Positions 1-64,000 of a stretch of DNA of 64,000 bases are shown here, piece by piece. The notes under the pieces are model-generated. The model was given only the letters and a program-made list of their open reading frames with translations. It did not search any database and was not told the DNA's origin. Position numbers and translations under genes: made by a program. The stretch covers positions 434,001 to 498,000 of the forward strand of contig NZ_FCNV02000002.1 of NCBI RefSeq assembly GCF_001544615.1, in the 5' to 3' direction. The DNA comes from Caballeronia concitans (lineage in GTDB: Bacteria > Pseudomonadota > Gammaproteobacteria > Burkholderiales > Burkholderiaceae). Positions within the stretch are counted from its first letter, which is position 1; each line of letters opens with the position of its first letter.

Positions 1-196
1 CGGCTGGCTGTATATCTCGCAGGGCATCGGCTCGATCTTCGGCGGACCGCTCGCTGCGTTGCTGCATCAACATGCGGGCAGCTGGACGCCGGTGTTCGCA
101 TCGGCGATCACGCTGGACATCGTCACCGCCGTGCTCGCCCTGTTCATGCTGAAGCCGATGCGCGCGCGTTTTCTCGCTGCAAATCGCGGAGCGTGA
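1..196 (+). CDS. MFS transporter, C-terminal fragment (cut by window edge)
   Basis: An open frame enters the window and stops with TGA at 194-196, giving 64 visible residues. They contain a glycine-rich turn (SQGIGSIFGGPLA) and a final hydrophobic helix (ITLDIVTAVLALFML), followed by a short basic tail. This is the usual end of a 12-helix major facilitator, and the glycine-rich stretch resembles the oxalate/formate antiporter subgroup. Its substrate cannot be read from the fragment. It converges on the aldehyde dehydrogenase operon and is separated from it by a hairpin terminator. Confidence 0.7.
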   Translation, partial: GWLYISQGIGSIFGGPLAALLHQHAGSWTPVFASAITLDIVTAVLALFMLKPMRARFLAANRGA

Positions 197-202
197 CTTG
201 AA

Positions 203-237
203 CGGCCGTCCGCACGCTCGTGTCGGACGGCCGGTTT
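203..237. terminator. Bidirectional intrinsic terminator
   Basis: Perfect 10-bp inverted repeat (arms 203-212 and 224-233, loop of 11) followed by GTTT. It sits between the convergent MFS gene and the molybdenum hydroxylase operon. Confidence 0.65.
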
Positions 238-241
238 CACT

Positions 242-2505
242 TCATGCAAACAGCTTGTCCAGCGTGATCGGCAAGTCGCGCACGCGCTTGCCGGTTGCGT
301 GCCAGATTGCGTTGGCGACCGCCGCCGCCACGCCCACCACGCCGATCTCGCCCACGCCCTTCGCGCCGAGCGGATTCACGATGTCGTCGTGCTCATCGAC
401 GAAGATCACGTCGATGTCATGCACATCCGCATTCACCGGCACGTGATACTCGGACAGGTTGTGGTTCATCTGCCGGCCGAGCGTGTGATCGAACTGTCCG
501 TGCTCGTGCAGCGCCATGCTGATGCCCCACACGACGCCGCCCGAGACCTGGCTCGCCGCCGTCTTCGGATTGACGATGCGCCCCGCTGCCACCGCATTCA
601 CCACGCGCGTCACGCGCACCGCGCCGAGCGCTTCGTCCACGCGTGCCTCGACGAAGACCGCCGAATGCGTGCCCATGGAATACGCCTGCTGTTTGTCGTG
701 TGGCGTGACCGTCACCTGAACGTCGAGCGTGTCGAGCCCTGCGCGTTGCATCAGTTCGCGAAGCGGCAAGCGCATGTCGTTGCCATCGCCACAAGTTACG
801 TGATCGCCATCGATACGCACCGCATCAGGATCGGCCTGCGCGAACGCAGGTCCGCCGTGCTCGCGTGCAAGCGCCGTGATCTTCGCGCGCAAGCGCACGC
901 CGGCCGCATGCACCGCGCTGCCGACCGACGACACGGTCCACGAGCCGCCTTCGAGCGGCGCCTTCGAAAGACGGCTATCGCCCAGACGAAACTCGACGGA
1001 TTCAAGCGGCACGCCGAGCGCATCGGCGGCGAGCTGCGTCATAACCGTGTACGTGCCGGTGCCGATATCCGCCGTCGCGCTTCCGACGATCACATGTCCA
1101 TCGGCGCGAATCTCCGCCAGCGCCGATGCTTCGTTTTGCATGGCATCCCATGCGCCGGTGGCCATGCCCCAGCCGATCAGTTCCGTGCCCTCGCGCATGG
1201 ATCGCGGCGCGAGCGGGCGCTTGTCCCAGCCGAAGCGCGCCGCGCCTTCTGCAAAGCACTCGCGCAATGCCTTGCTCGAGAACGGCAGGTTCTTGTTGCC
1301 GTCGCGTTCGGCGTAGTTGATGAGGCGAAGCTGCAACGGATCGATGCCGAGCGATTCGGCGAGTTCATCCATCGCCATTTCGAGCGGGAAAAGACCTTGA
1401 GCCGCGCCGGGCGCGCGCATGTCGGCGGGCGTCGGCACATCGAGCTTGCTGACCTTGTAATCGAGCCGCACGTTGTCGCATGCATAGAGCTGTCCGGCCC
1501 AGTTCACGACGACATCGGTGTAATCCTCATACTGCGATGTCTCCGACACCGCCTCCTGAATCACCGCTTGCAGCTTGCCGTCCTTGTTCGCGGCGAGCGC
1601 GACGCGTTGCAGGCTCATCGGCCGATGCGCGAACGTGAACATCTGCTGGCGCGTCAGCACGACACGCACGGGACGCTTCAGATCGCGCGCGGCCATCACC
1701 GCGAGCGGCAGATGATATTGCGGACGCAGCCCCGATCCGAACGCGCCGCCGACGAACGGTGAGATCACTTCGAGGTCGTCATCCGCGAAGCCGAAGACCG
1801 TCATCAAGTACTTTTTCGTGTTGAGCACGCCCTGCGTTTTCTCGTAGACCGTGAACTTGCCGGACGGCTCGGGAATGACGGTGCAGCCATGCAGCTCCAT
1901 GGGATTGTGATATTCGGCGGCGTCGAATAGCGTTGATCGATCTTCACCGGCGCTGCATTCAGCGCGGCATCCGCATCGCCGCGCGGAGGCGGTGGCGGCT
2001 CGAAGCCGCCCTTCTCCGTCGATGGCACATAAGCATTCACTTCCGCCTCGCGAAAATCCGTGCAATGCGGCGTGCGTTCGTAAGTCACTTCGATGAGCGA
2101 TGCCGCATGACGCGCAAGCTCATGACTCTCCGCGACGACGAGCGCGACGGGCTGCCCGCTATACCATACGCGATCGTCCCATAGCGGACGAAACGGCATG
2201 CCGCCCGGCGCGGACTGGTCCTTGTATGCGTCGTCGAGCAGCGGCATTTCTGGGCGGTTCTCGTGCGTGAGCACCATCAGCACGCCCGGCAGTTCGAGCG
2301 CGCGCGCCGCTTCGATGGATACGATGCGGCCGCTTGCAATGCGGCTCGGCAATGCGAAGCCGTACGTCATGCCATCGGCGAAGAATTCGCCTGCATAGCG
2401 TGCTTCGCCTGTTACCTTCTTCTTGCCGTCGACGCGATTGACGGGCTTGCCGCTCGATTGCGCGGCCTGCGCCGCGATGCGTTCCAGTGCGGTCGTTGAG
2501 TTCAT
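242..2505 (-). pseudogene. paoC: Aldehyde dehydrogenase molybdenum-binding subunit (PaoC/XDH family), frameshifted
   Basis: Large catalytic subunit of a xanthine-oxidase-family molybdenum hydroxylase, normally about 730-760 aa. The N-terminal part (from ATG at 2505, MNSTTALERI) reads in one frame through KIDQRYSTP. The rest (EYHNPMELHG onward, including GGAFGSG, DMRAPGAAQG and the C-terminal GVGE glutamate loop) continues in another frame. Restoring one C/G pair near 1917 gives STPAEYHNPMEL, which fits the family, so a single-base deletion or a sequencing error is the simplest reading. The ATG overlaps the stop of the FAD subunit by four bases. Order 2Fe-2S, FAD, Mo matches E. coli paoABC. 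If the frameshift is real, the enzyme is inactive. Confidence 0.8.
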
Positions 2506-3512
2506 GTCGGATCGTCCTCGCTTGCGGCTAGCTCTTGTCCCGATGCCTGTTCGAAGGCGCGCACGATTGCACGCGCCGCCAGTTCGATCTTGAATGCGTT
2601 GCCGGGACGGCCCTGTGCATCGCGCACGATGGAGGCGGCGAAGTCGCGCACCGTTGCGGCTTCGAGCGGCTTGCCGCGCAGCGCGGCTTCGGCTTGGCGA
2701 TTGCGCCACGGCTTGTGCGCGACGCCGCCCAATGCGCATCGCACGTCGTCGATACGATCGCCGTCGATCTTTAACGCAAGCGCGACGGACACAAGCGCGA
2801 ACGCAAACGATGCCCTGTCGCGCACCTTCACGTACGCGTGATGTTCGGCGAATCCTTCGGCGGGAAGATCGACCGCGACGATGATTTCATCGTCGCGCAG
2901 GTTCGTGTCTTTCTCGGGTGTATCGCCGGGGAGCCGGTGGAAGTCATCGAACGGAATGACGCGATCGCCTTGATCGCTGCTCACGCGGACATCGGCATCG
3001 AGCGCGGCGAGCGCCACGCACATGTCGGACGGATGCACGGCGATGCAATGTTCGCTTGCGCCGAGGATCGCGTGAATGCGATTGACGCCGTTCAGTGCGC
3101 CGCAGCCCGTGCCGGGATCGCGTTTATTGCAGGGCGTCGCGGTGTCGTAGAAGTAGTGGCAGCGCGTGCGTTGCAGCATGTTGCCGCCGACGGTCGCGAC
3201 GTTGCGTATTTGTGCGGATGCGCCCGCGAGTATCGCTTTCGAGAGCAGCGGATAGCGCGATTGAATGCGTTGGTCGTAGGCGACTGCGCTGTTGGTCGCG
3301 AGTGCGCCGATGCGCAGGCCGCCGTTGGCGTTGTCGTCGATGGCCTTCATCGGCAGACGGCGGATATCGACGAGCCGCTCGGGCCGCGCGACGCCTTCCT
3401 TGATGAGATCGACGAGGTTCGTGCCGCCTGCGAGGAACGCTGCGGCGGGTGCGTCGTGCGCTTGGAGCGCGGACGTGATGTCGTTTGCGCGCGTGTAGGA
3501 GAAGCGGTTCAT
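2502..3512 (-). CDS. paoB: Aldehyde dehydrogenase FAD-binding subunit (PaoB-like)
   Basis: A 336-aa medium subunit of a molybdenum hydroxylase. The N-terminal FAD-binding half has AGGTNLVDLIKEG and VATVGGNMLQ. It is followed by a cysteine-rich insertion (RTRCHYFYDTATPCNKR, then DPGTGCGA and EHCIA), which in PaoB and 4-hydroxybenzoyl-CoA reductases ligates an extra 4Fe-4S cluster. The C-terminal CO-dehydrogenase flavoprotein domain ends in a glutamate/aspartate-rich tail. The start ATG overlaps the upstream 2Fe-2S gene stop in an ATGA arrangement, and its own stop overlaps the downstream subunit the same way. This indicates translational coupling. The role is electron transfer between the Fe-S subunit and the molybdenum centre. 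Confidence 0.9.
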   Translation of the reverse strand: MNRFSYTRANDITSALQAHDAPAAAFLAGGTNLVDLIKEGVARPERLVDIRRLPMKAIDDNANGGLRIGALATNSAVAYDQRIQSRYPLLSKAILAGASAQIRNVATVGGNMLQRTRCHYFYDTATPCNKRDPGTGCGALNGVNRIHAILGASEHCIAVHPSDMCVALAALDADVRVSSDQGDRVIPFDDFHRLPGDTPEKDTNLRDDEIIVAVDLPAEGFAEHHAYVKVRDRASFAFALVSVALALKIDGDRIDDVRCALGGVAHKPWRNRQAEAALRGKPLEAATVRDFAASIVRDAQGRPGNAFKIELAARAIVRAFEQASGQELAASEDDPT

Positions 3513-4042
3513 GGCTGGCCCTTCCGGTCGTTCTTTTGCGCGACGTGCAGGATGGCTTGCACGATGTTGGGATACGCGCCGCAGCGGCATAGGTTGCCGC
3601 TCATGGCTTCGCGGATATCGGCGGCATCGTGTGCGTGGCCTTCGTTCATCATGCCGACGGCGGCGCATATCTGGCCTGGCGTGCAGTAGCCGCACTGGAA
3701 GGCGTCGTGATCGATGAACGATTGCTGCATCGGATGCAGGGTGTCGCCGTCGGCGAGACCTTCGATCGTCGTGATCGATGAGCCGTCGTAGGACACGGCG
3801 AGCGCGAGACATGTGTTGATGCGCTGGCCGTCGACGAGCGCGGTGCACGCGCCGCATTGTCCGTGGTCGCAGCCTTTTTTCGTGCCGGTGAGTTGACAAT
3901 GCTCGCGCAGGAGATCGAGCAAGGTTGTCCAGGGTTCGATGTCGAAGGTTTGCGTTTGATCGTTGATGGCTAGCGTGCAGGTCACGCGCTGCACGTCGGG
4001 CGCTTTTGTGTCGAGCGCCGTGGGTTCAGTGTCGGAGGTCAT
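3509..4042 (-). CDS. paoA: Aldehyde dehydrogenase 2Fe-2S subunit (PaoA-like)
   Basis: A 177-aa small subunit carrying two 2Fe-2S clusters. The plant-ferredoxin-type site is GCDHGQCGACT with a later TCLAL cysteine. The all-helical second site has CGYCTPGQ and GNLCRCGAYP. The start at 4042 is preceded by a purine-rich GAGAGA ribosome site. Unlike E. coli PaoA, no clear Tat leader is visible, so this enzyme may be cytoplasmic. It is the first gene of the three-gene operon, whose promoter must lie in the repeat-bearing region upstream. Confidence 0.9.
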   Translation of the reverse strand: MTSDTEPTALDTKAPDVQRVTCTLAINDQTQTFDIEPWTTLLDLLREHCQLTGTKKGCDHGQCGACTALVDGQRINTCLALAVSYDGSSITTIEGLADGDTLHPMQQSFIDHDAFQCGYCTPGQICAAVGMMNEGHAHDAADIREAMSGNLCRCGAYPNIVQAILHVAQKNDRKGQP

Positions 4043-4150
4043 GGGATTCTCTCTGTTCGGACTGAGCGTGCTCAGCATGCTCCATGCCTTGGGCGCGCTC
4101 CGCTTCTGTCGCTGGTTTTTTCTTCGTGCCGTGCGCTTTTGCTTGACTTG

Positions 4151-4359
4151 TTTTCGTGTCGGTCTATTAGTGCGCCCCTCCCCGGGGCGGGGGTCACTTT
4201 CTTTGCTGCTGCAAAGAAAGTAACCAAAGAAAGCAGCTTTTCGCCCGCTGTGCTGATTGACGGTGCACTCCGTAGAAACACGTTGGCACTCAGCTTGAAC
4301 CAACCCTGAATCACCTTCCACGCCCACTGAGCGCCACCCCATGCGAGCCCCCGGGCTCG
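4151..4359 (+). repeat. Dispersed repeat, copy 1 (inverted partner at 4494-4704)
   Basis: About 209 bases running from TTTTCGTGTCGGTCTATT to GAGCCCCCGGGCTCG. It matches, in reverse orientation, the segment at 4494-4704 along almost its full length. Nested inside are smaller dyads: CTTTCTTTGC/GCAAAGAAAG and a CCCCTCCCCGGGG core. The style is that of non-coding repeats scattered through Burkholderia-type genomes. It lies just upstream of the paoABC operon. Confidence 0.85.
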
Positions 4360-4493
4360 TTAACACCAACGCACCTTTTCCCTCCACGCGCCTTCCTTGC
4401 ACTAGCAAGTCAACGCTCATGTCATAAGAGCGTCGTCGTGAATTCACGGAGATGATTGATGGCGCGAGAGCGAGTGAGTCCAGTTGGTTTTGT

Positions 4494-4704
4494 CGAGCCC
4501 GGGGGCTCGCATGGGGTGGCGCTCAGTGGGCGCGGAAGGTGATTCAAGGCTGATTCAAGCTGAGTGCCAATCTTGTTCTACGGAGTGACCAGACAGTCAG
4601 TGCTTCGGGCCAGAAAAGCTGCTTTCTTTGGTTACTTTCTTTGCAGCAGCAAAGAAAGTGACCCCTGCCCCGGGGAGGGGCGAGCCAATAGACCGACACG
4701 AAAA
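4494..4704 (-). repeat. Dispersed repeat, copy 2 (inverted)
   Basis: Reverse-oriented second copy of the repeat at 4151-4359, separated from it by 134 bases. The outer ends (CGAGCCCGGGGGCTCG and CGACACGAAAA) and the CTTTGCAGCAGCAAAG core are conserved. A variable block of about 40 bases in the middle differs. The copy ends ten bases before the AraC-type gene stop, so transcripts reading through could fold into a very long hairpin. Confidence 0.85.
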
Positions 4705-4714
4705 TTAGAAGGAG

Positions 4715-5770
4715 TTATCGCTGAGCGAGCAGAACCCTATCGTCGACCGCAAGATGCGCACGAGCATCGTCAGAACCCGGCACATGTCCCTCAGAACCCC
4801 GGCGGCTACGCCGCCATCCCGCCGGCGGCATCCCGAACTCCCGCTTGAAAGCGCGATTGAACGCCGCCTCCGATTCGTACCCCACCTGTTCCGCGACAGC
4901 GGCAATCGACATCGTCCCATGCCGCAACTCCTGCGCCGCAATCTGCAATCGCCAACGCGCGAGATACTGCATCGGCGGTTGTCCAAGCAACTGCGTAAAG
5001 CGCTGCGCCAATCCCGATCGCGACAAACCCACTTCGCGCGCCAGCTCATCCACCGTCCAGTCATGCGCCGGACGCGCATGCAGCATCGCAAGCGCACGGC
5101 CCACGAAACGATCGCCCACGCCCGCAAGCCATCCCTTGCGTTCCGCCGGCAACGCATCGATGCAACGCCGCACCGCCTCCACGAACAGCAGCTCCGATAA
5201 ACGCGCCAGCACGATCGCACTGCCCACACGCCACTCGGCCGCCTCGACCGCTGCAAGACTCAACGACGATTCGAGCCACGCCGAACGCGGATCATTACGC
5301 ATATCCACCTTGAAAAGACGCGGCAGCACCGATAACACCGGATTGCTCAATGTATCGTCGCTCGCAAGAAAGCCGCAGATCACGCGCGTGCGCGGCTCGC
5401 CACCGCCACCGTAACTCAGCTTCATCACGTCGCCCGGCGTGGTCTTGAGATAGTGCGCCATCATCTCGTCAGCAGGCGCAGGCGCGATCTCCAATGAACT
5501 GCCCATCAAATGAGGCTCGCCCTGCGGCACCACCAGCAATTCACCGGCATCGACACGGATCGCCGAAGCAGGATCGTCGATAAGACGCGCCATGCAGCTT
5601 CCTTCCGTGATGAGGTGATACGACACGATGCGCTCCGCACGCGGCAGAAACGTCGCGCTCAATTCCTGCGATGCCTGGCCCACGACACACCACGGCGCTG
5701 TGAAGTCGCCGTTTAGATACACCGCCCCGCTCAAGCGCACGAGACGAAGAACGTTCGATAACGCATCCAT
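4715..5770 (-). CDS. AraC-family transcriptional regulator with N-terminal cupin domain
   Basis: A 351-aa regulator. The N-terminal half (MDALSNVLRLVRLSGAVYL, FTAPWCV, SYHLITEGSC, GELLVVPQGEPH) is the cupin_6-type ligand domain. The C-terminal third has the two helix-turn-helix units of AraC proteins (WTVDELAREVGLSRSGLAQRF and VAEQVGYESEAAFNRAFKRE). I chose the MDALS start because this family begins there; an ATG five codons upstream is possible. It is divergent from the GFA-fold gene at 5901, a common local-control arrangement. The ligand is unknown. Confidence 0.88.
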   Translation of the reverse strand: MDALSNVLRLVRLSGAVYLNGDFTAPWCVVGQASQELSATFLPRAERIVSYHLITEGSCMARLIDDPASAIRVDAGELLVVPQGEPHLMGSSLEIAPAPADEMMAHYLKTTPGDVMKLSYGGGGEPRTRVICGFLASDDTLSNPVLSVLPRLFKVDMRNDPRSAWLESSLSLAAVEAAEWRVGSAIVLARLSELLFVEAVRRCIDALPAERKGWLAGVGDRFVGRALAMLHARPAHDWTVDELAREVGLSRSGLAQRFTQLLGQPPMQYLARWRLQIAAQELRHGTMSIAAVAEQVGYESEAAFNRAFKREFGMPPAGWRRSRRGSEGHVPGSDDARAHLAVDDRVLLAQR

Positions 5771-5900
5771 GGTGCCGGCCCGCAAATTTGGCGTCCTTCA
5801 CAAAATTTCTGGACGCACGGTCATTCATTGATCCGCCTTGCGTGCCGATACTAGCACTCACGCACAGTCCCAACAACGCACGCGCCGACGGGAGACCGAC

Positions 5901-6239
5901 ATGAATCACGCAGACGTTTATCGCGGTCAATGCCTCTGCGGCGCAGTGCTTTTCACGTTGAACGGAGAGCCTGCCGGCATCGGCTATGACCGGCGCGAAT
6001 GCCCCGTCAACGCATTCGGACTATGGAAGCAGCAAGCGCTGCACATCGTGCGCGGCGCGAATGACATCGGCGCTTACAACACCTCGCCGCATGGCTCGCG
6101 TCATTGGTGCAAATGGTGCGGCGGCTATCTGTACACGGAGCATCCGAGGCTCGGACTCGTCGATGTCCACGCGTCCATCCTCGAATGCTTCGCGCATGAA
6201 GGCATGAACGATCTTCGCATCAGCCATCGTTCTTCTTGA
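5901..6239 (+). CDS. GFA-fold (CENP-V/GFA) zinc-binding protein
   Basis: A 112-aa protein with YRGQCLCGAVLFTL near the N-terminus and HWCKWCGGYLY later. These are the paired cysteine sites of the glutathione-dependent formaldehyde-activating (GFA) fold. The middle zinc cysteine cluster (usually CSxCR) is replaced by RRECPVN, so catalytic zinc binding may be altered and activity as a glutathione adduct enzyme is doubtful. It is transcribed away from the AraC regulator, which probably controls it. Confidence 0.75.
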   Translation: MNHADVYRGQCLCGAVLFTLNGEPAGIGYDRRECPVNAFGLWKQQALHIVRGANDIGAYNTSPHGSRHWCKWCGGYLYTEHPRLGLVDVHASILECFAHEGMNDLRISHRSS

Positions 6240-6350
6240 CTCATTCGCGATGAGCCCGTTCGCCGCGCGGGCCGTTCGCATCGCAGTGTCGCGGCGCCCA
6301 TGAACGTGCACCGTTGCCGTTCGCTCAACGTCCGCTATCAGGAGTGTGTC

Positions 6351-7184
6351 ATGTCCGCTGTCGATTCCGCCCTCTCGCCCGCCATCGATCTCGCCGCCGT
6401 CAAGGTCCGCCAGCAAGCCGCCTGGTCGACGGGCAACTACGCCGTCGTCGGCACGACGTTGCAGATCGTCGGTGAAAGCCTTTGCGAAGCGCTCGATCTG
6501 CGCGCGGGCAGCCGCGTGCTCGATGTCGCAGCGGGCAACGGCAACGCGACACTCGCCGCCGCGCGCCGCTGGTGCGATGTGACATCCACCGACTACGTGC
6601 CCTCGCTGCTCGACGCGGGACGCGCACGCGCCGACGCCGAAGGTCTCGCCGTGCAGTTCCAGGAAGCGGACGCCGAAGCGCTGCCGTTCGCGGATGCATC
6701 GTTCGACGTGGTGCTCTCCACCTTCGGCGTCATGTTCACGCCCAATCAGCAGCAAGCCGCCGACGAACTCGCGCGCGTTTGCAAGCGCGGCGGCAAGATC
6801 GGCCTCGCGAACTGGACGCCCGAGAGTTTCATCGGCCAGGTGTTCAGGACGATAGGCAAATACATGCCGCCCGCGCCGGGCATGATGTCGCCCGCACTGT
6901 GGGGCACGAAGGCGCGGATCGAGGAACTGTTCGGCGATCGCGCGAGCAGCATCGCCGCGATGCGCCGCGAGTTCGTGTTCCGCTATCGTTCGGCCGCGCA
7001 TTTCATGGACGTTTTTCGCACCTACTACGGGCCGATGAACAAGGCATTCGCCGCGCTCGAAGGCGAGCGCCAGGCCGCTTTCATCGACGACCTGATGACG
7101 TTGATCGAGAGCCGCAACCGGTCGGGCGACGCGACGCTCGTGCTGCCGAGCGAGTACCTCGAAATCGTCGTGGAGCGATCGTGA
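6351..7184 (+). CDS. Class I SAM-dependent methyltransferase
   Basis: A 277-aa methyltransferase. Motif I is VLDVAAGNGNATLAAA, with an acidic residue at the end of strand 2 (TSTDYVPSLLDAGRARA). The DAEALPFADASFDVVLSTFG segment is the usual post-II/motif IV region of UbiE-type enzymes. The C-terminal half is a helical cap likely to set substrate choice, which I cannot infer. The start at 6351 follows a clear AGGAGTG ribosome site; an in-frame ATG at 6300 lacks one. Confidence 0.85.
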   Translation: MSAVDSALSPAIDLAAVKVRQQAAWSTGNYAVVGTTLQIVGESLCEALDLRAGSRVLDVAAGNGNATLAAARRWCDVTSTDYVPSLLDAGRARADAEGLAVQFQEADAEALPFADASFDVVLSTFGVMFTPNQQQAADELARVCKRGGKIGLANWTPESFIGQVFRTIGKYMPPAPGMMSPALWGTKARIEELFGDRASSIAAMRREFVFRYRSAAHFMDVFRTYYGPMNKAFAALEGERQAAFIDDLMTLIESRNRSGDATLVLPSEYLEIVVERS

Positions 7185-7872
7185 ACACGCTCCAACGCCT
7201 GGTCGCGACCTACCCCGACTGCGCGCTTCGCCTGTGGTCGTCGGCTTGCCTGTTTCGCCTTCGATACGGTTCGGGTTTGCTCGCGCTGCCGCTGTGCTCG
7301 TCGGTATGTTTCTTCGGCTTGCGCCTCGTTCTCTCGGCGGTGGGCGTTTCGGTTTAGCGCGTTGATTCATTGATAAACGGGCTTCGCTAAGTTCGCGTGC
7401 AACGCGAAGCCCGGCAAAAAAAGACCTTCTCGAAATGCGACTCTATTCATCATTTAATCAGATTAAATGATTATTATCGTATCAATTAAGGAAATAATTG
7501 CTAATGGGGATCGGTAATGTATGCGCATTACGGTCATAAATCACCGAGGGATTACCCGGCATAGCCGTCGAGCGCAACCGCCAAAATTTTTTTTTCATTC
7601 ATTTGTCTGTCCAGACACGCAGTAATTGCCGCGCAAACGTTGACCGTTACATACCGTTACGGGTTTTTTCATACGGTAAGAAGTGGTGAGCGTTTAACAT
7701 GCTCTTCGTTCGGCCGGTAAAACCGACTGACACACGCGTCCATCAATCAGCGGCGCATTGGCTGATTCGCCTTTCCTCTCCCTGCGGTTTAAATCGTGGG
7801 TCCCACTCAACCGGGCACTCGGGGAAACCTTTTTTCGGCGATCAGGAACGGCAGACGTTTATTCAATTCCCA
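7185..7872. other. Long non-coding region with AT-rich dyads upstream of a lipoprotein gene
   Basis: No convincing gene. It contains a perfect 10-bp inverted repeat (CGGGCTTCGC at 7378-7387, GCGAAGCCCG at 7404-7413). There is an AT-rich palindrome ATCATTTAAT-CAG-ATTAAATGAT (7449-7471) and a smaller dyad CAATTA-N7-TAATTG beside it. A T9 tract lies near 7590, and two ACCGTTAC copies lie near 7640-7660. The AT content contrasts strongly with the surrounding DNA. It probably holds the promoter and regulatory sites of the gene at 7873. Confidence 0.6.
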
Positions 7873-9219
7873 ATGAAGAAAAAACATTTCATCGTTTACT
7901 CGGCTTTCGCAAGTTCCTTAATCCTCTCCGCATGCGGCGGCGGCGCAGACAACGCCCCGTCCAGCGTCAACAACAGTGCGACCGATCCCGCCGCGGTGGC
8001 CAATGCCGCCACGAAGCCGCCGTCGGCAAACGGCACGACGATTCCGTCCGGCACGTCGATCGTCGATTCCTCCGGCGCGACCTGGACCGTGACCAACGGC
8101 GTGATCTATCGCGCGGGTCAGAAGGCTGGTTTCTCGGCCTCCGTCACGCTGTTGCTGTGGTACGGCGGCAAGATCTATCAGCAGAACGTGAACAAGCTGT
8201 GGTGGGTGTGGGCGAACAACACGTGGGCCGTCTCGAGCGATCCGCGCTCGACGACCGCCGCTGCCTCGACCTCGAAGCCCATTCCGTTCTTCGGCGTCAA
8301 CGCGCATTACATCCAGGGCGGCGTCTATTCGTCGATCCCGCTCGCCACGCAGTCGGCGTCGATGGTTGACCTCGGCCTCACGAACGTGCGTCAGGACGTG
8401 TACAGCAACGCGCAGATCGACATCCTCGCGAACCAGGTCATGCCTAACGTCGGCACGAAGGTCAACGTGATGCCGCTCGTCATTCCGCATCCGTGGATGG
8501 ACCCGTCGCTGAACGGCCGCACTCCGACTGAACAGTCGGCGTACACCTACGCCTACAACATGGCGGCGTATGCGGCGACGAAGTTCAAGGGCGTGCCGGT
8601 CGTGGAATTCGGTAACGAATACGATATCGACAACCACAACCGCCCGGTCGCGAACGACGGCGTGAACGTCTCCGACTACGACAACACCACGTGGCCGATC
8701 TGGCGCGGCACGATGCGCGGCTCGTACGACGGCTGGCGCTCGGTCGACAAGACCGGCCAGACGAAGATCATCAACACGGCATCGACCGGCTTCCTCTATC
8801 TCGGCTGGTACAAGGGCATGCTGACGGGCACGCAGCCGGACGGCTCGACGGGTCACCCCAAGGTGCAGACGGACATCATCCAGTTGCACTGGTACTCGGA
8901 CGGTCTCGATCCCGAGAACACGTGGGGCAAGGACGGCACGAACTACAACGTGCTCAAGATCTTGCACGACGCGTATAACCTGCCGATCATGTTCACGGAA
9001 ATCGGCATCAACGCGGACTACACGACGTCCATGGCGCAGGCGTATATCGCGAAGACGATTCCGGAGCTCTATGCGGCCCGCAGCACGTATAACGTGATCG
9101 GCTTCAACTGGTACGAGCTTTACGATGATCCTAGCGGAACGTACGGTATCCTGACGAATGGCGGCGGAACGAAGCCTGTCTATTCGGCGATCAAGTCGGC
9201 AGTGGCGGCATCGCACTAA
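7873..9219 (+). CDS. Secreted glycoside-hydrolase-like lipoprotein
   Basis: A 448-aa lipoprotein: basic start MKKKHF, hydrophobic helix, and lipobox LILSACGGG. After a Ser/Ala/Pro linker comes a repeat-like module (SIVDSSGATWTVTNGVIYR ... LLLWYGGKIYQQN ... WWVWANNTWAVSSDP) seen in other Burkholderia-type surface proteins. The C-terminal domain, from FFGVNAHYIQGG, looks like a TIM-barrel glycosidase core. GNEYD is the likely acid/base glutamate site and MFTEIGI the likely nucleophile strand. I infer a polysaccharide-active enzyme on the outer membrane or exported; the substrate is unknown. A strong terminator follows it. Confidence 0.7.
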   Translation: MKKKHFIVYSAFASSLILSACGGGADNAPSSVNNSATDPAAVANAATKPPSANGTTIPSGTSIVDSSGATWTVTNGVIYRAGQKAGFSASVTLLLWYGGKIYQQNVNKLWWVWANNTWAVSSDPRSTTAAASTSKPIPFFGVNAHYIQGGVYSSIPLATQSASMVDLGLTNVRQDVYSNAQIDILANQVMPNVGTKVNVMPLVIPHPWMDPSLNGRTPTEQSAYTYAYNMAAYAATKFKGVPVVEFGNEYDIDNHNRPVANDGVNVSDYDNTTWPIWRGTMRGSYDGWRSVDKTGQTKIINTASTGFLYLGWYKGMLTGTQPDGSTGHPKVQTDIIQLHWYSDGLDPENTWGKDGTNYNVLKILHDAYNLPIMFTEIGINADYTTSMAQAYIAKTIPELYAARSTYNVIGFNWYELYDDPSGTYGILTNGGGTKPVYSAIKSAVAASH

Positions 9220-9250
9220 GGTTTTGAGTTGTTAGCTTAAGGTGTATCAG

Positions 9251-9281
9251 GCGGAACGCGATTGCGTTCCGCTTTTTTTTT
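9251..9281 (+). terminator. Intrinsic terminator
   Basis: Perfect hairpin GCGGAACGC-GATT-GCGTTCCGC followed by nine T residues, directly after the glycosidase-like lipoprotein gene. Confidence 0.9.
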
Positions 9282-9822
9282 AATGACCGTGAGACACGGT
9301 GCAATCCGTCGGCAGCTTGCCGAGGACATTGATCGCTGCGGGCAGCATTGCGCTCGAGTGCCGACGTTGCTGAGGGCAGCACGACCGCGAACACCTTGCC
9401 GAACAACGCACGGCTCGCCCGCAATACGCTGCTATGCGCAGCCGACCGAAAGCTAAGCGTTGCGCACTCCCGCGCGGGATGAGCTGATGAAAGAACCGCA
9501 CCACCACGAACAACGCACCGCAGCAACCGGCTCAGCAGTATCCCGGTGGCCAGCCCGCCGATGACGCACATAAACAGCGTGACGAGAACGAACGGCAGCG
9601 CGACAAGCGACAACGCGATTGCGACCCTGCCGCCGATGCTGATGCGGACCTGAAGCAGGCCGATCCCGACAGCAACGACGAGGGCTGAGGCTCAGGCATT
9701 CATGCATTACCTGACACTGCGCCAATGCAACGCCTGCACAACAATTCTTTACGTTTAGGACTCGCAATATCTTGTCGTATCCTTTAGCTTTACACGCTCG
9801 TCATCAGCAGACGGAGACAACC
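9282..9822. other. Region without a supported gene; possible membrane-protein remnant on the minus strand
   Basis: The minus strand between about 9700 and 9470 encodes about 70 mostly hydrophobic residues (ALVVAVGIGLLQVRIS ... LVALPFVLVTLFMCVIGGLA), enough for two membrane helices. There is no ATG or GTG start and no ribosome site, and composition after the helices becomes random. It may be a decayed gene. The last about 80 bases probably hold the promoter of the PAAR cassette. Confidence 0.4.
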
Positions 9823-10230
9823 GTGAAAGAAGCCGGAACGACGCATCTCCTTGCGACCATAGGTTCCGGGACCCAGCGCGGCGGACGGGTAGACCGCGCA
9901 ACGCTCGGGCGGCGAATAAAGGGGTTCCGCATCGCCTTGGTCGGTGACGTAGTCGCCTATGCAGACGGCAGCGAGGCGGTCATAGCGAACGGCGTCGGGT
10001 ACGGATTAACCGATCACCTGACGCCATACGTTCTAGTGGGAAGCCGCCTAAGCAACGGCCATTGCATCACCCGATCACTGCCCGGTGAAAGCTTTTATGT
10101 CGGCAGCCAGCTTGATAACGGTGACGTCATCACGGACAGCCCCGAGCGCGAAGGCGTCACATGTTCGGATATGTTCACCATCCTGAGAGGCGGTTCACTC
10201 ATTGAACAAGAGGGCATTATTCGATGCTAA
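9823..10230 (+). CDS. PAAR-like domain protein (first of tandem pair)
   Basis: A 135-aa protein beginning at GTG with an ACGGAGA ribosome site; a TTG 17 codons upstream lacks one. Motifs LLATIGSGTQRGGRV, IALVGDVVAYADGSEAVI, and the repeated YVLVGSRLSNGHCI / FYVGSQLDNGDVIT units are those of Burkholderia PAAR-like proteins. PAAR proteins cap the VgrG spike of the type VI secretion system and carry effectors. Its stop overlaps the next gene start (ATGCTAA at 10224-10230). The region is markedly lower in GC than the flanks. Confidence 0.75.
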   Translation: MKEAGTTHLLATIGSGTQRGGRVDRATLGRRIKGFRIALVGDVVAYADGSEAVIANGVGYGLTDHLTPYVLVGSRLSNGHCITRSLPGESFYVGSQLDNGDVITDSPEREGVTCSDMFTILRGGSLIEQEGIIRC

Positions 10231-10757
10231 GACGCGCCTTTCTCGCTAAAGGTGACCGTGCTGACAGCGCCATTATCACAGAGGGACTGCCAACAGTTAC
10301 CTGCTCGAACCCGCCACCGCTCGTTCACATAGCAACGCTCGAAATGCGCACTTACTGCGATGCTTGCAAGCGCGATGGCTACATCGCGCCTCGCGGGCCT
10401 CGCCATCCGGAGACGGGGCCGAATGGCAAGCAATGGGCGCTTAGCGGTGACATCAACATATGCGGCTGTAGTCCCGCTCCGGTGTTCCGTGCCGAGCGCA
10501 ACATGGGAATGTCTTTCACTTCCGGCGATGCAACTTATGTTGATGAATGGAAAAGTGAGCGAACCCGTTCGACCACGGGACGCTATGACGAACAGATCGT
10601 ATTGCGCGACGAAGATGGTCATGCGGTCGCAGGACAGCGGTACATGATTACGACAGACGATGGGGAGATCTATCAAGGTGTCACGGATTCCACCGGCGCA
10701 ACGGAGCGCGTCTATACGGATCATCCGATGAAGCTCGTAATCGAACTGTTGGTTTAA
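10224..10757 (+). CDS. PAAR domain protein with C-terminal extension
   Basis: A 177-aa protein. The N-terminal PAAR part has RRAFLAKGDRADSAII, a CDACKRDG cysteine pair, and NICGCSPAPVF followed by NMGMSFTSGDA. These are signatures of the cysteine-containing PAAR subtype common in Burkholderia. The C-terminal 55 residues (DEQIVLRDEDGHAVAGQRY ... TDSTGATERVYTD) look like the transthyretin/Ig-like extension often fused to PAAR. That extension may dock the effector encoded just downstream. It is translationally coupled to the first PAAR gene, with a two-base gap to the effector gene. Confidence 0.8.
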   Translation: MLRRAFLAKGDRADSAIITEGLPTVTCSNPPPLVHIATLEMRTYCDACKRDGYIAPRGPRHPETGPNGKQWALSGDINICGCSPAPVFRAERNMGMSFTSGDATYVDEWKSERTRSTTGRYDEQIVLRDEDGHAVAGQRYMITTDDGEIYQGVTDSTGATERVYTDHPMKLVIELLV

Positions 10758-10759
10758 CT

Positions 10760-11548
10760 ATGACCGATTCATACGTTCAGTTTCTGAGAAACCACCGCGC
10801 ACAAACGAACGATAATCAAGGCAGCACGCATAGCGCGACTGTCGAAACCCGTTACGTAAAGATGCCATCGGACCAGCAACGTTGGCTGCATGTGAAGCGT
10901 GAAAAGAACGGGCAACTTATTGCTCTCTGCGAGAACACGCAGGTGACAATGATTCGGTCATCGGATGGGTACACTTACTTCAAAGTGGCTGATGGTACGA
11001 GCGATTATGTCGGTGAGACAGTATGCATATCTGATGGCAACGTTGACCGATTCTTATCGAAGACGCCCCCGAGCCGGTCGTCAGTGACCTTGAGCGTCAA
11101 GTATGGAAAACGCGCTCATGGCATTTCCGCCCCTCGTGGCAACGAAGATTTAGACCAGCAATGGGGCAGCTTGACGATCCCCGGTGGGAAGACGATGACT
11201 GTCACGCTCAATAGTGTCTGGAACGGTCGTTACAGCCCGATTCCAGCGGGTATTCATCGCATCATGGCTCCCGACGCCCCTCACGATTCGTCTTATACCA
11301 AGTTCTATGTTGACTACGCGAAGCAACATGGGATGGGTAATGTCATCGCAGATCAAGTTTGGTTCCCGATCGAACTAGCCGGGTCAAGAGGAAACTCTAC
11401 CCGATACGTTCACATTGGCAATCTCTCAGAGGGCTGCGTGACGGTGTATGCGCTTGAGCATTGGAACGACGTTTATAACTTTCTCATTTCACATCGGTTG
11501 CCAGATACACGAGGGCGATATGTGGCGAACCTTGAGGTCACCAAGTGA
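10760..11548 (+). CDS. Putative type VI secretion effector, L,D-transpeptidase-like
   Basis: A 262-aa protein without a signal peptide. The last about 100 residues have PAGIHRIMAPDAPH and RYVHIGNLSEGCVTVYALE. The latter resembles the His...Ser-x-Gly-Cys catalytic segment of YkuD/L,D-transpeptidases, with H218 and C226 as candidate catalytic residues. Related folds serve as peptidoglycan-targeting type VI effectors (Tlde families). The spacing between His and Cys is shorter than in classical YkuD enzymes, so this is a divergent member or a different cysteine hydrolase. The context (PAAR upstream, exported small protein overlapping downstream) strongly favours an effector role. The first about 100 residues match nothing I know and may be the carrier-binding part. 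Confidence 0.65.
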   Translation: MTDSYVQFLRNHRAQTNDNQGSTHSATVETRYVKMPSDQQRWLHVKREKNGQLIALCENTQVTMIRSSDGYTYFKVADGTSDYVGETVCISDGNVDRFLSKTPPSRSSVTLSVKYGKRAHGISAPRGNEDLDQQWGSLTIPGGKTMTVTLNSVWNGRYSPIPAGIHRIMAPDAPHDSSYTKFYVDYAKQHGMGNVIADQVWFPIELAGSRGNSTRYVHIGNLSEGCVTVYALEHWNDVYNFLISHRLPDTRGRYVANLEVTK

Positions 11549-12066
11549 GACGGTTCCTTGTTGCGTTGTTGTCCTGCGGCCTGATGGCTGTGTTGGCGGA
11601 CGGTAGGTCGGAAACGCTCAACTCGTCCAAACCTGCTAGCGAGCCAACCTCGTCGCTTGCGTGCGGTCACTTCTGTGGTCAAAAAGCTCAGCCGCCGATT
11701 GCATGCGGCGACTATCTGAAAGAGCTAGGCCGTAGTCGCCGCGAGGTCGAGTATCTTGGATGTGAAGCGACAATGCTAGACGGGCCACCAATACCCGGCT
11801 TTAAAGCCACATACCGAGTTAGAGGATCAGACCTCGACAAGATAGATAAGTGGCTCGCAACCTGGACAGAATGGAAGCGCCTGCGATTCTCCTGCTGTCA
11901 ATGGGATGCACCGACTGGTTTTTACAGAGACAAGAGCGGCTCGGACTATTACATCGACATGGGAGCCGATGCGTATGTGAACGGTCATATGATCGACCGG
12001 CGAAAGGATTTTTCAAAACTGCCGTATGCAACCTTGAGGATCTCACACTATCTTTATTTGCCGTAG
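11545..12066 (+). CDS. Putative periplasmic immunity protein (DUF4952-like)
   Basis: A 173-aa protein starting at GTG, overlapping the effector stop (GTGA). It has an export signal (MRRFLVALLSCGLMAVLADG) and a mature domain rich in cysteine: CGDYLKELG, EVEYLGCEA, YRVRGSDLDKIDKWLA, LRFSCCQWD. This matches my memory of DUF4952 proteins, which have the same CCxW core. A periplasmic location is what an immunity protein against a cell-wall-targeting effector needs. The pairing with the upstream gene is inferred from overlap and topology. Confidence 0.65.
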   Translation: MRRFLVALLSCGLMAVLADGRSETLNSSKPASEPTSSLACGHFCGQKAQPPIACGDYLKELGRSRREVEYLGCEATMLDGPPIPGFKATYRVRGSDLDKIDKWLATWTEWKRLRFSCCQWDAPTGFYRDKSGSDYYIDMGADAYVNGHMIDRRKDFSKLPYATLRISHYLYLP

Positions 12067-12189
12067 TCTGTGCTGTTAGCTAGAGGAAGTCAGAGGGCTG
12101 GAATGCACGGTGAGATCTTCCGGGACGTCAGGGGGGCGCTCTTGACCCGCTTGTGCGCAAGTATGGCGTCGTGTGGACGCGATACCCTC

Positions 12190-12215
12190 AAGCCCGTCTC
12201 CGCGGGCTTTTTTTT
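12190..12215 (+). terminator. Intrinsic terminator of the PAAR/effector cassette
   Basis: AGCCCG-N4-CGCGGGCT hairpin followed by eight T residues, between the cassette and the convergent kinase gene. Confidence 0.85.
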
Positions 12216-12227
12216 CTGCCGCCGCCA

Positions 12228-13829
12228 TCAAGCGATCAGCGCTTCGACCAACTCGTTGAGTGGCACAGGCTTCACGAAGTGACGCTCGAATCCGGCGTCA
12301 GACGAACGTCGGCGGTCTTCGGCCTGACCATATCCCGTCAATGCGAAAAGGCGCAGCGCATCGCCCTCTTGCTGCAACCGCAGCGCCGCGGCCAACTGAT
12401 AGCCGTCCATTCCGGGCAAGCCGATGTCGAGCACGGCGAACGCCGGACGAAACTCCGCCGCGACTTCGAGCGCCGCTTGCGGCGCGCTCGCCGTTGCCAC
12501 GTCGAACCCGACTTCCACGAGAAATGCTTCCATCGAGAGAAGGCCGTCTTCGTTGTCGTCGACGAGCAATACGCGGATACCGTTTCCTTCGGGAAGCGAT
12601 CGCGCGGTCAGTAACGCGTCGGCGGGCATCAGCGTGTGCGGTGCGATCGGCAGCGTCACCACGAACGTCGATCCCTTTCCCGGTCCGTCGCTCATCGCCG
12701 TGACGGTGCCGCCGTGCAGTTGGACCAGATTCTTCACCAGCGCAAGGCCGATGCCCAGTCCGCCCTTCGCACGGTCGATGGTGGTTCGCCCCTGCTCGAA
12801 GATGGTGAAGAGCCGGGGCATCAGATCCTCGCCGATACCCGCGCCGTTATCCGACACCGAAACGACGATCTCCGTCGCGTTCGTCACCGCTTCCACGCGG
12901 ATATGTCCACCCGCATCGGTGTATTTGGCTGCGTTGTTGAGCAGATTGCCGAAGACTTGCGTGAGCCGCGTGAGATCTGCCGAGATGAGCGCGCCGTCGT
13001 CGGTCACGCTGAGCGACAAGGTTTGTCCGCGCTGCTCGACCAGCGGACTCGCGGCCTCGATGGCGCGCGTCAGCACCGAACCAATCCGCACCGCTTCGAG
13101 ATGAAGTTCGATGGACCCGCGCGTGATGCGGCTCACGTCGAGCAGGTCCTCGACGAGCCGCGACAGATGCGACACCTGCCGCTCGATGATCTCGTGATAC
13201 TTGTCCGGCGTCCCGCCGCGATGCTTGCGCATGAGCCCGAGCGCGGTCGTGATCGGCGCGAGCGGATTGCGAAGCTCATGCCCGAGCATCGCGAGGAATT
13301 CGTCCTTGGCGCGGCTGGCCGTCTCGCGTTCGTGCGCGGCGCGCGCCGCCTGCAGACCCGTTGCCGCCAGCGAGGTCGCCGCGCGCAGAAACGCGAGGTC
13401 CGTCACGGACGGAAACGACGGGTCGGCCGAACCGAACCAGACGCTGCCCTGACCCGCGGTGTATCCCATGCTCATGCGCACCATTCTCTGCGCGCCGGCC
13501 GGCGTCGCCTGAAGCACGGGACGCGGGCCGATGGGCATGCGGCGCCATGCGTCGATCGCCGGCTCCCATGCGAGACGAACGTCCGCGGTGGCATCGGCTT
13601 CGCGCAGACGCAGCGTGTCGAATGCGGACGAATCGGGGAGCAAGGGCACATATGCATAGCAGACATCCAGACGGACGATCCGCTCGACGGCCTGCGTCAT
13701 CAGTTCGATCACCGTCCGGCCATCGCGCCCGGCCCACAACGCCGGCAGCGCCAGAAGGCCCATCAGGTCACGCAGGCTGCGCTCGGCTGCTTCCCGCGAC
13801 AGCGCCTCGGAGCCAGACTCAGCGGCCAT
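12228..13829 (-). CDS. Hybrid sensor histidine kinase (GAF-like, HisKA, HATPase, receiver)
   Basis: About 533 aa from the ATG at 13829. Order: a GAF-like sensor region (first about 180 residues), HisKA with the phospho-acceptor GHELRNPLAP, HATPase boxes (NLLNNAAKYTD, DNGAGIG, GLGIGLALVKNL), and a C-terminal receiver (VLLVDDNEDG, phospho-Asp in VLDIGLPGMDG, KPVP). No membrane helix, so it senses a cytoplasmic cue. It overlaps the 3' end of the MEDS gene upstream by 11 bases. An ATG 13 codons earlier (13868) is possible, with a larger overlap. The pair is likely one signalling unit. Confidence 0.88.
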   Translation of the reverse strand: MAAESGSEALSREAAERSLRDLMGLLALPALWAGRDGRTVIELMTQAVERIVRLDVCYAYVPLLPDSSAFDTLRLREADATADVRLAWEPAIDAWRRMPIGPRPVLQATPAGAQRMVRMSMGYTAGQGSVWFGSADPSFPSVTDLAFLRAATSLAATGLQAARAAHERETASRAKDEFLAMLGHELRNPLAPITTALGLMRKHRGGTPDKYHEIIERQVSHLSRLVEDLLDVSRITRGSIELHLEAVRIGSVLTRAIEAASPLVEQRGQTLSLSVTDDGALISADLTRLTQVFGNLLNNAAKYTDAGGHIRVEAVTNATEIVVSVSDNGAGIGEDLMPRLFTIFEQGRTTIDRAKGGLGIGLALVKNLVQLHGGTVTAMSDGPGKGSTFVVTLPIAPHTLMPADALLTARSLPEGNGIRVLLVDDNEDGLLSMEAFLVEVGFDVATASAPQAALEVAAEFRPAFAVLDIGLPGMDGYQLAAALRLQQEGDALRLFALTGYGQAEDRRRSSDAGFERHFVKPVPLNELVEALIA

Positions 13830-14499
13830 TCTCTTGAACGAATGCGGCCGGCTTGCTCGCCGCTTCATCGCCCGGAGCGACTTCCGATGACCGACGGCGC
13901 TTCAGTTCCTGAACCATCTCGGACGGCTGCGTGAAGAACGGATTCTCCTGCACGACACCGTTGATGAGCGTCATCGGATGCGTGCGCAGCAGGTCCATCA
14001 GCATCGAGCCGGAGAGCTTCGCGATGTCGTACACGCAGACGGCAGGCTGCCGGTTGCGCTCGAGCACTTCGTTCACTTCGGCTTCGTATTCGATGAGCTT
14101 CGGCGTGGCTGTCGTGTCCTCGAACACCCAGTCCATGTTGCCCATGATCCGCAGGCGCGAAAAGCCCGCATCGCGGCCGCTTCCCGTCAATCGCTCGACG
14201 GCGGCAAGCATCCGGTCCTTGTCGAACACGCCTTCTTCATCCAGATACGCGTCGCGCCACGAAACGAGTTCGAGCTGACCGCACGCCTCGCAGTGCGCGG
14301 CATCGATGCCCGAAGCCGTCAGCCGCGCGCGATGATCCGCCAGCAACGCGGGATTCACGATGTGCATGTTCTTTTCGCCGTTATCCACCGCCTCCTTGAA
14401 GAAGGGACTCAACGTTGCGTACTCTTCGTCGCGGCTATTGAAGAATGCGCAGACGTGATAGGCCTCGAGCGGGGTGCCGGCCAGTGTGGGCGGGTGCAT
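13819..14499 (-). CDS. MEDS-domain sensory protein
   Basis: A 226-aa protein of the MEDS (DcmR-like) family, related to the nucleotide-binding RecA-like sensors of methylotrophs. Conserved parts are HVCAFFNSRDEEYATLSPFFKEA, EKNMHIVNP and RLRIMGNMDWVFE, then EYEAEVNEVLER and QPAVCVYDIAKLSG. I chose the MHPPTLAG start at 14499 because homologous sequence begins there; the longer open frame upstream is not family-like. It probably passes a signal to the overlapping hybrid kinase. Confidence 0.85.
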   Translation of the reverse strand: MHPPTLAGTPLEAYHVCAFFNSRDEEYATLSPFFKEAVDNGEKNMHIVNPALLADHRARLTASGIDAAHCEACGQLELVSWRDAYLDEEGVFDKDRMLAAVERLTGSGRDAGFSRLRIMGNMDWVFEDTTATPKLIEYEAEVNEVLERNRQPAVCVYDIAKLSGSMLMDLLRTHPMTLINGVVQENPFFTQPSEMVQELKRRRSSEVAPGDEAASKPAAFVQENGR

Positions 14500-14686
14500 G
14501 GAATAGTTTCTTTGGAGAGGAGAGGGAGGGGGTCGGCGGCAATGATACGCTAAGCGCCGCGAGCCGTTCTGTGCGAACGCGCTTCCATCTCGCGGCTTCG
14601 GGCGTATCGATTGCTCATACCTGTCACGAAAGCAGGACCTCAATCGGCGCGGCCCTTGTCGCGCTTGCGTCCAGAAGAAGGCAAGC

Positions 14687-15127
14687 ATGACCGAAGACAA
14701 CGCGTTCGCCGTCCCTCCGAAATGCGCGATATGGACGAGCAGACGGCAGGCCGTGGAAACACCTCGTGTGCTTGTCGTCGATGACTATGTCGATACCGCC
14801 GATGCAATCGGCATGGTCCTCGCGATCGAAGACTTTCCGACACGCGTGGTCTATGGCGGCCACGAAGCGATCGAGGCGGCAAGACAATGGCATCCGGACA
14901 TCGTGATGCTCGATATCTGGATGCCTGATGTCTCCGGCATCGAAGTTGCGATACGCCTGCGTGCCGATCCGGTCACATCGAACGCGATCCTCGTTGCGCA
15001 TTCGGCGGTATCGAGCACGGAAGACGTGAACGCAGTGAGGCTCGCGCACTTCGACGCATACTGCTCGAAACCTACCGATCCTTCCATGCTGGGCCCGCTG
15101 CTCCGATATCTTTGCCGCGGCGCCTGA
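14687..15127 (+). CDS. Single-domain response regulator
   Basis: A 146-aa receiver-only protein. Acidic pocket VLVVDDYVD, phospho-acceptor D76 in DIVMLDIWMPDVSG, conserved Ser/Thr strand VAHSAVSS and lysine loop YCSKPTD. It has no output domain, so it probably relays phosphate or binds a partner. It is divergent from the MEDS/kinase pair and a natural candidate partner of that kinase. An AAGAAGG ribosome site precedes the start. Confidence 0.88.
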   Translation: MTEDNAFAVPPKCAIWTSRRQAVETPRVLVVDDYVDTADAIGMVLAIEDFPTRVVYGGHEAIEAARQWHPDIVMLDIWMPDVSGIEVAIRLRADPVTSNAILVAHSAVSSTEDVNAVRLAHFDAYCSKPTDPSMLGPLLRYLCRGA

Positions 15128-15247
15128 GACGATCATCGTCGATTGCCGATCAGCGCATGCGCGAGCGCCGCTGCGGGCCTTTTAGTATGCTTGCGGCTGA
15201 TGCCCCGGGAAGTTGTTCTCCACCTTCATACGACAAAGGACACTGGA

Positions 15248-15673
15248 ATGACGATCGAAAAAGTCTTGTACCGTGCACACGCGCACGTGACCGGCGGGCG
15301 CGATGGACGCGCGACCATCCCTGAGAGCAATCTCGATCTCCGTCTGACCACGCCGAAGGAACTCGGCGGCGGTGGCGGCGACGGCACGAACCCCGAGCAA
15401 CTTTTCGCGGCGGGCTATAGCGCGTGCTTCATCGGCGCGATGAAGTTCGTCGGCGCGCGAGACAAGATCGATGTGCCGAAGGATCTCGCAGTCGATGGCA
15501 GCGTCGGCATCGGGCAGATTCCGAATGGCTTCGGCATCGAGGTCGAACTCAAGATTTCGTTGCCGGGCATGGATCGCGCGGAGGCGCAGCAGCTGATCGA
15601 CAAGGCGCACATCGTGTGCCCTTATTCGAATGCAACGCGCAATAACATCGACGTCAAGCTCACGCTCGTCTGA
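15248..15673 (+). CDS. ohr: Organic hydroperoxide resistance protein Ohr (OsmC family)
   Basis: A 141-aa thiol peroxidase. All catalytic residues are in register: R18 (TGGRDGRA), E50 ([16 protein letters not shown]), C60 (same block) and C124 ([13 protein letters not shown]). It reduces lipid and organic hydroperoxides using lipoylated proteins. AAGGA precedes the start. No OhrR regulator is next to it; control may come through the neighbouring two-component genes, but that is a guess. Confidence 0.93.
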
Positions 15674-15759
15674 CACTGCGTGCGGTGAGTTCTTCGGCGG
15701 CTTCATGCGGGGCATTACACCGCGAAGTCGCCGAAGCAAATAGCGTGAGCGTCGCGAAC

Positions 15760-15987
15760 TCACGCATCGGATCGTTGCCGATCCAGCAGTCCGTTCAAGT
15801 CGAGCCATCCGCGCAGCCATCCCACCGCCGCCGTCGCCGATGCGGCCTCCGTATCCGACACCGCGATCTGCTCGAAGCGAAACTCCTGACTACCCCGGCT
15901 TAACACAGCAATGGCGGTGTATGCGCCACAACGGGGCACGGTCGTGACCTGAAGCGTCCATCCGTGGTAGTCCTCACTTCTGTACAT
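15760..15987 (-). CDS. Small conserved hypothetical protein
   Basis: A 75-aa protein starting MYRSEDYHGWTLQVTTV with an AGGA ribosome site seven bases upstream. It shares a style (a YRGY/YHGW-type opening, then mixed strands and an acidic helix) with the 72-aa protein at 55021. No function can be assigned. It converges with ohr. Confidence 0.6.
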   Translation of the reverse strand: MYRSEDYHGWTLQVTTVPRCGAYTAIAVLSRGSQEFRFEQIAVSDTEAASATAAVGWLRGWLDLNGLLDRQRSDA

Positions 15988-16371
15988 GAATCGTCCTGGC
16001 GATGAATCGAGATCGTTTCCGTGCATTGATCGTGTAAATTCACCTAGCTGATTATTTCGAATTCAGGTTCAAAAGGCCGCCTAATGAACGAACGGACGTT
16101 TTTGACGTGAAAGGCAAATGTTTTTTCTGCTGCGGCTAGCGAAAATCCCGACTATGCTACCGCGTAGCGCAGGATCGTCCTGTTGTCCTCATTGAATGAA
16201 AGCGGCGCGATGATACGTTCTGCATCGCCACGTTGTCTGCGAAAAAAGTGCGTCACTCGTCGTTCGATGTAGCTTCGTTGTTGCTCCTCTCCCCGGCAGT
16301 TGCGTTCCGTTTCAGCGTGCACCCTGCACCGACTGACCGATCGACGTCGATAGCGAATGAAGGAGTGTTTC
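15988..16371. other. Non-coding region upstream of the glycosyltransferase gene
   Basis: No convincing ORF, repeat or structured RNA. The right part forms the leader of the gene at 16372, ending in AAGGAGTG. Confidence 0.5.
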
Positions 16372-17553
16372 ATGGCGCAAGAGAAACGGGCAGTCATCAT
16401 CTGTTCACAGGACGCCTTCGCAAATGGCGTGAAGCCCAAAGAGCTCGAAGCGTATCTCAGCCGCAACGGTTATACATCCGTGATCCGCTTCGACTCCAAC
16501 AAACTGTCGAGGCTCGCCAAGACCGGCATTCGTCGAATGCTGCCCGCTCCGCAATTGCTGAAGCTGCAACTCTACGTGCATGAAGCGGTGCTGGCGATCG
16601 CCGTGCACATAGGCGGCGCGACCTGCAAGGCAGCGACGTCTCATTTGCTTTGGCGTGTGATGGTCTTGCGCGGAAAGGTGCTGCAGAAGACGTTACGCAG
16701 CAAGGGCCACTTCGATCTGCTTATCTGCGAAAGCAATCTCGACGAAGCCGTGACGCTCGGTGATCGCGTGGCCGATGTGCAGATTCTGGACCTGCCCTCG
16801 CCCTTTGCCGAAGAACTTCGCTTCGGCGGCGAACTCAGCGATGCGGGATACACGAAACTACGCGATGTCGAAGTCGAATCGTATGCCGCCGCCGACTATC
16901 TCTCGTTTCATTGGCATACCTACGCGGACTACGTGAGGCAGACGAAGTACAACGGCACCAACTTTCTGCCGATCACTTACGGCACGCACAAGAAGACGAA
17001 ACTGGCTCGCTATAACAAGCATCCTCGCATTATTTTTCTCGGTTATCTCGGCGGCTATTGGGTGAATCTGCCGCTGCTGTCGCAGCTATGCAAGCTTTAT
17101 CCGATGCTCGATGTCTATGGCGGCCCCGAGCCTGACGCGTCGCTGAGTATCAATTACAAGGGATACGCGCCCTCGACCGATGTGATCGCGGACTACCAGT
17201 TCGGGTTGATCACCATCAGCAACGACGAGTTGCGGCAGCATAGTTTCTCGTCGAAGCATCTGGAATACATATCGTACGGCGTGCCCGTATTGACTCCCGC
17301 ATGGCGAAAAGACGCGGCACTCGACGATAGTTCCATCTACTACACGGCCGACGATTTCCTGGAACGGGTGGCGCGTGCGAGCACGGAACAGGCGTGGGAA
17401 AGTCTTCACGCCGCAGCGCTCAAGGATGCGGCGCGCTTCAGCTGGGATAACGCGCTGAAGGCGCTGGACGTCAGCCCGAAGCCGAGCGAGGTCAGGCAGG
17501 CCGACGTCGAACTCGAACCGCATGGTCAGGGCGTGATGCGGACCTATCCCTGA
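16372..17553 (+). CDS. Glycosyltransferase (GT-B fold, family 4/1-like)
   Basis: A 393-aa protein starting at the ATG after AAGGAGTG. The C-terminal half shows the nucleotide-sugar domain: PRIIFLGYLGGYWVNL, MLDVYGGPEPD, then FSSKHLEYISYGVPVLTPAW, the glutamate-containing donor loop of GT-B enzymes. The N-terminal half contains HFDLLICESNLDE and a YLSFHWHTYADYV segment. It stands alone, with no polysaccharide cluster beside it, so acceptor and product are unknown. A cell-surface glycan role is likely. Confidence 0.75.
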   Translation: MAQEKRAVIICSQDAFANGVKPKELEAYLSRNGYTSVIRFDSNKLSRLAKTGIRRMLPAPQLLKLQLYVHEAVLAIAVHIGGATCKAATSHLLWRVMVLRGKVLQKTLRSKGHFDLLICESNLDEAVTLGDRVADVQILDLPSPFAEELRFGGELSDAGYTKLRDVEVESYAAADYLSFHWHTYADYVRQTKYNGTNFLPITYGTHKKTKLARYNKHPRIIFLGYLGGYWVNLPLLSQLCKLYPMLDVYGGPEPDASLSINYKGYAPSTDVIADYQFGLITISNDELRQHSFSSKHLEYISYGVPVLTPAWRKDAALDDSSIYYTADDFLERVARASTEQAWESLHAAALKDAARFSWDNALKALDVSPKPSEVRQADVELEPHGQGVMRTYP

Positions 17554-17702
17554 TATCGCGCTTCATGACCATTCGCTTCGAGCGAGAAGCGGAATGGATA
17601 TGACGCGCCGTGCCATAGCGTTATGCCTATTCCTACGTTTGCATGGGCGGTGCCGCGCTTTAGCATCTGAAGTCCTTCATATGCCAAGCGCCCGATCCGC
17701 CC

Positions 17703-18692
17703 ATGTCCGAAAACCAGAAGTCAGTCGACCGTCGCGCGTTTCTCTCCTTCTCCGCGCGGGCCGCGATGGCCGCTGCGTCGCTTGCCACCGCGCCCGCTTC
17801 GTTCGCGCAGCAGGCTGCATCAGCGCAGCCGCGCGTGCTGCGGGTCGGTAATCAAAAGGGCTATCTGAATCTGCTGAAGGGACGCGGAACGCTCGAAAAG
17901 CGGCTCGCGCCGCTCGGCGTATCGGTGACGTGGACCGAGTTCACCGCCGGGCCGGTGCAGCTCGAAGCTCTCAACGTCGGCTCGATCGACTTCGGCGATG
18001 TGGGCGAAGCGCCGCCCATCTTCGCGCAGGCGGCCGGCGCACCGCTCGCCTACGTCGCGGCCACGCCGACGCGGCCGCAATCCGAAGCCGTGCTCGTTCC
18101 GGCGCAATCGCCGGTCAAGACGGTCGCGGACCTGAAGGGCAAGCGCGTCGCGTTGAACAAGGGCAGCAACGTCCATTACTTCCTCGTGAAGCTGCTGGCC
18201 CAGCACGGCCTGCAATACAAGGATATCAACGTGGTCTTCCTGCCGCCCGCCGATGCGCGCGCCGCCTTCGAGCGCGGCTCGATCGACGCATGGGTCATCT
18301 GGGACCCGTTCTTCGCGGCTGCGCAGAAGACGCTGAATGCGCGCATCGTGGCGGATGCGAGCGGCGTGGTCGGCAATCGGGCGTATTACTTCTCGTCGCA
18401 GAACTATGTGGCGAAGAATGCCGATGTGATCCGCATCGTCATCGACGAAATCAGGGCCGTCGATCAATGGGGCAAGCAGAATCCGGACGCGCTCGCGAGC
18501 GAACTCGCGAAACTCTGGGGCTTGCCGAAGCCCGTCGTCGATCTCGCCGTGAGCCGGCAGGTGTTCGGCACGGAAGCGATCACGCGCGAGATCATCGGCG
18601 AGCAGCAGCAGATCGCCAATACGTTCCTCGATCTCGGACTGTTGCCGAAACAGGTCGATGTCGCGAAGGCCGCGCCGCCGGGTCTCGCCTGA
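17703..18692 (+). CDS. Sulfonate-type ABC transporter substrate-binding protein
   Basis: A 329-aa periplasmic protein of the SsuA/TauA family. The leader DRRAFLSFSARAAMAAASLA has a twin-arginine look. Mature motifs: VGNQKGYLNLLKGRGTLEKRL, GPVQLEALNVGSIDFGDVGEAPP, GKRVALNKGSNVHYFL, and GSIDAWVIWDPF. It likely binds an aliphatic sulfonate. No permease or ATPase gene is adjacent, so it must work with a transporter encoded elsewhere. A terminator hairpin follows. Confidence 0.87.
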   Translation: MSENQKSVDRRAFLSFSARAAMAAASLATAPASFAQQAASAQPRVLRVGNQKGYLNLLKGRGTLEKRLAPLGVSVTWTEFTAGPVQLEALNVGSIDFGDVGEAPPIFAQAAGAPLAYVAATPTRPQSEAVLVPAQSPVKTVADLKGKRVALNKGSNVHYFLVKLLAQHGLQYKDINVVFLPPADARAAFERGSIDAWVIWDPFFAAAQKTLNARIVADASGVVGNRAYYFSSQNYVAKNADVIRIVIDEIRAVDQWGKQNPDALASELAKLWGLPKPVVDLAVSRQVFGTEAITREIIGEQQQIANTFLDLGLLPKQVDVAKAAPPGLA

Positions 18693-18707
18693 AGACAACG
18701 CGTATAG

Positions 18708-18734
18708 GCGGACGCGGATCACGCGTCCGCTTTT
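18708..18734 (+). terminator. Intrinsic terminator
   Basis: GCGGACGCG-GATCA-CGCGTCCGC hairpin followed by four T residues, after the sulfonate-binding protein gene. Confidence 0.8.
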
Positions 18735-18818
18735 GCGTGGGTTGAGCGGTAGACAGTTAGTTGCGAACGGCAAACAGCGCTAACATCACGGCATCGCCCA
18801 CTCTTTCCGCTCCCTTCG

Positions 18819-20261
18819 ATGAAGCGCTACGAGGCACTCGCCGCCCGCCTGGCCGACGATATCCGCGCAGGCCGCATCCCGGTCGGCGCGCGCCTGCCCT
18901 CGTTGCGGCAGCTCATCGCGCAACATGGCGTCAGCCAGTCGACGGTCTTTCGCGCCTGCTATCTGCTCGAAGAATGGGGACTCGTGCGCGCCGAAGAGCG
19001 CTCCGGCTACTTCGTCACGCCGGGCGCGAGCGTGAGCGAAACGCCTTCGCGCACGACATCGTTCGCCGATTCGAGCAAGGTCGAAATCAGCGATCTCGTG
19101 TTCTCCGTGTTGCAGGCCGCGAAGCATCCGGACATCGCGCCGCTCGGCTCGGCGTTTCCGTCGCCGCTGCTGTTTCCGTCGGCGCGGCTTCTCCAGTCGC
19201 TCACGCAAGGCACGCGATCGCTGAGTCCGTGGAGCACGGTATCGGACTTGCCGCCCGGTAACGACGCGTTGCGTAAGCAGATCGGCCTGCGCTATGTCGG
19301 CACTGGCGTGTCCGTTCCCGCCGATGAAATCGTCGTCACGAGCGGCGCGCTCGAAGCGCTCAACCTGTGTCTGACGGCGGTCACACGCCCCGGCGATGTC
19401 GTCGCCGTCGAATCGCCGGGGTTCTATGCGGCGCTACAGGCCATCGAGCGGCTCGACTTGCGCGCGGTCGAAATTCCGGTGCATCCGGCGACCGGCCTCG
19501 ATCTCGATGCGCTCGCCGCCGCGCTCGACAAGCATCCGATACGCGCCTGCTGGTTCATGACGAACTTCCAGAATCCGACCGGCGCGACGCTCCCCATCGA
19601 GAAGAAGAAGGCGCTCGTCGAGATGCTGGCGCGGCGCGAGATTCCGCTGATCGAAGACGATGTCTATCAGGAACTGCACTTCGGGCGCGAGCGTCCGCTG
19701 CCCGCGAAAGCCTTCGATACGCAGGGCCTCGTCATGCATTGCAGCTCGTTTTCGAAGACGCTTGCGCCGGGGTATCGGATAGGCTGGACGTCGGCGGGCC
19801 GCTTCGCCGACAAGGTGCAGCGCCTCAAGCTGATGACGACGCTCTCGGCGAGCATCCCGGCGCAGGCGGGCATCGCCGATTATTTGCAGTCCGGCGGCTA
19901 CGACAAGCACTTGCGCAAGCTGCGCGCCGCGCTGCGCTCGCAACTGACGACGATGGAAGCCGCCCTCTCGCGCTCGCTGCCCGCCACGGTGCGATGGACG
20001 ACGCCCGCCGGCGGCTACTTCGTGTGGCTCGAACTGCCCGAAGCGGTCGATGCGATGGCGCTGCACCGGCTGGCGATCGCGCGCGGCATCAGCATCGCGC
20101 CCGGCCCGATGTTCTCGGTCACGCATTCGTTCGAGAACTGCATCCGGCTGAACTTCGGGCATCCGTGGGACGCGCGCATGGATCACGCGATCCGCGCGCT
20201 GGCCGAGATTCTCGACGATCCCGCGGCACACCTGAACGGCACAGTGAGAACGGCTGCTTGA
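18819..20261 (+). CDS. MocR-family regulator (GntR wHTH fused to aminotransferase-like domain)
   Basis: A 480-aa protein. The N-terminal winged helix has ARLADDIRAGRIPVGARLP and HGVSQSTVFRACYLLEEWGL. It is joined to a type I PLP aminotransferase fold: VVTSGALEALNLCL, FMTNFQNPTGATLP, PLIEDDVYQELHFG, and the PLP lysine in CSSFSKTLAPGYRIGW. MocR proteins sense PLP or an amino compound and usually control neighbouring genes. The nearest candidates are the sulfonate-binding gene upstream and the small membrane gene convergent to it. Confidence 0.9.
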   Translation: MKRYEALAARLADDIRAGRIPVGARLPSLRQLIAQHGVSQSTVFRACYLLEEWGLVRAEERSGYFVTPGASVSETPSRTTSFADSSKVEISDLVFSVLQAAKHPDIAPLGSAFPSPLLFPSARLLQSLTQGTRSLSPWSTVSDLPPGNDALRKQIGLRYVGTGVSVPADEIVVTSGALEALNLCLTAVTRPGDVVAVESPGFYAALQAIERLDLRAVEIPVHPATGLDLDALAAALDKHPIRACWFMTNFQNPTGATLPIEKKKALVEMLARREIPLIEDDVYQELHFGRERPLPAKAFDTQGLVMHCSSFSKTLAPGYRIGWTSAGRFADKVQRLKLMTTLSASIPAQAGIADYLQSGGYDKHLRKLRAALRSQLTTMEAALSRSLPATVRWTTPAGGYFVWLELPEAVDAMALHRLAIARGISIAPGPMFSVTHSFENCIRLNFGHPWDARMDHAIRALAEILDDPAAHLNGTVRTAA

Positions 20262-20264
20262 GCG

Positions 20265-20471
20265 TCAGAAGCCTTGCGTCGGCACGTTCGCGCCGTGCGT
20301 GACGAGCATGACGACGCCGAAGATGCTCGCGCCGATGCAAAGCGCGAGCACCACCGCGATCACCGGCAGCAGGCTGAAGTTGACTTGCGCGAAATCCGCT
20401 TCATGCGATGCGCGCCGGCGCACGCCGAAGAAACTCCACAGAACGATGCGGATCATCCGTAACAAGGCCAT
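20265..20471 (-). CDS. DUF2970 small membrane protein
   Basis: A 68-aa protein starting MALLRMIRIVLWSFFGVRRR with a GGGAG ribosome site. It has the DUF2970 pattern: FFGVR, then DFAQVNFSLLPVIAVVLA and a single membrane helix. Found widely in betaproteobacteria; function unknown. It ends three bases after the convergent MocR gene stop. Confidence 0.85.
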   Translation of the reverse strand: MALLRMIRIVLWSFFGVRRRASHEADFAQVNFSLLPVIAVVLALCIGASIFGVVMLVTHGANVPTQGF

Positions 20472-20580
20472 TTTCTGCTCCCGGCTGGTTTGATGAGAAC
20501 CATGTTGCGCGGGAATGGCCGGCGAAAAAAGCAGCAGATGCGGTCGATTCGTGCGAAGCAACGACCGCTCGCTGCTTCGC

Positions 20581-20754
20581 TCAATGCGTATTGCCGGTCT
20601 TCGCCGCGAAGTCGGGGCCGAGCGCCTTGTAAGCGGCCGTGAAGCCGCCGGATGTCAACACGTGAAGCTCTGCTGCGTGAACCGCGACGCCGCCGCATGC
20701 CGTGGTAGCGGCGAAGGAGAATGCCGCGATCTTGCCTAGTAAGCGTCTTGTCAT
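20581..20754 (-). pseudogene. Truncated ModA-like periplasmic binding protein remnant
   Basis: Begins with a full secretion signal (MTRRLLGKIAAFSFAATT...AVHAAE). It continues with LHVLTSGGFTAAYKALGPDF and AAKTGNTH, the first strand-helix of a molybdate/extracellular solute-binding protein. It then stops at codon 58, where the family normally has about 230-260 residues. Nothing downstream continues the protein in any frame. This is a clean 3' deletion of a transporter gene. Confidence 0.7.
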
Positions 20755-20990
20755 TTTGCGCGCAATGCGAGAGTGAGGGACGGCCGACATTTGACCGCAT
20801 CACCGTGCGAGCGCGCAAGGCATTCGAGGTGTCGTGTCCGCAAGTCTCGCCATACGGACAGGCCACGGCTTTTCGATGCTTCTTAGAATGCGGCCTATCG
20901 ACCCTTTCGAAACGTTTGCCTCGGGCCGATCCGGTGATTTCTTCACGCACGATCAAGCGCTACATACATCAACCAAGAACTGGGAGAGCC

Positions 20991-21221
20991 ATGATCATCT
21001 ATCACCACGGAGCCGCATTCGAGCCCTTCGTCACGCGGCTCGGGACCGCGTTCATCGCCAAGGCCTCCATTCTCGAAACGGACGGCCATCTGACATCGCT
21101 CGGCGATCTCGGCGTGTTCGCGAGCGAGGAAAGCGCGTTCAAGTTCGCCGTGTATTCCGCGACGGCCTTCATCGAAGGCGACGACTTGCCGGTCCCGCCG
21201 TTGCAGGTCTGCGCGCTGTAG
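20991..21221 (+). CDS. Small conserved hypothetical protein
   Basis: A 76-aa protein, MIIYHHGAAFEPFVTRLG..., with a GGGAGAG ribosome site. It has alternating strands and one helix (SEESAFKFAVYSATAF) and no signal peptide or cysteine. I do not recognise a function. Confidence 0.55.
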   Translation: MIIYHHGAAFEPFVTRLGTAFIAKASILETDGHLTSLGDLGVFASEESAFKFAVYSATAFIEGDDLPVPPLQVCAL

Positions 21222-21350
21222 CTTTTCCTTCAAGCGTCGTCAAAAGGCGCGTTCTGCACGCATCGAGGCTCGGGCGTCGATGCCAGGTCTGCGTTTTGCT
21301 CGGCTCATCGTCGAGTGAGTGTCCATCACCGCAGATTGGGAGCGAATGCC

Positions 21351-21854
21351 GTGACGCCTTCAGGAACAGCCATCCTTGTCCAGCGCGAAGACCCGTGGTC
21401 GCAAGACGCACGCGCGCTTCTCGACGAACTCAGCGCCATGCTCGCCGTCTTTTCCGGCGATAGCGGCCAGACCCGGTTCTGCCTTCAGGACGTCTGCTCG
21501 GCAAGAGGCGCATTTCTCGTCGCGCGCGACGAGCTAGGCATCGCGCTCGGATGTGGTGCATTTCGCCGCTTCGATTACGGCGTGGCCGAACTCAAGCGGC
21601 TCTATAGCCGACCCAATTCGTGCGGCGTGGGAAGCGCGCTGCTCGCTCAGCTCGAAGCCGAAGCCGCTGCGGTCGGCTATCACAAGCTATTGCTGGAGAC
21701 GCGGGCCGTGAATCGCAGGGCTATCGCGTTCTATGAACGCAACGGCTTTCAGCCGACGAACCCGTTCGGCATCTACGTGCATCAGCCCGACGCGCGCTGT
21801 TTTGAGAAGACCATCGGCATCAAGATGGAGCAGCGTCGAATGGACGAGTGTTGA
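21351..21854 (+). CDS. GNAT-family N-acetyltransferase
   Basis: A 167-aa enzyme. ELKRLYSRPNSCGVGSALLAQLEAEA is the acetyl-CoA pyrophosphate loop, with the usual Arg/Gln-x-x-Gly partly degenerate. LLLETRAVNRRAIAFYERNGF is the second conserved block. GTG at 21351 is preceded by GGGAG; an upstream GTG at 21315 is an alternative. Substrate unknown. Confidence 0.8.
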   Translation: MTPSGTAILVQREDPWSQDARALLDELSAMLAVFSGDSGQTRFCLQDVCSARGAFLVARDELGIALGCGAFRRFDYGVAELKRLYSRPNSCGVGSALLAQLEAEAAAVGYHKLLLETRAVNRRAIAFYERNGFQPTNPFGIYVHQPDARCFEKTIGIKMEQRRMDEC

Positions 21855-21946
21855 TTGCCTCGAAACCCCGCAAAACGCGGGGTATTGTCGAGCTGCGCCT
21901 TGTTTCGTGATACCGTACCCCCGTTCTTCGATACGACGAAGAACAC

Positions 21947-22135
21947 GTTCTCGGGGCGGGGTGCGATTCCCCACCGGCGGTAATCGTCGCTAGACGTGTC
22001 TGACGTTTTCAGCGACGTAGCCCGCGAGCGCTCATCGATGTGACCGCAATGGCAACATTGCGGTATCGCAGCGAGCGAGGTCAGCAGACCCGGTTGGATT
22101 CCGGGGCCGACGGTATAGTCCGGATGAAAGAGAAC
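21947..22135 (+). ncRNA. FMN riboswitch (RFN element)
   Basis: Canonical conserved blocks in order: CGGGGCGGGGTGCGATTCCC, CACCGGCGGTAAT, AGCCCGCGAGCG, a variable hairpin, GTCAGCAGACCCGGT, GATTCCGGGGCCGACGGTATAGTCCGGATGAAAGAGAA. The closing P1 helix is GTTCTC (21947-21952) with GAGAAC (22130-22135). It binds FMN and lowers expression of the lumazine synthase gene that starts at 22256. Confidence 0.96.
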
Positions 22136-22255
22136 AGGACAGCCGGTGCTTTTACGCCCGACGTGTGCGCTTGCTTGCACGTGCTTGCGCTTCCTCGCGC
22201 GTGCGAAGGCGTGCGGCTGTCCTTCGCCCTGTTCACACAAAACAGGCTGAAGTCC
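22136..22255 (+). promoter_or_regulatory. Candidate expression platform of the FMN riboswitch
   Basis: GGACAGCCG at 22137-22145 can pair with CGGCTGTCC at 22214-22222. GAACAGG at 22132-22138 can pair with CCTGTTC at 22228-22234. The second pairing uses the 3' strand of the riboswitch P1 helix, so the ligand-bound fold and this long helix exclude each other. Confidence 0.5.
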
Positions 22256-22756
22256 ATGAACGCATCCAACATCATCGAATCACAAGCGGTATCCGCAACA
22301 GGCTCCAATCGTCCCCGCATCGCGTTCGTTCAGGCGTGCTGGCATCGCGATATCGTCGATCAATGCAAGACCTCGTTCATCGAAGCCATGCAGCAACACG
22401 GCTACACGAAGGACGATATCGATCTCTTCGAAGTCGCCGGCGCATTCGAAATTCCGTTGCATGCGAAGCGTCTCGCGCTCTCCGGTCAATATGCGGGCAT
22501 CGTCGCGGCGGGGCTCGTCGTCGATGGCGGCATCTATCGGCATGAGTTCGTCGCGCAGGCCGTCATCAACGCCTTGATGCAGGTGCAGCTCGAAACGGGC
22601 ACGCCGGTGTTCTCGGCGGTGCTCACGCCGCATCATTTCCATCATGGCGAAGAGCACATCGGCTTCTTCCGCGAGCATTTCCTCGTGAAGGGCCGCGAAG
22701 CAGCGCACGCTTGCGCCGACACGGTGAGCAAGCTGAGCGCGTTACCGGTCGCGTAA
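22256..22756 (+). CDS. ribH: 6,7-dimethyl-8-ribityllumazine synthase (RibH2-type)
   Basis: A 166-aa enzyme that condenses 5-amino-6-ribitylaminouracil with dihydroxybutanone phosphate, the penultimate riboflavin step. Motifs: RIAFVQACWHRDIVD (substrate aromatic/tryptophan position as in RibH2 enzymes), DLFEVAGAFEIPLHAKRLA, AAGLVVDGGIYRHEFVAQAVI (instead of the usual GAVIRGET of RibH1) and LTPHHFHHGEEHIGFF. The altered loop points to the RibH2 class, a paralogue seen with FMN riboswitches in other proteobacteria. It stands alone, without other riboflavin genes. Confidence 0.92.
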   Translation: MNASNIIESQAVSATGSNRPRIAFVQACWHRDIVDQCKTSFIEAMQQHGYTKDDIDLFEVAGAFEIPLHAKRLALSGQYAGIVAAGLVVDGGIYRHEFVAQAVINALMQVQLETGTPVFSAVLTPHHFHHGEEHIGFFREHFLVKGREAAHACADTVSKLSALPVA

Positions 22757-22783
22757 GGACCGAATCAGGACAGCTTCCGCTGC

Positions 22784-22815
22784 GCACGTCACGGGCCGTC
22801 GCGCCCGTGACGTGC
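22784..22815. terminator. Bidirectional terminator hairpin
   Basis: Perfect 13-bp inverted repeat GCACGTCACGGGC / GCCCGTGACGTGC with a six-base loop, between the convergent ribH and ABC operon ends. Confidence 0.8.
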
Positions 22816-22821
22816 TCCACG

Positions 22822-23841
22822 TTACTTTTTGCCATCCACGACAGCCACGACTTCGTCGCGCGTGTATTCCTTGTTTGCGAGCGCGCCGGTCGGCGTCTTG
22901 GCGAGCACCGCGTTCAGCTCTTCGGGCTTCACTTCGAGCACCGGCATGCGAATGTCGTGCGGCATCTTCTTGCCCGCGAGCACTTGCTGCGTGACCCAAA
23001 ACGCAAACGACGACGCCCCCGGCGGAATGGTCACCGACATCGTGCCATAGCCGCTCTTGCGCTGCTCGGCCCACCACGCAAGCTCTTCCTGCCGGTTGCC
23101 GAGAATGATGATCGGCGTCGGCCGTCCCGCCGCCTTGATCGCCTGCGCCGCGCCGAAGCCATCGCCGCCTTGCGTGACCACGCCATCGATCTTCGGCAGC
23201 GTCGGCAGAATGCCGGCGACCTGCTTTTGCGCGACGGTCTGCGTCCAGTCGCCATGCACGGAGCCGACGATCTTCATGCCCGGATACTTCTTCAGTTCAT
23301 CGACGATGCCCTGGTGAATCTCGTCATCGACGGACACGCCCGCCAGCCCGCGAATCTCCAGCAGATTGCCCTTGCCGTTCAGCCGCTTCGCCAGATAATC
23401 GACCTGCATGCGCCCCATGCCCTGAAAGTCCACCGCGATGCGATACGCGCACGGCTCGGTTGCGATGCCATCGAACGATACGACCGTCACGCCCGCGCCG
23501 CACGCCTGCTTGATGACGCCGTTGAGCGCAGTGGGCGAAACGGCATCGACGGCAATGGCCTTGTAGCCTTGCAGAATGAGGTTCTGCATCTGCTGGACCT
23601 GCTCGGTCGCCTGGCTCTCGGCCGTGGTGAAGCTCGGCGCGGCGGCGACGACCTTCTGCTTGACCGCCGTATCCGCGACATTGGACCAGCTCTTGAGCAT
23701 CTGCTGACGCCAGCTGTTGCCCGCATAGTTGTTCGACAACGCGATCTTCGCCGACGACGTATCGCCGCCCGCGACCTGCGCCATCGCCGCGGATGCAGCC
23801 AGCGCAACACATGCCGCCGCCATGATCTTGATTACCTGCAT
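22822..23841 (-). CDS. Sugar ABC transporter substrate-binding protein
   Basis: A 339-aa periplasmic protein of the ribose/xylose-type (Peripla_BP_4) family. Signal MQVIKIMAAACVALAASAAMAQ. Mature motifs: IALSNNYAGNSWRQQMLKSW, ILQGYKAIAVDAVSPTALN, VVSFDGI, and GVVTQGGDGFGAAQAIKAAG. It begins after a strong AAGGAGACGGAG site. It is the last gene of a five-gene operon and is probably the most abundantly made component. The ligand is unknown. Confidence 0.9.
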   Translation of the reverse strand: MQVIKIMAAACVALAASAAMAQVAGGDTSSAKIALSNNYAGNSWRQQMLKSWSNVADTAVKQKVVAAAPSFTTAESQATEQVQQMQNLILQGYKAIAVDAVSPTALNGVIKQACGAGVTVVSFDGIATEPCAYRIAVDFQGMGRMQVDYLAKRLNGKGNLLEIRGLAGVSVDDEIHQGIVDELKKYPGMKIVGSVHGDWTQTVAQKQVAGILPTLPKIDGVVTQGGDGFGAAQAIKAAGRPTPIIILGNRQEELAWWAEQRKSGYGTMSVTIPPGASSFAFWVTQQVLAGKKMPHDIRMPVLEVKPEELNAVLAKTPTGALANKEYTRDEVVAVVDGKK

Positions 23842-23867
23842 GCTCCGTCTCCTTTGGTTATTCGATA

Positions 23868-24776
23868 TCAGCGCGCCGCGCCGCGCACGCCCACATGCAC
23901 CGCATACACGGATGAAGTCGCGGTAATGAACAGCCGGTTGCGCCGCAGCCCGCCGAACGTGAGGTTCGCGACGACTTCGGGAATCAGTATCTTGCCGAGC
24001 AGCGTGCCGTCCGGCGCATAGCAATGCACGCCGTCTTCGGCGCTCGTCCACACGTTGCCGTGCTCGTCCACGCGCATGCCGTCGGGCACGCCGCTTTGCA
24101 TCGCGATGAACACGCGGCCATTGCGCAACGCGCCGTCGTCGGCGACATCGAAGACGCGAATGTGACGCGGCGCGTCGTCATCGTGCGAGGCCGCGGAATC
24201 CGCGATATAGAGCTTCGATTCATCCGGCGAGAACGCCAGGCCGTTCGGCTTCACGAAGTCGTCGGACACGATCCGCACTTCTGCATCGCCGGGTGCGACG
24301 CGATACACGTTGCATCGCCCGATCTCACTGTCCGCGCGATATCCTTCGTAGTCACTAATAATTCCGTAGTCGGGATCGGTGAACCAGATCGCGCCTTGCG
24401 AATCCACGATCACGTCGTTCGGCGAATTGAGCTGCTTGCCTTCGTAATGCGATGCGATCACCGTGATGCTGCCGTCGTGCTCCGTGCGCGTCACGCGCCG
24501 CGCGCCATGCTCGCAACTGACGAGCCGCCCTTCGCGGTCGCGCGTGTTGCCGTTGCTGTAGTTCGACGGCGCGCGATACACGCCGACGCCCATCCCCGGC
24601 GCCCAGCGCAGCATGCGGTTGTTCGGAATGTCGCTCCAGATGAGCAGATCCGTCGCCGGAAAATACACGGGCCCTTCGGCCCAGAGGCAATCGCCGAAGA
24701 GTTTTTCCATCGATGCGTTCGGCTGAAGCAGCAGCCGGAAGCGCGCATCGTGCACTTCGAATTCGTTGGCTTTCAT
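23868..24776 (-). CDS. SMP-30/gluconolactonase-family lactonase
   Basis: A 302-aa six-bladed beta-propeller hydrolase. Metal and active-site motifs: WAEGPVYFPATDLLIWSDIP (Glu ligand), QLNSPNDVIVDSQGAIWFTDPDYG (Asn and Asp), KPNGLAFSPDESKLYIADS and DGMRVDEHGNVWTS. It hydrolyses sugar lactones to aldonic acids. Sitting inside a sugar ABC operon between permease and binding-protein genes, it suggests the imported sugar is oxidised through a lactone. Confidence 0.9.
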   Translation of the reverse strand: MKANEFEVHDARFRLLLQPNASMEKLFGDCLWAEGPVYFPATDLLIWSDIPNNRMLRWAPGMGVGVYRAPSNYSNGNTRDREGRLVSCEHGARRVTRTEHDGSITVIASHYEGKQLNSPNDVIVDSQGAIWFTDPDYGIISDYEGYRADSEIGRCNVYRVAPGDAEVRIVSDDFVKPNGLAFSPDESKLYIADSAASHDDDAPRHIRVFDVADDGALRNGRVFIAMQSGVPDGMRVDEHGNVWTSAEDGVHCYAPDGTLLGKILIPEVVANLTFGGLRRNRLFITATSSVYAVHVGVRGAAR

Positions 24777-24803
24777 GTCTCCTTGTCCTTGTCATGAGCG
24801 ATG

Positions 24804-25775
24804 TCAGCGCACGGCCTTGCCGCCCGCCGCCACCGTGACCGCGATGATGAGCACGCCATACACGATGGAGCGCACGCCCGCATCCGCGCCGACCGCATTG
24901 AGCACGGCATTGGTGAGAAAGAGGAACATCGACGCGCCCCACACGCCCGCGATCGTCGCCTTGCCGCCGGCCACGAGCGTGCCGCCGATCACGACGACGG
25001 CAATCGAGATCAGCATGTATTCGACGCCCATGTCGAGCGACGCGCCGCCCGATGTCGCCGCGATCAGCAACGCGGTAAGCGACGCGATCATCGCCGACAT
25101 CACGTAGGCCAAGCATCGCGTGCGATGCACGTTCACGCCCGCGAGCCACGCGGCGCGCGCGTTCTGCCCGATGGCGGAAAGCCTGCGCCCATACACCGCG
25201 CGATGCAGCAGCACGGCCAGCGCGAACGACAACGCGAGGGCCACGAGCGCGATGTACGGCACGTCGAGGAAGCGCCCCGTTGCGAATGCGCCGAGCGCGG
25301 GCGGCGGCGGCGGAAGCTGCCTGCCTTGCGTGATGGCGATCGACTGAATGATGAAGCTCGACGAGAGCGTCGCGATGATCGGCGGAATGCGCAACATGCG
25401 GATGAGCGCGTAATTTGCGAGTCCGATCACGATACCCACGCCCAGCGCCGCTGCGATACCGAGCACGATCCGGCCGTCCGCGCCGCCCATCACTTGCATG
25501 CCCACGACGCCGGCAAGCGCAATGGTCGATGGCACCGACAAGTCGATGTTGCCCACACCCGATGTAATGACGAGCATTTGCCCCAGACCGACGAGCACCA
25601 TGAACACGCCATACGTGAGCGCCGTTTGCGCGACGTTGCTTGCAATGCCGAAGCCGAAGATCGCCACGATGGCGAGCCACACCAGCACCGCGCCGATGAA
25701 CGACCACGCCCACGGCGCCTGAATGGCCTTGATGCGCGACCACGCGCTTGCTTCGTTGTCAGCGATGCTGTTCAT
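24804..25775 (-). CDS. Sugar ABC transporter permease (RbsC family)
   Basis: A 323-aa inner-membrane protein with about eight to ten helices. It carries GVGNIDLSVPSTIALAGVVG, the conserved permease signature (usually GGIDLSVGS), and ISIAVVVIGGTLVAGGKATIAG near the end. The start ATG overlaps the stop of the preceding permease by four bases. It is one of two permeases that likely form a heterodimer. Confidence 0.9.
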   Translation of the reverse strand: MNSIADNEASAWSRIKAIQAPWAWSFIGAVLVWLAIVAIFGFGIASNVAQTALTYGVFMVLVGLGQMLVITSGVGNIDLSVPSTIALAGVVGMQVMGGADGRIVLGIAAALGVGIVIGLANYALIRMLRIPPIIATLSSSFIIQSIAITQGRQLPPPPPALGAFATGRFLDVPYIALVALALSFALAVLLHRAVYGRRLSAIGQNARAAWLAGVNVHRTRCLAYVMSAMIASLTALLIAATSGGASLDMGVEYMLISIAVVVIGGTLVAGGKATIAGVWGASMFLFLTNAVLNAVGADAGVRSIVYGVLIIAVTVAAGGKAVR

Positions 25776-26707
25776 CGGCGTTCTCCGCGTTGCAGCAGCA
25801 CGCGCAACGACAGGACCACGATCAGGATCGCGCCTTGCATGCCCACTTGCCAGTCCGACGAGATATTGAGGAACGCGAGAAACGACGCCGCGAGCGTCAG
25901 CGTGATCGCGCCGAGCACCGCGCCGATCACCGAAACGCGCCCGCCCATGAACTCGCCGCCGCCGAGGATCACCGCGGCGATCGACAGCAACGTATAGCGC
26001 AACGCGAGGTTCGCATCGGCGGAGGTGGTGAGGCCGAGCAGCGAAAGGCCCGAGAGCACGCCAAACACGCCCGCGACGCCATAGAGCGTCGCCTTGCTGC
26101 GCACGAGCGACCAGCCGAAGCGGCGCATCGCGCGGGGATTGCCGCCCGCGCCGCGCACGCGCACGCCCGCCGACGAGCGCATCAACAGCAAATGTCCGAC
26201 CATCGCGATCAACACCGACCACACGATGGGCGCCGCGATGAACGGCGTCTGATAGTTCATCGCCGCGCCGAGCCATGTCGGACTCGTGCCGCCCGGCGAC
26301 GGCAGCAGCACGATGGCGAGACCGCTCCACACGAACGAAAGCCCGAGCGTGACGACGATCGACGGGATCTGCCGCAACTCGATCAGCGCGCCCACGGCCG
26401 CATAAGCGAGCACGCAGCCCGCGAGCGCGAGCGCGCCGAGCCACGGCGTCCTCACGAGCAGCGTCGCACCGATGCAGGCGACGAGACTCACGAACGGCCC
26501 GATGGAAAGATCGAGATCGTTCACGGTGATGATCGCGAGCTGCGCGAGCGTCGCGAGCACGATCGGCACGGCGAGATTCAATAGCAGGCTCGAACCGAAA
26601 TAGCTCATCACCGCAGGCTGCATGACGAGGATCGGGATCAAGACCGCGACGAGCGATATCGCGGGAAGCATGGCGCGCAAACGCGCCTGCGTGATGGCGA
26701 GTGTCAT
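25772..26707 (-). CDS. Sugar ABC transporter permease (RbsC family)
   Basis: A 311-aa permease paralogous to its neighbour. Motifs: [38 protein letters not shown] and [28 protein letters not shown]. The start ([11 protein letters not shown]) overlaps the ATPase stop, and the stop overlaps the next permease start, both as ATGA. The whole block is tightly coupled. Confidence 0.9.
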
Positions 26708-28188
26708 GCCGCCTGCTCCTCGAAACTGGCCGCGAGCAACGCTTCTTCCGTGCATTCGTCGGCATGCAGCACGCGCGTGACGGCGGCCGAGCGGAACACA
26801 TAAGTGCGGTCGCAATGCGACAGCTCTTCGTTTTCCGTCGTGTACCAGATGAACGTGCGGCCCTTCGCGGCTTCATCGTGGACGAGCTGATAGATGTCGC
26901 GCTTCGTGCCGACATCGACGCCGCGCGTGGGATCGTCCATCAGGATCAGGTCCGCATCCGACGCCAGCGCCCGCGCGAACAACACCTTCTGCTGATTGCC
27001 GCCCGAGAGCGACAGAATGCCCGCGCTCATCGCCGCGCCGCGTATGCCGATCTTCGCGCGCCATGCTTCGACGACAGCACGCGCCGCCGCGAGATCGACG
27101 AGACCGCGCCTGCGCGGCGCGCCGCCCGCGAGCCAACGCAAGTCGAGGTTCTGCGCGATCGACCAGATGGGAAACACGCCGTCGCGTCCGCGATCGCCCG
27201 CGACGAAAGCCACTTTCGCGCGGCTCGGTCCGTGGCGCGTCGCGGCTTCGTAGATGGCGAGCAGCGCTTCGGTCTGCCCCTGGCCCGCGAGTCCCGCGAA
27301 GCCGATCACTTCGCCGCGCGATGCTTCGATACGTGTGTGACGCTTTGCGCCGACATTCCACTCGAAGTGCCGCTCGCGGTCGCGCCCGGTCTGCACGCGC
27401 GCCGCGCCCGGCGCGCGCTCCGCTTCGAGATGCTGCCCCATCGCCTGAATGATCGATGCGCGGCTCGACTGTTCACGGCCGAGCACGCTGACGATGCTGC
27501 CGTCGCGCATCACCATCACGCGGTCGGCCACGCGTTCGATTTCGCCCAGCATATGCGTGACGAGCAGACACGTAATGCCGCCTTGCGCCGCCTTGCGCAC
27601 GAACGCGAGCAACTGGTCGGCTGTGTGCGCATCGAGCGATGAAGTCGGCTCGTCGAGAATCACGAGGCGCACGGGTTGATCGGTGACAGTGAAGCCGCGC
27701 GCGATCTCGACCATCTGCTGCTGCGTCAACGTGAGATCGGAAACGAGTTCGTTGCCCTTCAGCCCGTTGCCCGGAAAGATTGCTTCGAGCTTCTCGCGCA
27801 TGAGCCTCGTGGCCGTGCGCCGCCATCCGCGTCCACGCAGTTGCGGATGCACGATGCACATGTTCTCCGCGACCGTCAGGTTCGCGCACAGCGACAGCTC
27901 CTGGAACACGCAGCGCACGCCGGCATCGCGCGCGGCGTTCGCGTCGTAATGCGGCGCGTCGCGTCCATCCACTTCGATGCGGCCCTGCGTCGGCGCATGC
28001 ACGCCCGCCAGCACGGCCATCAGCGTGGACTTGCCTGCGCCGTTGTGTCCCGCAATGCCGACGCACTCGCCCTGCATGAAGGTGAAGTCCACGTCGCTCA
28101 GCGCGCGCACGCGCCCGAAGGTCTTGCCGATGCCTTCGAAGCGTATCAGCGCTTCACGTCCGGCAACGGTGTCTCCTGTTCCGCCCAT
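26704..28188 (-). CDS. Sugar ABC transporter ATP-binding protein (two ATPase domains)
   Basis: About 494 aa with two nucleotide-binding domains, as in RbsA/XylG. The first domain has Walker [10 protein letters not shown], a degenerate signature ([14 protein letters not shown]) and Walker [13 protein letters not shown]. The second has the [17 protein letters not shown] signature and [16 protein letters not shown] but lacks a full Walker A (GLAGQGQTE), which is normal for the family. I chose the ATG at 28188 because GGAG lies eight bases before it; an ATG at 28200 has no ribosome site. First main gene of the operon. Confidence 0.9.
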
Positions 28189-28208
28189 CACATGCTCCAT
28201 GCGTGGCG

Positions 28209-28250
28209 TTATGTCGGCGTTGCTTCGGTATGCTTGGCTCTTCGGAACAT
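28209..28250 (-). other. Possible 13-codon leader peptide upstream of the ABC operon
   Basis: A strong AAAGGAG site sits seven bases before an ATG. The frame reads [13 protein letters not shown] and stops with TAA 20 bases before the ATPase start. It may be a regulatory leader or the relic of a gene start. There is no rare-codon run or terminator that would prove attenuation. Confidence 0.35.
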
Positions 28251-28806
28251 CGTGTCTCCTTTATTCTTGTGCTGAAGTCTTTTGTCGGTTCAATGCGTGG
28301 TGCGTCAGCGCGATCTCTGCGATGCGCGCTGACAAGGAAGCGAAAGGTGCGGGGATGGATATGAGCCCGCGATGGAAGCGAGGCGCATGAAGACGCGGCG
28401 GCGAGCAGCGGCATGGAAGTACTGAAACGACATCATCATGAGCACGCCTCTTTGGAGCGCATCCGCGAAAACGCCGATGCTCTGCTTTCAAACAGTTGCC
28501 TTCAGGATTGCCTTCAGTTTCGTTGCGGTCTGGCCAATTTGAGTGGTCAGGCCACTGGACCGCCGAGGCAGTATAGCGACTGCAATTGCGTCGTGCAATT
28601 CGATTAACGAAGCGGGTAATGAAACGCGAATGAACCTGCCGATGGATGTGCCGAGCCTCAAGCCCGAACGCGCCGCGAAGACCGCAATGCGCGCGCATCT
28701 GCGCAACGTGCATCGCCGATTGTTCGCCAATTAGGCTTCGTCCAGGGCGCCTTCTCTGGAACGAAACGTGCAAATACGCGTGCATCGATACTACCGGTAC
28801 ACGCAT
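28251..28806. other. Divergent intergenic region between ABC operon and SDR gene
   Basis: 556 bases without a convincing gene. It must hold the promoters for the ABC operon (leftward) and the SDR gene (rightward). The most distinct feature is the nested dyad at 28525-28563. Confidence 0.55.
28525..28563. promoter_or_regulatory. Candidate operator: nested inverted repeat
   Basis: The outer arms GCGGTC (28525-28530) and GACCGC (28558-28563) enclose AGTGGTCAGGCCACT (28542-28556). The inner TGGTC-N-GGCCA resembles operators of GntR/FadR-type regulators. A regulator binding here could control both divergent units. Confidence 0.45.
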
Positions 28807-29577
28807 ATGGACACCTCCCGATTTACATCGAAAGTCGTCATCGTGACAGGCGCGGGCTCCGGCATCGGCGAAGGGGCGGCGCGCCGCTTTGCAGCCGAAG
28901 GCGCGAATGTCGTGCTGGCCGGACGCACGCAGGAAAAGCTCGAACGCGTCGCGCGCGATCTCGATGCCGAACGCACGCTCGTTCACCGTTGCGACGTCTC
29001 GCGTTATGCGGATGCCGAGGACCTGATCGCGGCCGCCGTCGCGCGCTTCGGGCGCATCGACGTGCTCGTGAACAACGCGGGCGTCGCGCCGACGGGACGC
29101 ATCGATGAAGCATCGCTCGATGACTGGCACACGATCATGTCCACCGATCTCGACGGCGTCTTCTATTGCAGCCGCGCGGCCATCCGTCATCTGATCGAGG
29201 CGAAGGGCTCCATCGTCAATGTGTCGTCGGTATCGGGGCTGGGCGGCGACTGGGGCATGAGCTTTTACAACGCGGCCAAGGGCGCGGTGACCAACTTCAC
29301 GCGCGCGCTCGCGATGGATCATGGCCGCGACGGCGTGCGCGTGAACGCCGTGTGCCCGAGCCTGACCGCGAGCGATCTCACGCAAGACATGCTCGACAAC
29401 GAACAACTGATGGCGAAGTTTCGCGAGCGCATTCCGCTGGGCCGCGCGGCACAACCGGACGATATCGCCGCGGTCATCGCCTTTCTCGCAAGCGACGACG
29501 CGCGATTCGTCACGGGCGTGAATCTTCCCGTCGATGGCGGACTGAGCGCGTCCAACGGACAACCGCCGCAAGCGTAG
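28807..29577 (+). CDS. Short-chain dehydrogenase/reductase (SDR)
   Basis: A 256-aa classical SDR. Cofactor loop VTGAGSGIGEGAARRF with GRT after strand 2 (suggesting NADP or mixed use), structural NNAGVAP, catalytic Ser in NVSSVSG and Tyr/Lys in YNAAK, and C-terminal LPVDGGLSASNGQ. Sugar dehydrogenases such as L-fucose or 2-keto-3-deoxyaldonate dehydrogenases have this form. Divergence from a sugar ABC/lactonase operon supports a sugar substrate: dehydrogenase makes the lactone, and SMP-30 opens it. Confidence 0.87.
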   Translation: MDTSRFTSKVVIVTGAGSGIGEGAARRFAAEGANVVLAGRTQEKLERVARDLDAERTLVHRCDVSRYADAEDLIAAAVARFGRIDVLVNNAGVAPTGRIDEASLDDWHTIMSTDLDGVFYCSRAAIRHLIEAKGSIVNVSSVSGLGGDWGMSFYNAAKGAVTNFTRALAMDHGRDGVRVNAVCPSLTASDLTQDMLDNEQLMAKFRERIPLGRAAQPDDIAAVIAFLASDDARFVTGVNLPVDGGLSASNGQPPQA

Positions 29578-29625
29578 AACGTTGCGTCAAGAAAGCGCGC
29601 AAGGCTCGATGTCGCGTTGAAACGC

Positions 29626-29976
29626 TTACAAGCCTTGCGCCCCGCGCGCGTTGTTCCTGGTAGCCGGCGAAGGCTTGCCGGGTTTCGCGCCCGGCATGCC
29701 CGTGCCGCCCGTATCCCGGCTCATGCCGCTGCCCTGGCCGCCGTCCGTTACCGCGCCGCCCGGCTCCGCATTCGGCGACGCGTGAATGCGCGGTCCTTCG
29801 GTGGATGAAGCCGCCGCTGCGCTGCCGCTCGATGGCAGGCCCGCGCCCTGGCCGCCCGATCCGCCGCCGGGGCAGCCTCCGCCGCCGCAGCCCAGGCCGC
29901 CGCCCGCCGCGTGGACCGTGCTCGCGAGCGCAAGCAACGCGCTCGACAGGATGAGCTTGATGGTGTTCGCTTTCAT
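29626..29976 (-). CDS. Secreted glycine-rich small protein
   Basis: A 116-aa protein: signal MKANTIKLILSSALLALASTVHA, then a Gly/Cys-rich segment (GGGLGCGGGGCPGGGSGG) and a Pro/Gly/Ser tail. Low complexity; probably an exported disordered protein. GAAGAGACG precedes the start. No function assigned. Confidence 0.6.
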   Translation of the reverse strand: MKANTIKLILSSALLALASTVHAAGGGLGCGGGGCPGGGSGGQGAGLPSSGSAAAASSTEGPRIHASPNAEPGGAVTDGGQGSGMSRDTGGTGMPGAKPGKPSPATRNNARGAQGL

Positions 29977-30029
29977 TCGTCTCTTCGACCCGATCGATGT
30001 TGCACGCGATTGTTCAAAGCGACCGCGGT

Positions 30030-30257
30030 TCAAAGCGACAGCGCCTCGTGCTCGTCTATCCACGCAATCGCGCCCTCTTTCGCGAAGGCGATCGCTTCGT
30101 TCTCGTCGACGAAGGACAGATGAAACTCCATGTCGTGCGACTCCACTTCGTCGCCGTCATTCACGGTCGGCAGGTAAATGCGCGCATTGCCGACGATGCT
30201 TCCGTTCTCGATGCTCGCCGACGTATGAATGGTGCATGACCGGTATCTCGATTCCAT
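30030..30257 (-). CDS. Small acidic conserved hypothetical protein
   Basis: A 75-aa protein (MESRYRSCTIHTSASIENGS...), starting after GGAGGCACG. It has strand-rich first half and an acidic helical end (ENEAIAFAKEGAIAWIDEHEA). No recognised function; the size and style fit Burkholderiaceae-specific small proteins. Confidence 0.6.
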   Translation of the reverse strand: MESRYRSCTIHTSASIENGSIVGNARIYLPTVNDGDEVESHDMEFHLSFVDENEAIAFAKEGAIAWIDEHEALSL

Positions 30258-30382
30258 GACGTGCCTCCGCGCTGAATTGTTCGAAAGATGCGCGACACCG
30301 CAGCATATGCCGTGCCGGTGCGCCGGGCACGCTGAATGCACGGCCGTAGCGATCGAAGCAATCATGAACAAGCGAGGACACA

Positions 30383-30946
30383 ATGCAGAACGCTGAAGGC
30401 AACCCGTCGCAGACGCAGCAAAACGAAATGGCGGCCAAGAGTCCCGTGAAGACGCCCGCGAGCGGAACCGCCGGCCCGGACGCGCAAACGCAAGCCGCCG
30501 AGTTCGGCAAGACGAAGAACGCGGGATCGGCTGAACCGGGCGCGGCGGAGCACAACAAGCCGCTTCCGTCGTTCGACGATAAAGCGGCCGAACGTGACAC
30601 AGGCGACCCCGTTCAGCGCGCGAACAGCCGCATCCGTTCGGTGGATTCGGACGGCATGGAATCCACGGACGATACCGTCGATGCCGACGCGAAGTCGATC
30701 GAAGCGCGCCGCGATCTATCAGGATGGCACGACAACGTCATCACGTCGAACGCGACGCTAACCAATAACGTGCCGACCCCCGCGCTGGGACTCGGCGGCA
30801 TCGAGAGCCGTCCCACTGGGAACCTGCCGTCGATCTTGCCGAAGAAGGGTTATCGCGTCGTCATGGGCGAAACGGAATACGAAGAGCAGGTCAACGGATC
30901 GAAGGCATCGCATGTATTCACGCTCGAACGCGTGGACGAAGCGTGA
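30383..30946 (+). CDS. Hydrophilic hypothetical protein
   Basis: A 187-aa protein with a GAGGACAC ribosome site. The first half is Gln/Ala/Pro-rich and disordered (NPSQTQQNEMAAKSPVKTP). The second half is more ordered (DLSGWHDNVITSNATLTNN, PKKGYRVVMGETEYEEQV). No signal peptide. It ends 29 bases before the DUF3460-like gene, so the two may be cotranscribed. Confidence 0.6.
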   Translation: MQNAEGNPSQTQQNEMAAKSPVKTPASGTAGPDAQTQAAEFGKTKNAGSAEPGAAEHNKPLPSFDDKAAERDTGDPVQRANSRIRSVDSDGMESTDDTVDADAKSIEARRDLSGWHDNVITSNATLTNNVPTPALGLGGIESRPTGNLPSILPKKGYRVVMGETEYEEQVNGSKASHVFTLERVDEA

Positions 30947-30975
30947 CGAGCGTGTCTTGCTGAAGGAGAACGATT

Positions 30976-31200
30976 GTGGGCATCTTTGGACGAGGCGCGG
31001 CGAGCGGCCTCTATGTGTCGGAGTTCGAGCAGTTCCTCAACCGGTTGAAGACCGATCATCCCGAGATGGACCGCAACCAGATGATCGGTCGCGCGTTGCT
31101 GTGGGACAAGCTGCCGCGACTGCCCGATTCCGGCGACGTGGCCGGCAAGGAAGGCGCGCTGCGCCAGCCGTCGTACGTGTATTACAGCGATAACGATTGA
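30976..31200 (+). CDS. DUF3460-like protein
   Basis: A 74-aa protein from a GTG start with AAGGAGAACG upstream. YVSEFEQFLNRLKTDHPEMDRNQMIGRALLWDK matches the DUF3460 pattern known from betaproteobacteria, where it is a small cytoplasmic protein of unknown role. A tail (RQPSYVYYSDND) ends the protein. Confidence 0.75.
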   Translation: MGIFGRGAASGLYVSEFEQFLNRLKTDHPEMDRNQMIGRALLWDKLPRLPDSGDVAGKEGALRQPSYVYYSDND

Positions 31201-31209
31201 AATCGGCGG

Positions 31210-32118
31210 TCACGCCGATGCATCGCGTTGTGCAAGATGGCCTTGCCCTTGCAGCCATGCGCAGAATAACGTCACGACTTCATCGGCAGGTTTCGCCTCT
31301 GGTATGTACGTGCAATAGACGCGCGACGGCAGACGCGGCCCTTCGAACGGCATGACGAGACGGCCGGCGGCGAGATCGTCGGCGACGAGCGCGGTCGGTC
31401 CCATTGCAACGCCTATTCCGTCGATCGCGCCCTGCAGCGTCAGATAGAAGTGATCGAACGTGACGACCGCATTGGGCCGCAATCCGGGGACATTCGCCTT
31501 CGTGAGCCAGTCCGGCCACAGTCGCGGCAGGCTCGACGTATGAAGCATGGTGTGCCGATGCAAGTCGGCGGGCGTGCGTAACGGCACGCGCTGCAACAGC
31601 GCGGGGCTGCATACGGGCAGACGCTCCTCCGAAAGGAACGGCTTCATCGAATAGCCATAGAACGTATCGGGACCGCCGCGAATGATGACGTCGTAGCCTT
31701 CCTTCAGCGCTTCGAGCGGCTCGTTGGACGTCTCCACGTTCACGTCGATATCAACATGCGCCGCACGAAACCCCGCGAGTCTCGGCACGAGCCAGCGCAA
31801 GGCAAATGTCGCGGGCGCATTCACGGACAACGTTCGCGGCACGGCTTTGGATAGGCCGTATCGCGCGGTGGCCTGCGCGAGTTGCTCGAATAACGGACCG
31901 ATCTCCGCGAGATAAGCCTCGGCCGCCGCCGTCAGGACGACGCGCCGATTCCGCCGCTCGAACAGCGATGCGCCGAGCCATGCTTCGAGCAGCCGCACCT
32001 GCTGGCTCACGGCGCCTTGCGTGACATGCAGTTCGGCGGCGGCGCTCTTGAAACTGCCGAGCCGTCCCGCAGCTTCGAACGCGCGCAACGCATTCAGCGA
32101 AGGCAGGTCTCTTTTCAT
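31210..32118 (-). CDS. LysR-family regulator (GcvA-like)
   Basis: A 302-aa regulator. DNA-binding helices LPSLNALRAFEAAGRLGSFKSAAAELHVTQGAVSQQVRLLE are typical of the GcvA subgroup. The effector domain has DVIIRGGPDTFYGY and VTFDHFYLTLQGAIDGIGVAMGP. It is divergent, with 101 bases between, from the EamA and TauE-type transporter pair it probably controls. Confidence 0.9.
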   Translation of the reverse strand: MKRDLPSLNALRAFEAAGRLGSFKSAAAELHVTQGAVSQQVRLLEAWLGASLFERRNRRVVLTAAAEAYLAEIGPLFEQLAQATARYGLSKAVPRTLSVNAPATFALRWLVPRLAGFRAAHVDIDVNVETSNEPLEALKEGYDVIIRGGPDTFYGYSMKPFLSEERLPVCSPALLQRVPLRTPADLHRHTMLHTSSLPRLWPDWLTKANVPGLRPNAVVTFDHFYLTLQGAIDGIGVAMGPTALVADDLAAGRLVMPFEGPRLPSRVYCTYIPEAKPADEVVTLFCAWLQGQGHLAQRDASA

Positions 32119-32219
32119 TCGCAAGAGCAAATCTAACGTGACGAGCCAATTTATCTGGTTTGTGGGACCCGGACAAGATAGTTATTCTTCGCCATATCCC
32201 GTCTATCATCGGATTCCGC

Positions 32220-33062
32220 ATGCTCAGCTACACCGGCGGCTTCGTGCTCCTCGCCGCCCTGCTCCACGCAAGCTGGAACGCGATGCTGCACGGCAATCGC
32301 GACCGCTTTCTTTCGATGACATGGATGAGCATCGCGATGGCGGCGGTATCGTCGGTTGCGGTGATCGCCTTGCCCTTGCCCGCCGATGCCGCGTGGCCCT
32401 GCATCGTCGCTTCTGGGCTCGTGCATATCGTCTATAACGTGAGCCTCGTGCGCTCGTATAAACGCGGCGATCTTGCGCAGGCATATCCCATCGCGCGCGG
32501 CTCGTCGCCGATGCTCGTCACGCTGGGCGCGGCGCTCTTCGCGCACGAGGCGATCGGTCCGCTGCATGCGTTCGGCATCGTGCTGATCTCGGGCGGCATC
32601 ATGGCGCTCGCTTTGCAGGGCCGTCATGTGTCGCGTTCCAGCGCGCTCGCCGCGTTCGTCACCGGCGTGACCATCGCGGTCTACACGGTCATCGACGGCA
32701 TCGGCGTGCGCGCATCGAACGGACAGGCGCTCGCGTACACCGCGTGGATGTTCATGTTCTATTGGCTCATGCCGCTGCTATTCGTTACGATGCGCGGACT
32801 TCCCGCACTCTGGGCTCCCTTGCGCGACGCGCCGATGGCCATCGGTTCGTCAGTCGTCGGCGGGCTTGTTTCGATCGCGGCGTACGGCATCGTGATATGG
32901 GCGATGCAGTCGGGCGCGATGGGTGCGGTATCGGCGCTGCGCGAAACGAGCGTCGTGTTCGCGGCGCTGATCGGCAGAGTGTTCCTGCGCGAAACGGTCA
33001 GCGCGAAACGCTGGCTCGCGTGCGTGGTCGTCGCGGCGGGCGCGGTGTGTCTCGGCATGTGA
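32220..33062 (+). CDS. EamA/DMT-family transporter
   Basis: A 280-aa inner-membrane protein with ten predicted helices in two EamA repeats (LLHASWNAMLHG...; GVTIAVYTVIDGIG...). The end (AALIGRVFLRETVSAKRWLACVVVAAG) is the common drug/metabolite transporter motif. It is likely an exporter of a small metabolite. The TauE-like gene starts ten bases later in the same direction. Confidence 0.88.
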   Translation: MLSYTGGFVLLAALLHASWNAMLHGNRDRFLSMTWMSIAMAAVSSVAVIALPLPADAAWPCIVASGLVHIVYNVSLVRSYKRGDLAQAYPIARGSSPMLVTLGAALFAHEAIGPLHAFGIVLISGGIMALALQGRHVSRSSALAAFVTGVTIAVYTVIDGIGVRASNGQALAYTAWMFMFYWLMPLLFVTMRGLPALWAPLRDAPMAIGSSVVGGLVSIAAYGIVIWAMQSGAMGAVSALRETSVVFAALIGRVFLRETVSAKRWLACVVVAAGAVCLGM

Positions 33063-33071
33063 GGGCTTTGC

Positions 33072-33794
33072 ATGGGGTATGTGATCGTACTGGTCGTCGG
33101 GCTCTTGGCCGGCGTGTTGAGCGGTATCATCGGCACGGGTTCGTCGATGATGCTCATGCCCGTGCTCGTCATCATGTACGGGCCGCAGCGCGCCGTGCCG
33201 ATCATGGCGATCGCATCGATCCTCGGCAATCTCGGCAAAGTGCTTTCGTGGTGGCGCGAAATCGACTGGAAAGCGTGCATCGCGTATAGCGTGACCGCCG
33301 TGCCCGGCGCGATGCTCGGCGTTCGCACGCTGCTCGCGCTGCCTTCGCGCACCGTCGATCTCGCGCTCGGCGTGTTCTTCGTGGCGATGGTCCCCACGCG
33401 GCGATGGCTCGCACGCAGGTCCATCCGCTTCTCGCTCCTTCAGCTTTCGATGATCGGCGCGGTGGTGGGCTTTCTGACGGGCATCGTCGTATCGACGGGG
33501 CCGATCACGGTGCCCGTATTCATGAACTACGGCCTCGTGAAAGGCGCATTTCTCGCGACCGAAGCGGCCGGTTCGCTCGCCGTGTATGGCGCAAAAGTGC
33601 TGACGTTCCGCGAGTCGGGCGCGCTGCCGATGAGCATCGTCGCGCAGGGCTTGATCACGGGCGTGTCGATCATGGCGGGGACGTTCTGTGCGCGTGGCAT
33701 CGTCGCGAGAATGTCGGCGGATGCGTTCAGGCTCGTCGTCGATGCGCTGATGTTGTCGTCGGGATTGACGCTGCTGTGGGCCGCGAGCCGATAA
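33072..33794 (+). CDS. TauE/SafE-family (TSUP) membrane transporter
   Basis: A 240-aa protein of seven to eight helices. GLLAGVLSGIIGTGSSMMLMPVLV is the first TSUP motif, and VGFLTGIVVSTGPITVPVFM the second. The family exports or imports organosulfur anions such as sulfite or sulfoacetate. It probably forms an operon with the EamA gene. Confidence 0.87.
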   Translation: MGYVIVLVVGLLAGVLSGIIGTGSSMMLMPVLVIMYGPQRAVPIMAIASILGNLGKVLSWWREIDWKACIAYSVTAVPGAMLGVRTLLALPSRTVDLALGVFFVAMVPTRRWLARRSIRFSLLQLSMIGAVVGFLTGIVVSTGPITVPVFMNYGLVKGAFLATEAAGSLAVYGAKVLTFRESGALPMSIVAQGLITGVSIMAGTFCARGIVARMSADAFRLVVDALMLSSGLTLLWAASR

Positions 33795-33805
33795 GCCGAA
33801 CGACA

Positions 33806-33830
33806 CCGCGGCTTCATGAAGAAACCGCGG
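33806..33830. terminator. Hairpin between convergent genes
   Basis: CCGCGGCTTC-atga-GAAACCGCGG type imperfect stem, located between the TauE-like gene and the tannase-like gene. There is no T-run, so it is a weak terminator call. Confidence 0.45.
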
Positions 33831-33848
33831 CATCGACCGTCATTCAGC

Positions 33849-35588
33849 TCACTGCGACGCGCACGTGAAGCTCGACGCGACGTTCACGTTGCCCGAGCCG
33901 TTATAGCGCGGGAACGTAGGATACTCGCACAGCGGCCGCGTGCGGCCCGGCACGCCCGCCGTATCCGCGACGGTTTGCGCGGGCGGCGTCACGCCACGTT
34001 CGACCCAGTTCTCGAGCGTCGTCAGCGAATCCCAGGATGCGTTGAAGATGCTGCTGGCCGAGTGCCCGTAGCCGGGAATCTCGTAGTAACGCACGAAGTT
34101 CGCGACCGTCGATGCGCCCATCGTCTGCTGCAGCCGCCGGTAATACTGCTCCGTGGACTGCGTGCTGACGAGTGCATCGGACATACCGTGCGCCATCAGG
34201 ATCTTGCCGCCCTTCTTGTTGAACGCGGACAGGTCCGTCTTGTTCATGTCCTGTTCGGCAGTGAGCGCACTGATCCGCGCCTGATACGCGCCGGGGTTCT
34301 GAGGATCGACGTTGAGCGAATTGACGTTCGGATCGCGCGCCACGAAGTATCGAATCCACTGGTCCCAGAAGGTGCTGAAGTACGGCGCGGTCGCAGGCAT
34401 GGGATTGGCCGGCGGCAACAGGTTCAGCGACAGCGTGATGACGCTCGCCTGCAACGCCGACGGATTCACGACACCGAGGTCCGCACCCCACACGTTGAAA
34501 CCCGGATATTGCGTCTCGCCGCTCCCAAGCGGATACGCAAACGTGATCGGCGTCGCGTAGACCTTCAGCGCGGTGATCTGCGCATCAGAGAGACACGTGA
34601 GGCCGGTATCGCCGCCGCCCGGGCAACGCAGCGGCGCGCCGTTGAGCATGGCCGTGGCGGGATCGAAGGTCGCATTGCATGCGGGCATGTTGCTGATGAG
34701 GCCGTCGGCCACGCCGTCGAGCGCATCGCACGTGGCGGTGGCGGAATCGAGCAAGGCCTTGCGCTTCGCCTGACTCAGGTACGCGCCCGGCTGCGCGAGC
34801 GCCCGCGTGATGCGGCCGAATTGCAAGTCGAGCGTCGCCGCATTCCACGCCGGATACAGCGCGATGATGCCGTCCCAGTCCTGCGGCCAGCGCTGCACGA
34901 CGGCAAGCGCCTCGCGTCCGCCCGACGATCCGCCCGCGAAGTACGCGCGCTGCGGTTTATCCACCGCATAACGCTTCGAAAGCAGATAGAAAGCCGTGTC
35001 GCGCGTCTTCTTGAGCGCATCGCTCGAGAAGTTGGCGACGGCTTCGTCGTTCACGCCGAACGAGCCATCGCGACTGCCGAGCGTGCCGGCCTGGTGACCC
35101 GAATCGCTGCCGAACACGGCGTAGCCGCGCGCGAGCGGCGCGGGTTGCGCGGTCGGGCCGGCGGGCACGTTACCGGTCACGGCGGGCACGGTGCCGTCGT
35201 ATCCGCCGCCGCCGAGCATCACGATCTTGCTGTTCCACTGCGTGGGCATCGCGATGCGGAAGGTGATCTTCGGCGCGGCCTGATCGACCGGCGCGATGGT
35301 GCCGTCGACCTGGCAATACTCGGGCGTCGCGCTGACGCCCGTCCCCGATGCCGCCACAGTCGTCGCCGCTGTGACGGTCGCGCCCGTCGTCTGCAAGCCG
35401 ATCGCGCTCGCCGGCACGTTCATGCCCGCGAGTTGCGCGCACGTCATCGGCGTGGACGTGGACGTGGACGTGGACGATGACGAATTGTCGTCGTGTCCGC
35501 CGCCGCAAGCGGCAAGCGCGAGCGCGGCGAGCGGTGCGGTAACCATTACCCCGTGTTGTACCAAAGAGCGGCCGTATCTTACTGGCAT
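33849..35588 (-). CDS. Tannase/feruloyl esterase-family lipoprotein
   Basis: A 579-aa secreted esterase. Signal with lipobox LALAACGGG, then a Ser/Thr repeat linker. The alpha/beta-hydrolase has the nucleophile in FAGGSSGGREAL, the Asp in HGMSDALVS and the His in YEIPGYGHSASS. Nearby cysteines (MTCAQLAG, CDALDGVADG, PLCEYP) fit the disulfide-held triad of the tannase family. It likely hydrolyses plant phenolic esters outside the cell. Confidence 0.87.
   Translation of the reverse strand: MPVRYGRSLVQHGVMVTAPLAALALAACGGGHDDNSSSSTSTSTSTPMTCAQLAGMNVPASAIGLQTTGATVTAATTVAASGTGVSATPEYCQVDGTIAPVDQAAPKITFRIAMPTQWNSKIVMLGGGGYDGTVPAVTGNVPAGPTAQPAPLARGYAVFGSDSGHQAGTLGSRDGSFGVNDEAVANFSSDALKKTRDTAFYLLSKRYAVDKPQRAYFAGGSSGGREALAVVQRWPQDWDGIIALYPAWNAATLDLQFGRITRALAQPGAYLSQAKRKALLDSATATCDALDGVADGLISNMPACNATFDPATAMLNGAPLRCPGGGDTGLTCLSDAQITALKVYATPITFAYPLGSGETQYPGFNVWGADLGVVNPSALQASVITLSLNLLPPANPMPATAPYFSTFWDQWIRYFVARDPNVNSLNVDPQNPGAYQARISALTAEQDMNKTDLSAFNKKGGKILMAHGMSDALVSTQSTEQYYRRLQQTMGASTVANFVRYYEIPGYGHSASSIFNASWDSLTTLENWVERGVTPPAQTVADTAGVPGRTRPLCEYPTFPRYNGSGNVNVASSFTCASQ
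35452..35475 (+). repeat. Six-base tandem repeat in the tannase gene
   Basis: Four perfect GTGGAC units (with a degenerate fifth) encode a Ser-Thr repeat just after the lipobox. Unit changes keep the frame, so linker length can vary without breaking the protein. Confidence 0.8.
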
Positions 35589-35782
35589 GTCCCCTTCCTC
35601 CTGGTTGTGTGCTTCTCTGTATCGAGGGTTTCAACGCGACGCCATGCTGACTCGCTTGCGAATCAAGGCATGGCGTGACGCATCGTCCTCGGTAGCGCAG
35701 GAGAACGTCAATCGGGATATGCACTTCATCGTGCAAGAAGGCCGATGCACTTTCCTCCTTGCGCGAGCGCGGCCGCGTGCGA

Positions 35783-36724
35783 TCAGTCGTAAAGCACCGC
35801 CGCGATCTTCGGGTCGTTCATGTTGCTCTTGTCGTACCAGTAGAAGCCGGTATCGACCTTCTTCGGCAGCTTCTCGCCCTTGAGCGCCTTCACTGCCGAA
35901 TCCACCACGCACTTGCCGATGCCGATAGGATTTTGCGTGATCGCGCCCGCCATCAGCCCGGAGCTGATGTCCGCCTTTTGTTCCTTTCCGGAGTCATAGC
36001 CGATCAGCACGAGCTTCTTGCCCGATTCCTTCACGCCGATGGCCGCGCCCTCGGCGGACCCTTCGTTCGCGCCGAAGATGCCCTTGATGTTCGGATTGCC
36101 CTGGATCATCGCCTTCGCGATCTCGGCGGATTTCAGATGATCGCCGCCACCGTACTGCACCGACACGATCTTGATGTTCGGATGCTTCGCCTTCATCTCG
36201 TTGAGGAAGCCGTCGCGACGGTCGATGCCCGTGCGGCTCGTCTGGTCGTGAACGATCACGCCCACTTCGCCCGCATTGCCGATGGCGTCGGCCATCTTGT
36301 CGGCGGCGAGCGCGGCGGCGGCGAGATTGTCGGTCGCGCACGTGGTGAGCGGAATGTCGCCGTCCACGCCCGAGTCGAACGCGATGATCGGGATCTTGTT
36401 GTTCTGCGCGCGCTTGAGCAGCGGAATGGCGGCCTTGCTGTCGAGCGCGGCGATGCCGATGGCTTGCGGCTTCTTCGCGAGCGCGGCGGAAAGCATGTCG
36501 ATCTGCTTGTCGACCATCGCCTCCGTTTCAGGCCCTTCGAAGCTGATCTTGACCTTCTGTTCCTTCGCGGCCTGTTCCGCGCCGGACTTCACGGCCTGCC
36601 AGAACTGATGCTGGAAGCCCTTCGAAATAAGCGGAATGTAGGGTTCGTCCGCGTAGGCAGTGCTCGTCGCGGTGGCGATCGCGCTCAAACCAATCAGGAC
36701 ACCGATGATTCTTCTTTTGAACAT
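35783..36724 (-). CDS. Sugar ABC transporter substrate-binding protein (RbsB-like)
   Basis: A 313-aa periplasmic protein. Signal MFKRRIIGVLIGLSAIATATSTAYA. Motifs IPLISKGFQHQFWQAVKSGAE, IPIIAFDSGVDGD, GVIVHDQTSRTGIDRRDGF and KGIFGANEGSAEGAAIGVKE fit the ribose-binding family. A strong GGAGGAG site precedes it. It is the last gene in the GntR-led operon and probably binds L-fucose or a related deoxysugar, inferred from the neighbouring fuconate dehydratase. Confidence 0.9.
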   Translation of the reverse strand: MFKRRIIGVLIGLSAIATATSTAYADEPYIPLISKGFQHQFWQAVKSGAEQAAKEQKVKISFEGPETEAMVDKQIDMLSAALAKKPQAIGIAALDSKAAIPLLKRAQNNKIPIIAFDSGVDGDIPLTTCATDNLAAAALAADKMADAIGNAGEVGVIVHDQTSRTGIDRRDGFLNEMKAKHPNIKIVSVQYGGGDHLKSAEIAKAMIQGNPNIKGIFGANEGSAEGAAIGVKESGKKLVLIGYDSGKEQKADISSGLMAGAITQNPIGIGKCVVDSAVKALKGEKLPKKVDTGFYWYDKSNMNDPKIAAVLYD

Positions 36725-36814
36725 AATGGATCTCCTCCAGAGGTAGGCTATCGGTTTCGACTCTTTGCACGAGTCTCGTTGTGCTCCTGTCTGATGCTTT
36801 TCTTCAGCGCTTCT

Positions 36815-37849
36815 TCAACGCTTCTTGCGCCGCAGAATGTCCGCGTACACCGCGAGAATGATGATGAGGCCCGTCACGACGATCTGCCATTCCTGCGCGA
36901 CCGACATGATGCGCAGGCCATTGGTCAGCACGCTCATGATGAATGCGCCGATGATCGTGCCGAGGATCGTTCCCGCGCCGCCGCTCAGCGACGTTCCGCC
37001 GATGACCACCGCCGCGATCGCATCGAGTTCATAGCCTTGTCCGAGCGCGGGCTGCGCGGAGTTGAGGCGCGACGCGATCAGAAGACCCGCGATGCCGCAG
37101 ATCGCGCCGCCGAGACCGTAGATCGCGATCTTCCAGCGGTCCACGTTCACGCCCGAGAGCCGCACCGCTTCCTCGTTGCTGCCGAGCGCGAACGTGTAGC
37201 GACCGAGCGCGGTGCGATTGAGCGTCACCGAACTCACGATGGCGATGACGAACAGAATGAGCACGGCGTTCGGAATCGGCACGCTCGGAAAGAAGTAGCC
37301 GATCAGCGAGTCCTGCGAAATCATGTAGAAGTTCTCGGTGTCGGTGAAGTAGATCGGCTTGTTGGCGGAGACGACGAGCGAGAGTCCCTTCAGCAGCATC
37401 ATCATGCCGAGCGTCGCGATGAACGGCGGAATCTTCATCTTCGCCGTCAGCGTGCCGGAAATGGTGCCGCACAACGCGCCCGTGCCGATGGCCGCGACGA
37501 TGCCGAGCCACATCGGCAAATGCCAGTAGGTGAGAAAGACGCCGCAGATCACGGCGGTGAAGGTCATGAGCGTGCCCACCGACAAGTCGATGCCGCCCGT
37601 GATGATGACGAACGTGGACGCAATGGCGAGCACGCCGTTGACCGCCGTCGCCTGCAGAATGCCGAGGATGTTGTCCATCTGCATGAACGCGGGCGAAGCG
37701 AAGCTGAAGAACACGAGCAGCAGGATAAGGCTCGCGAACGCAAGCAGCTTTTGCAGCGCGGTCGGCGTGAAGACGCGGGCACGCAGGCCGCTCGCGCGTC
37801 GCTGGCCCGCGAGCGCGGCGCTATCGGAAGGCTGGGATGGCTGGTTCAT
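36815..37849 (-). CDS. Sugar ABC transporter permease (RbsC family)
   Basis: A 344-aa permease. FVIITGGIDLSVGTLMTFTA and IAAVVIGGTSLSGGAGTILGTIIGAFIMSVLTNG are the family signatures. The start at 37849 follows GAGGACC. The only permease in this operon, it presumably acts as a homodimer. Confidence 0.92.
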   Translation of the reverse strand: MNQPSQPSDSAALAGQRRASGLRARVFTPTALQKLLAFASLILLLVFFSFASPAFMQMDNILGILQATAVNGVLAIASTFVIITGGIDLSVGTLMTFTAVICGVFLTYWHLPMWLGIVAAIGTGALCGTISGTLTAKMKIPPFIATLGMMMLLKGLSLVVSANKPIYFTDTENFYMISQDSLIGYFFPSVPIPNAVLILFVIAIVSSVTLNRTALGRYTFALGSNEEAVRLSGVNVDRWKIAIYGLGGAICGIAGLLIASRLNSAQPALGQGYELDAIAAVVIGGTSLSGGAGTILGTIIGAFIMSVLTNGLRIMSVAQEWQIVVTGLIIILAVYADILRRKKR

Positions 37850-37865
37850 GGTCGGTCCTCGCGGC

Positions 37866-39377
37866 TCATGCCGCTTGCAGGGTGGGACGCCGCGTCGCAA
37901 GCTGCATGATGCGCTCTTGCGTCGCTTCGCTCGCGGAAAGCTCGCCGGTAATGCGCCCTTCGCACATCACGACAATGCGGTCGCTCATGCGCAGAATCTC
38001 CGGCAGTTCGGACGAAATCATCACGATGGCCTTGCCCTGCCCGGCGAGCGCGCGCAATAGCCGATAGATCTCGCTCTTCGCGCCGACATCGATGCCGCGT
38101 GTGGGTTCATCGAAGAAGAGCACGTCGCAATCGCGCTCCAGCCACTTCGCGATGACGATCTTCTGTTGATTGCCGCCCGAAAGCAGACGCACCGGCTGCG
38201 TGGGCGACGGCGTGCGTATCGCGAGCAGGCTGATGAAGTGCGATGCGGACTTGCGGATACGCATGCGCCGAAGGAACATGCCCGCCCACAGAAACCTGCC
38301 GAGATTCGACATGACGATGTTCGACTCGACATCCATGCCTGTGGCAAGCCCGAAGCGCTTGCGGTCTTCCGACAGATAGCCGATGCCGCGCGCCACCGCA
38401 TCGCTCGGCTGTTTGATATGCGCCTTCGCACCCTTCACGATGATCTCGCCGGACTCGATCGGGTCCGCGCCGAACACCGCGCGCGCAACTTCGGTGCGGC
38501 CCGCGCCCATGAGGCCCGCGAAGCCGAGAATCTCGCCCTTGCGCAGCGTGAAGCTCACATCGCGCACGAGCGGCCCCGCGTTGAGATGCCTCACGTCGAG
38601 CGCGACATCGCCCTGTTCCGAGCCGCCCAGGAACGACGTCAGGTCCGTGAGCGTGCGGCCCACCATCATGCCGATGATCGTGTCCACGCTCGTCTCGCGC
38701 GTGCTCACGGTCGCGACATATTCGCCGTCGCGCAGCACGGTCACGCGGTCCGATATCTGTTCGAGCTCGTCCATCTTGTGCGAGATATAGACGATGCCCA
38801 CGCCCCGGTCGCGCAGCTGGCGAATGATGCGAAACAGCTCGGCGATCTCGGCGTCGTTGAGCGCGGACGTGGGCTCGTCCATGATCAGCACGCGCGAATC
38901 GAAGGACAAGGCCTTCGCGATCTCCACCATCTGCTGGCTCGCGACGGTGAGCGTGCCGACGATCGTGCGCGGATCGAGGTTCACGTGCATGCGCGAAAGG
39001 ATGTCGCGCGCGGCTTCGTTGAGCTTGTCTTCGTCGAGCAGGAGGCCCATGAACTTGCGCGGCTCGCGTCCGATGAAGATGTTCTGCGCGACGGTCAGAT
39101 GATTCATCAGATGCAGTTCCTGATGAATGATGCCGATGCCGAGCGCCTGCGCCTCGCGCGGACTCGTGAATTCGACCGGCTGGCCGTCCACGAACATGTC
39201 GCCGGAATCGCGACTGTAGACGCCCGCGAGTATCTTCATCAGCGTGGATTTGCCCGCGCCGTTCTCGCCCATCAGCGCATGGATTTCGCCCGGCATGAGG
39301 TCGAACTTCACTTCATGCAGCGCGCGCACGCCTGGAAAACGCTTGCTGAGCTTGTCGACGGAAATGAGCGGAGTCAT
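37866..39377 (-). CDS. Sugar ABC transporter ATP-binding protein (RbsA/XylG type)
   Basis: A 503-aa two-domain ATPase. First domain: Walker [10 protein letters not shown], Walker [11 protein letters not shown], and a degenerate signature [14 protein letters not shown]. Second domain: [19 protein letters not shown] and [18 protein letters not shown], with Walker A degraded (GLMGAGRTE). It lies 56 bases downstream of the GntR gene and 16 bases upstream of the permease. Confidence 0.93.
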
Positions 39378-39433
39378 GGAGTCCCGTGTCGTGTGGTTCG
39401 ATCATGCTTGCCGATACCGCTGAACATCCACTG

Positions 39434-40282
39434 CTACTGCTCGAAGAGATCCGGTCTCTTTCCGGCCGAGCGATGCAACTCCGCCACCACTTGATCGAGA
39501 TGATCGTGCATGGCTTTGGCGGCGGCATCGGCTTCGCCCTTTCGTATCGCTTCGAAGATGTGTTCGTGCTCCGCGAGCGTATGCACGAGGCGCTCCGGAC
39601 TCGCGAGAAGCTGCCGCGCACGGTCCAGCGCATTGCGCGATACCGCGACGATCTCCTTCACACGCGGCAACGCGATCGCGTCGAGCAGAATCTCGTGGAA
39701 CGCGAGGTCCAATGCATGAAACGCAAGACGTTCACCGTTCGCGACCGCCGCGCGCTGCTGCTCCAGATTGCCGGCCAATGCGTCGAGCGTGGCGGGCGTG
39801 AGATTCAGCGCCACGCCGCGCACCGTTTCGACTTCCAGCGCGCTGCGGATGAAGAGATGCTGATGAATGTCGCGCAACGCGATGGGCTTCACGCGCGTGC
39901 CGCGCTGCGGCAAGACTTCGACGAGACCCGCGTGCTCCAGTCTCGCCAACGCGGCGGTGACAGGAAAACGCGATACGCCCATGCGCTCGCAGACTGCTAT
40001 CTTGTCGATCATCATTCCCGGTTCGAGCGCCAACGTGACGATAGCTTCGCGCAATGCCTCTTCGACCGCATCGGTCAGACTGCCCCGCTGTGCGCTGCCT
40101 ACTTTGTGCAGTGCATCATACGGAGTACTGATAGTCGTCGTATCGGACGAAGTGCTCACGGCAGGCTTGATTTCCGATGAAGATGCTAGCATGCTAGAAA
40201 GCAGATTCGATGTTGTCAACGCGTGCAAATGCGTAGCCAATAGTTGAGACGCACGGCGACGTTGAAGCTCACTGGTGTTCAT
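39434..40282 (-). CDS. GntR-family regulator (FadR/FCD subgroup)
   Basis: Up to 282 aa. The winged helix (SLTDAVEEALREAIVTLALEPGMMIDKIAVCERMGVSRFPV) begins only around residue 68. The FCD effector domain follows, with metal-site residues in FIRSALEVETVRG, DLAFHEILL and EHEHIFEAI. The 65-residue N-terminal extension is Ser/Thr-rich and looks non-conserved, so the real start may be further in (ATG at 40192 is one choice). No candidate has a clear ribosome site. It probably represses the ABC operon and the divergent fucD in the absence of a sugar acid. Confidence 0.85.
   Translation of the reverse strand: MNTSELQRRRASQLLATHLHALTTSNLLSSMLASSSEIKPAVSTSSDTTTISTPYDALHKVGSAQRGSLTDAVEEALREAIVTLALEPGMMIDKIAVCERMGVSRFPVTAALARLEHAGLVEVLPQRGTRVKPIALRDIHQHLFIRSALEVETVRGVALNLTPATLDALAGNLEQQRAAVANGERLAFHALDLAFHEILLDAIALPRVKEIVAVSRNALDRARQLLASPERLVHTLAEHEHIFEAIRKGEADAAAKAMHDHLDQVVAELHRSAGKRPDLFEQ
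40186..40197. promoter_or_regulatory. Candidate operator palindrome
   Basis: Perfect 12-bp palindrome CTAGCATGCTAG. It falls inside the doubtful N-terminal extension of the GntR gene, and would lie in the divergent promoter region if the gene starts later. Confidence 0.35.
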
Positions 40283-40332
40283 TGGTATTTACCCGCAGAC
40301 CGAAGTCGATCCCATCGCCCGGAGACCTTCTG

Positions 40333-41631
40333 ATGACCACGATCACCAACCTGTCCGTTCGGGACATTCGCTTTCCCACCTCGCGTTCGCTCGATGGCTC
40401 GGACGCCATGAACGCCGCGCCGGATTACTCGGCCACTTACGTCACACTCGAAACGGATTCATCGGCCGGACTCACGGGCCACGGCCTCACGTTCACCATC
40501 GGACGCGGCAACGAGATATGCGTCGCTGCCGTGCAGGCGCTCAAGCCGCTCATCGTCGGCAAGACGCTCGAGGACATCACCGCGAACATGGGCGCGTTCT
40601 GGCGCGCGTTCACGTCGGACAGTCAATTGCGCTGGATCGGTCCGGACAAGGGCGCCATTCATCTCGCGACGGCCGCGGTCGTCAATGCGGTATGGGACTT
40701 GTGGGCGAAGGCGCAAGGCAAGCCGGTGTGGAAGCTGCTCGTCGACATGACGCCCGAAGAGCTCGTGCGCTGTCTGGACTTCCGTTACGTGACGGACGCC
40801 ATCACGCCGTATGAAGCCATCGCCATTCTGAATCGCCATGCGAAGACGCGCGGCGATCGCGAGAAGGAAATGCTCGAGCGCGGCTATCCGGCCTACACGA
40901 CATCGGCGGGCTGGCTCGGTTACGACGACGAGAAGATTCGCCGCCTCGCGCGTGAAGGCGTGGCGCAGGGCTGGACGCATTTCAAGCAGAAGGTCGGCGG
41001 CGATCTCGAAGAAGACGTGCGGCGCGCGCGCATTCTGCGCGAAGAGATCGGCGCGGACGCGAAGCTGATGATGGATGCCAACCAGGTTTGGGAGGTCGAT
41101 GAAGCCGTGGCCAACATGCGGCGTCTTGCGGAGTTCGATCCGTGGTGGATCGAAGAACCCACGAGCCCCGACGACATACTCGGTCACGCCGCCATTCGGC
41201 AACGGCTCGGTTCCATCGGCGTGGCGACGGGCGAGCATTGCCAGAACCGTGTGATGTTCAAGCAACTGCTGCAAGCTGAGGCCATCGACTTCTGTCAGAT
41301 CGACAGTTGCCGTCTCGGCGGCCTGAATGAAGTGCTCGTGGTGCTGCTCATGGCCGCGAAGTTCGGCGTGCCGGTGTGTCCGCACGCGGGCGGCGTCGGA
41401 TTATGCGAGTACGTGCAGCATCTTTCACTCTTCGATTACATCTGCGTGTCGGGATCGCTCGACAATCGCGTGCTCGAATATGTCGATCACCTGCACGAGC
41501 ATTTCATCGATCCCGTCGTCATCCGCAACGGGCGATACATGCCGCCGCAGCAGCCGGGCTATAGCATCGAAATGAAAGCGGCCTCGCTCGACAAGCATGT
41601 GTTTCCTGACGGCGAGGCCTGGCGCACTTAA
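40333..41631 (+). CDS. fucD: L-fuconate dehydratase
   Basis: A 432-aa enolase-superfamily enzyme converting L-fuconate to 2-keto-3-deoxy-L-fuconate. Counting from the ATG after GGAGACC, the catalytic set falls at K218-x-K220 (HFKQKVGGD), metal ligands D248 (MMDANQVW), E274 (WIEEPTSPDD) and E301 (ATGEHCQNR), and H351 (CPHAGGVGLCEYVQHL). These are the positions I recall for Xanthomonas FucD. The N-terminal specificity loop (RSLDGSDAMNAAPDYS) also fits. Neighbours (sugar ABC, FCD regulator, SDR) make a non-phosphorylative L-fucose pathway likely. Confidence 0.93.
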   Translation: MTTITNLSVRDIRFPTSRSLDGSDAMNAAPDYSATYVTLETDSSAGLTGHGLTFTIGRGNEICVAAVQALKPLIVGKTLEDITANMGAFWRAFTSDSQLRWIGPDKGAIHLATAAVVNAVWDLWAKAQGKPVWKLLVDMTPEELVRCLDFRYVTDAITPYEAIAILNRHAKTRGDREKEMLERGYPAYTTSAGWLGYDDEKIRRLAREGVAQGWTHFKQKVGGDLEEDVRRARILREEIGADAKLMMDANQVWEVDEAVANMRRLAEFDPWWIEEPTSPDDILGHAAIRQRLGSIGVATGEHCQNRVMFKQLLQAEAIDFCQIDSCRLGGLNEVLVVLLMAAKFGVPVCPHAGGVGLCEYVQHLSLFDYICVSGSLDNRVLEYVDHLHEHFIDPVVIRNGRYMPPQQPGYSIEMKAASLDKHVFPDGEAWRT

Positions 41632-41634
41632 ATA

Positions 41635-41663
41635 CATGCCCGGCCTTTCGCAGGCCGGGCATG
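41635..41663. terminator. Bidirectional terminator hairpin
   Basis: Perfect 12-bp stem CATGCCCGGCCT / AGGCCGGGCATG with a TTCGC loop, between convergent fucD and SDR genes. Confidence 0.85.
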
Positions 41664-41677
41664 CTTTCGATCGCCGA

Positions 41678-42424
41678 TCAGCGAAGGCCGCCGCTTGCAA
41701 TGAGGCTTTCGCCGGTCAGCCAGCGCGCATCGTCCGATGCGAGGAACACCGCGACCGCCGCGATGTCGTCCGGCTGGCCAAGGCGGCCGAGCGGCGTTTG
41801 CGCCACGATGCCCTTCTCCATGTCCGACCCGATAATGCCTGCGGTGTTGGTGCCTTCGGTCACGACCATGCCGGGATTGATGGAATTCACGCGGATCTGC
41901 TTCGGTCCGAGTTCGCGTGCGAGCGCACCGGTGATGGCATCGACCGCGCCCTTCGTGCCGCTATAGACAGCAGACGCCGCCGGCGTGATGCGGCTCACGA
42001 CCGAACTCACGTTGATGATGCTCGCGCCTGCGCCGAGATGCTTCGCGGCGGCTTGCGTCACGAGCAGCACGCCGAGCACGTTCACATTGAACTGCTTATG
42101 GAAATGCTCTTCGGTGATCTCTTCGATGGTGCCGAACTCATAGATACCCGAGTTGTTCACGACGATATCGAGCCGTCCATACGTTTCGACCGCCGCGTTC
42201 ACGATGCCTTGCGCATCCGCCGCTTTCGATACATCGCCGCCTACTGCAACCGCCTTGCCGTTGGCTGCGGTGATATCGGCGACGACGGCATCCGCGCCGG
42301 CCCGGCTGCTCGAATAGTTCACGACGACCGAAGCGCCTTCTGCTGCGAGCGCTTTGGCGATAGCAGCGCCGATACCCTTCGACGCACCCGTGACGACAGC
42401 GACCTTACCTGCGAGCTTGCTCAT
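41678..42424 (-). CDS. Short-chain dehydrogenase/reductase (SDR)
   Basis: A 248-aa SDR: VTGASKGIGAAIAKAL, NYSSSRAGAD (NADP-type), NNSGIYE, catalytic Ser INVSSVVS, Tyr/Lys VYSGTKGA, and C-terminal GESLIASGGLR. It resembles the versatile glucose-dehydrogenase/oxoacyl-reductase group, so substrate is uncertain. It begins after AAGGAAATC. Convergence with fucD is compatible with a sugar role but does not prove it. Confidence 0.85.
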   Translation of the reverse strand: MSKLAGKVAVVTGASKGIGAAIAKALAAEGASVVVNYSSSRAGADAVVADITAANGKAVAVGGDVSKAADAQGIVNAAVETYGRLDIVVNNSGIYEFGTIEEITEEHFHKQFNVNVLGVLLVTQAAAKHLGAGASIINVSSVVSRITPAASAVYSGTKGAVDAITGALARELGPKQIRVNSINPGMVVTEGTNTAGIIGSDMEKGIVAQTPLGRLGQPDDIAAVAVFLASDDARWLTGESLIASGGLR

Positions 42425-42580
42425 GATGATTTCCTTTGAGATGGTTTGCGGCGGTTCATCCATCGAACCGAACTGCTAAGTGCAAATGTAGACAGGTCGT
42501 CGAACGCGATAAAGCGCCTCGAAACGAATTGACTGGCGGGAAATCACGAACAATCGCTCTGGATTAGTCGACTCGCGAAC

Positions 42581-43579
42581 TCATGAAGCATTGACTGAAC
42601 GCGACGACATGCGTCCCACGCGCTTCGCTTTCGTGCGTGCGCCGTCGTTGCCGCTGGCGACGAGTCCGGGCGACGCGAACGTCTCCACGAGCTGCTCACG
42701 CAACCACATGTGTGCAGGCGATGTTTCATTGCGCTGATGCCAGAAGAGACTGATCACGCGATCAGGCGCTTCGAGCGGCGCGCGAACGCTCACGAGTTCG
42801 CCCTTCGGCGCAATGCGCTTGCATAGATCGCTCGGCAATACGCCGATGAGATCGCTCGCGCGGATCATGTCGCATGCGACCGTGTAGTGATTCACCGTCG
42901 CGACCAGATTGCGCTTCAGTCCACGGGATGCGAGGAAGCTGTCGAACGAAGGCTGCGTCTGCCCTGCGAGACTCACATCGACATGACGTGCATTGAGAAA
43001 GCGCCGCGTGGTCAGTTTGCCCGTCGCGGCAAGCGGATGATCGCGGCGCATCACGCAGCCGTACTCGACGGGCCACAAGGAGAGCGAACGGATATGCGAC
43101 GGCGGCAGCGTCTCGTTCACGTACACGCCGATCAGATAATCCACGCGATTGCCCTCGAGCAGCGCGGGCGCATCGAGCAGAATGTTCGGCACGGTCTGGA
43201 AGTGCACGCCGGGCGCGGTCTTGCTGAAGCGCGTGATGAGGCGCGGCATCACGATGCCCGCGACATAGTCGGACATCGACAGGCTGAAGTTGACTTCGGC
43301 GAGCGCGGGCAGGAACGTCTGCTCATCCAGCGCGCCACGAATGCGGCTCAGCGATTCGCCGATGGGTCCCCACAGCGCCATCGCGCGCTGCGTCGGCGTG
43401 ACGCCCGCGCCGTGACGAACGAAGAGCGGATCGCCGAAGGCCTCGCGCAAGCGGCTCAATGCGTTGCTCACCGCTGGCTGCGTGAGCGACAACTTCGTCG
43501 CCGCACGCGTGACCGCGCCTTCTGTCATCAACGCTTCGAACACCTTCAGCAGGTTGAGATCGAGAGTTCGAAAGCTCAT
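42581..43579 (-). CDS. LysR-family regulator (NodD/LeuO-like subgroup)
   Basis: A 332-aa regulator. MSFRTLDLNLLKVFEALMTEGAVTRAA and LTQPAVSNALSRLREAFGDPLFVR are the typical N-terminal helices of this LysR branch. The effector domain includes MSDYVAGIVMPRLITRF and HRVDYLIGV-type segments. It ends in a basic tail. It is divergent from the MFS gene, with 115 bases between them. Confidence 0.9.
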   Translation of the reverse strand: MSFRTLDLNLLKVFEALMTEGAVTRAATKLSLTQPAVSNALSRLREAFGDPLFVRHGAGVTPTQRAMALWGPIGESLSRIRGALDEQTFLPALAEVNFSLSMSDYVAGIVMPRLITRFSKTAPGVHFQTVPNILLDAPALLEGNRVDYLIGVYVNETLPPSHIRSLSLWPVEYGCVMRRDHPLAATGKLTTRRFLNARHVDVSLAGQTQPSFDSFLASRGLKRNLVATVNHYTVACDMIRASDLIGVLPSDLCKRIAPKGELVSVRAPLEAPDRVISLFWHQRNETSPAHMWLREQLVETFASPGLVASGNDGARTKAKRVGRMSSRSVNAS

Positions 43580-43609
43580 GGAAAGCCATTCACCGTATCA
43601 ATGTGTGGG

Positions 43610-43629
43610 ATCACGATTATAAATATGAT
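43610..43629. promoter_or_regulatory. Candidate LysR binding site
   Basis: ATCA-N12-TGAT, an AT-rich dyad of LysR (T-N11-A) form, lies between the divergent LysR and MFS genes. Confidence 0.45.
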
Positions 43630-43694
43630 TGAGGTCGGGCGGACCCTAGAATGGCGAGCTAAGTCATGTGCACCGCTCTGCTCTGGAGAATCCT

Positions 43695-45092
43695 GTGTCG
43701 AACGTATCCGCGCGCATCGAACGTCTTCCATTTGGACGCTTTCACTGGCGGCTCTTGATGATGGGCGGCTTAGGCTACGCCTTCGACGCCATGGACGCCG
43801 CCGCAGTCGCGTTCGTGTTGCCCGTGCTGCGGCACGACTGGGCGCTGACCAGCGTGCAGACCGGCGTGCTCGGCAGCGGCAATTTCATCGGCTATTTCTT
43901 CGGCGCGCTCTTCGCGGGCACGCTCGGCGATCTCATCGGCCGACGCAAGGTGATGATGTATGCGCTGCTGCTTTACAGCGTCGCTTCCGTCGTCAGCGCG
44001 ATGACGGATTCATGGCCCACGTTCCTCGCCTCGCGCATCGTCGCGGGCATGGGAACGGGCGCGGAGAGCGCGATCATCGCGCCGTATCTCGCGGAGTTCG
44101 TGGCGAAGCGCTATCGCGGCGTGTTCACGGGCGCGCTCGCGGGCTTCTTTTCGTTCGGCTTCGTGGCGGCGGCGCTGCTCGGTTATTTCATCGTGCCCGC
44201 GTTTCCCGAAGGCTGGCGCACGGTGCTCTTCATTACCGCAGTGCCCGTCGTGATGCTGTTGTGGTGGCGGCGTTCGCTGCCCGAATCGCCGCGCTGGCTC
44301 GACAGCCGCAAGCGTCGCGATGAAGCCGAACGCGTTCTCGGCGATATCGAAGCGGACTTCGCGCGTCGCGGCATCGAACTGCCGCGCGCGGAAGCCGCGA
44401 CGCCGAGCGGCCAGCCATCGGCTGAAACGGGCACACTGATCGCCAACTTCCGCGCGCTGTGGGCGGGCCGCCAGGCGCGCATCACGGTGATGACGTGGCT
44501 CATGTGGCTCTCCATCACCTTCAGCTATTACGCGTTCTTCACGTGGATTCCGGGCCTGCTCGTCCAGCACGGCATGAGCATCACGCGCAGCTTCGGCTAT
44601 TCGCTCGCGATGTACGTCGCGCAAGTGCCCGGCTACTTCAGTGCGGCATGGTTCAACGAACGCATCGGCCGGCAGGCGACGATCGCATCGTACATGTTGT
44701 GCGGCTGCGCCTGCGCGCTCGGCATGGCGTTCGCGAGCACGAACGGCCAGATCATGGTCGCGGGCATCCTCCTGTCGTTCTTCATGAACGGCACGTACGC
44801 GGGCGTCTATGCCTACACCGCCGAAGTCTTCCCGACCGCCGTACGCACGACCGGCGCGGGAACGGCATCCGCCATCGGGCGCATCGGTGCGATCGTCTCG
44901 CCGATTCTCGTCGGCTATCTCTATCCGGTGTTCGGCTTCGCGGGCGTGTTCGGCGTGACGACCGTCGTCCTGCTGCTCGGCGCGATCGCCGTCGTGGTGA
45001 TGGGTATCCCGACGCGCGGGCGCTCGCTCGAAGACATCGCGGCGGGCGAAGCATCGGGCATGACGTCCGTGACCGAAGCATCCGCGCGATGA
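43695..45092 (+). CDS. MFS transporter (sugar-porter/aromatic acid type)
   Basis: About 465 aa, 12 helices. GTG at 43695 is chosen for the GGAGAATCC ribosome site; an ATG at 43668 is possible. Loop motifs GDLIGRRKVMMYALLL (A-motif), PESPRWLDSRKRRDEAERVL and YTAEVFPTAVRTTGAG place it among metabolite:H+ symporters. It is likely controlled by the divergent LysR and probably supplies the substrate of the amidohydrolase that follows. Confidence 0.9.
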   Translation: MSNVSARIERLPFGRFHWRLLMMGGLGYAFDAMDAAAVAFVLPVLRHDWALTSVQTGVLGSGNFIGYFFGALFAGTLGDLIGRRKVMMYALLLYSVASVVSAMTDSWPTFLASRIVAGMGTGAESAIIAPYLAEFVAKRYRGVFTGALAGFFSFGFVAAALLGYFIVPAFPEGWRTVLFITAVPVVMLLWWRRSLPESPRWLDSRKRRDEAERVLGDIEADFARRGIELPRAEAATPSGQPSAETGTLIANFRALWAGRQARITVMTWLMWLSITFSYYAFFTWIPGLLVQHGMSITRSFGYSLAMYVAQVPGYFSAAWFNERIGRQATIASYMLCGCACALGMAFASTNGQIMVAGILLSFFMNGTYAGVYAYTAEVFPTAVRTTGAGTASAIGRIGAIVSPILVGYLYPVFGFAGVFGVTTVVLLLGAIAVVVMGIPTRGRSLEDIAAGEASGMTSVTEASAR

Positions 45093-45128
45093 CGCGATAA
45101 GCCACCCATCACGACGCAAAGCCATCAC

Positions 45129-45159
45129 GCCGCTGCGCACGCCCGGGCAGCGGCTTTTT
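45129..45159 (+). terminator. Intrinsic terminator abutting the amidohydrolase start
   Basis: GCCGCTGC / GCAGCGGC stem (45129-45136, 45147-45154) followed by TTTTT. The T-run ends two bases before the first possible ATG of the next gene. Confidence 0.75.
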
Positions 45160-45160
45160 C

Positions 45161-46417
45161 ATGGAGAAGATGACAGTGCAAAGCATCCTGTTCAGCAATG
45201 CTGCCGTGCTCGATCCCGCGCGAGGCGAACTGCGCGAAGCGCATCACGTGCTCGTCGAGAACGGGCTCATCAAGGAAGTGTCCGACAAGCCGCTGCAAAG
45301 CGCGGCATCGCAGGTGATCGATCTGAAGGGCAAGACGCTGATGCCCGGCCTCATCGATCTGCATGTTCACGTGGTCGCGGTGCAGCTCAATCTCTCGCAG
45401 CAAGTGCACATGCCGAACGTCCTCGTGACGCTGCGTTCCGTGCCCATCATGAGCGCGATGCTCCGGCGCGGCTTCACCACCGTGCGCGATGCGGGCGGCG
45501 CGGGGCATCCGCACAAGATCGCGGTGGAAAGCGGGCTCGCTGTCGGGCCGCGTCTTTTCGTGGCGGGACGCGCGCTCAGTCAGACCGGCGGACACGGCGA
45601 CATGCGCGCGCGCTCCGACTACATGGGCAACAGCGCGCCGTGCGGATGCTGCGTGCGCGTGGGCGCGCTTGCACGCGTGGCCGATGGCGTCGATGAAGTG
45701 CGCCGCGCCGCGCGCGAAGAGCTGCAGATGGGCGCGGATCATCTGAAGATCATGGCGTCGGGCGGCGTGGCGTCGCCGACCGATCCCGTCGGCGCATACG
45801 GCTATGCGGAGGATGAAGTGCGCGCGATCGTCGAGGAAGCGCGCGCACGTCATACCTATGTGATGGCGCATGCCTACACCGCCGATGCGATCTCGCGTGT
45901 CGTGCGCTGGGGTGTACGCACGATCGAGCACGGCAATCTGGTCGATGCGCCCGCCGCCAAGCTGATGGCCGACCACGGCGCATACGTGGTGCCGACGCTC
46001 GTCACGTACGAAGCGCTGGCTTCCGAAGGCGCGCAATACGGCCTCGGCGAAGAAAGCGTCGCGAAGATCGAGGACGTGCGCGAGGCGGGCTTGCGTTCGC
46101 TCGAAATCTATCGCGATGCAGGCGTGAAGATGGGCTTCGGCTCAGACTTGCTCGGGCCTTCGCAGCGCCTGCAAAGCGACGAATTCCGCATCCGTTCGGA
46201 AGTGCTCGGCAACAAGGCAGCGTTGCTCGCCGCGACCACGACCGCCGCCGAAGTGCTCGGCTTGCCGGAGAAGCTCGGCTGCATCGCGCCGGGCGCATGG
46301 GCCGACATGATCGTCGTGGACGGCAATCCGCTCGCCGATATCTCCTGCATGCTCGGTCAGGGCGAGCGCATTCCGCTCGTGATGAAAGGCGGCGCTATTC
46401 AGTTCAACGAACTGTAA
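45161..46417 (+). CDS. Metal-dependent amidohydrolase (Xaa-Pro dipeptidase-like)
   Basis: About 418 aa of the amidohydrolase superfamily. HxH metal motif LIDLHVHVVAVQ, lysine metal-bridge region QMGADHLKIMASGGVAS, ligand histidines in YVMAHAYTADAI and RTIEHGNLVDAPA, and the active-site Asp in MGFGSDLLG. Similar enzymes cleave Xaa-Pro or other N-acyl amino compounds. Three starts (ATG 45161, ATG 45170, GTG 45176) are possible; GGAG inside the first codons favours a later one. It is paired with the MFS transporter. Confidence 0.85.
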   Translation: MEKMTVQSILFSNAAVLDPARGELREAHHVLVENGLIKEVSDKPLQSAASQVIDLKGKTLMPGLIDLHVHVVAVQLNLSQQVHMPNVLVTLRSVPIMSAMLRRGFTTVRDAGGAGHPHKIAVESGLAVGPRLFVAGRALSQTGGHGDMRARSDYMGNSAPCGCCVRVGALARVADGVDEVRRAAREELQMGADHLKIMASGGVASPTDPVGAYGYAEDEVRAIVEEARARHTYVMAHAYTADAISRVVRWGVRTIEHGNLVDAPAAKLMADHGAYVVPTLVTYEALASEGAQYGLGEESVAKIEDVREAGLRSLEIYRDAGVKMGFGSDLLGPSQRLQSDEFRIRSEVLGNKAALLAATTTAAEVLGLPEKLGCIAPGAWADMIVVDGNPLADISCMLGQGERIPLVMKGGAIQFNEL

Positions 46418-46436
46418 TTTCCAACGCGGCCGTGGG

Positions 46437-46958
46437 CTACAGTTTTCCCGGCCGCGGATCGCTAACGAAGCCATCGCGATTCGGCATCTTCACGCGCGGC
46501 AGCGACTTCGCGTCGAGCCGCGTGTCTTCCGGAACGATCTTGTTCAGATAGAGCACATACGCGCTCACCGCATAGACGTCGTCCGCCGAAAGCGATTGCG
46601 GCGCGTCATACGGCATCGCGCGGCGAATGTAGTCGTAGAGCGTCGTCGCGTAAGGCCAGTAACTTCCCACGGTCTTCTTCGGCTTCTCGCTCGACAACGT
46701 GCCGATGCCGCCGACGAGCGGATCGCCGACGCCGCCCTCGCCGTTCGCGCCGTGACACATCGCGCATTTCGCGCCGAAGATCTGCTTGCCGTGCGCGACA
46801 TCGCCGGAACCTGCGGGCAGATTGTGGCCCGCTGCGTCGATGTCGATGTCCCATGACGCAATCGCGTTGCGATCGATGGCATGGCCGATGCCGTAATCGG
46901 TCGCCGACGCGAGTGCAGGCATCATGCACGCAACTGCAATCGATAGGGCCTTAAGCAT
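46437..46958 (-). CDS. Sulfite dehydrogenase-associated cytochrome c
   Basis: A 173-aa periplasmic monoheme cytochrome. Signal MLKALSIAVACMMPALASA, heme site C65-A-M-C68-H69, likely axial Met in RRAMPYDAPQSL, and SADDVYAVSAYVLYLN. It overlaps the sulfite dehydrogenase gene by eight bases. It accepts electrons from the molybdenum subunit, as SorB/SoxD partners do. The size lies between SorB and SoxD. Confidence 0.9.
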   Translation of the reverse strand: MLKALSIAVACMMPALASATDYGIGHAIDRNAIASWDIDIDAAGHNLPAGSGDVAHGKQIFGAKCAMCHGANGEGGVGDPLVGGIGTLSSEKPKKTVGSYWPYATTLYDYIRRAMPYDAPQSLSADDVYAVSAYVLYLNKIVPEDTRLDAKSLPRVKMPNRDGFVSDPRPGKL

Positions 46959-48219
46959 TGCGCACCTCGCCGCTTTCATCGACGCGCCAGTTCTGGATGC
47001 CGTTGTAGTGATATTCGGAGTTGACCCCGCGTGCAGCGACGAGTGCTTCGCGCGTCGGCTGCACGTAGCCGGTTTCATCCGTCGCGCGGCTTTGCAGATT
47101 CGCGGGGCCGCCGTCCCATTGCCAGTCCGCTTCGAAGGGCGTGAGCGCGCGGTCATGCACCGCGCTCGTGAGACGCGCGGCGCGCCAGCTCTTGCCGCCA
47201 TCGGTCGATACGTCCACGCTGCGGATGCGCCCGCGTCCCGACCATGCATAACCGCTGATCGCATGGTAGCCGCGCTCCTTCAGCCGATGCCCCGCCGAAG
47301 GACGCGCGATGACCGACTTCGCATCCATCTCGAAGACGAACTGACGCGCACGGCCATCGGGCAAGAGATTCGTGTACTTGGATGTTTCCTCGCGTGTCAT
47401 TTCCGGTTCGCGCACGAGCTTCAGACGCCGCAGCCATTTGATGTTCGTGTTGCCTTCGAAGCCCGGCACGATGAGCCGCACCGGATAGCCGTTCTCCGCG
47501 CGAAGGCGTTCGCCGTTCTGTGCATAGACGACGAGCGCGCGCTCCATGATGCGATCGAGCGGCAGGCTGCGCGTCATGGCCGCGCCGTCCGCGCCTTCGG
47601 CCAGCAGCCATTGCGCGGAAGGATCGATGCCGACTTCATCGAGCAAGGTCGAAAGCCGCACGCCGGTCCACTCGCAGCATGAAAGCAGGCCGTGCGTGAG
47701 TTGCACGGGCAGCCCGCTCGGCCCTTTCCACTCCGTTCGCGTATTGCCCGAACATTCGAGAAAGTACACGTGCGACTCGGAAGGCAGGCGCACGAGATCG
47801 TCCATGCTGAAGATGCGCGGCTCGCGCACGAGGCCGTGTATCACGAGCCGATGCTGGTCCGGATCGATCTTCGGCACGCCTGCATGATGCCGCTCGTAGA
47901 CGAGGCCGTTCGGCGTGAGGGTGCCGAAGAGATCGGCGAGCGGCGTCATCGAGGAGCCGGAGCCGGGCATCGCAGGCGCGCGCGCGGTGCGTCGAATGAC
48001 ATCGCCTTCGAACGATGAAGGCACGCCATAAGCCGGCGACAGCAGCGGTGCGCCGGGTTCGCGCGTCCATGCCGGCACCGCGAGCGGCGCGATGGCATCG
48101 GCACGAAAGGCAGCACCCGAAGCAAGCGCACCGGCCGCGCCCGCCGCGAGCTTGCGCATGGCATCGCGCCGGCCTTCGGGCAAGGACGGACGCCGCGTCT
48201 TTCTCGTTGTTTCTTGCAT
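46951..48219 (-). CDS. soxC: Sulfite dehydrogenase molybdenum subunit (SoxC/SorA type)
   Basis: A 422-aa enzyme of the sulfite oxidase family. GRRDAMRKLAAGAAGALASG is a Tat-type leader, suitable for a folded molybdopterin protein. The molybdenum-binding Cys is in YFLECSGNTRTEW. Other conserved blocks are GYPVRLIVPGFEGNTNIKWLRRL and the dimerisation domain AISGYAWSGRGRIRSVDVSTDGG. It oxidises sulfite to sulfate in the periplasm, probably for detoxification during sulfonate or thiosulfate use. Confidence 0.92.
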   Translation of the reverse strand: MQETTRKTRRPSLPEGRRDAMRKLAAGAAGALASGAAFRADAIAPLAVPAWTREPGAPLLSPAYGVPSSFEGDVIRRTARAPAMPGSGSSMTPLADLFGTLTPNGLVYERHHAGVPKIDPDQHRLVIHGLVREPRIFSMDDLVRLPSESHVYFLECSGNTRTEWKGPSGLPVQLTHGLLSCCEWTGVRLSTLLDEVGIDPSAQWLLAEGADGAAMTRSLPLDRIMERALVVYAQNGERLRAENGYPVRLIVPGFEGNTNIKWLRRLKLVREPEMTREETSKYTNLLPDGRARQFVFEMDAKSVIARPSAGHRLKERGYHAISGYAWSGRGRIRSVDVSTDGGKSWRAARLTSAVHDRALTPFEADWQWDGGPANLQSRATDETGYVQPTREALVAARGVNSEYHYNGIQNWRVDESGEVRNA

Positions 48220-48374
48220 CGTATGGATTCCGTAATATTTTCGCCCGCGACGCGCAGGGACGGTCGCGGTCTTCATTGCATGACAACGCGGCGCACCATT
48301 CTAGTCAAGGAACATTCGTCCGCTAACCAAGGACGATTCATATCGTTATGAAAGAAGACGCAGCACGCGCCTTG

Positions 48375-49241
48375 TCAGGACAAGACCAGTTGCTCCGCAG
48401 GCACGCCCGGCGCGCGGCCGGAAAGCCTTTCGAATTCGAACGGATCGTGACTGCAGAAGACGGTCAGTTCAGGTCCCGCGTGCCTGCACAACTCGCGCAG
48501 CCGCGCCTGATTGCGAAGCCGCGCCGCGCGGTCCTTTTCCATCATCCATTGATAGAACGCGAGGCCCGGCGTGCAGCGCGGCCGGTCCCAGTCCATTTCC
48601 GTGTGAAAGAAATAGGCATCGGCGGCGAGCAGGAGCCATCGATCGTCATTGCGCACTGCGATGCCCGCGTGCCCGAACGTATGGCCGGGCAGCGGCACGA
48701 GCGCGATGTCATCGGCGAAACCGGGCAACGGACGCACCGCGTCGAAGCCGCGCCACGTGTCGCCGCCTCCGGCATGCACCTTCCAGTTGCCGCGCGTGGA
48801 CCATTGTTGCGGGCGAAAGCGCTGGCGGTCCAGCCACGTCTTCTGCGCGAACGCGTAGTCGCGCTCGATGCCGAGCATGTGAACGGTCGCGTGCGGGAAG
48901 TCGTCGAGGCCGCCCGCGTGATCGAAGTCGAGATGGCTCATCACGATGTGCCGCACGTCGCTCGCCTTGAAGCCCATTCGTTCGATCTGCCGCACCGCCG
49001 TCATTTCCTCGCGAAACGCGGGCTTCACGAGGAAAAGAAAGAACGTGCTCAGGCGGCTCTGCGGATTGGCGACGTCTCGCAGGCCGAAGCCCGTATCGAC
49101 GAGCACGAGTCCGTCGTTCGTTTCGATCAGCAGGCAATGACACGTGAGTTCGCCGCGTTGCAGCAGGCTCGGCGTGCGGCCGTCGAACAGCCTGCCGCCG
49201 AGCGGGCAACTCGATATGCAGTTGAGGTGATGCACGCGCAT
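48375..49241 (-). CDS. Metallo-beta-lactamase-fold hydrolase
   Basis: A 288-aa protein. Metal motif SHLDFDHAGG (HxHxDH variant with HLDFDH), earlier LVLVDTGFG, later HTFGHAG and a C-terminal FCSHDPFEFE. It is close to the quorum-quenching lactonase/AttM-like branch. Substrate unknown; lactone hydrolysis is plausible. A small hydrophilic gene lies 16 bases upstream in the same direction. Confidence 0.83.
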   Translation of the reverse strand: MRVHHLNCISSCPLGGRLFDGRTPSLLQRGELTCHCLLIETNDGLVLVDTGFGLRDVANPQSRLSTFFLFLVKPAFREEMTAVRQIERMGFKASDVRHIVMSHLDFDHAGGLDDFPHATVHMLGIERDYAFAQKTWLDRQRFRPQQWSTRGNWKVHAGGGDTWRGFDAVRPLPGFADDIALVPLPGHTFGHAGIAVRNDDRWLLLAADAYFFHTEMDWDRPRCTPGLAFYQWMMEKDRAARLRNQARLRELCRHAGPELTVFCSHDPFEFERLSGRAPGVPAEQLVLS

Positions 49242-49257
49242 GAAGGCTCGCGCGGCG

Positions 49258-49449
49258 TCAGGACTTGTCGCCGCCTTGCGGCTTCACTTCGGACAGATCG
49301 TCCTTTCTCACTTCGGCTTCACGCACGGTCGTGCCTTCATCGTCCGTTTCGGAGACATCGGTCGTGAACGTTTCGTCGCCATCTGTTTGCGATGCTTCGT
49401 CGGCGTTCTGCGATTGATCCGGCTTACCGTTCTGCGATGGCGTGCTCAT
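49258..49449 (-). CDS. Small hydrophilic acidic protein
   Basis: A 63-aa protein (MSTPSQNGKPDQSQNADEAS...), all polar, likely disordered. An AGGAGTG ribosome site precedes it. Likely cotranscribed with the hydrolase. Function unknown. Confidence 0.6.
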   Translation of the reverse strand: MSTPSQNGKPDQSQNADEASQTDGDETFTTDVSETDDEGTTVREAEVRKDDLSEVKPQGGDKS

Positions 49450-49605
49450 GGTTCACTCCTGCGATGAATGTCGATGGACGGAATGCGGCGCGTGTCCGCG
49501 CGATCGATCAAGCAATCGCAGTGCCCCGAAATGCCTGATTCGTGACTCGTGCCGGAACGAAGATTGCTGCCCGACTCCAAGAGAGTCGAAAGCCAGGAGG
49601 CATGG

Positions 49606-50385
49606 ATGAACGACCGACACGTGCAGGACCCGTTGATGCCGCTCGCGGCGGGCGTGGTCGCCGGTCTTGCGGCAGCGGCGGGCTTGTTGATCGGCCGCCG
49701 CGTGAACGCGCTCGCGCAAACGGGCAAGGGTCATTCGGCGAAGCATCGTCTGCTCGATCTGGCATCCGGCATGATGCAGCCGAAATATCCGCTCGACGCC
49801 ATGAGCACGTGGCTCAACGGCTTCCACATGTATGCGGACGACATGGGCCGTCAGGTCGAAGCGCACCACTTCTGCATCCATCTCCGGCATGACCTGCATC
49901 AATGCGTGATCTTCGATTCGAACCGGCCCGATGCGCGCCTCATCGGCATCGAATACATCATTTCTGAAGAGCGTTACCGGCAGTTGCCCGAAGAAGAGCG
50001 GCGGCTTTGGCATAGCCATCATTACGAGGTGAAGTCGGGCATTCTCGTTGCGCCCGGCATCCCCGAGATGGCCGAGCGCGCGTATTTCAACGATCTCGTC
50101 TCCACGTACGGCAAGACGTTTCATACGTGGCAGATCGATCGCGATGATTTCCCGTACGGCGCGCCGCAACTGATGATGGGCTTCACGCAGGACGGTCAGC
50201 TCGACGAGTCCATGCTCGCCGAACGCGATGCGCGTCTTGGCGTCTCGTGGGAAGAACGCAGGCGCAAACGCTACGACATCCCCGTGCCGGACATCGCACC
50301 CGGCGCGAATGCGTGGGAAAGCGGCACGTCAGTGCAGACGACGCTCGAAGAGGTTCCGTTCAAGGACCGGCGCGACGCGTCGTGA
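49606..50385 (+). CDS. DUF1264 (OBAP-like) family protein
   Basis: A 259-aa protein. An N-terminal membrane-like segment (LMPLAAGVVAGLAAAAGLLIG) is followed by the DUF1264 core: PLDAMSTWLNGFHMYADD, QVEAHHFCIHLRHDLHQCVIFDS and GIEYIISEERY, then LWHSHHYEVKSGILVAPGIP. The family is named in plants as oil-body-associated protein and occurs in bacteria with unknown role. AGGAGG precedes the ATG. First of five small same-direction genes. Confidence 0.88.
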   Translation: MNDRHVQDPLMPLAAGVVAGLAAAAGLLIGRRVNALAQTGKGHSAKHRLLDLASGMMQPKYPLDAMSTWLNGFHMYADDMGRQVEAHHFCIHLRHDLHQCVIFDSNRPDARLIGIEYIISEERYRQLPEEERRLWHSHHYEVKSGILVAPGIPEMAERAYFNDLVSTYGKTFHTWQIDRDDFPYGAPQLMMGFTQDGQLDESMLAERDARLGVSWEERRRKRYDIPVPDIAPGANAWESGTSVQTTLEEVPFKDRRDAS

Positions 50386-50415
50386 TCAACGAAACGCACC
50401 AAGGAGGAAGGACAA

Positions 50416-50628
50416 ATGCGCACGAACCACATTACCCGAACGGCAGTGCTGGCCGCCGTCGTCGCCGCCATGTCGCTCACGGCAGGCTGCAAGCGCGGCT
50501 CGGATACCGCGGGCAGCACTGCTCCAGCAAGCGATACGGCGGCATCCGCGCCGATGGCTTCCGCGCCCGCCGCATCGCCTGCGCCCGCCACCGCCGCCAG
50601 CGACGCACCTTCCGGCGCGAGCCAGTAA
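50416..50628 (+). CDS. Small Ala/Ser-rich lipoprotein
   Basis: A 70-aa protein: signal with lipobox MSLTAGCKRGSD, then an Ala/Pro/Ser low-complexity tail. AAGGAGGAAGG precedes the start. Possibly an envelope stress lipoprotein; no function can be assigned. Confidence 0.65.
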   Translation: MRTNHITRTAVLAAVVAAMSLTAGCKRGSDTAGSTAPASDTAASAPMASAPAASPAPATAASDAPSGASQ

Positions 50629-50670
50629 GCGAACGGCACCGCCGCTTCATCACACATCAGGAGATACGCG

Positions 50671-50886
50671 ATGGCCAGTCAGCAGTCCGGCGGGTCGAAC
50701 AGCATGTTTATCGACATGCAGAAGGCGCTCAAGGGAATCGACTATCCCGCGGACAAGCAAACGCTCCTCGACACCGCGCGCAGCAACGGCGCGAGCGAGG
50801 AAATCATGAATGCGCTCGATGCGCTGCCCGATCAACAGTATGAAAGTCCTGCCGCCGTATCGAAGGCGGTCGGGCAGGAAGAGTAG
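50671..50886 (+). CDS. DUF2795-family protein
   Basis: A 71-aa protein. MQKALKGIDYPADKQTLLDTARSNGASEEIMNALDALPDQQY has the DUF2795 pattern (ALKGxxYPAxKxxLxxxA, then LxxLPDxxY). Small helical bundle, cytoplasmic, unknown role. It often accompanies stress-response genes. Confidence 0.85.
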   Translation: MASQQSGGSNSMFIDMQKALKGIDYPADKQTLLDTARSNGASEEIMNALDALPDQQYESPAAVSKAVGQEE

Positions 50887-50948
50887 AAGGCTTTCGTTCA
50901 ACGGCAACCCGCGCACACGTTGCGCCGCTCAAATCAAGGGGGAACACA

Positions 50949-51398
50949 ATGAGCATTTTTTCGACCATCCTGAACAAGATCTTCCCGCATGACCATCCCG
51001 CCGCGACGGCATCGGGGGCGACCACACCGCCGGCCGCATCGAACGCGGGTGGCGCGCCGGCGGCGGCACAGGCGAATCCGGCAGCTGCACCGGCCACGGC
51101 GGGCACCGAACCCGCGCGTCCTGCGGTGACGCCGATGCCCGAAGTCGATGTCGAAGCGGTCCTCTCGCAGAAGCAGCAGCAGAACGGCGCGAATCTGAAC
51201 TGGCGCACGTCGATCGTCGATCTGATGAAGTTGCTCGATCTCGACAGCAGCCTGCAGGCGCGCAAGGAACTCGCATCCGAACTGCATTACACCGGCAACA
51301 CGGACGATTCCGCTTCGATGAACATCTGGCTGCACAAGGAGGTCATGAAGAAGCTCGCGGAGAACGGCGGCAAGGTGCCGGACGACCTCAAGAACTGA
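50949..51398 (+). CDS. DUF3597-family protein
   Basis: A 149-aa protein: N-terminal MSIFSTILNKIFPH, an Ala/Pro linker, and a C-terminal domain with VDVEAVLSQK, LNWRTSIVDLMKLLDLDSSLQARKELA and WLHKEVMKKLAENGGKVP. The pattern is DUF3597, sometimes described as LysM-like-neighbour proteins. A GGGGGAA site precedes it. Function unknown. Confidence 0.88.
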   Translation: MSIFSTILNKIFPHDHPAATASGATTPPAASNAGGAPAAAQANPAAAPATAGTEPARPAVTPMPEVDVEAVLSQKQQQNGANLNWRTSIVDLMKLLDLDSSLQARKELASELHYTGNTDDSASMNIWLHKEVMKKLAENGGKVPDDLKN

Positions 51399-51531
51399 AG
51401 TCTCGATGCACTGAAGGACTAAAGCTTCAATCAGCGCCCGTGGCCGGTTCGATCATGCGATCGGGCGTCCGAGGATTCGGCACATAACGTGCTAACCGTT
51501 TGCGTCGTTTCCTCAGAAGGATGTGATCGCC

Positions 51532-51831
51532 ATGAAAGAACCGGTCTCCCGCCGCGCGAAGCTCGTCCTGTTTCCGTGGAAGAAAGACTTGGCGGCCAAA
51601 CCCGGCCTCACCGAAGACGACTATGCGATCTACGCGTCGTATCGCCCGCATGTGAGCGGCGCGTTCGTCGGCACGCTGAAGGTCGTGCGTCTCACCGACG
51701 GGCGTCTGCTGTATCCCTTCGATGGCGCCGACGAGATCGGTCCGTTCACGCAGAAGAACGATGCGCGCAACGCGGCGCAGGCACGCGGCAGAGAGATCGT
51801 CGAGGCGGATCTCAAGATGCCCGAGCTTTAA
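51532..51831 (+). CDS. Conserved hypothetical protein (DUF6723-like)
   Basis: A 99-aa protein, KAKLVLFPWKK-type start then DYAIYASYRPHVSGAFVGTLKVVRLTDGRLLYPFDGA. My family label is from memory and uncertain. The block resembles small Burkholderia-specific proteins with a beta-sheet core. GTG at 51523 is an alternative start. Confidence 0.6.
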   Translation: MKEPVSRRAKLVLFPWKKDLAAKPGLTEDDYAIYASYRPHVSGAFVGTLKVVRLTDGRLLYPFDGADEIGPFTQKNDARNAAQARGREIVEADLKMPEL

Positions 51832-52029
51832 CTCGCATTGGGCCGAGGAAGACTCGCCACTCCCCCGAACCGAAAGCGCGGCGCACCGTCCGGACGATGC
51901 ACGAGCGAGTGCGGGACCGCACTTCGCCTTCGCACGGGAAAGCGCGCAAGCCGCTAGAATGTTCGGTTAATGAACTTCCGCCCATGCCTTGCGAATTGTC
52001 CCGTCGAGGGGCAACGAGTATAAGAACCG

Positions 52030-54396
52030 ATGACGAGTGCCATGCGCAGCAGTGAGATACACGACGACGGCGCCCTCCGCGACTGGGCGCGGATCTGGAT
52101 CGAATCGACCGCGAGCCTTGCCGCCTTCTGCCTGTCGCCCGAAGGCGTCATCCGCACGTGGAACCCCGGCGGCGCGGCGATGTACGGCTATGCCGCCGAC
52201 GAGATCATCGGACGCCATTACTCCATCTTCTTTCCCGACGATGCCCGCGAGCACGGCATCGTCGAAACGGAACTGCGCGAGGCGCGCGAACACAAGAGCT
52301 TCGAAACGGAAGGATGGCGCAAGCGCAAGGACGGCTCGGTATTCTGGGCGAGCGTGCTGACCACGTCGCTCATGGACCGCGACGGCACGCTGCTCGGCTT
52401 CGTGAAGATTGCTCGCGACGAAAGCGACAAGCGCAAGACGCATGACGCGGTCATTGAAAGCGAGCGGCGTTTCAGGCTGCTCGTGGAAGGCGTCACCGAC
52501 TATTCCATCTTCATGCTGTCGCCCGAAGGCCTCGTCACTAACTGGAACAACGGAGCGCGGCGCATCAAGGGCTATACCGCCGACGAGATCATCGGCGCGC
52601 ACTTCTCCCGCTTCTATTCCCCCGAGGACGCCGCAGCCGGACTGCCGCAGCGCGCGCTGGACACGGCCGCGCGCGAGGGCCGCTTCGAGTCGGAAGGCTG
52701 GCGTCTGCGCCGCGACGGCACGCGGTTCTGGGCGCATGTGATCGTCGACGCCATCCGCGACGAAACCGGCACGCTCATCGGCTTCGCGAAGATCACGCGC
52801 GATGTCACCGAGCGGCGCGAAGCGGATCAGCTGCTCGAAGAGACGCGCGCGGCGCTCTTGCAGGCGCAGAAGATGGAGGCGATCGGCAAGCTGACCGGCG
52901 GCGTCGCGCACGATTTCAACAACGTGCTTCAAGTGCTGCGCGGCAATCTCGAACTGCTGCGCAGCCGTTGCCTGCACGACAACTGGAGCATGGATCGCCT
53001 GGGCAGCGCCATCGACGCCGTCGAGCGCGGCGCGAAGCTCGCATCGCAATTGCTCGCGTTCGGGCGCAGGCAGGCGCTGCGGCCGGTATCGGTCAATCTC
53101 GCGGCGATGGTGCGCGGCATGGACGACCTGCTGCGGCGCGCGCTCGGCGAGACCATCGAAGTGGAGACGGTGGTGTCGGGCGGGCTGTGGAACGCGTTCG
53201 TGGATTCGCATCAGCTCGAAAACGTGCTGTTGAATCTCGCCATCAATGCGCGCGACGCGATGCCCGAAGGCGGCAAGCTCACGCTCGAACTCGCCAACGC
53301 GATGCTCGACGACCGCTACGTGCGCTCACTCTCCGACGTGCCCGCCGGCCAGTACGTGATGCTCGGCGTGACGGATACGGGCATCGGCATGTCGCCGGAA
53401 ATTGCGGAGCGCGCGTTCGATCCGTTCTTCACCACGAAGCCAGAAGGCGAAGGCACCGGCCTCGGACTGAGCATGGCGTATGGTTTCGTGAAGCAAAGCG
53501 GCGGGCATATCCGCATTTACAGCGAAGTCGGACACGGCACGACGGTGCGCGTGTATCTGCCGCGATCGTCGGTGGAGGCGCATCAGCCCGTCGCGTGGCG
53601 CAACGCGCCGGTCACGGGCGGCACGGAAACCGTGCTCGTCGTCGAGGACGACCAGAAGGTGCAGGCGACCGTCATCGAAATGCTGGTCGATCTCGGCTAC
53701 AGCGTGCTGAAGGCGAACAACGCCGATCAGGCGCTCGTGGTGCTGAGCAGCGGCGTGCATGTCGATCTCATCTTCACCGATGTCGTCATGCCCGGCTCCG
53801 TGAAGAGTCCCGAAATGGCGCGGCGCGCGCTCGAACTGCAGCCGCACGTGCGCGTGCTGTTCACGTCGGGGTACACGCAGAATGCCATCGTGCATGGCGG
53901 GCGACTCGACCCCGGCGTCGAACTGTTGAGCAAGCCGTATAGCCGCGAAGACCTGGCCTTCAAGATCCGGCAGATGCTCGCCTCTCCCGGCAAGGCCGTC
54001 GCCGAGCCTTCCGACGCACCGCCGCCCGCGCCCATTCAGGCGGCGGCCAAGCGCGTGCTCGTCGTGGAAGACGACAGCGCGACGCGCGAGGCGGTGAGCG
54101 AACTGCTCATGATGCTGGGCCACGATGCCGTCGGCGCGGCGAACGCGCGCGCGGCGCTGGACGCGATGACGCAAGGCACGTTCGACGTCCTGCTCACCGA
54201 CATCAATCTGCCGGACATGACGGGCATCGATCTGGCGCGGCGCTGGATCGAGCGTTATCCGAAGGTGCGCGTGATATTCGCATCGGGCGACAACGTCATG
54301 CAGGAAGACGTGCGCGATTTTCCGTGGCAGGCGCTGCGCAAGCCTTACACGCTCGAGCAGCTCGAACAGGCGTTGCGCGAAGACGGCGGCACCTGA
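52030..54396 (+). CDS. Hybrid sensor histidine kinase with two PAS and two receiver domains
   Basis: A 788-aa cytoplasmic kinase. PAS1 (about 25-135, TWNPGGAAMYGYAADEIIG), PAS2 (about 150-265, NWNNGARRIKGYTADEIIG), HisKA with HDFNN phospho-His (GGVAHDFNNVLQVLRG), HATPase (DTGIGMSPE; GTGLGLSMAYGF), then two receivers (VLVVEDD twice; FTDVVMPG lacks the usual DG, TDINLPDMTG). No membrane helix. PAS2 is close in sequence to the PAS of the truncated sensor at the window end. Confidence 0.9.
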   Translation: MTSAMRSSEIHDDGALRDWARIWIESTASLAAFCLSPEGVIRTWNPGGAAMYGYAADEIIGRHYSIFFPDDAREHGIVETELREAREHKSFETEGWRKRKDGSVFWASVLTTSLMDRDGTLLGFVKIARDESDKRKTHDAVIESERRFRLLVEGVTDYSIFMLSPEGLVTNWNNGARRIKGYTADEIIGAHFSRFYSPEDAAAGLPQRALDTAAREGRFESEGWRLRRDGTRFWAHVIVDAIRDETGTLIGFAKITRDVTERREADQLLEETRAALLQAQKMEAIGKLTGGVAHDFNNVLQVLRGNLELLRSRCLHDNWSMDRLGSAIDAVERGAKLASQLLAFGRRQALRPVSVNLAAMVRGMDDLLRRALGETIEVETVVSGGLWNAFVDSHQLENVLLNLAINARDAMPEGGKLTLELANAMLDDRYVRSLSDVPAGQYVMLGVTDTGIGMSPEIAERAFDPFFTTKPEGEGTGLGLSMAYGFVKQSGGHIRIYSEVGHGTTVRVYLPRSSVEAHQPVAWRNAPVTGGTETVLVVEDDQKVQATVIEMLVDLGYSVLKANNADQALVVLSSGVHVDLIFTDVVMPGSVKSPEMARRALELQPHVRVLFTSGYTQNAIVHGGRLDPGVELLSKPYSREDLAFKIRQMLASPGKAVAEPSDAPPPAPIQAAAKRVLVVEDDSATREAVSELLMMLGHDAVGAANARAALDAMTQGTFDVLLTDINLPDMTGIDLARRWIERYPKVRVIFASGDNVMQEDVRDFPWQALRKPYTLEQLEQALREDGGT

Positions 54397-54445
54397 CGTC
54401 ACAACGAAGCGCGAACCGGACCCGCACATTTATCTCAGAAAATAG

Positions 54446-54475
54446 TTGACTGAAACGTTCGGGTTCGGGCATAAT
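54446..54475 (+). promoter_or_regulatory. Sigma-70-type promoter of the cold-shock gene
   Basis: TTGACT (54446-54451), an 18-base spacer, then CATAAT (54470-54475). Predicted start is near 54482, giving about a 127-base leader before the gene. A long leader is typical of cold-shock mRNAs. Confidence 0.7.
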
Positions 54476-54608
54476 GCTTTTTGAAGTTCAAGAAGTCGAT
54501 TGCTGTTCATCAATAGTTGGATTCCCCTCCGGTATTCGTTGTCCACTCCCTCCTTGCTGCTTCGCCCTGCTCACTGAGCGATCAACACTTATTCATTTCA
54601 GGATTCTC

Positions 54609-54812
54609 ATGGATACCGGTACGGTTAAATGGTTCAACGACACCAAGGGTTTTGGCTTCATCACGCCGGATAACGGCGGCGACGACCTCTTCGCACACTT
54701 CTCGGAAATTCGCGCCGACGGCTTCAAGAGCCTGGCAGAAGGCCAAAAGGTGAGCTTTGAAACGAAGCGCGGCCCGAAGGGCATGCAAGCCTCGAACATC
54801 AAGCCGCTGTAA
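54609..54812 (+). CDS. cspA: Cold-shock protein (CspA family)
   Basis: A 67-aa OB-fold nucleic-acid chaperone. [18 protein letters not shown] and [10 protein letters not shown] carry the RNP1 and RNP2 aromatic residues; [18 protein letters not shown] completes the fold. It keeps RNA single-stranded at low temperature. Confidence 0.95.
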
Positions 54813-54841
54813 GCCTGTTGTAGCTGCTGCATCTGCTGCAC

Positions 54842-54869
54842 ATCGGGAGCTGAATAATCGGCTCCCGAT
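54842..54869 (+). terminator. Terminator hairpin of the cold-shock gene
   Basis: ATCGGGAGC / GCTCCCGAT stem with a 10-base loop, followed by TTCC. The T-run is short. Confidence 0.65.
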
Positions 54870-55020
54870 TTCCTGCTGGTTCTGCCTCCCTTCCGCGTTT
54901 TTCTCAGGCCAAGCCGTTTCAGGCCAACTCCCCCCAAAAACGTCTTTCAGACGCAGCACCCAAGACGCACCCCCACTTTCCGCTTTTTCGCCGGAAAGCA
55001 TTTACATTCAAAATTAAAAA

Positions 55021-55239
55021 ATGACATCGATTCAAAATTACCGCGGTTATGCGGTGCATGCCTCCGCGCATCGTCTGCGCGATAACAGTTTCTCCGCGAA
55101 CGTATTGCTGGAACGCGCTGATCAAAATCCGAGCGATAGCGAATATCGCTTTTATTCGCTCGATTACTTCCCCAAGGAAGCCGACGCAATCGAGTATTCC
55201 CGCCGATGGGCGCAGGACTGGATCGACACGCGCGGCTGA
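55021..55239 (+). CDS. Small conserved hypothetical protein
   Basis: A 72-aa protein: IQNYRGYAVHASAHRLRDNSFSANVLLERA, then FPKEADAIEYSRRWAQDWIDTRG. The opening is similar to the 75-aa protein at 15760-15987. It is a compact beta-sheet-plus-helix module common in Burkholderiaceae. Function unknown. Its ATG is preceded by an A-rich leader rather than a clear ribosome site. Confidence 0.65.
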   Translation: MTSIQNYRGYAVHASAHRLRDNSFSANVLLERADQNPSDSEYRFYSLDYFPKEADAIEYSRRWAQDWIDTRG

Positions 55240-55554
55240 GCGCCCGCCACGACCAGTCAAAAATGAAACGAGCGGTTCGAAACCGAACCGCCACAGCCTC
55301 TTCCGGTAACGTCGACCCGTTACCGCGTCACCCCAGCAGTTTTTCCCTCGCCGAACGTTATCGGAGTAACGCGCCCGATAATTAAGATTCAACGCGGCAA
55401 ACGTTTCACATCCCAATTAGAGCCTCAAGCCGAAGCGCCGCCTGCCGATATTCCGGTACAGGGTGGCGCATCCGGCTCGTCGGGCGGCCTCGTTCCGTCC
55501 GGCTTTGCAGTCGCATCGTTTCGTCGTTTCTGAGAGAACCACAAAAAGGAAAAC
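55240..55554. other. Intergenic region with hairpins, upstream of GGDEF-EAL gene
   Basis: No gene seen. It holds a perfect hairpin GCGGTTCG-AAAC-CGAACCGC (55272-55291), probably ending the preceding transcript although it lacks a T-run. A second small dyad GGTAACG-N6-CGTTACC lies at 55305-55324. The right half should hold the next promoter. Confidence 0.5.
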
Positions 55555-57984
55555 ATGCGCGTTGCCCCCAAAACGACGAATCGGCAATTGTTCAACACAA
55601 TCTGGCCGTTCCTCGCGGTGGTCATTTCGCTTCTGGCGATGGCGGCCACGAGTCTCGCGATCATGTCGTCGGTGCGCGCCTATATCGGCGGGGAAAGCAC
55701 CTGGTCGAAAGGACAGAAGGACGCGGTCTTCTACCTCGTCCGCTACGCCCAAACCGGCGACGAGCAGGCGTTCGCCGAATACGAGAACGCGATCGCGTAT
55801 CCGCTCAGTCTGAAGCGCGCGCGTCTCGCGCTCGACCGTCCCGATCCCGATGTGCCCGCCGCGCGCGCCGCGCTGCTCGCGAGCGGCGTCTATCCCGCCG
55901 ATGTCGGCGCGGTCATCTGGGTCTTCCGCACGTTCCGGCGCGCGAGCTATTTCCAGGAGGCGGTGGCGTACTGGACAGCAGGCGATCTGCTCGTGGACAA
56001 GCTCGCCGACGCGGGCCGCCAGTTGCGCGCCGCCGTCAAGCGCGGAGGCGCGGGTCACGAGGACGTCGATCATCTGACCGACGAAGTCTGGAACATCAAC
56101 GGCACCATCGCGCCGATCTCGCGCGCGTTCGCCGACGTGCTCGGCTCCGCGTTCCGCCAGACGGCGATGCTGCTCTTCACGGTCAACGTCGTGGTCGCGG
56201 TGCTGCTCGTCTGCCTGTCCGGGTGGTATGCGCGGCGTTTCATCACCGCGCGGCTCGCCACGGAAAACGCGCTGCGCCGAAGCGAGGCGCGCGCGAAGGC
56301 GACGCTCGGCTCCATCGGCGAAGCGGTGATTTCGGTCGGGCCGTCGGGTCTCGTCGAGTTCATCAATCCGGCGGCCGAAAAGCTCTTCTGCCGCGAAGCC
56401 GCGGCCTGCGTGAACCGCCCGCTCGGCGCGCTCGTGACGGTGGCGCGCGAATGGGACCGGCGTCCCGTCGATGTGATCGACGAAGCGCTGAAGGAATCGG
56501 AGCCGGAAGACGTCTGCGGCGACCTCATCCTGACCAACGCGATGGGCGTCGATATCGTCGTGCAGGCCATCACGTCGGTCGTGCGCGATCATTCGGACAC
56601 GCTCACGGGCGTCGTGCTGCTGCTGCGAAACATGACGCGCGAGCGCGAGTACGTGTCGAACCTCGCCTGGCAGGCGACGCATGACGGACTCACGGGCCTT
56701 CTGAACCGCACGGAATTCGAGCGGCGCCTCTCCACCGCGCTCGATCGCGAATCGGATGTCGATCCGTCGCATCGCGCGCAAATGCTGATGATGCTGGACC
56801 TCGACCAGTTCAAGGTCGTCAACGATACCTACGGTCACGCCGCCGGCGACGCCATGTTGCGCGAAGTCGCGCTCTTCATAGAAGAATGCCTGCGCGAAGA
56901 AGACGTGCTCGGCCGTCTGGGCGGCGACGAATTCGGCGCGCTGCTCTGCAATTGCGACAAGCAAACCGCCATGCAGATCGCGGAGCGCCTGAGAAAGGAT
57001 GTCGCGGCGTTCGAGTGGTCGTGGGAAACGCATCGGCTGTCGACGAGCGTGAGCATCGGCGTCGTCGATCTTCGGCAGAACGGGCTCGATGTCGAAACGG
57101 CCATGCGTTACGGCGATATCGCGTGTTATCTCGCGAAAGAGCGCGGCCGCGACCGCGTGCATCTCGCGGTGCCGGGCGACAAGGAACTCACGCGCCATGC
57201 AAGCGAGATGTCGTGGTGCGGACGCATCAAGGATGCGCTCGCGAACGACCGCTTCTGCCTCTACGCGCAAGACATCTGCGCGACCGCGCTGCAGGGCGCG
57301 CGCCATAACGGCACGGCGCATCCGCGTCATAGGGAGATTCTGTTGCGCATGGTGGGCGAGCGCGGCGATATCGTGCCGCCCGGACTCTTCATGCCGGCAG
57401 CGGAGCGTTATGGGCTGATGTCCGCCATCGACCGCTGGGTGGTGCGCGCGGTGTTCTCGACGCTCGCGCAGATGCCGGATACCGACGGCATGGAGTACGG
57501 CATCAACCTGTCGGGCGCATCCATCGGCGATGAGCGCTTCCTCCAGTATCTCAACGAGCAGTTCGCGATCACCGGCGTCGCGGCTTCGTCGATCTGCTTC
57601 GAAGTGACCGAGACCACCGCCGTCGCCAATCTTGCCGCCGCCGCGCGTTTCATCCGCGAGCTGAAGAAGCGCGGCTGCAAGTTCGCGCTCGACGACTTCG
57701 GCGCGGGCATGTCCTCCTTCGGCTATCTGAAACATCTACCGGTCGACTACGTCAAGATCGACGGCGGATTCATCAAGGACATGCTCAAGGATGCCGTTAA
57801 TAAAGACATGGTAGCGGCCATCAACGATATCGGCCACTCGATGGGCCGTCTGACGATTGCGGAATACGTGGAAAGCGAGGCGATCCTTCGCGCGCTACGG
57901 GAGATGGGCGTCGATTACGTACAAGGCTTCCATGTCGGACGGCCCGAACCCTGGGCACAGCACGTCGAACATATCAACATCTAA
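55555..57984 (+). CDS. Membrane-bound PAS-GGDEF-EAL cyclic-di-GMP enzyme
   Basis: An 809-aa protein. Helices near residues 15-38 and 205-225 bracket a periplasmic sensor domain. A PAS follows, then GGDEF (LGRLGGDEFG, near residue 456, with the RxxD inhibitory site REED five residues before it), then EAL (EILLR near 593, INLSGAS, FEVTETTA, DDFGAGMSSF, YVKIDGGF, EYVESEA). Both catalytic centres look complete, so it could make and break c-di-GMP. AAGGAAAAC precedes the start. A heme-oxygenase-fold protein follows 14 bases downstream. Confidence 0.92.
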   Translation: MRVAPKTTNRQLFNTIWPFLAVVISLLAMAATSLAIMSSVRAYIGGESTWSKGQKDAVFYLVRYAQTGDEQAFAEYENAIAYPLSLKRARLALDRPDPDVPAARAALLASGVYPADVGAVIWVFRTFRRASYFQEAVAYWTAGDLLVDKLADAGRQLRAAVKRGGAGHEDVDHLTDEVWNINGTIAPISRAFADVLGSAFRQTAMLLFTVNVVVAVLLVCLSGWYARRFITARLATENALRRSEARAKATLGSIGEAVISVGPSGLVEFINPAAEKLFCREAAACVNRPLGALVTVAREWDRRPVDVIDEALKESEPEDVCGDLILTNAMGVDIVVQAITSVVRDHSDTLTGVVLLLRNMTREREYVSNLAWQATHDGLTGLLNRTEFERRLSTALDRESDVDPSHRAQMLMMLDLDQFKVVNDTYGHAAGDAMLREVALFIEECLREEDVLGRLGGDEFGALLCNCDKQTAMQIAERLRKDVAAFEWSWETHRLSTSVSIGVVDLRQNGLDVETAMRYGDIACYLAKERGRDRVHLAVPGDKELTRHASEMSWCGRIKDALANDRFCLYAQDICATALQGARHNGTAHPRHREILLRMVGERGDIVPPGLFMPAAERYGLMSAIDRWVVRAVFSTLAQMPDTDGMEYGINLSGASIGDERFLQYLNEQFAITGVAASSICFEVTETTAVANLAAAARFIRELKKRGCKFALDDFGAGMSSFGYLKHLPVDYVKIDGGFIKDMLKDAVNKDMVAAINDIGHSMGRLTIAEYVESEAILRALREMGVDYVQGFHVGRPEPWAQHVEHINI

Positions 57985-57998
57985 GAGGAGTGCACGTT

Positions 57999-58733
57999 TT
58001 GGATCCGACTTTTCAGCGGGTTGGCGACCTGAAGGACATCGCGAGTTACCCGGCATGGCTTGGCGACGTATTGAACGATACCAGCGAGGCGAAGCAGGCT
58101 ATCGTCAAGCATCCGATTTTCGCGGCGATGCGCGAGGCGAAGCTCGAAGCTCGCCAGGCCGAAGCGTTCCTCGTGAACGGCTGGCCGGTCGTCGAGCAGT
58201 TCCCGCAATACATGGCGATGAACCTGCAAAAGGTGCGCTATGGCCATTCGCGCGGCGAAGACCTGGCTCGCCGCTACCTGACGCGCAATATCCGCGTCGA
58301 GCAGAATCACGCCGATTACTGGGTGGACTGGGCGGCCGCTCATGACGTGAGCAAGCGCGCGCTGATGAAGGCCAACGGCCCGACGCTCGCGTATGCGCTC
58401 AGCCACTGGTGCTGGAAGAGCAGCAGCACGGACCCGCTCGCGGCCAGCATCGCCGCGACGAACTTCGCGATCGAAGGCGTGACCGGCGAATGGGCGACGC
58501 TCGTGTGCAGCAGCGAGACGTACGCGAACAGCTTCCCGGTATCGATTCGCCGCAAGGCCATGCGCTGGCTCAGCCTGCACGCCCACTACGACGATGCGCA
58601 TCCGTGGGAAGCGCTCGAAATCGTCGCTACGCTGCTCGGCAACGCGCCGGGCGTCGATGAAGTGCACGAAGTGCGTCGCAGCATCGCGATGAGCTACGAG
58701 TACTTCAAGATGAGCCTCGACTGCTGCCTGTAA
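57999..58733 (+). CDS. Heme-oxygenase-fold (TenA/PqqC-like) protein
   Basis: About 244 aa, all-helical. NGWPVVEQFPQYMAMNLQKVRYG, RNIRVEQNHADYWVDWAAAH, ALSHWCWKSSSTDP and ATNFAIEGVTGEWATLVC are family blocks of the iron/oxygen-dependent heme-oxygenase-like group. The Glu/His residues (EQNHADYW, EGVTGEW, HAHYDDAHPWEAL) suit a diiron site. I chose TTG at 57999 because AGAGGAG lies eight bases upstream; the GTG at 57990 overlaps the ribosome site. It is coupled to the cyclic-di-GMP gene upstream. Reaction unknown. Confidence 0.82.
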   Translation: MDPTFQRVGDLKDIASYPAWLGDVLNDTSEAKQAIVKHPIFAAMREAKLEARQAEAFLVNGWPVVEQFPQYMAMNLQKVRYGHSRGEDLARRYLTRNIRVEQNHADYWVDWAAAHDVSKRALMKANGPTLAYALSHWCWKSSSTDPLAASIAATNFAIEGVTGEWATLVCSSETYANSFPVSIRRKAMRWLSLHAHYDDAHPWEALEIVATLLGNAPGVDEVHEVRRSIAMSYEYFKMSLDCCL

Positions 58734-58841
58734 CCGACCGTCTTCCGCTGATTCAAGAGCGTCATCCGTATCCGCCATGCGTTCGTCATGCGCGGAGCGG
58801 ATTCGCTCTGCCCGGCAACCTGGAACCAATCTGGAAAAGCA

Positions 58842-59570
58842 ATGAACAAGAAGCAATTTGCGTGTGCGGCCGCCGCGGCCCTATGTGTCACGGGCGCTCA
58901 CGCACAGGCGGCGGGCAGTGTCGTCGTCAACGCCGGGTGGATGCACTTCGCGCCGCAGGAATCGAGCGGTCCGTTCAAGATCATGGCGCTTGGTCAGACG
59001 ACCACGGCACCGGGCGCGGGCGCATCCGTCAGCGACGCCGATACGGTCGGCTTCACCGCGACGTACTTCATCACCGATCACATCGCCGCTGAAGGCGTGT
59101 TCGGCGTGCCGCCCAAGTTCAACCTGTACGGCACCGGCACGCTGAGCCCGTTCGGCAAGCTCGGCTCGGCGCGCGAATGGAGCCCGACGCTGCTGCTCAA
59201 GTACTACTTCGGCAGCGCCCAAAGCCGCTTCCGTCCGTATCTCGGCGCGGGCGGCTCGTATGTGTGGTTCTCGGACGAGAAGCTGAACGGCGCGATGGGA
59301 AGCGGCGCATTCCTCTACTCGAACCAGTACGGCAGCGCGCTGACGGGACCGACGAGCGTGAAGCTCAGCAGCTCGTTCGCGCCGGTCGTCAACGCGGGAT
59401 TCACGTACAACTTCACCGAACACTGGTCGGCGGCGTTCTCGGTGTCGTATATGTGGCTGAAGTCCCGCGCGACGCTCGAAACGCAATCGGCGGTGGGCAC
59501 GGTCAAGAGCGAGTCGAAGATCAAGCTCGATCCGGTCGTGACGTTCCTCTCGATCGGCTACAAGTTCTAA
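58842..59570 (+). CDS. ompW: OmpW-family outer membrane protein
   Basis: A 242-aa eight-stranded beta-barrel. Signal MNKKQFACAAAAALCVTGAHA, then VNAGWMHFAPQESSG, HIAAEGVFGVPP, TLLLKYYFGSAQSRFRPYLGAGGSYVWF and the final strand DPVVTFLSIGYKF ending in Phe. It forms a small hydrophobic-solute channel. GGAAAAGC precedes the start. Confidence 0.93.
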   Translation: MNKKQFACAAAAALCVTGAHAQAAGSVVVNAGWMHFAPQESSGPFKIMALGQTTTAPGAGASVSDADTVGFTATYFITDHIAAEGVFGVPPKFNLYGTGTLSPFGKLGSAREWSPTLLLKYYFGSAQSRFRPYLGAGGSYVWFSDEKLNGAMGSGAFLYSNQYGSALTGPTSVKLSSSFAPVVNAGFTYNFTEHWSAAFSVSYMWLKSRATLETQSAVGTVKSESKIKLDPVVTFLSIGYKF

Positions 59571-59594
59571 GCGGCTTGCCGATGTAGATGTCGA

Positions 59595-59632
59595 CGATCA
59601 TGCCGCCGCCCTTGCGCGCGGCGGCATGATCG
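59595..59632. terminator. Bidirectional terminator hairpin
   Basis: Perfect 14-bp stem CGATCATGCCGCCG / CGGCGGCATGATCG with a 10-base loop, between convergent ompW and DUF3072 genes. Confidence 0.85.
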
Positions 59633-59648
59633 TCTTCGGCTCGCGGCG

Positions 59649-59897
59649 TCAGGACTTTTGTCCGCGGCCCGTCTTTTCCTGCAGTTCTTCGATCCGGCGC
59701 GAGGCATCGGCTTTCGTCAGCGACGGATCGAACGGCTCCTTCGCCTCTTCCGACAGCGTCTTCAGATACGACGCTTGCGCGCCGGTCATCGGCTCGTCGC
59801 CGGTCACCCATTCGTCGGGATCCTTCTCGGCATTCGACGTGGGCGATGCCTTCGGGTTGTCGATGTGTCCCGCGTTTTCGTTGCTCTGTCCTTTCAT
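59649..59897 (-). CDS. DUF3072-family protein
   Basis: An 82-aa hydrophilic protein with the DUF3072 core DPDEWVTGDEPMTGAQASYL and KTLSEEAKEPFDPSLTKADA, then RRIEELQEKTGRG. Start follows AAGGAGGACACC. Short, acidic and likely helical; role unknown, often seen with stress genes. Confidence 0.88.
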   Translation of the reverse strand: MKGQSNENAGHIDNPKASPTSNAEKDPDEWVTGDEPMTGAQASYLKTLSEEAKEPFDPSLTKADASRRIEELQEKTGRGQKS

Positions 59898-59954
59898 GAC
59901 GGTGTCCTCCTTGCATGGCGCTTTACCGTCGATGCATGGCGCAAGGAGCGTGCC

Positions 59955-60839
59955 TCAATCGTTCGCTTGGCGCGATAGCGCCCCGCGCACGTGCGACACG
60001 AAGCGCGCCGTCACCGCATGTTCTCGCGCCGATGGCCACGCGAGTCCCACGCGCCACTTCGCCTGTTTGCCCGGCAGCGGCAGCACGGTCGCATCGCGCA
60101 GCAAGTGTTGCGCGCGCGACGGAATGAACGCGACGCCCACGCCCGCCGCCACCGATGTCAGCACCGACTGCACGTCTTCCGCATGTTGCGTGACGTTCGG
60201 CACGAAGCGCCGCTCGCTGCACCATCGGTCGATCTGAGCGGCAAGGCCCGGCCCGCGTGCGCGCGACAACGCAATGAACCCGATGTCGTTCAGCACGTCC
60301 AGATTGGCGGGCAGGCGCTTGTAGCGGCTTTGCGCCGGCATGGCGAGCGCGAGGCCTTCATCGATCACCTTGAACGACGACAATCCCGCGGCCGCCGGCA
60401 AGCGCAGAAAGCCTGCGTCGAGCTTGCCCGCAAGAAGCCGCCGCGCCTGCTCCGCCGATGACAGGTCGCTCAACGTGATCGCCACGCCCGGATTCTCGCG
60501 CCGAAACTCAGCGATCACGCGCGGCACGAGCGTCAGCACCGACAGACAGATCCCGATTCGCAAATGCCCGACGCGGCCGCTGCTCGCATCGCGCGCGCGG
60601 GCGAGCATGTCGTCGGCGTCGCCGACGAGCGACTGCGCATCGGGCAAAAAACGCTCGCCGAACAGCGTGAGTTCCGCGCCGTGCCTGCCGCGCTCGAAAA
60701 GCTTCCCGCCGACGCTCGCCTCCAGCGCGCCGATCTGCTTGCTGAGCGCGGGCTGGCTCATGTGCAGCGCATCGGCGGCGCGGCTGAAATGACGCAGTTC
60801 CGCGACGGCGATGAACGTCTTCAGCAGTTTGATTTCCAT
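59955..60839 (-). CDS. LysR-family regulator (BenM/CatM-like)
   Basis: A 294-aa regulator. MEIKLLKTFIAVAELRHFSRAADALHMSQPALSKQIGALE is the DNA-binding domain of the aromatic-compound LysR branch. The effector half has VGHLRIGICLSVLTLVPRVIAEF and AAGVGVAFIPSRAQHL. It is divergent from the amidase gene region. Confidence 0.9.
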   Translation of the reverse strand: MEIKLLKTFIAVAELRHFSRAADALHMSQPALSKQIGALEASVGGKLFERGRHGAELTLFGERFLPDAQSLVGDADDMLARARDASSGRVGHLRIGICLSVLTLVPRVIAEFRRENPGVAITLSDLSSAEQARRLLAGKLDAGFLRLPAAAGLSSFKVIDEGLALAMPAQSRYKRLPANLDVLNDIGFIALSRARGPGLAAQIDRWCSERRFVPNVTQHAEDVQSVLTSVAAGVGVAFIPSRAQHLLRDATVLPLPGKQAKWRVGLAWPSAREHAVTARFVSHVRGALSRQAND

Positions 60840-60934
60840 TCCGTTTGGTGATTGAACACAGACAATCATTCATTTTACAAATCGAACGAAGCGGCGTTCA
60901 ATGGCTTTCTCAACTTTCGTTCGAGGAGCGTGAT

Positions 60935-61090
60935 ATGTCCGTCAAGAAGCCCGCCGCCCGTGCCGATACGACATCGCCCCCGCCTTCACCACGCCCTCGG
61001 CGCATTCGGGTGGAAGAGCGTCCGGCCCTCGGATCGATTGCGTTGAGCTTTGCCGTTGTCCGGCGCGATCCGCGAGGTCCGTCGAGGTAA
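60935..61090 (+). CDS. Possible small protein upstream of the amidase gene
   Basis: A 51-aa ORF (MSVKKPAARADTTSPPPSPR...) after a GAGGAG ribosome site. It is Pro/Arg-rich with no recognised domain. It may be a real small gene or a chance frame in GC-rich DNA. It sits between the LysR gene and the amidase. Confidence 0.35.
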   Translation: MSVKKPAARADTTSPPPSPRPRRIRVEERPALGSIALSFAVVRRDPRGPSR

Positions 61091-61165
61091 GCGCGACGCC
61101 GCGCGATGCAGCAATCCGTAACACGCGCGATACTGACCGCCTCGCCCACACCCCCTTTAACGAAC

Positions 61166-62653
61166 ATGACGCAAGACTCGCTCGTTTCCCTTTCCGCCGT
61201 CGATGCACGCAGGCTCATCGGTGACCGCGATGTGTCGCCGGTCGAATTGCTCGACGCGTGCATCGCGCGCATCGAAGCCGTCAATCCCGCCGTCAACGCC
61301 CTGGCCGCGCGTTGCTTCGAACGCGCGCGCGTAGAGGCGCATCGCGCGGAAGAAGCCGTCATGCAGGGGGAGCCGCTCGGCTTGCTGCATGGCTTGCCCA
61401 TCGGCGTGAAAGATCTGGAAGAAACGGCGGGCGTGCTCACCACGTACGGCTCGCCGCTTTATCGCGCGAACATCCCCGAGCACGACAACGCGATGGTCGC
61501 GCGCATTCGTGCGGCGGGCGCCGTCGTCGCGGCGAAGACGAACACGCCGGAGATGGGCGCGGGCGCGAACACGCGCAACGTGGTGTGGGGCGCGACGGGC
61601 AATCCGTTCGCGCCCTTGCTGAACGCGGGCGGATCGTCGGGAGGATCGGCGGTCGCGCTCGCCACCGACATGCTGCCGCTTTGCACGGGATCGGACACGG
61701 GCGGCTCGCTGCGCATTCCTGCGGCGTTATGCGGCGTGGTCGGCTTTCGACCTTCGCCGGGACTCGTGCCGAGCGACCGGCGCGAGCTCGGCTGGACGCC
61801 CATCACCGTGAGCGGGCCGATGGCGCGCACCGTCGCGGACACGCGCCTTCTGCTCGCGGCGCAAGCGGGCTTCGACGCGCGCGATCCGCTCGGCTACGAA
61901 ATCGATGCCGACGCCTTCGCGCAACGCCGGCCGATGGGTATCGCGCGCTTGCGTATCGGCTTCACCGAGGACTTCGGCGATTGCGCATTAGATGACGCAA
62001 CACGCGCCACCTTCCGCGCGAAGATGCAGAAGCTCGCCGAGCATGTGGGGGTTTGCGAGCCTGTCGCGTTCGATATGACCGACGTGCATCGCACTTTCGA
62101 TGTCATTCGCGCGCAGAACTTCATCGCCCAGTTCCGCGAGACGTATGAGCGCGATCCGTCGCTGCTCGGACCGAACACGCGCGCGAACTACGAAATGGGC
62201 GTGACGATGACCCTCGCCGATGTCGTGTGGGCGCACGCGACGCAGACCACGCTGTATCGACGCTTTCAGCAGCAGTTGCAGCGCTACGACATCATCGTCT
62301 CACCGACCACGCCCATCACGCCGTTCCCGTGGTCGCAATGGCATCTCGACGCGATCAACGGCAAGCCGCTCGACACGTACTATCGCTGGCTCGGCCTCAC
62401 TTACGTCATCTCGCTGATGACGAACCCCGCGGTCTCGCTGCCGTGCGGTGTCGATCACGCGGGCATGCCGTTCGGCCTGCAACTCATCGGCGCGCTTCGT
62501 GGCGATGCGCGCCTGCTCGATATCGCCGAAGCGCTCGAAACCGCGTTCGCCAACGACGATGCGCTCAAGCGCCCGACGCCCGACCTCGCGAAACTGCGCG
62601 CGCCGGTGGCGGAGCTGACGTCGATCGTCACGCATCCGCCCGTGCACGGATAA
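61166..62653 (+). CDS. Amidase (amidase-signature family)
   Basis: A 495-aa hydrolase. Ser-cisSer-Lys triad: Lys in LPIGVKDLEETAG, Ser in NAGGSSGGSAVALAT, and cis-Ser in GSDTGGSLRIPAALCGVVGFRPSPG. The C-terminal CGVDHAGMPFGLQLIGALRGDARLL closes the fold. It hydrolyses small amides to acids; exact substrate unknown. Probably controlled by the divergent LysR regulator. Confidence 0.92.
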   Translation: MTQDSLVSLSAVDARRLIGDRDVSPVELLDACIARIEAVNPAVNALAARCFERARVEAHRAEEAVMQGEPLGLLHGLPIGVKDLEETAGVLTTYGSPLYRANIPEHDNAMVARIRAAGAVVAAKTNTPEMGAGANTRNVVWGATGNPFAPLLNAGGSSGGSAVALATDMLPLCTGSDTGGSLRIPAALCGVVGFRPSPGLVPSDRRELGWTPITVSGPMARTVADTRLLLAAQAGFDARDPLGYEIDADAFAQRRPMGIARLRIGFTEDFGDCALDDATRATFRAKMQKLAEHVGVCEPVAFDMTDVHRTFDVIRAQNFIAQFRETYERDPSLLGPNTRANYEMGVTMTLADVVWAHATQTTLYRRFQQQLQRYDIIVSPTTPITPFPWSQWHLDAINGKPLDTYYRWLGLTYVISLMTNPAVSLPCGVDHAGMPFGLQLIGALRGDARLLDIAEALETAFANDDALKRPTPDLAKLRAPVAELTSIVTHPPVHG

Positions 62654-62661
62654 GCGCTCGG

Positions 62662-63357
62662 TCAGATGCCCGGCATGATGGGATACGGAATGGTGTGGTC
62701 TTCCACGTACTTCACGCCGGGAATATTCACCGAAGCGGTGCGCATGGCTTCGAGTTGTTCCGTGGACCAGACCGTGCCCCACAAATGCACGACGCCGTTG
62801 CGCACGACGATATTGCGCCCGGGAAACGCCCAGCCGCGCCCGGAGAGTTCGCCCATGAGCATCGCGCGGATTTCGTTATCGCTCGGGGATACACCCGGCT
62901 CGGCTTCGTCGTCCGGCGCGGAAGCCAGCGCCTGCACCAGATTCGAACGGCTGACGATGCCGACGAGCCGCCGGTCGCGCAGCACCGGCACGCGCTTGAT
63001 GTGCCGGCTTTCCAGCAACGCGGCGATTTCCCCGAGCGACGCGTCCTCTTCCACGCACACCACGTTGCGGCTCATGATCTCGCCGACCTTGCGCGCGTGC
63101 GACTTCACGTAGTCCGCCGCGCCATCGGAGCCGACGAGATCGAGCCACCATGAACGCCGGCCCTGGCGCTTCTCGGTATCGGTTTCGCTGCGATGAAGCA
63201 GGTCGCCTTCGCTGACCATGCCGATCACATGCCCCTTTTCATCGACGACCGGCGTCGCGCTGATGCGATGCTTCACCAGCAATTGCGCCAGTTCGCGGAC
63301 GGTGGTGTCGGGCGTGACGGTCACGACGTTCGATGTCATCACATCGCGTGCTTGCAT
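62662..63357 (-). CDS. CBS-pair plus BON-domain protein
   Basis: A 231-aa protein. CBS1 (MQARDVMTSNVVTVTPDTT; HRISATPVVDEKGHVIGMVSE), CBS2 (EIMSRNVVCVEEDASLGEI; RHIKRVPVLRDRRLVGIVSR) and a C-terminal BON domain (IVVRNGVVHLWGTVWSTEQ). CBS pairs bind adenosine nucleotides; BON domains bind membranes. Such proteins are stress-associated. It converges on the amidase gene with eight bases between. Confidence 0.92.
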   Translation of the reverse strand: MQARDVMTSNVVTVTPDTTVRELAQLLVKHRISATPVVDEKGHVIGMVSEGDLLHRSETDTEKRQGRRSWWLDLVGSDGAADYVKSHARKVGEIMSRNVVCVEEDASLGEIAALLESRHIKRVPVLRDRRLVGIVSRSNLVQALASAPDDEAEPGVSPSDNEIRAMLMGELSGRGWAFPGRNIVVRNGVVHLWGTVWSTEQLEAMRTASVNIPGVKYVEDHTIPYPIMPGI

Positions 63358-63555
63358 GATGGGCTCCTTGAATGTTGGATTCGAGTGAATTCGTCAGTTG
63401 ATCGAAGCGACCGCTGCTTCTGGCTTATGCGTGTCCACGATACCCTTCACGCCATGCACAGCCTTGACGTGTGTCAATCGTGCGTCATATGCGCCGGATG
63501 CGGGACCGCGCACGTCGTGACGTGACGCGCCAAGTCGCGGCGTCTACACTGGCAC

Positions 63556-64000
63556 ATGCGGCCCGAACTTCAACCGATCCGAACCTCAATCGATCCGTTC
63601 ATGACGCCCGACGAACCGACGCTTTCTTCGCCCTTGCAGACCGACGCGCACTTCCGCCTTTTAGTGGAAACGGTCGAGGACTACGCCATCTTTCTGCTCG
63701 ATGCGCGCGGTCATGTCGCTACCTGGAACAATGGCGCGCAACGTATCAAAGGCTATGACGCGTGCGAAATCGTGGGCCGTCATTTTTCGGTCTTTTATCC
63801 GCGCGAAGATGTCGAGACGGGCAAGCCGCAACACGAACTCGATGCAGCGGCGCGTGCGGGCCGCATCGAGGACGAAGGCTGGCGCGTTCGCAAGGACGGC
63901 ACGCGCTTCTGGGCGAACGTCGTCGTCACGGCGCTGCATGACGCGAACGGCAAGCTGATCGGCTTCGCCAAGGTCACGCGCGACCTGACCGACCGCCTGC
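63556..64000 (+). CDS. PAS-domain sensor protein, N-terminal part (cut by window edge)
   Basis: The frame opens at ATG 63556 (or ATG 63601) and runs out of the window. The visible part has one PAS domain: HFRLLVETVEDYAIFLLDAR, TWNNGAQRIKGYDACEIVG, VRKDGTRFWANVVV and LIGFAKVTRDLTDR. This is nearly the same as PAS2 of the hybrid kinase at 52030, so it is likely another sensor kinase. It is divergent from the CBS-BON gene. Confidence 0.8.
   Translation, partial: MRPELQPIRTSIDPFMTPDEPTLSSPLQTDAHFRLLVETVEDYAIFLLDARGHVATWNNGAQRIKGYDACEIVGRHFSVFYPREDVETGKPQHELDAAARAGRIEDEGWRVRKDGTRFWANVVVTALHDANGKLIGFAKVTRDLTDRL

What the first reader, a model, noticed from the sequence alone, without database searches (positions are those of the whole stretch)
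9823..12066. PAAR / PAAR / L,D-transpeptidase-like effector / DUF4952-like immunity cassette
Four tightly packed genes overlap or nearly touch (ATGCTAA, two-base gap, GTGA). Tandem PAAR-like proteins precede a protein with an H...SEGC motif and an exported cysteine-rich small protein. Two 60-base lines inside (10801, 10921) count to 48-50% GC; a flank line (13081) counts to 63%. Type VI effectors that cut or modify peptidoglycan need a periplasmic immunity protein, which is what the last gene looks like. No VgrG or structural type VI gene is adjacent, so this would be an orphan mobile effector module.
Basis: partly seen in the sequence, partly recalled or inferred. Interest (0 to 1): 0.78.

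Follow-up and report, generated by a model that had tools for sequence, protein, structure and literature searches.

The report
Cell-wall toxin cassette with mosaic immunity
A four-gene cassette in a probable Caballeronia bacterium most likely carries a cell-wall-attacking weapon, two needle-tip proteins to deliver it, and an exported antidote, and the weapon and antidote appear to descend from different versions of the cassette.

Summary
In detail: four packed genes, 9823-12066, the lowest-GC stretch of the window. It is best read as a type VI secretion (T6SS) effector-immunity cassette. (1) Two PAAR-type proteins; the second ends in a TTR domain whose profile matches the solved TTR domains of VgrG2b and EAEC VgrG1. 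(2) A 262-aa effector with no significant match of its own, whose family is a remote relative of the Tlde1 LD-transpeptidase-fold toxins (hhalign 94%, score 51.4 against at most 26.5 in 200 shuffles). (3) An export-type DUF4952 protein. Of 36 related loci, 34 have one of three mutually unrelated gene families within 1.2 kb downstream (DUF4952 16, two unnamed 6 and 12), each confined to one effector clade (31 labelled rows); all 36 genomes have a T6SS sheath gene against 51 of 274 in a class sample. Extra finding: the window's effector groups with one clade, its immunity and PAARs with another, so the cassette looks mosaic. Against: Glu224 replaces a histidine that Tlde1a needs; 10 of 34 loci lack an upstream TTR. 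Fold, activity and neutralisation are untested. New variant of a known kind.

The parts
9823..10230 (+). PAAR1: PAAR-type spike-tip protein, 135 aa (GTG start; TTG 9772 possible)
   Evidence: PF05488 E 5.5e-4, 20.5 bits, under the cut-off of 27; homologue L021:1078-1767 passes at 42.1 bits; iterated profile links them at E 2.6e-85
10224..10757 (+). PAAR2-TTR: PAAR-type protein with C-terminal TTR domain, 177 aa; start overlaps the stop of PAAR1
   Evidence: PF05488 17 bits, under the cut-off; homologues in the same position in L024, L036, L040 pass, L020:2405-2995 has no match
10581..10754 (+). TTR-type domain, probable effector loader (last 58 residues of PAAR2)
   Evidence: profile of 18 copies matches solved VgrG2b (6h56, E 1.1e-11) and EAEC VgrG1 (6sjl, E 1.9e-10); found within 2 kb upstream of 24 of 36 related effectors, 34 of which have upstream DNA to search
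10760..11548 (+). Tlde1-like effector, 262 aa, no hydrophobic N-terminus
   Evidence: family alignment A2; hhalign against local Tlde1_dom alignment 94.2%, E 1.2e-7, shuffle control; 18 of 33 members, not the window protein, weakly match PF10908; N-terminus
11237..11251 (+). PIPAG, residues 160-164, counterpart of the GPIPxGxY strand of Tlde1_dom
   Evidence: the part of A2 up to residue 214 alone matches Tlde1_dom at 67%, E 5e-5
11411..11437 (+). predicted active site: His218 (11411-11413), S223-E-G-C226 (Cys codon 11435-11437)
   Evidence: invariant columns of A2 (32 of its 33 rows come from a search pre-filtered on this motif); same spacing in relatives found without the filter
11545..12066 (+). 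DUF4952 immunity protein, 173 aa, export-type N-terminus; start overlaps the effector stop (GTGA)
   Evidence: PF16310 E 1.6e-8, 35.1 bits, cut-off 25; same family downstream of 16 of 36 related effectors; hydrophobic N-terminus
11686..11904 (+). DUF4952 domain proper (residues 48-120)

Best explanation
The cassette is a self-contained T6SS effector-immunity module with its own spike tips. PAAR2, capped on VgrG, holds the effector through its C-terminal TTR domain, and the spike carries it into the periplasm of a neighbouring cell. There the effector works as an LD-transpeptidase-fold enzyme of the Tlde1 kind: Cys226, helped by His218, attacks the peptide stem of peptidoglycan, trimming the terminal D-Ala and/or exchanging it, so the wall weakens. 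The DUF4952 protein is exported to the producer's own periplasm and blocks the enzyme. Shown here: gene order, homology, TTR match, T6SS genes in the genome, tight coupling of effector clade and immunity family. Inferred: loading, periplasmic action, chemistry, neutralisation.
For: Effector family against Tlde1_dom members from the same genus and order: probability 94.2%, E 1.2e-7; score 51.4 against a maximum of 26.5 in 200 column shuffles, and the two parts match separately. 18 of 33 members hit PF10908 at E <= 1, best 1.4e-4. TTR profile hits VgrG TTR structures; a paper states that the EAEC VgrG1 TTR domain is involved in delivery of its effector Tle1 (PMC7376260, passages). The same TTR domain precedes the effector on PAAR proteins or on VgrG itself (L018, L037, L045, L046). 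One of three families within 1.2 kb downstream in 34 of 36 loci, never two, each on one side of a starred branch of the effector tree (2 changes among 31 labelled rows; shuffled mean 13.3). Hydrophobic N-terminus: 27 of 28 immunity proteins tested score 2.3 or more (one 1.6), 32 of 33 effectors 1.2 or less (one 1.7). T6SS sheath gene in 36 of 36 genomes against 51 of 274.
Against: The window effector has no significant Pfam, NCBIfam or PADLOC match of its own, its family found no relevant solved structure by sequence, and it matches a YkuD alignment only at 4.7%. No structure model could be made. The SHGC histidine of Tlde1a, whose change abolished toxicity (PMC9638812, section 11 part 1), is Glu224 here. 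10 of 34 loci with upstream DNA have no TTR domain within 2 kb and no hit of the PAAR1 or PAAR2 profile; the Gemmatirosa plasmid relative shows no such gene by eye. The 36-locus sample was pre-filtered by the motif pattern, so motif conservation in it is built in. The sheath-gene comparison is not corrected for kinship or genome size, and the two sets differ in lineage.
Confidence: 0.8

Rival explanations
1. It is a T6SS effector-immunity pair, but the enzyme is not an LD-carboxypeptidase/transpeptidase: the fold has been reused for another cysteine chemistry (for example endopeptidase or amidase) on the wall or another periplasmic target.
For: Compact H-x4-S-[ED]-G-C (H to C 8 residues) against 10-12 in the 18 Tlde1_dom rows (the script printed 15 for one row, L079, because it caught an earlier His; 11 by eye); Glu or Asp where Tlde1a has His129; very weak match to YkuD.
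Against: Two separate segments match Tlde1_dom in order; several Tlde1_dom members also have SEGC or SDGC, so the acidic residue does not by itself mean other chemistry.
Confidence: 0.15
2. The cassette is a decaying or mismatched remnant: effector and immunity come from different clades, so the present pair may not be functional.
For: Clade conflict; G185 carries a decayed second immunity copy, G243 an orphan DUF4952 behind a 26-aa effector scrap, G982 a broken effector, so decay occurs in this family.
Against: All four window frames are open, with motifs and overlaps kept.
Confidence: 0.1
3. A housekeeping LD-transpeptidase-like wall enzyme with an accessory protein, not a weapon.
For: Distant LD-transpeptidase kinship.
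Against: No hydrophobic N-terminus on the effector; tandem PAAR-type genes and TTR; patchy occurrence, 9 of 299 genomes; T6SS sheath gene in 36 of 36 genomes; three unrelated downstream families.
Confidence: 0.04

Closest known systems
Tlde1a/Tldi1a of Salmonella Typhimurium (Tlde1_dom, PF10908)
   Same: Remote sequence kinship in two segments to the Tlde1_dom family; PIPxG strand, catalytic His, S-x-G-C; T6SS setting; immunity gene beside the effector
   Different: PF10908 does not find the window protein; extra N-terminal part; H to C 8 instead of 10-12 residues; Glu224 for His129; two PAAR-type genes in the operon; immunity gene downstream (Tldi1 lies upstream, passage in PMC10434147) and of another family (DUF4952, or two unnamed ones in relatives)
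EAEC VgrG1 with TTR (PDB 6sjl, 6sk0) and P. aeruginosa VgrG2b TTR (6h56)
   Same: TTR domain matched by profile; sits on a spike protein encoded next to the effector gene
   Different: Here the TTR is on a PAAR-type protein and the cargo is Tlde1-like, not a lipase; in four relatives it is on VgrG
DUF2778 protein in a T6SS cluster of Paraburkholderia sabiae (PMC10434147, passages)
   Same: Tlde1-type candidate effector in a related genus
   Different: A DUF2778 gene downstream of tssL, no Tldi1 immunity gene found by its authors; ours is outside PF10908 and has an export-type partner
V. cholerae effector displacement and immunity arrays (PMC5361080, abstract, start of the introduction and section headings)
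   Same: Recombination and retained old immunity genes
   Different: Here one cassette joins an effector of one clade to immunity and PAARs of another; only one relative (G185) was seen with a second, decayed immunity copy

Membership tests
Tlde1 effector family (PF10908) | Match over the curated score | tested here: not met
   Window protein: no PF10908 hit at E <= 1; 18 of the 33 members of A2 hit at E <= 1, best 1.4e-4; scores not shown by that call
Tlde1 effector family (PF10908) | Remote homology by profile comparison | tested here: met
   94.2%, E 1.2e-7; above all 200 shuffles
Tlde1 effector family (PF10908) | Canonical LD-transpeptidase motif H-x14-17-(S/T)HGC | tested here: not met
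   H-x4-S-E-G-C in the window; motif as given in PMC9638812 section 4. Members found by PF10908 deviate too
Tlde1 effector family (PF10908) | LD-transpeptidase fold | not testable with these tools
   structure prediction switched off
Tlde1 effector family (PF10908) | LD-carboxypeptidase and D-amino-acid exchange activity, periplasmic toxicity | not testable with these tools
   needs bench work
T6SS antibacterial effector-immunity module | T6SS in the genome | tested here: met
   TssC/VipB matches at C12:756120 and C9:86974, four Hcp, one VgrG by PF13296; other T6SS genes not searched; sheath gene in 36 of 36 relatives' genomes
T6SS antibacterial effector-immunity module | Linked spike protein | tested here: met
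   two PAAR-type genes directly upstream, TTR domain; in relatives 24 of 34 with upstream DNA
T6SS antibacterial effector-immunity module | Adjacent exported immunity gene, effector without signal peptide | tested here: met
   (hydropathy of the first 40 residues only, start codons taken mechanically, no signal-peptide predictor)
T6SS antibacterial effector-immunity module | Neutralisation and T6SS-dependent killing | not testable with these tools
   needs bench work
PAAR (PF05488) | Match over the curated score | tested here: inconclusive
   Window proteins 20.5 and 17 bits, cut-off 27; of five PAAR-type homologues scanned four pass (42.1, 51.9, 80.2, 69.1 bits), one has no match
DUF4952 (PF16310) | Match over the curated score | tested here: met
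   35.1 bits, cut-off 25
TTR domain of VgrG | Sequence match to solved TTR domains | tested here: met
   6h56 E 1.1e-11, 6sjl E 1.9e-10

The most novel reading that the evidence does not exclude
This is an undescribed branch of LD-transpeptidase-fold T6SS toxins with a compact active site, whose three clades have each taken up a different, unrelated periplasmic immunity family (DUF4952 being one, a name that no paper of the searched library holds). In the window cassette the toxin core has been exchanged between clades while the immunity gene stayed, so either DUF4952 proteins neutralise across clades or they bind a part of the toxin that both clades share.
Probability: 0.45. Interest if true: 0.68.

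Novelty: new variant of a known kind. Interest (0 to 1): 0.52.

Why it matters
It gives DUF4952 a testable function (periplasmic immunity to a Tlde1-like toxin), points to two further unnamed immunity families, and shows a TTR domain as the constant adaptor that moves between PAAR and VgrG while toxin clade and immunity change. The clade conflict between the window's toxin and antidote makes a direct test possible of how immunity specificity survives recombination.

Tried and rejected
Direct YkuD membership: no PF03734 match in the window effector; in the own genome PF03734 finds one hit elsewhere, under its cut-off; the profile comparison with a YkuD alignment gave 4.7%: rejected as the nearest family. 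Glycoside hydrolase 97 match (E 0.11): taken as chance. Weak scattered hits of single family members (Big_3_5 in 4 of 33, SH3_9 in 1; EntA wall-binding in 2 of 33, best E 0.036): not used. Solved structures for the effector profile (eL22, saratin, E >= 0.3) and for the immunity protein (E >= 1.1): taken as chance. TTR domain against Pfam: only weak hits, mostly general beta-sandwich families, Big_1 in 7 of 18, best 5.1e-4. Phage or plasmid carriage: no phage match, one plasmid match, Gemmatirosa, 37.8%. Empty site: the kinase next door (12228-13868) is 86% identical in G185, but past its end G185, G301 and G305 show no similarity to the cassette side of the window, so no clean insertion border was found. 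Kinship among the three immunity families was sought and not found. Pfam on nine downstream proteins named only DUF4952, in 3 of 9; the rest had nothing or chance-level hits.
Full report
What is there. GC is 54.3% against a mean of 62.6% (sd 2.4) for 309 windows of equal length; the one lower window overlaps the cassette, and none of 286 non-overlapping windows is as low. The genome is grouped with same-genus genomes whose contigs have the lengths and positions of Caballeronia records (for example L006 and L017), so it is most likely a Caballeronia; the window's own name was not given. Neighbours: a weak glycosyl-hydrolase-type match under its cut-off (7699-9219), a hybrid histidine kinase (12228-13868) and a MEDS-domain gene. 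No T6SS gene is adjacent; the genome has two sheath matches, four Hcp, one VgrG by PF13296 and one PAAR over the cut-off elsewhere.

The delivery genes. Both PAAR matches are under Pfam's cut-off; of five PAAR-type homologues scanned from relatives four pass and one has no match. The last 58 residues of PAAR2 form a domain that recurs directly upstream of this effector family. A profile of 18 copies, chosen by hand from 26 (window and 25 hits), finds the TTR domains of P. aeruginosa VgrG2b (6h56, E 1.1e-11) and EAEC VgrG1 (6sjl/6sk0, E 1.9e-10); the next hit has E 0.33. In L018, L037, L045 and L046 the domain sits at the end of VgrG instead of PAAR (L046 is cut by the contig start, L045 by the frame). 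That the VgrG1 TTR domain is involved in delivering Tle1 is from passages of PMC7376260. So the TTR domain is the likely loader of this effector; this step is inference.

The effector. It has no convincing match in Pfam, NCBIfam or PADLOC. Relatives were found in 9 of 299 genomes of the family, own included, at 36 loci in genome contigs, in 2 of 399 genomes of the order, own included, and on a Gemmatirosa plasmid. At least four loci are the same contigs. The 36-locus search used the pattern H[IV]G[NH][LV]S[ED]GC as a first filter, so conservation of that motif among them is built in; the same spacing is nevertheless seen in relatives found without the filter: L011-L013, Gemmatirosa HPGHVSEGC and G982 HTGQVSAGC. 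Alignment A2 holds the window and 32 of the 36 loci; the partial L027, L041, L050 and L051 were left out. I fetched Tlde1_dom members (12 of 41 genomes have one, not the own) and YkuD members, aligned 18 of 18 and 11 of 14 stretches, and compared profiles: Tlde1_dom 94.2%, E 1.2e-7 over 85 columns, YkuD 4.7%, Tlde1_dom against YkuD 87%. Controls: column shuffles of Tlde1_dom scored at most 26.5 in 200 against 51.4, the reversed alignment 11.5, and the parts before and from residue 215 match on their own (67% and 92%). Of 33 members scanned singly, 18 hit PF10908 at E <= 1, best 1.4e-4. The distance from His to Cys is 8 residues in 33 of 33 rows of A2, against 10 to 12 in the 18 Tlde1_dom rows (the printed 15 for L079 comes from an earlier His caught by the pattern).

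What it would do. In Tlde1a, Cys131, His121 and His129 are conserved in the active-site cleft, and the enzyme trims tetrapeptides and exchanges the terminal D-Ala (PMC9638812: abstract and start of the introduction, sections 4 and 5, part 1 of 2 of section 11 read). His218 and Cys226 would take the roles of His121 and Cys131. The His129 place is Glu224; in Tlde1a, H129A kept exchange, lost much of the crosslinking and part of the carboxypeptidase activity, and was not toxic, so the acidic residue must do the same job differently or the substrate differs. This is the weakest link in the chemistry.

The immunity gene. DUF4952 passes its cut-off. Profiles of the 1.2 kb downstream sort 36 loci into DUF4952 (16), family B of about 200 aa (6), family C of about 130 aa with two longer members (12) and none (2: L028, and L038 with 209 bases of downstream DNA). 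The three families show no kinship (probability at most 3.3%). On the effector tree each is one side of a starred branch; two changes suffice for 31 labelled of 33 rows, against 13.3 in shuffles. Of 35 such proteins (34 and the window's) 28 were tested for a hydrophobic N-terminus: 27 score 2.3 to 3.8 and one (L042) 1.6; of 33 effectors 32 score 1.2 or less and one (L032) 1.7, so the ranges overlap by one of each. TTR domains lie upstream in 24 of 36; L050 and L051 have almost no upstream DNA, and 10 (L028-L035, L041, L052) have none within 2 kb and no hit of the PAAR1 or PAAR2 profiles: those effectors must reach the T6SS another way or not at all. In 299 genomes, DUF4952 relatives of the window protein occur in 7: the own one and the five same-genus genomes that also carry the effector, and G243, which has an orphan copy behind a 26-aa effector scrap, besides an effector elsewhere followed by a gene that looks like family C by eye. 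G141 and G150 have an effector followed by a gene like family B by eye.

T6SS linkage. The sheath family PF05943 is found in 36 of 36 genomes of the loci and in 51 of 274 genomes drawn from the class, own included. The sets differ in lineage and genome size and are not corrected for kinship, but the contrast is large.

The mosaic. The effector is 59-67% identical to L017, L007 and L018 and 47-52% to L019, L020, L021 and L025; the immunity protein is 34-36% to the first three and 52-60% to the other four. Within the 36 loci the PAAR1 profile hits only beside L019, L020, L021 and L025, and PAAR2 is like the middle PAAR of L021 and L025. Trees of 15 rows each agree; forcing the effector to the second group is rejected (AU p 8.3e-13), and forcing the immunity to the first too (p 9e-4); the branch that joins the window immunity to the second group has support 94/100, just short of starred, and one far row (L026) is long. 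The groups were named after seeing the identities, so these p-values are indicative. The first 25 effector residues are closest to L019 (19 of 25; others 10 to 16), which suggests a crossover near the start of the gene, with a C-terminal end shared by both groups. G185, with a clade I pair, keeps a decayed second immunity copy of the clade II type directly behind it; no other locus of the 38 searched shows a second copy. Two histories fit: exchange of the toxin core inside a clade II cassette, or loss of a clade I immunity gene from a tandem. Vibrio cholerae strains are described as replacing effectors while retaining old immunity genes, with frequent recombination (PMC5361080, abstract).

Print. 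No paper of the library holds 'DUF4952'. Searches on T6SS with transpeptidase or Tlde1 (25 of 164 papers listed), YkuD (2 of 2), LD-transpeptidase (16 of 16), LD-carboxypeptidase (8 of 8) and DUF2778 (1 of 1) showed, in titles and abstract starts, no description of this branch; two papers were checked by passages. The Cell Reports 2020 Tlde paper is not held and could include it.

Verdict. Fold, enzymatic activity and protection remain untested.

Noticed in passing
L126 (G185:C2) 9670-9876: Decayed second DUF4952 copy of the other clade directly behind an intact pair
   Followed up: partly
L014 (G243:C2): Orphan DUF4952 gene preceded by only the last 26 residues of an effector
   Followed up: partly
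L130/L131 (G982:C104): Broken effector relative (split over two frames) with HTGQVSAGC, followed by an open frame that looks exported by eye
   Followed up: partly
L128 (Gemmatirosa kalamazoonensis plasmid 2) 6001-6711: Effector relative outside Proteobacteria, 37.8% identical; by eye no PAAR, VgrG or clear immunity gene among the + strand frames beside it
   Followed up: partly
window 12228-14700: Histidine kinase and MEDS gene region with similar DNA in G185, G301 and G305, where the sequence past the kinase end differs
   Followed up: partly
L020, L021, L025 upstream of the effector: Two successive PAAR-TTR genes beside a further PAAR gene: the TTR-bearing PAAR seems duplicated in this group; the window has one
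   Followed up: no
window 6021-7370: 449-aa open frame on the - strand without a Pfam match at 1e-5
   Followed up: no
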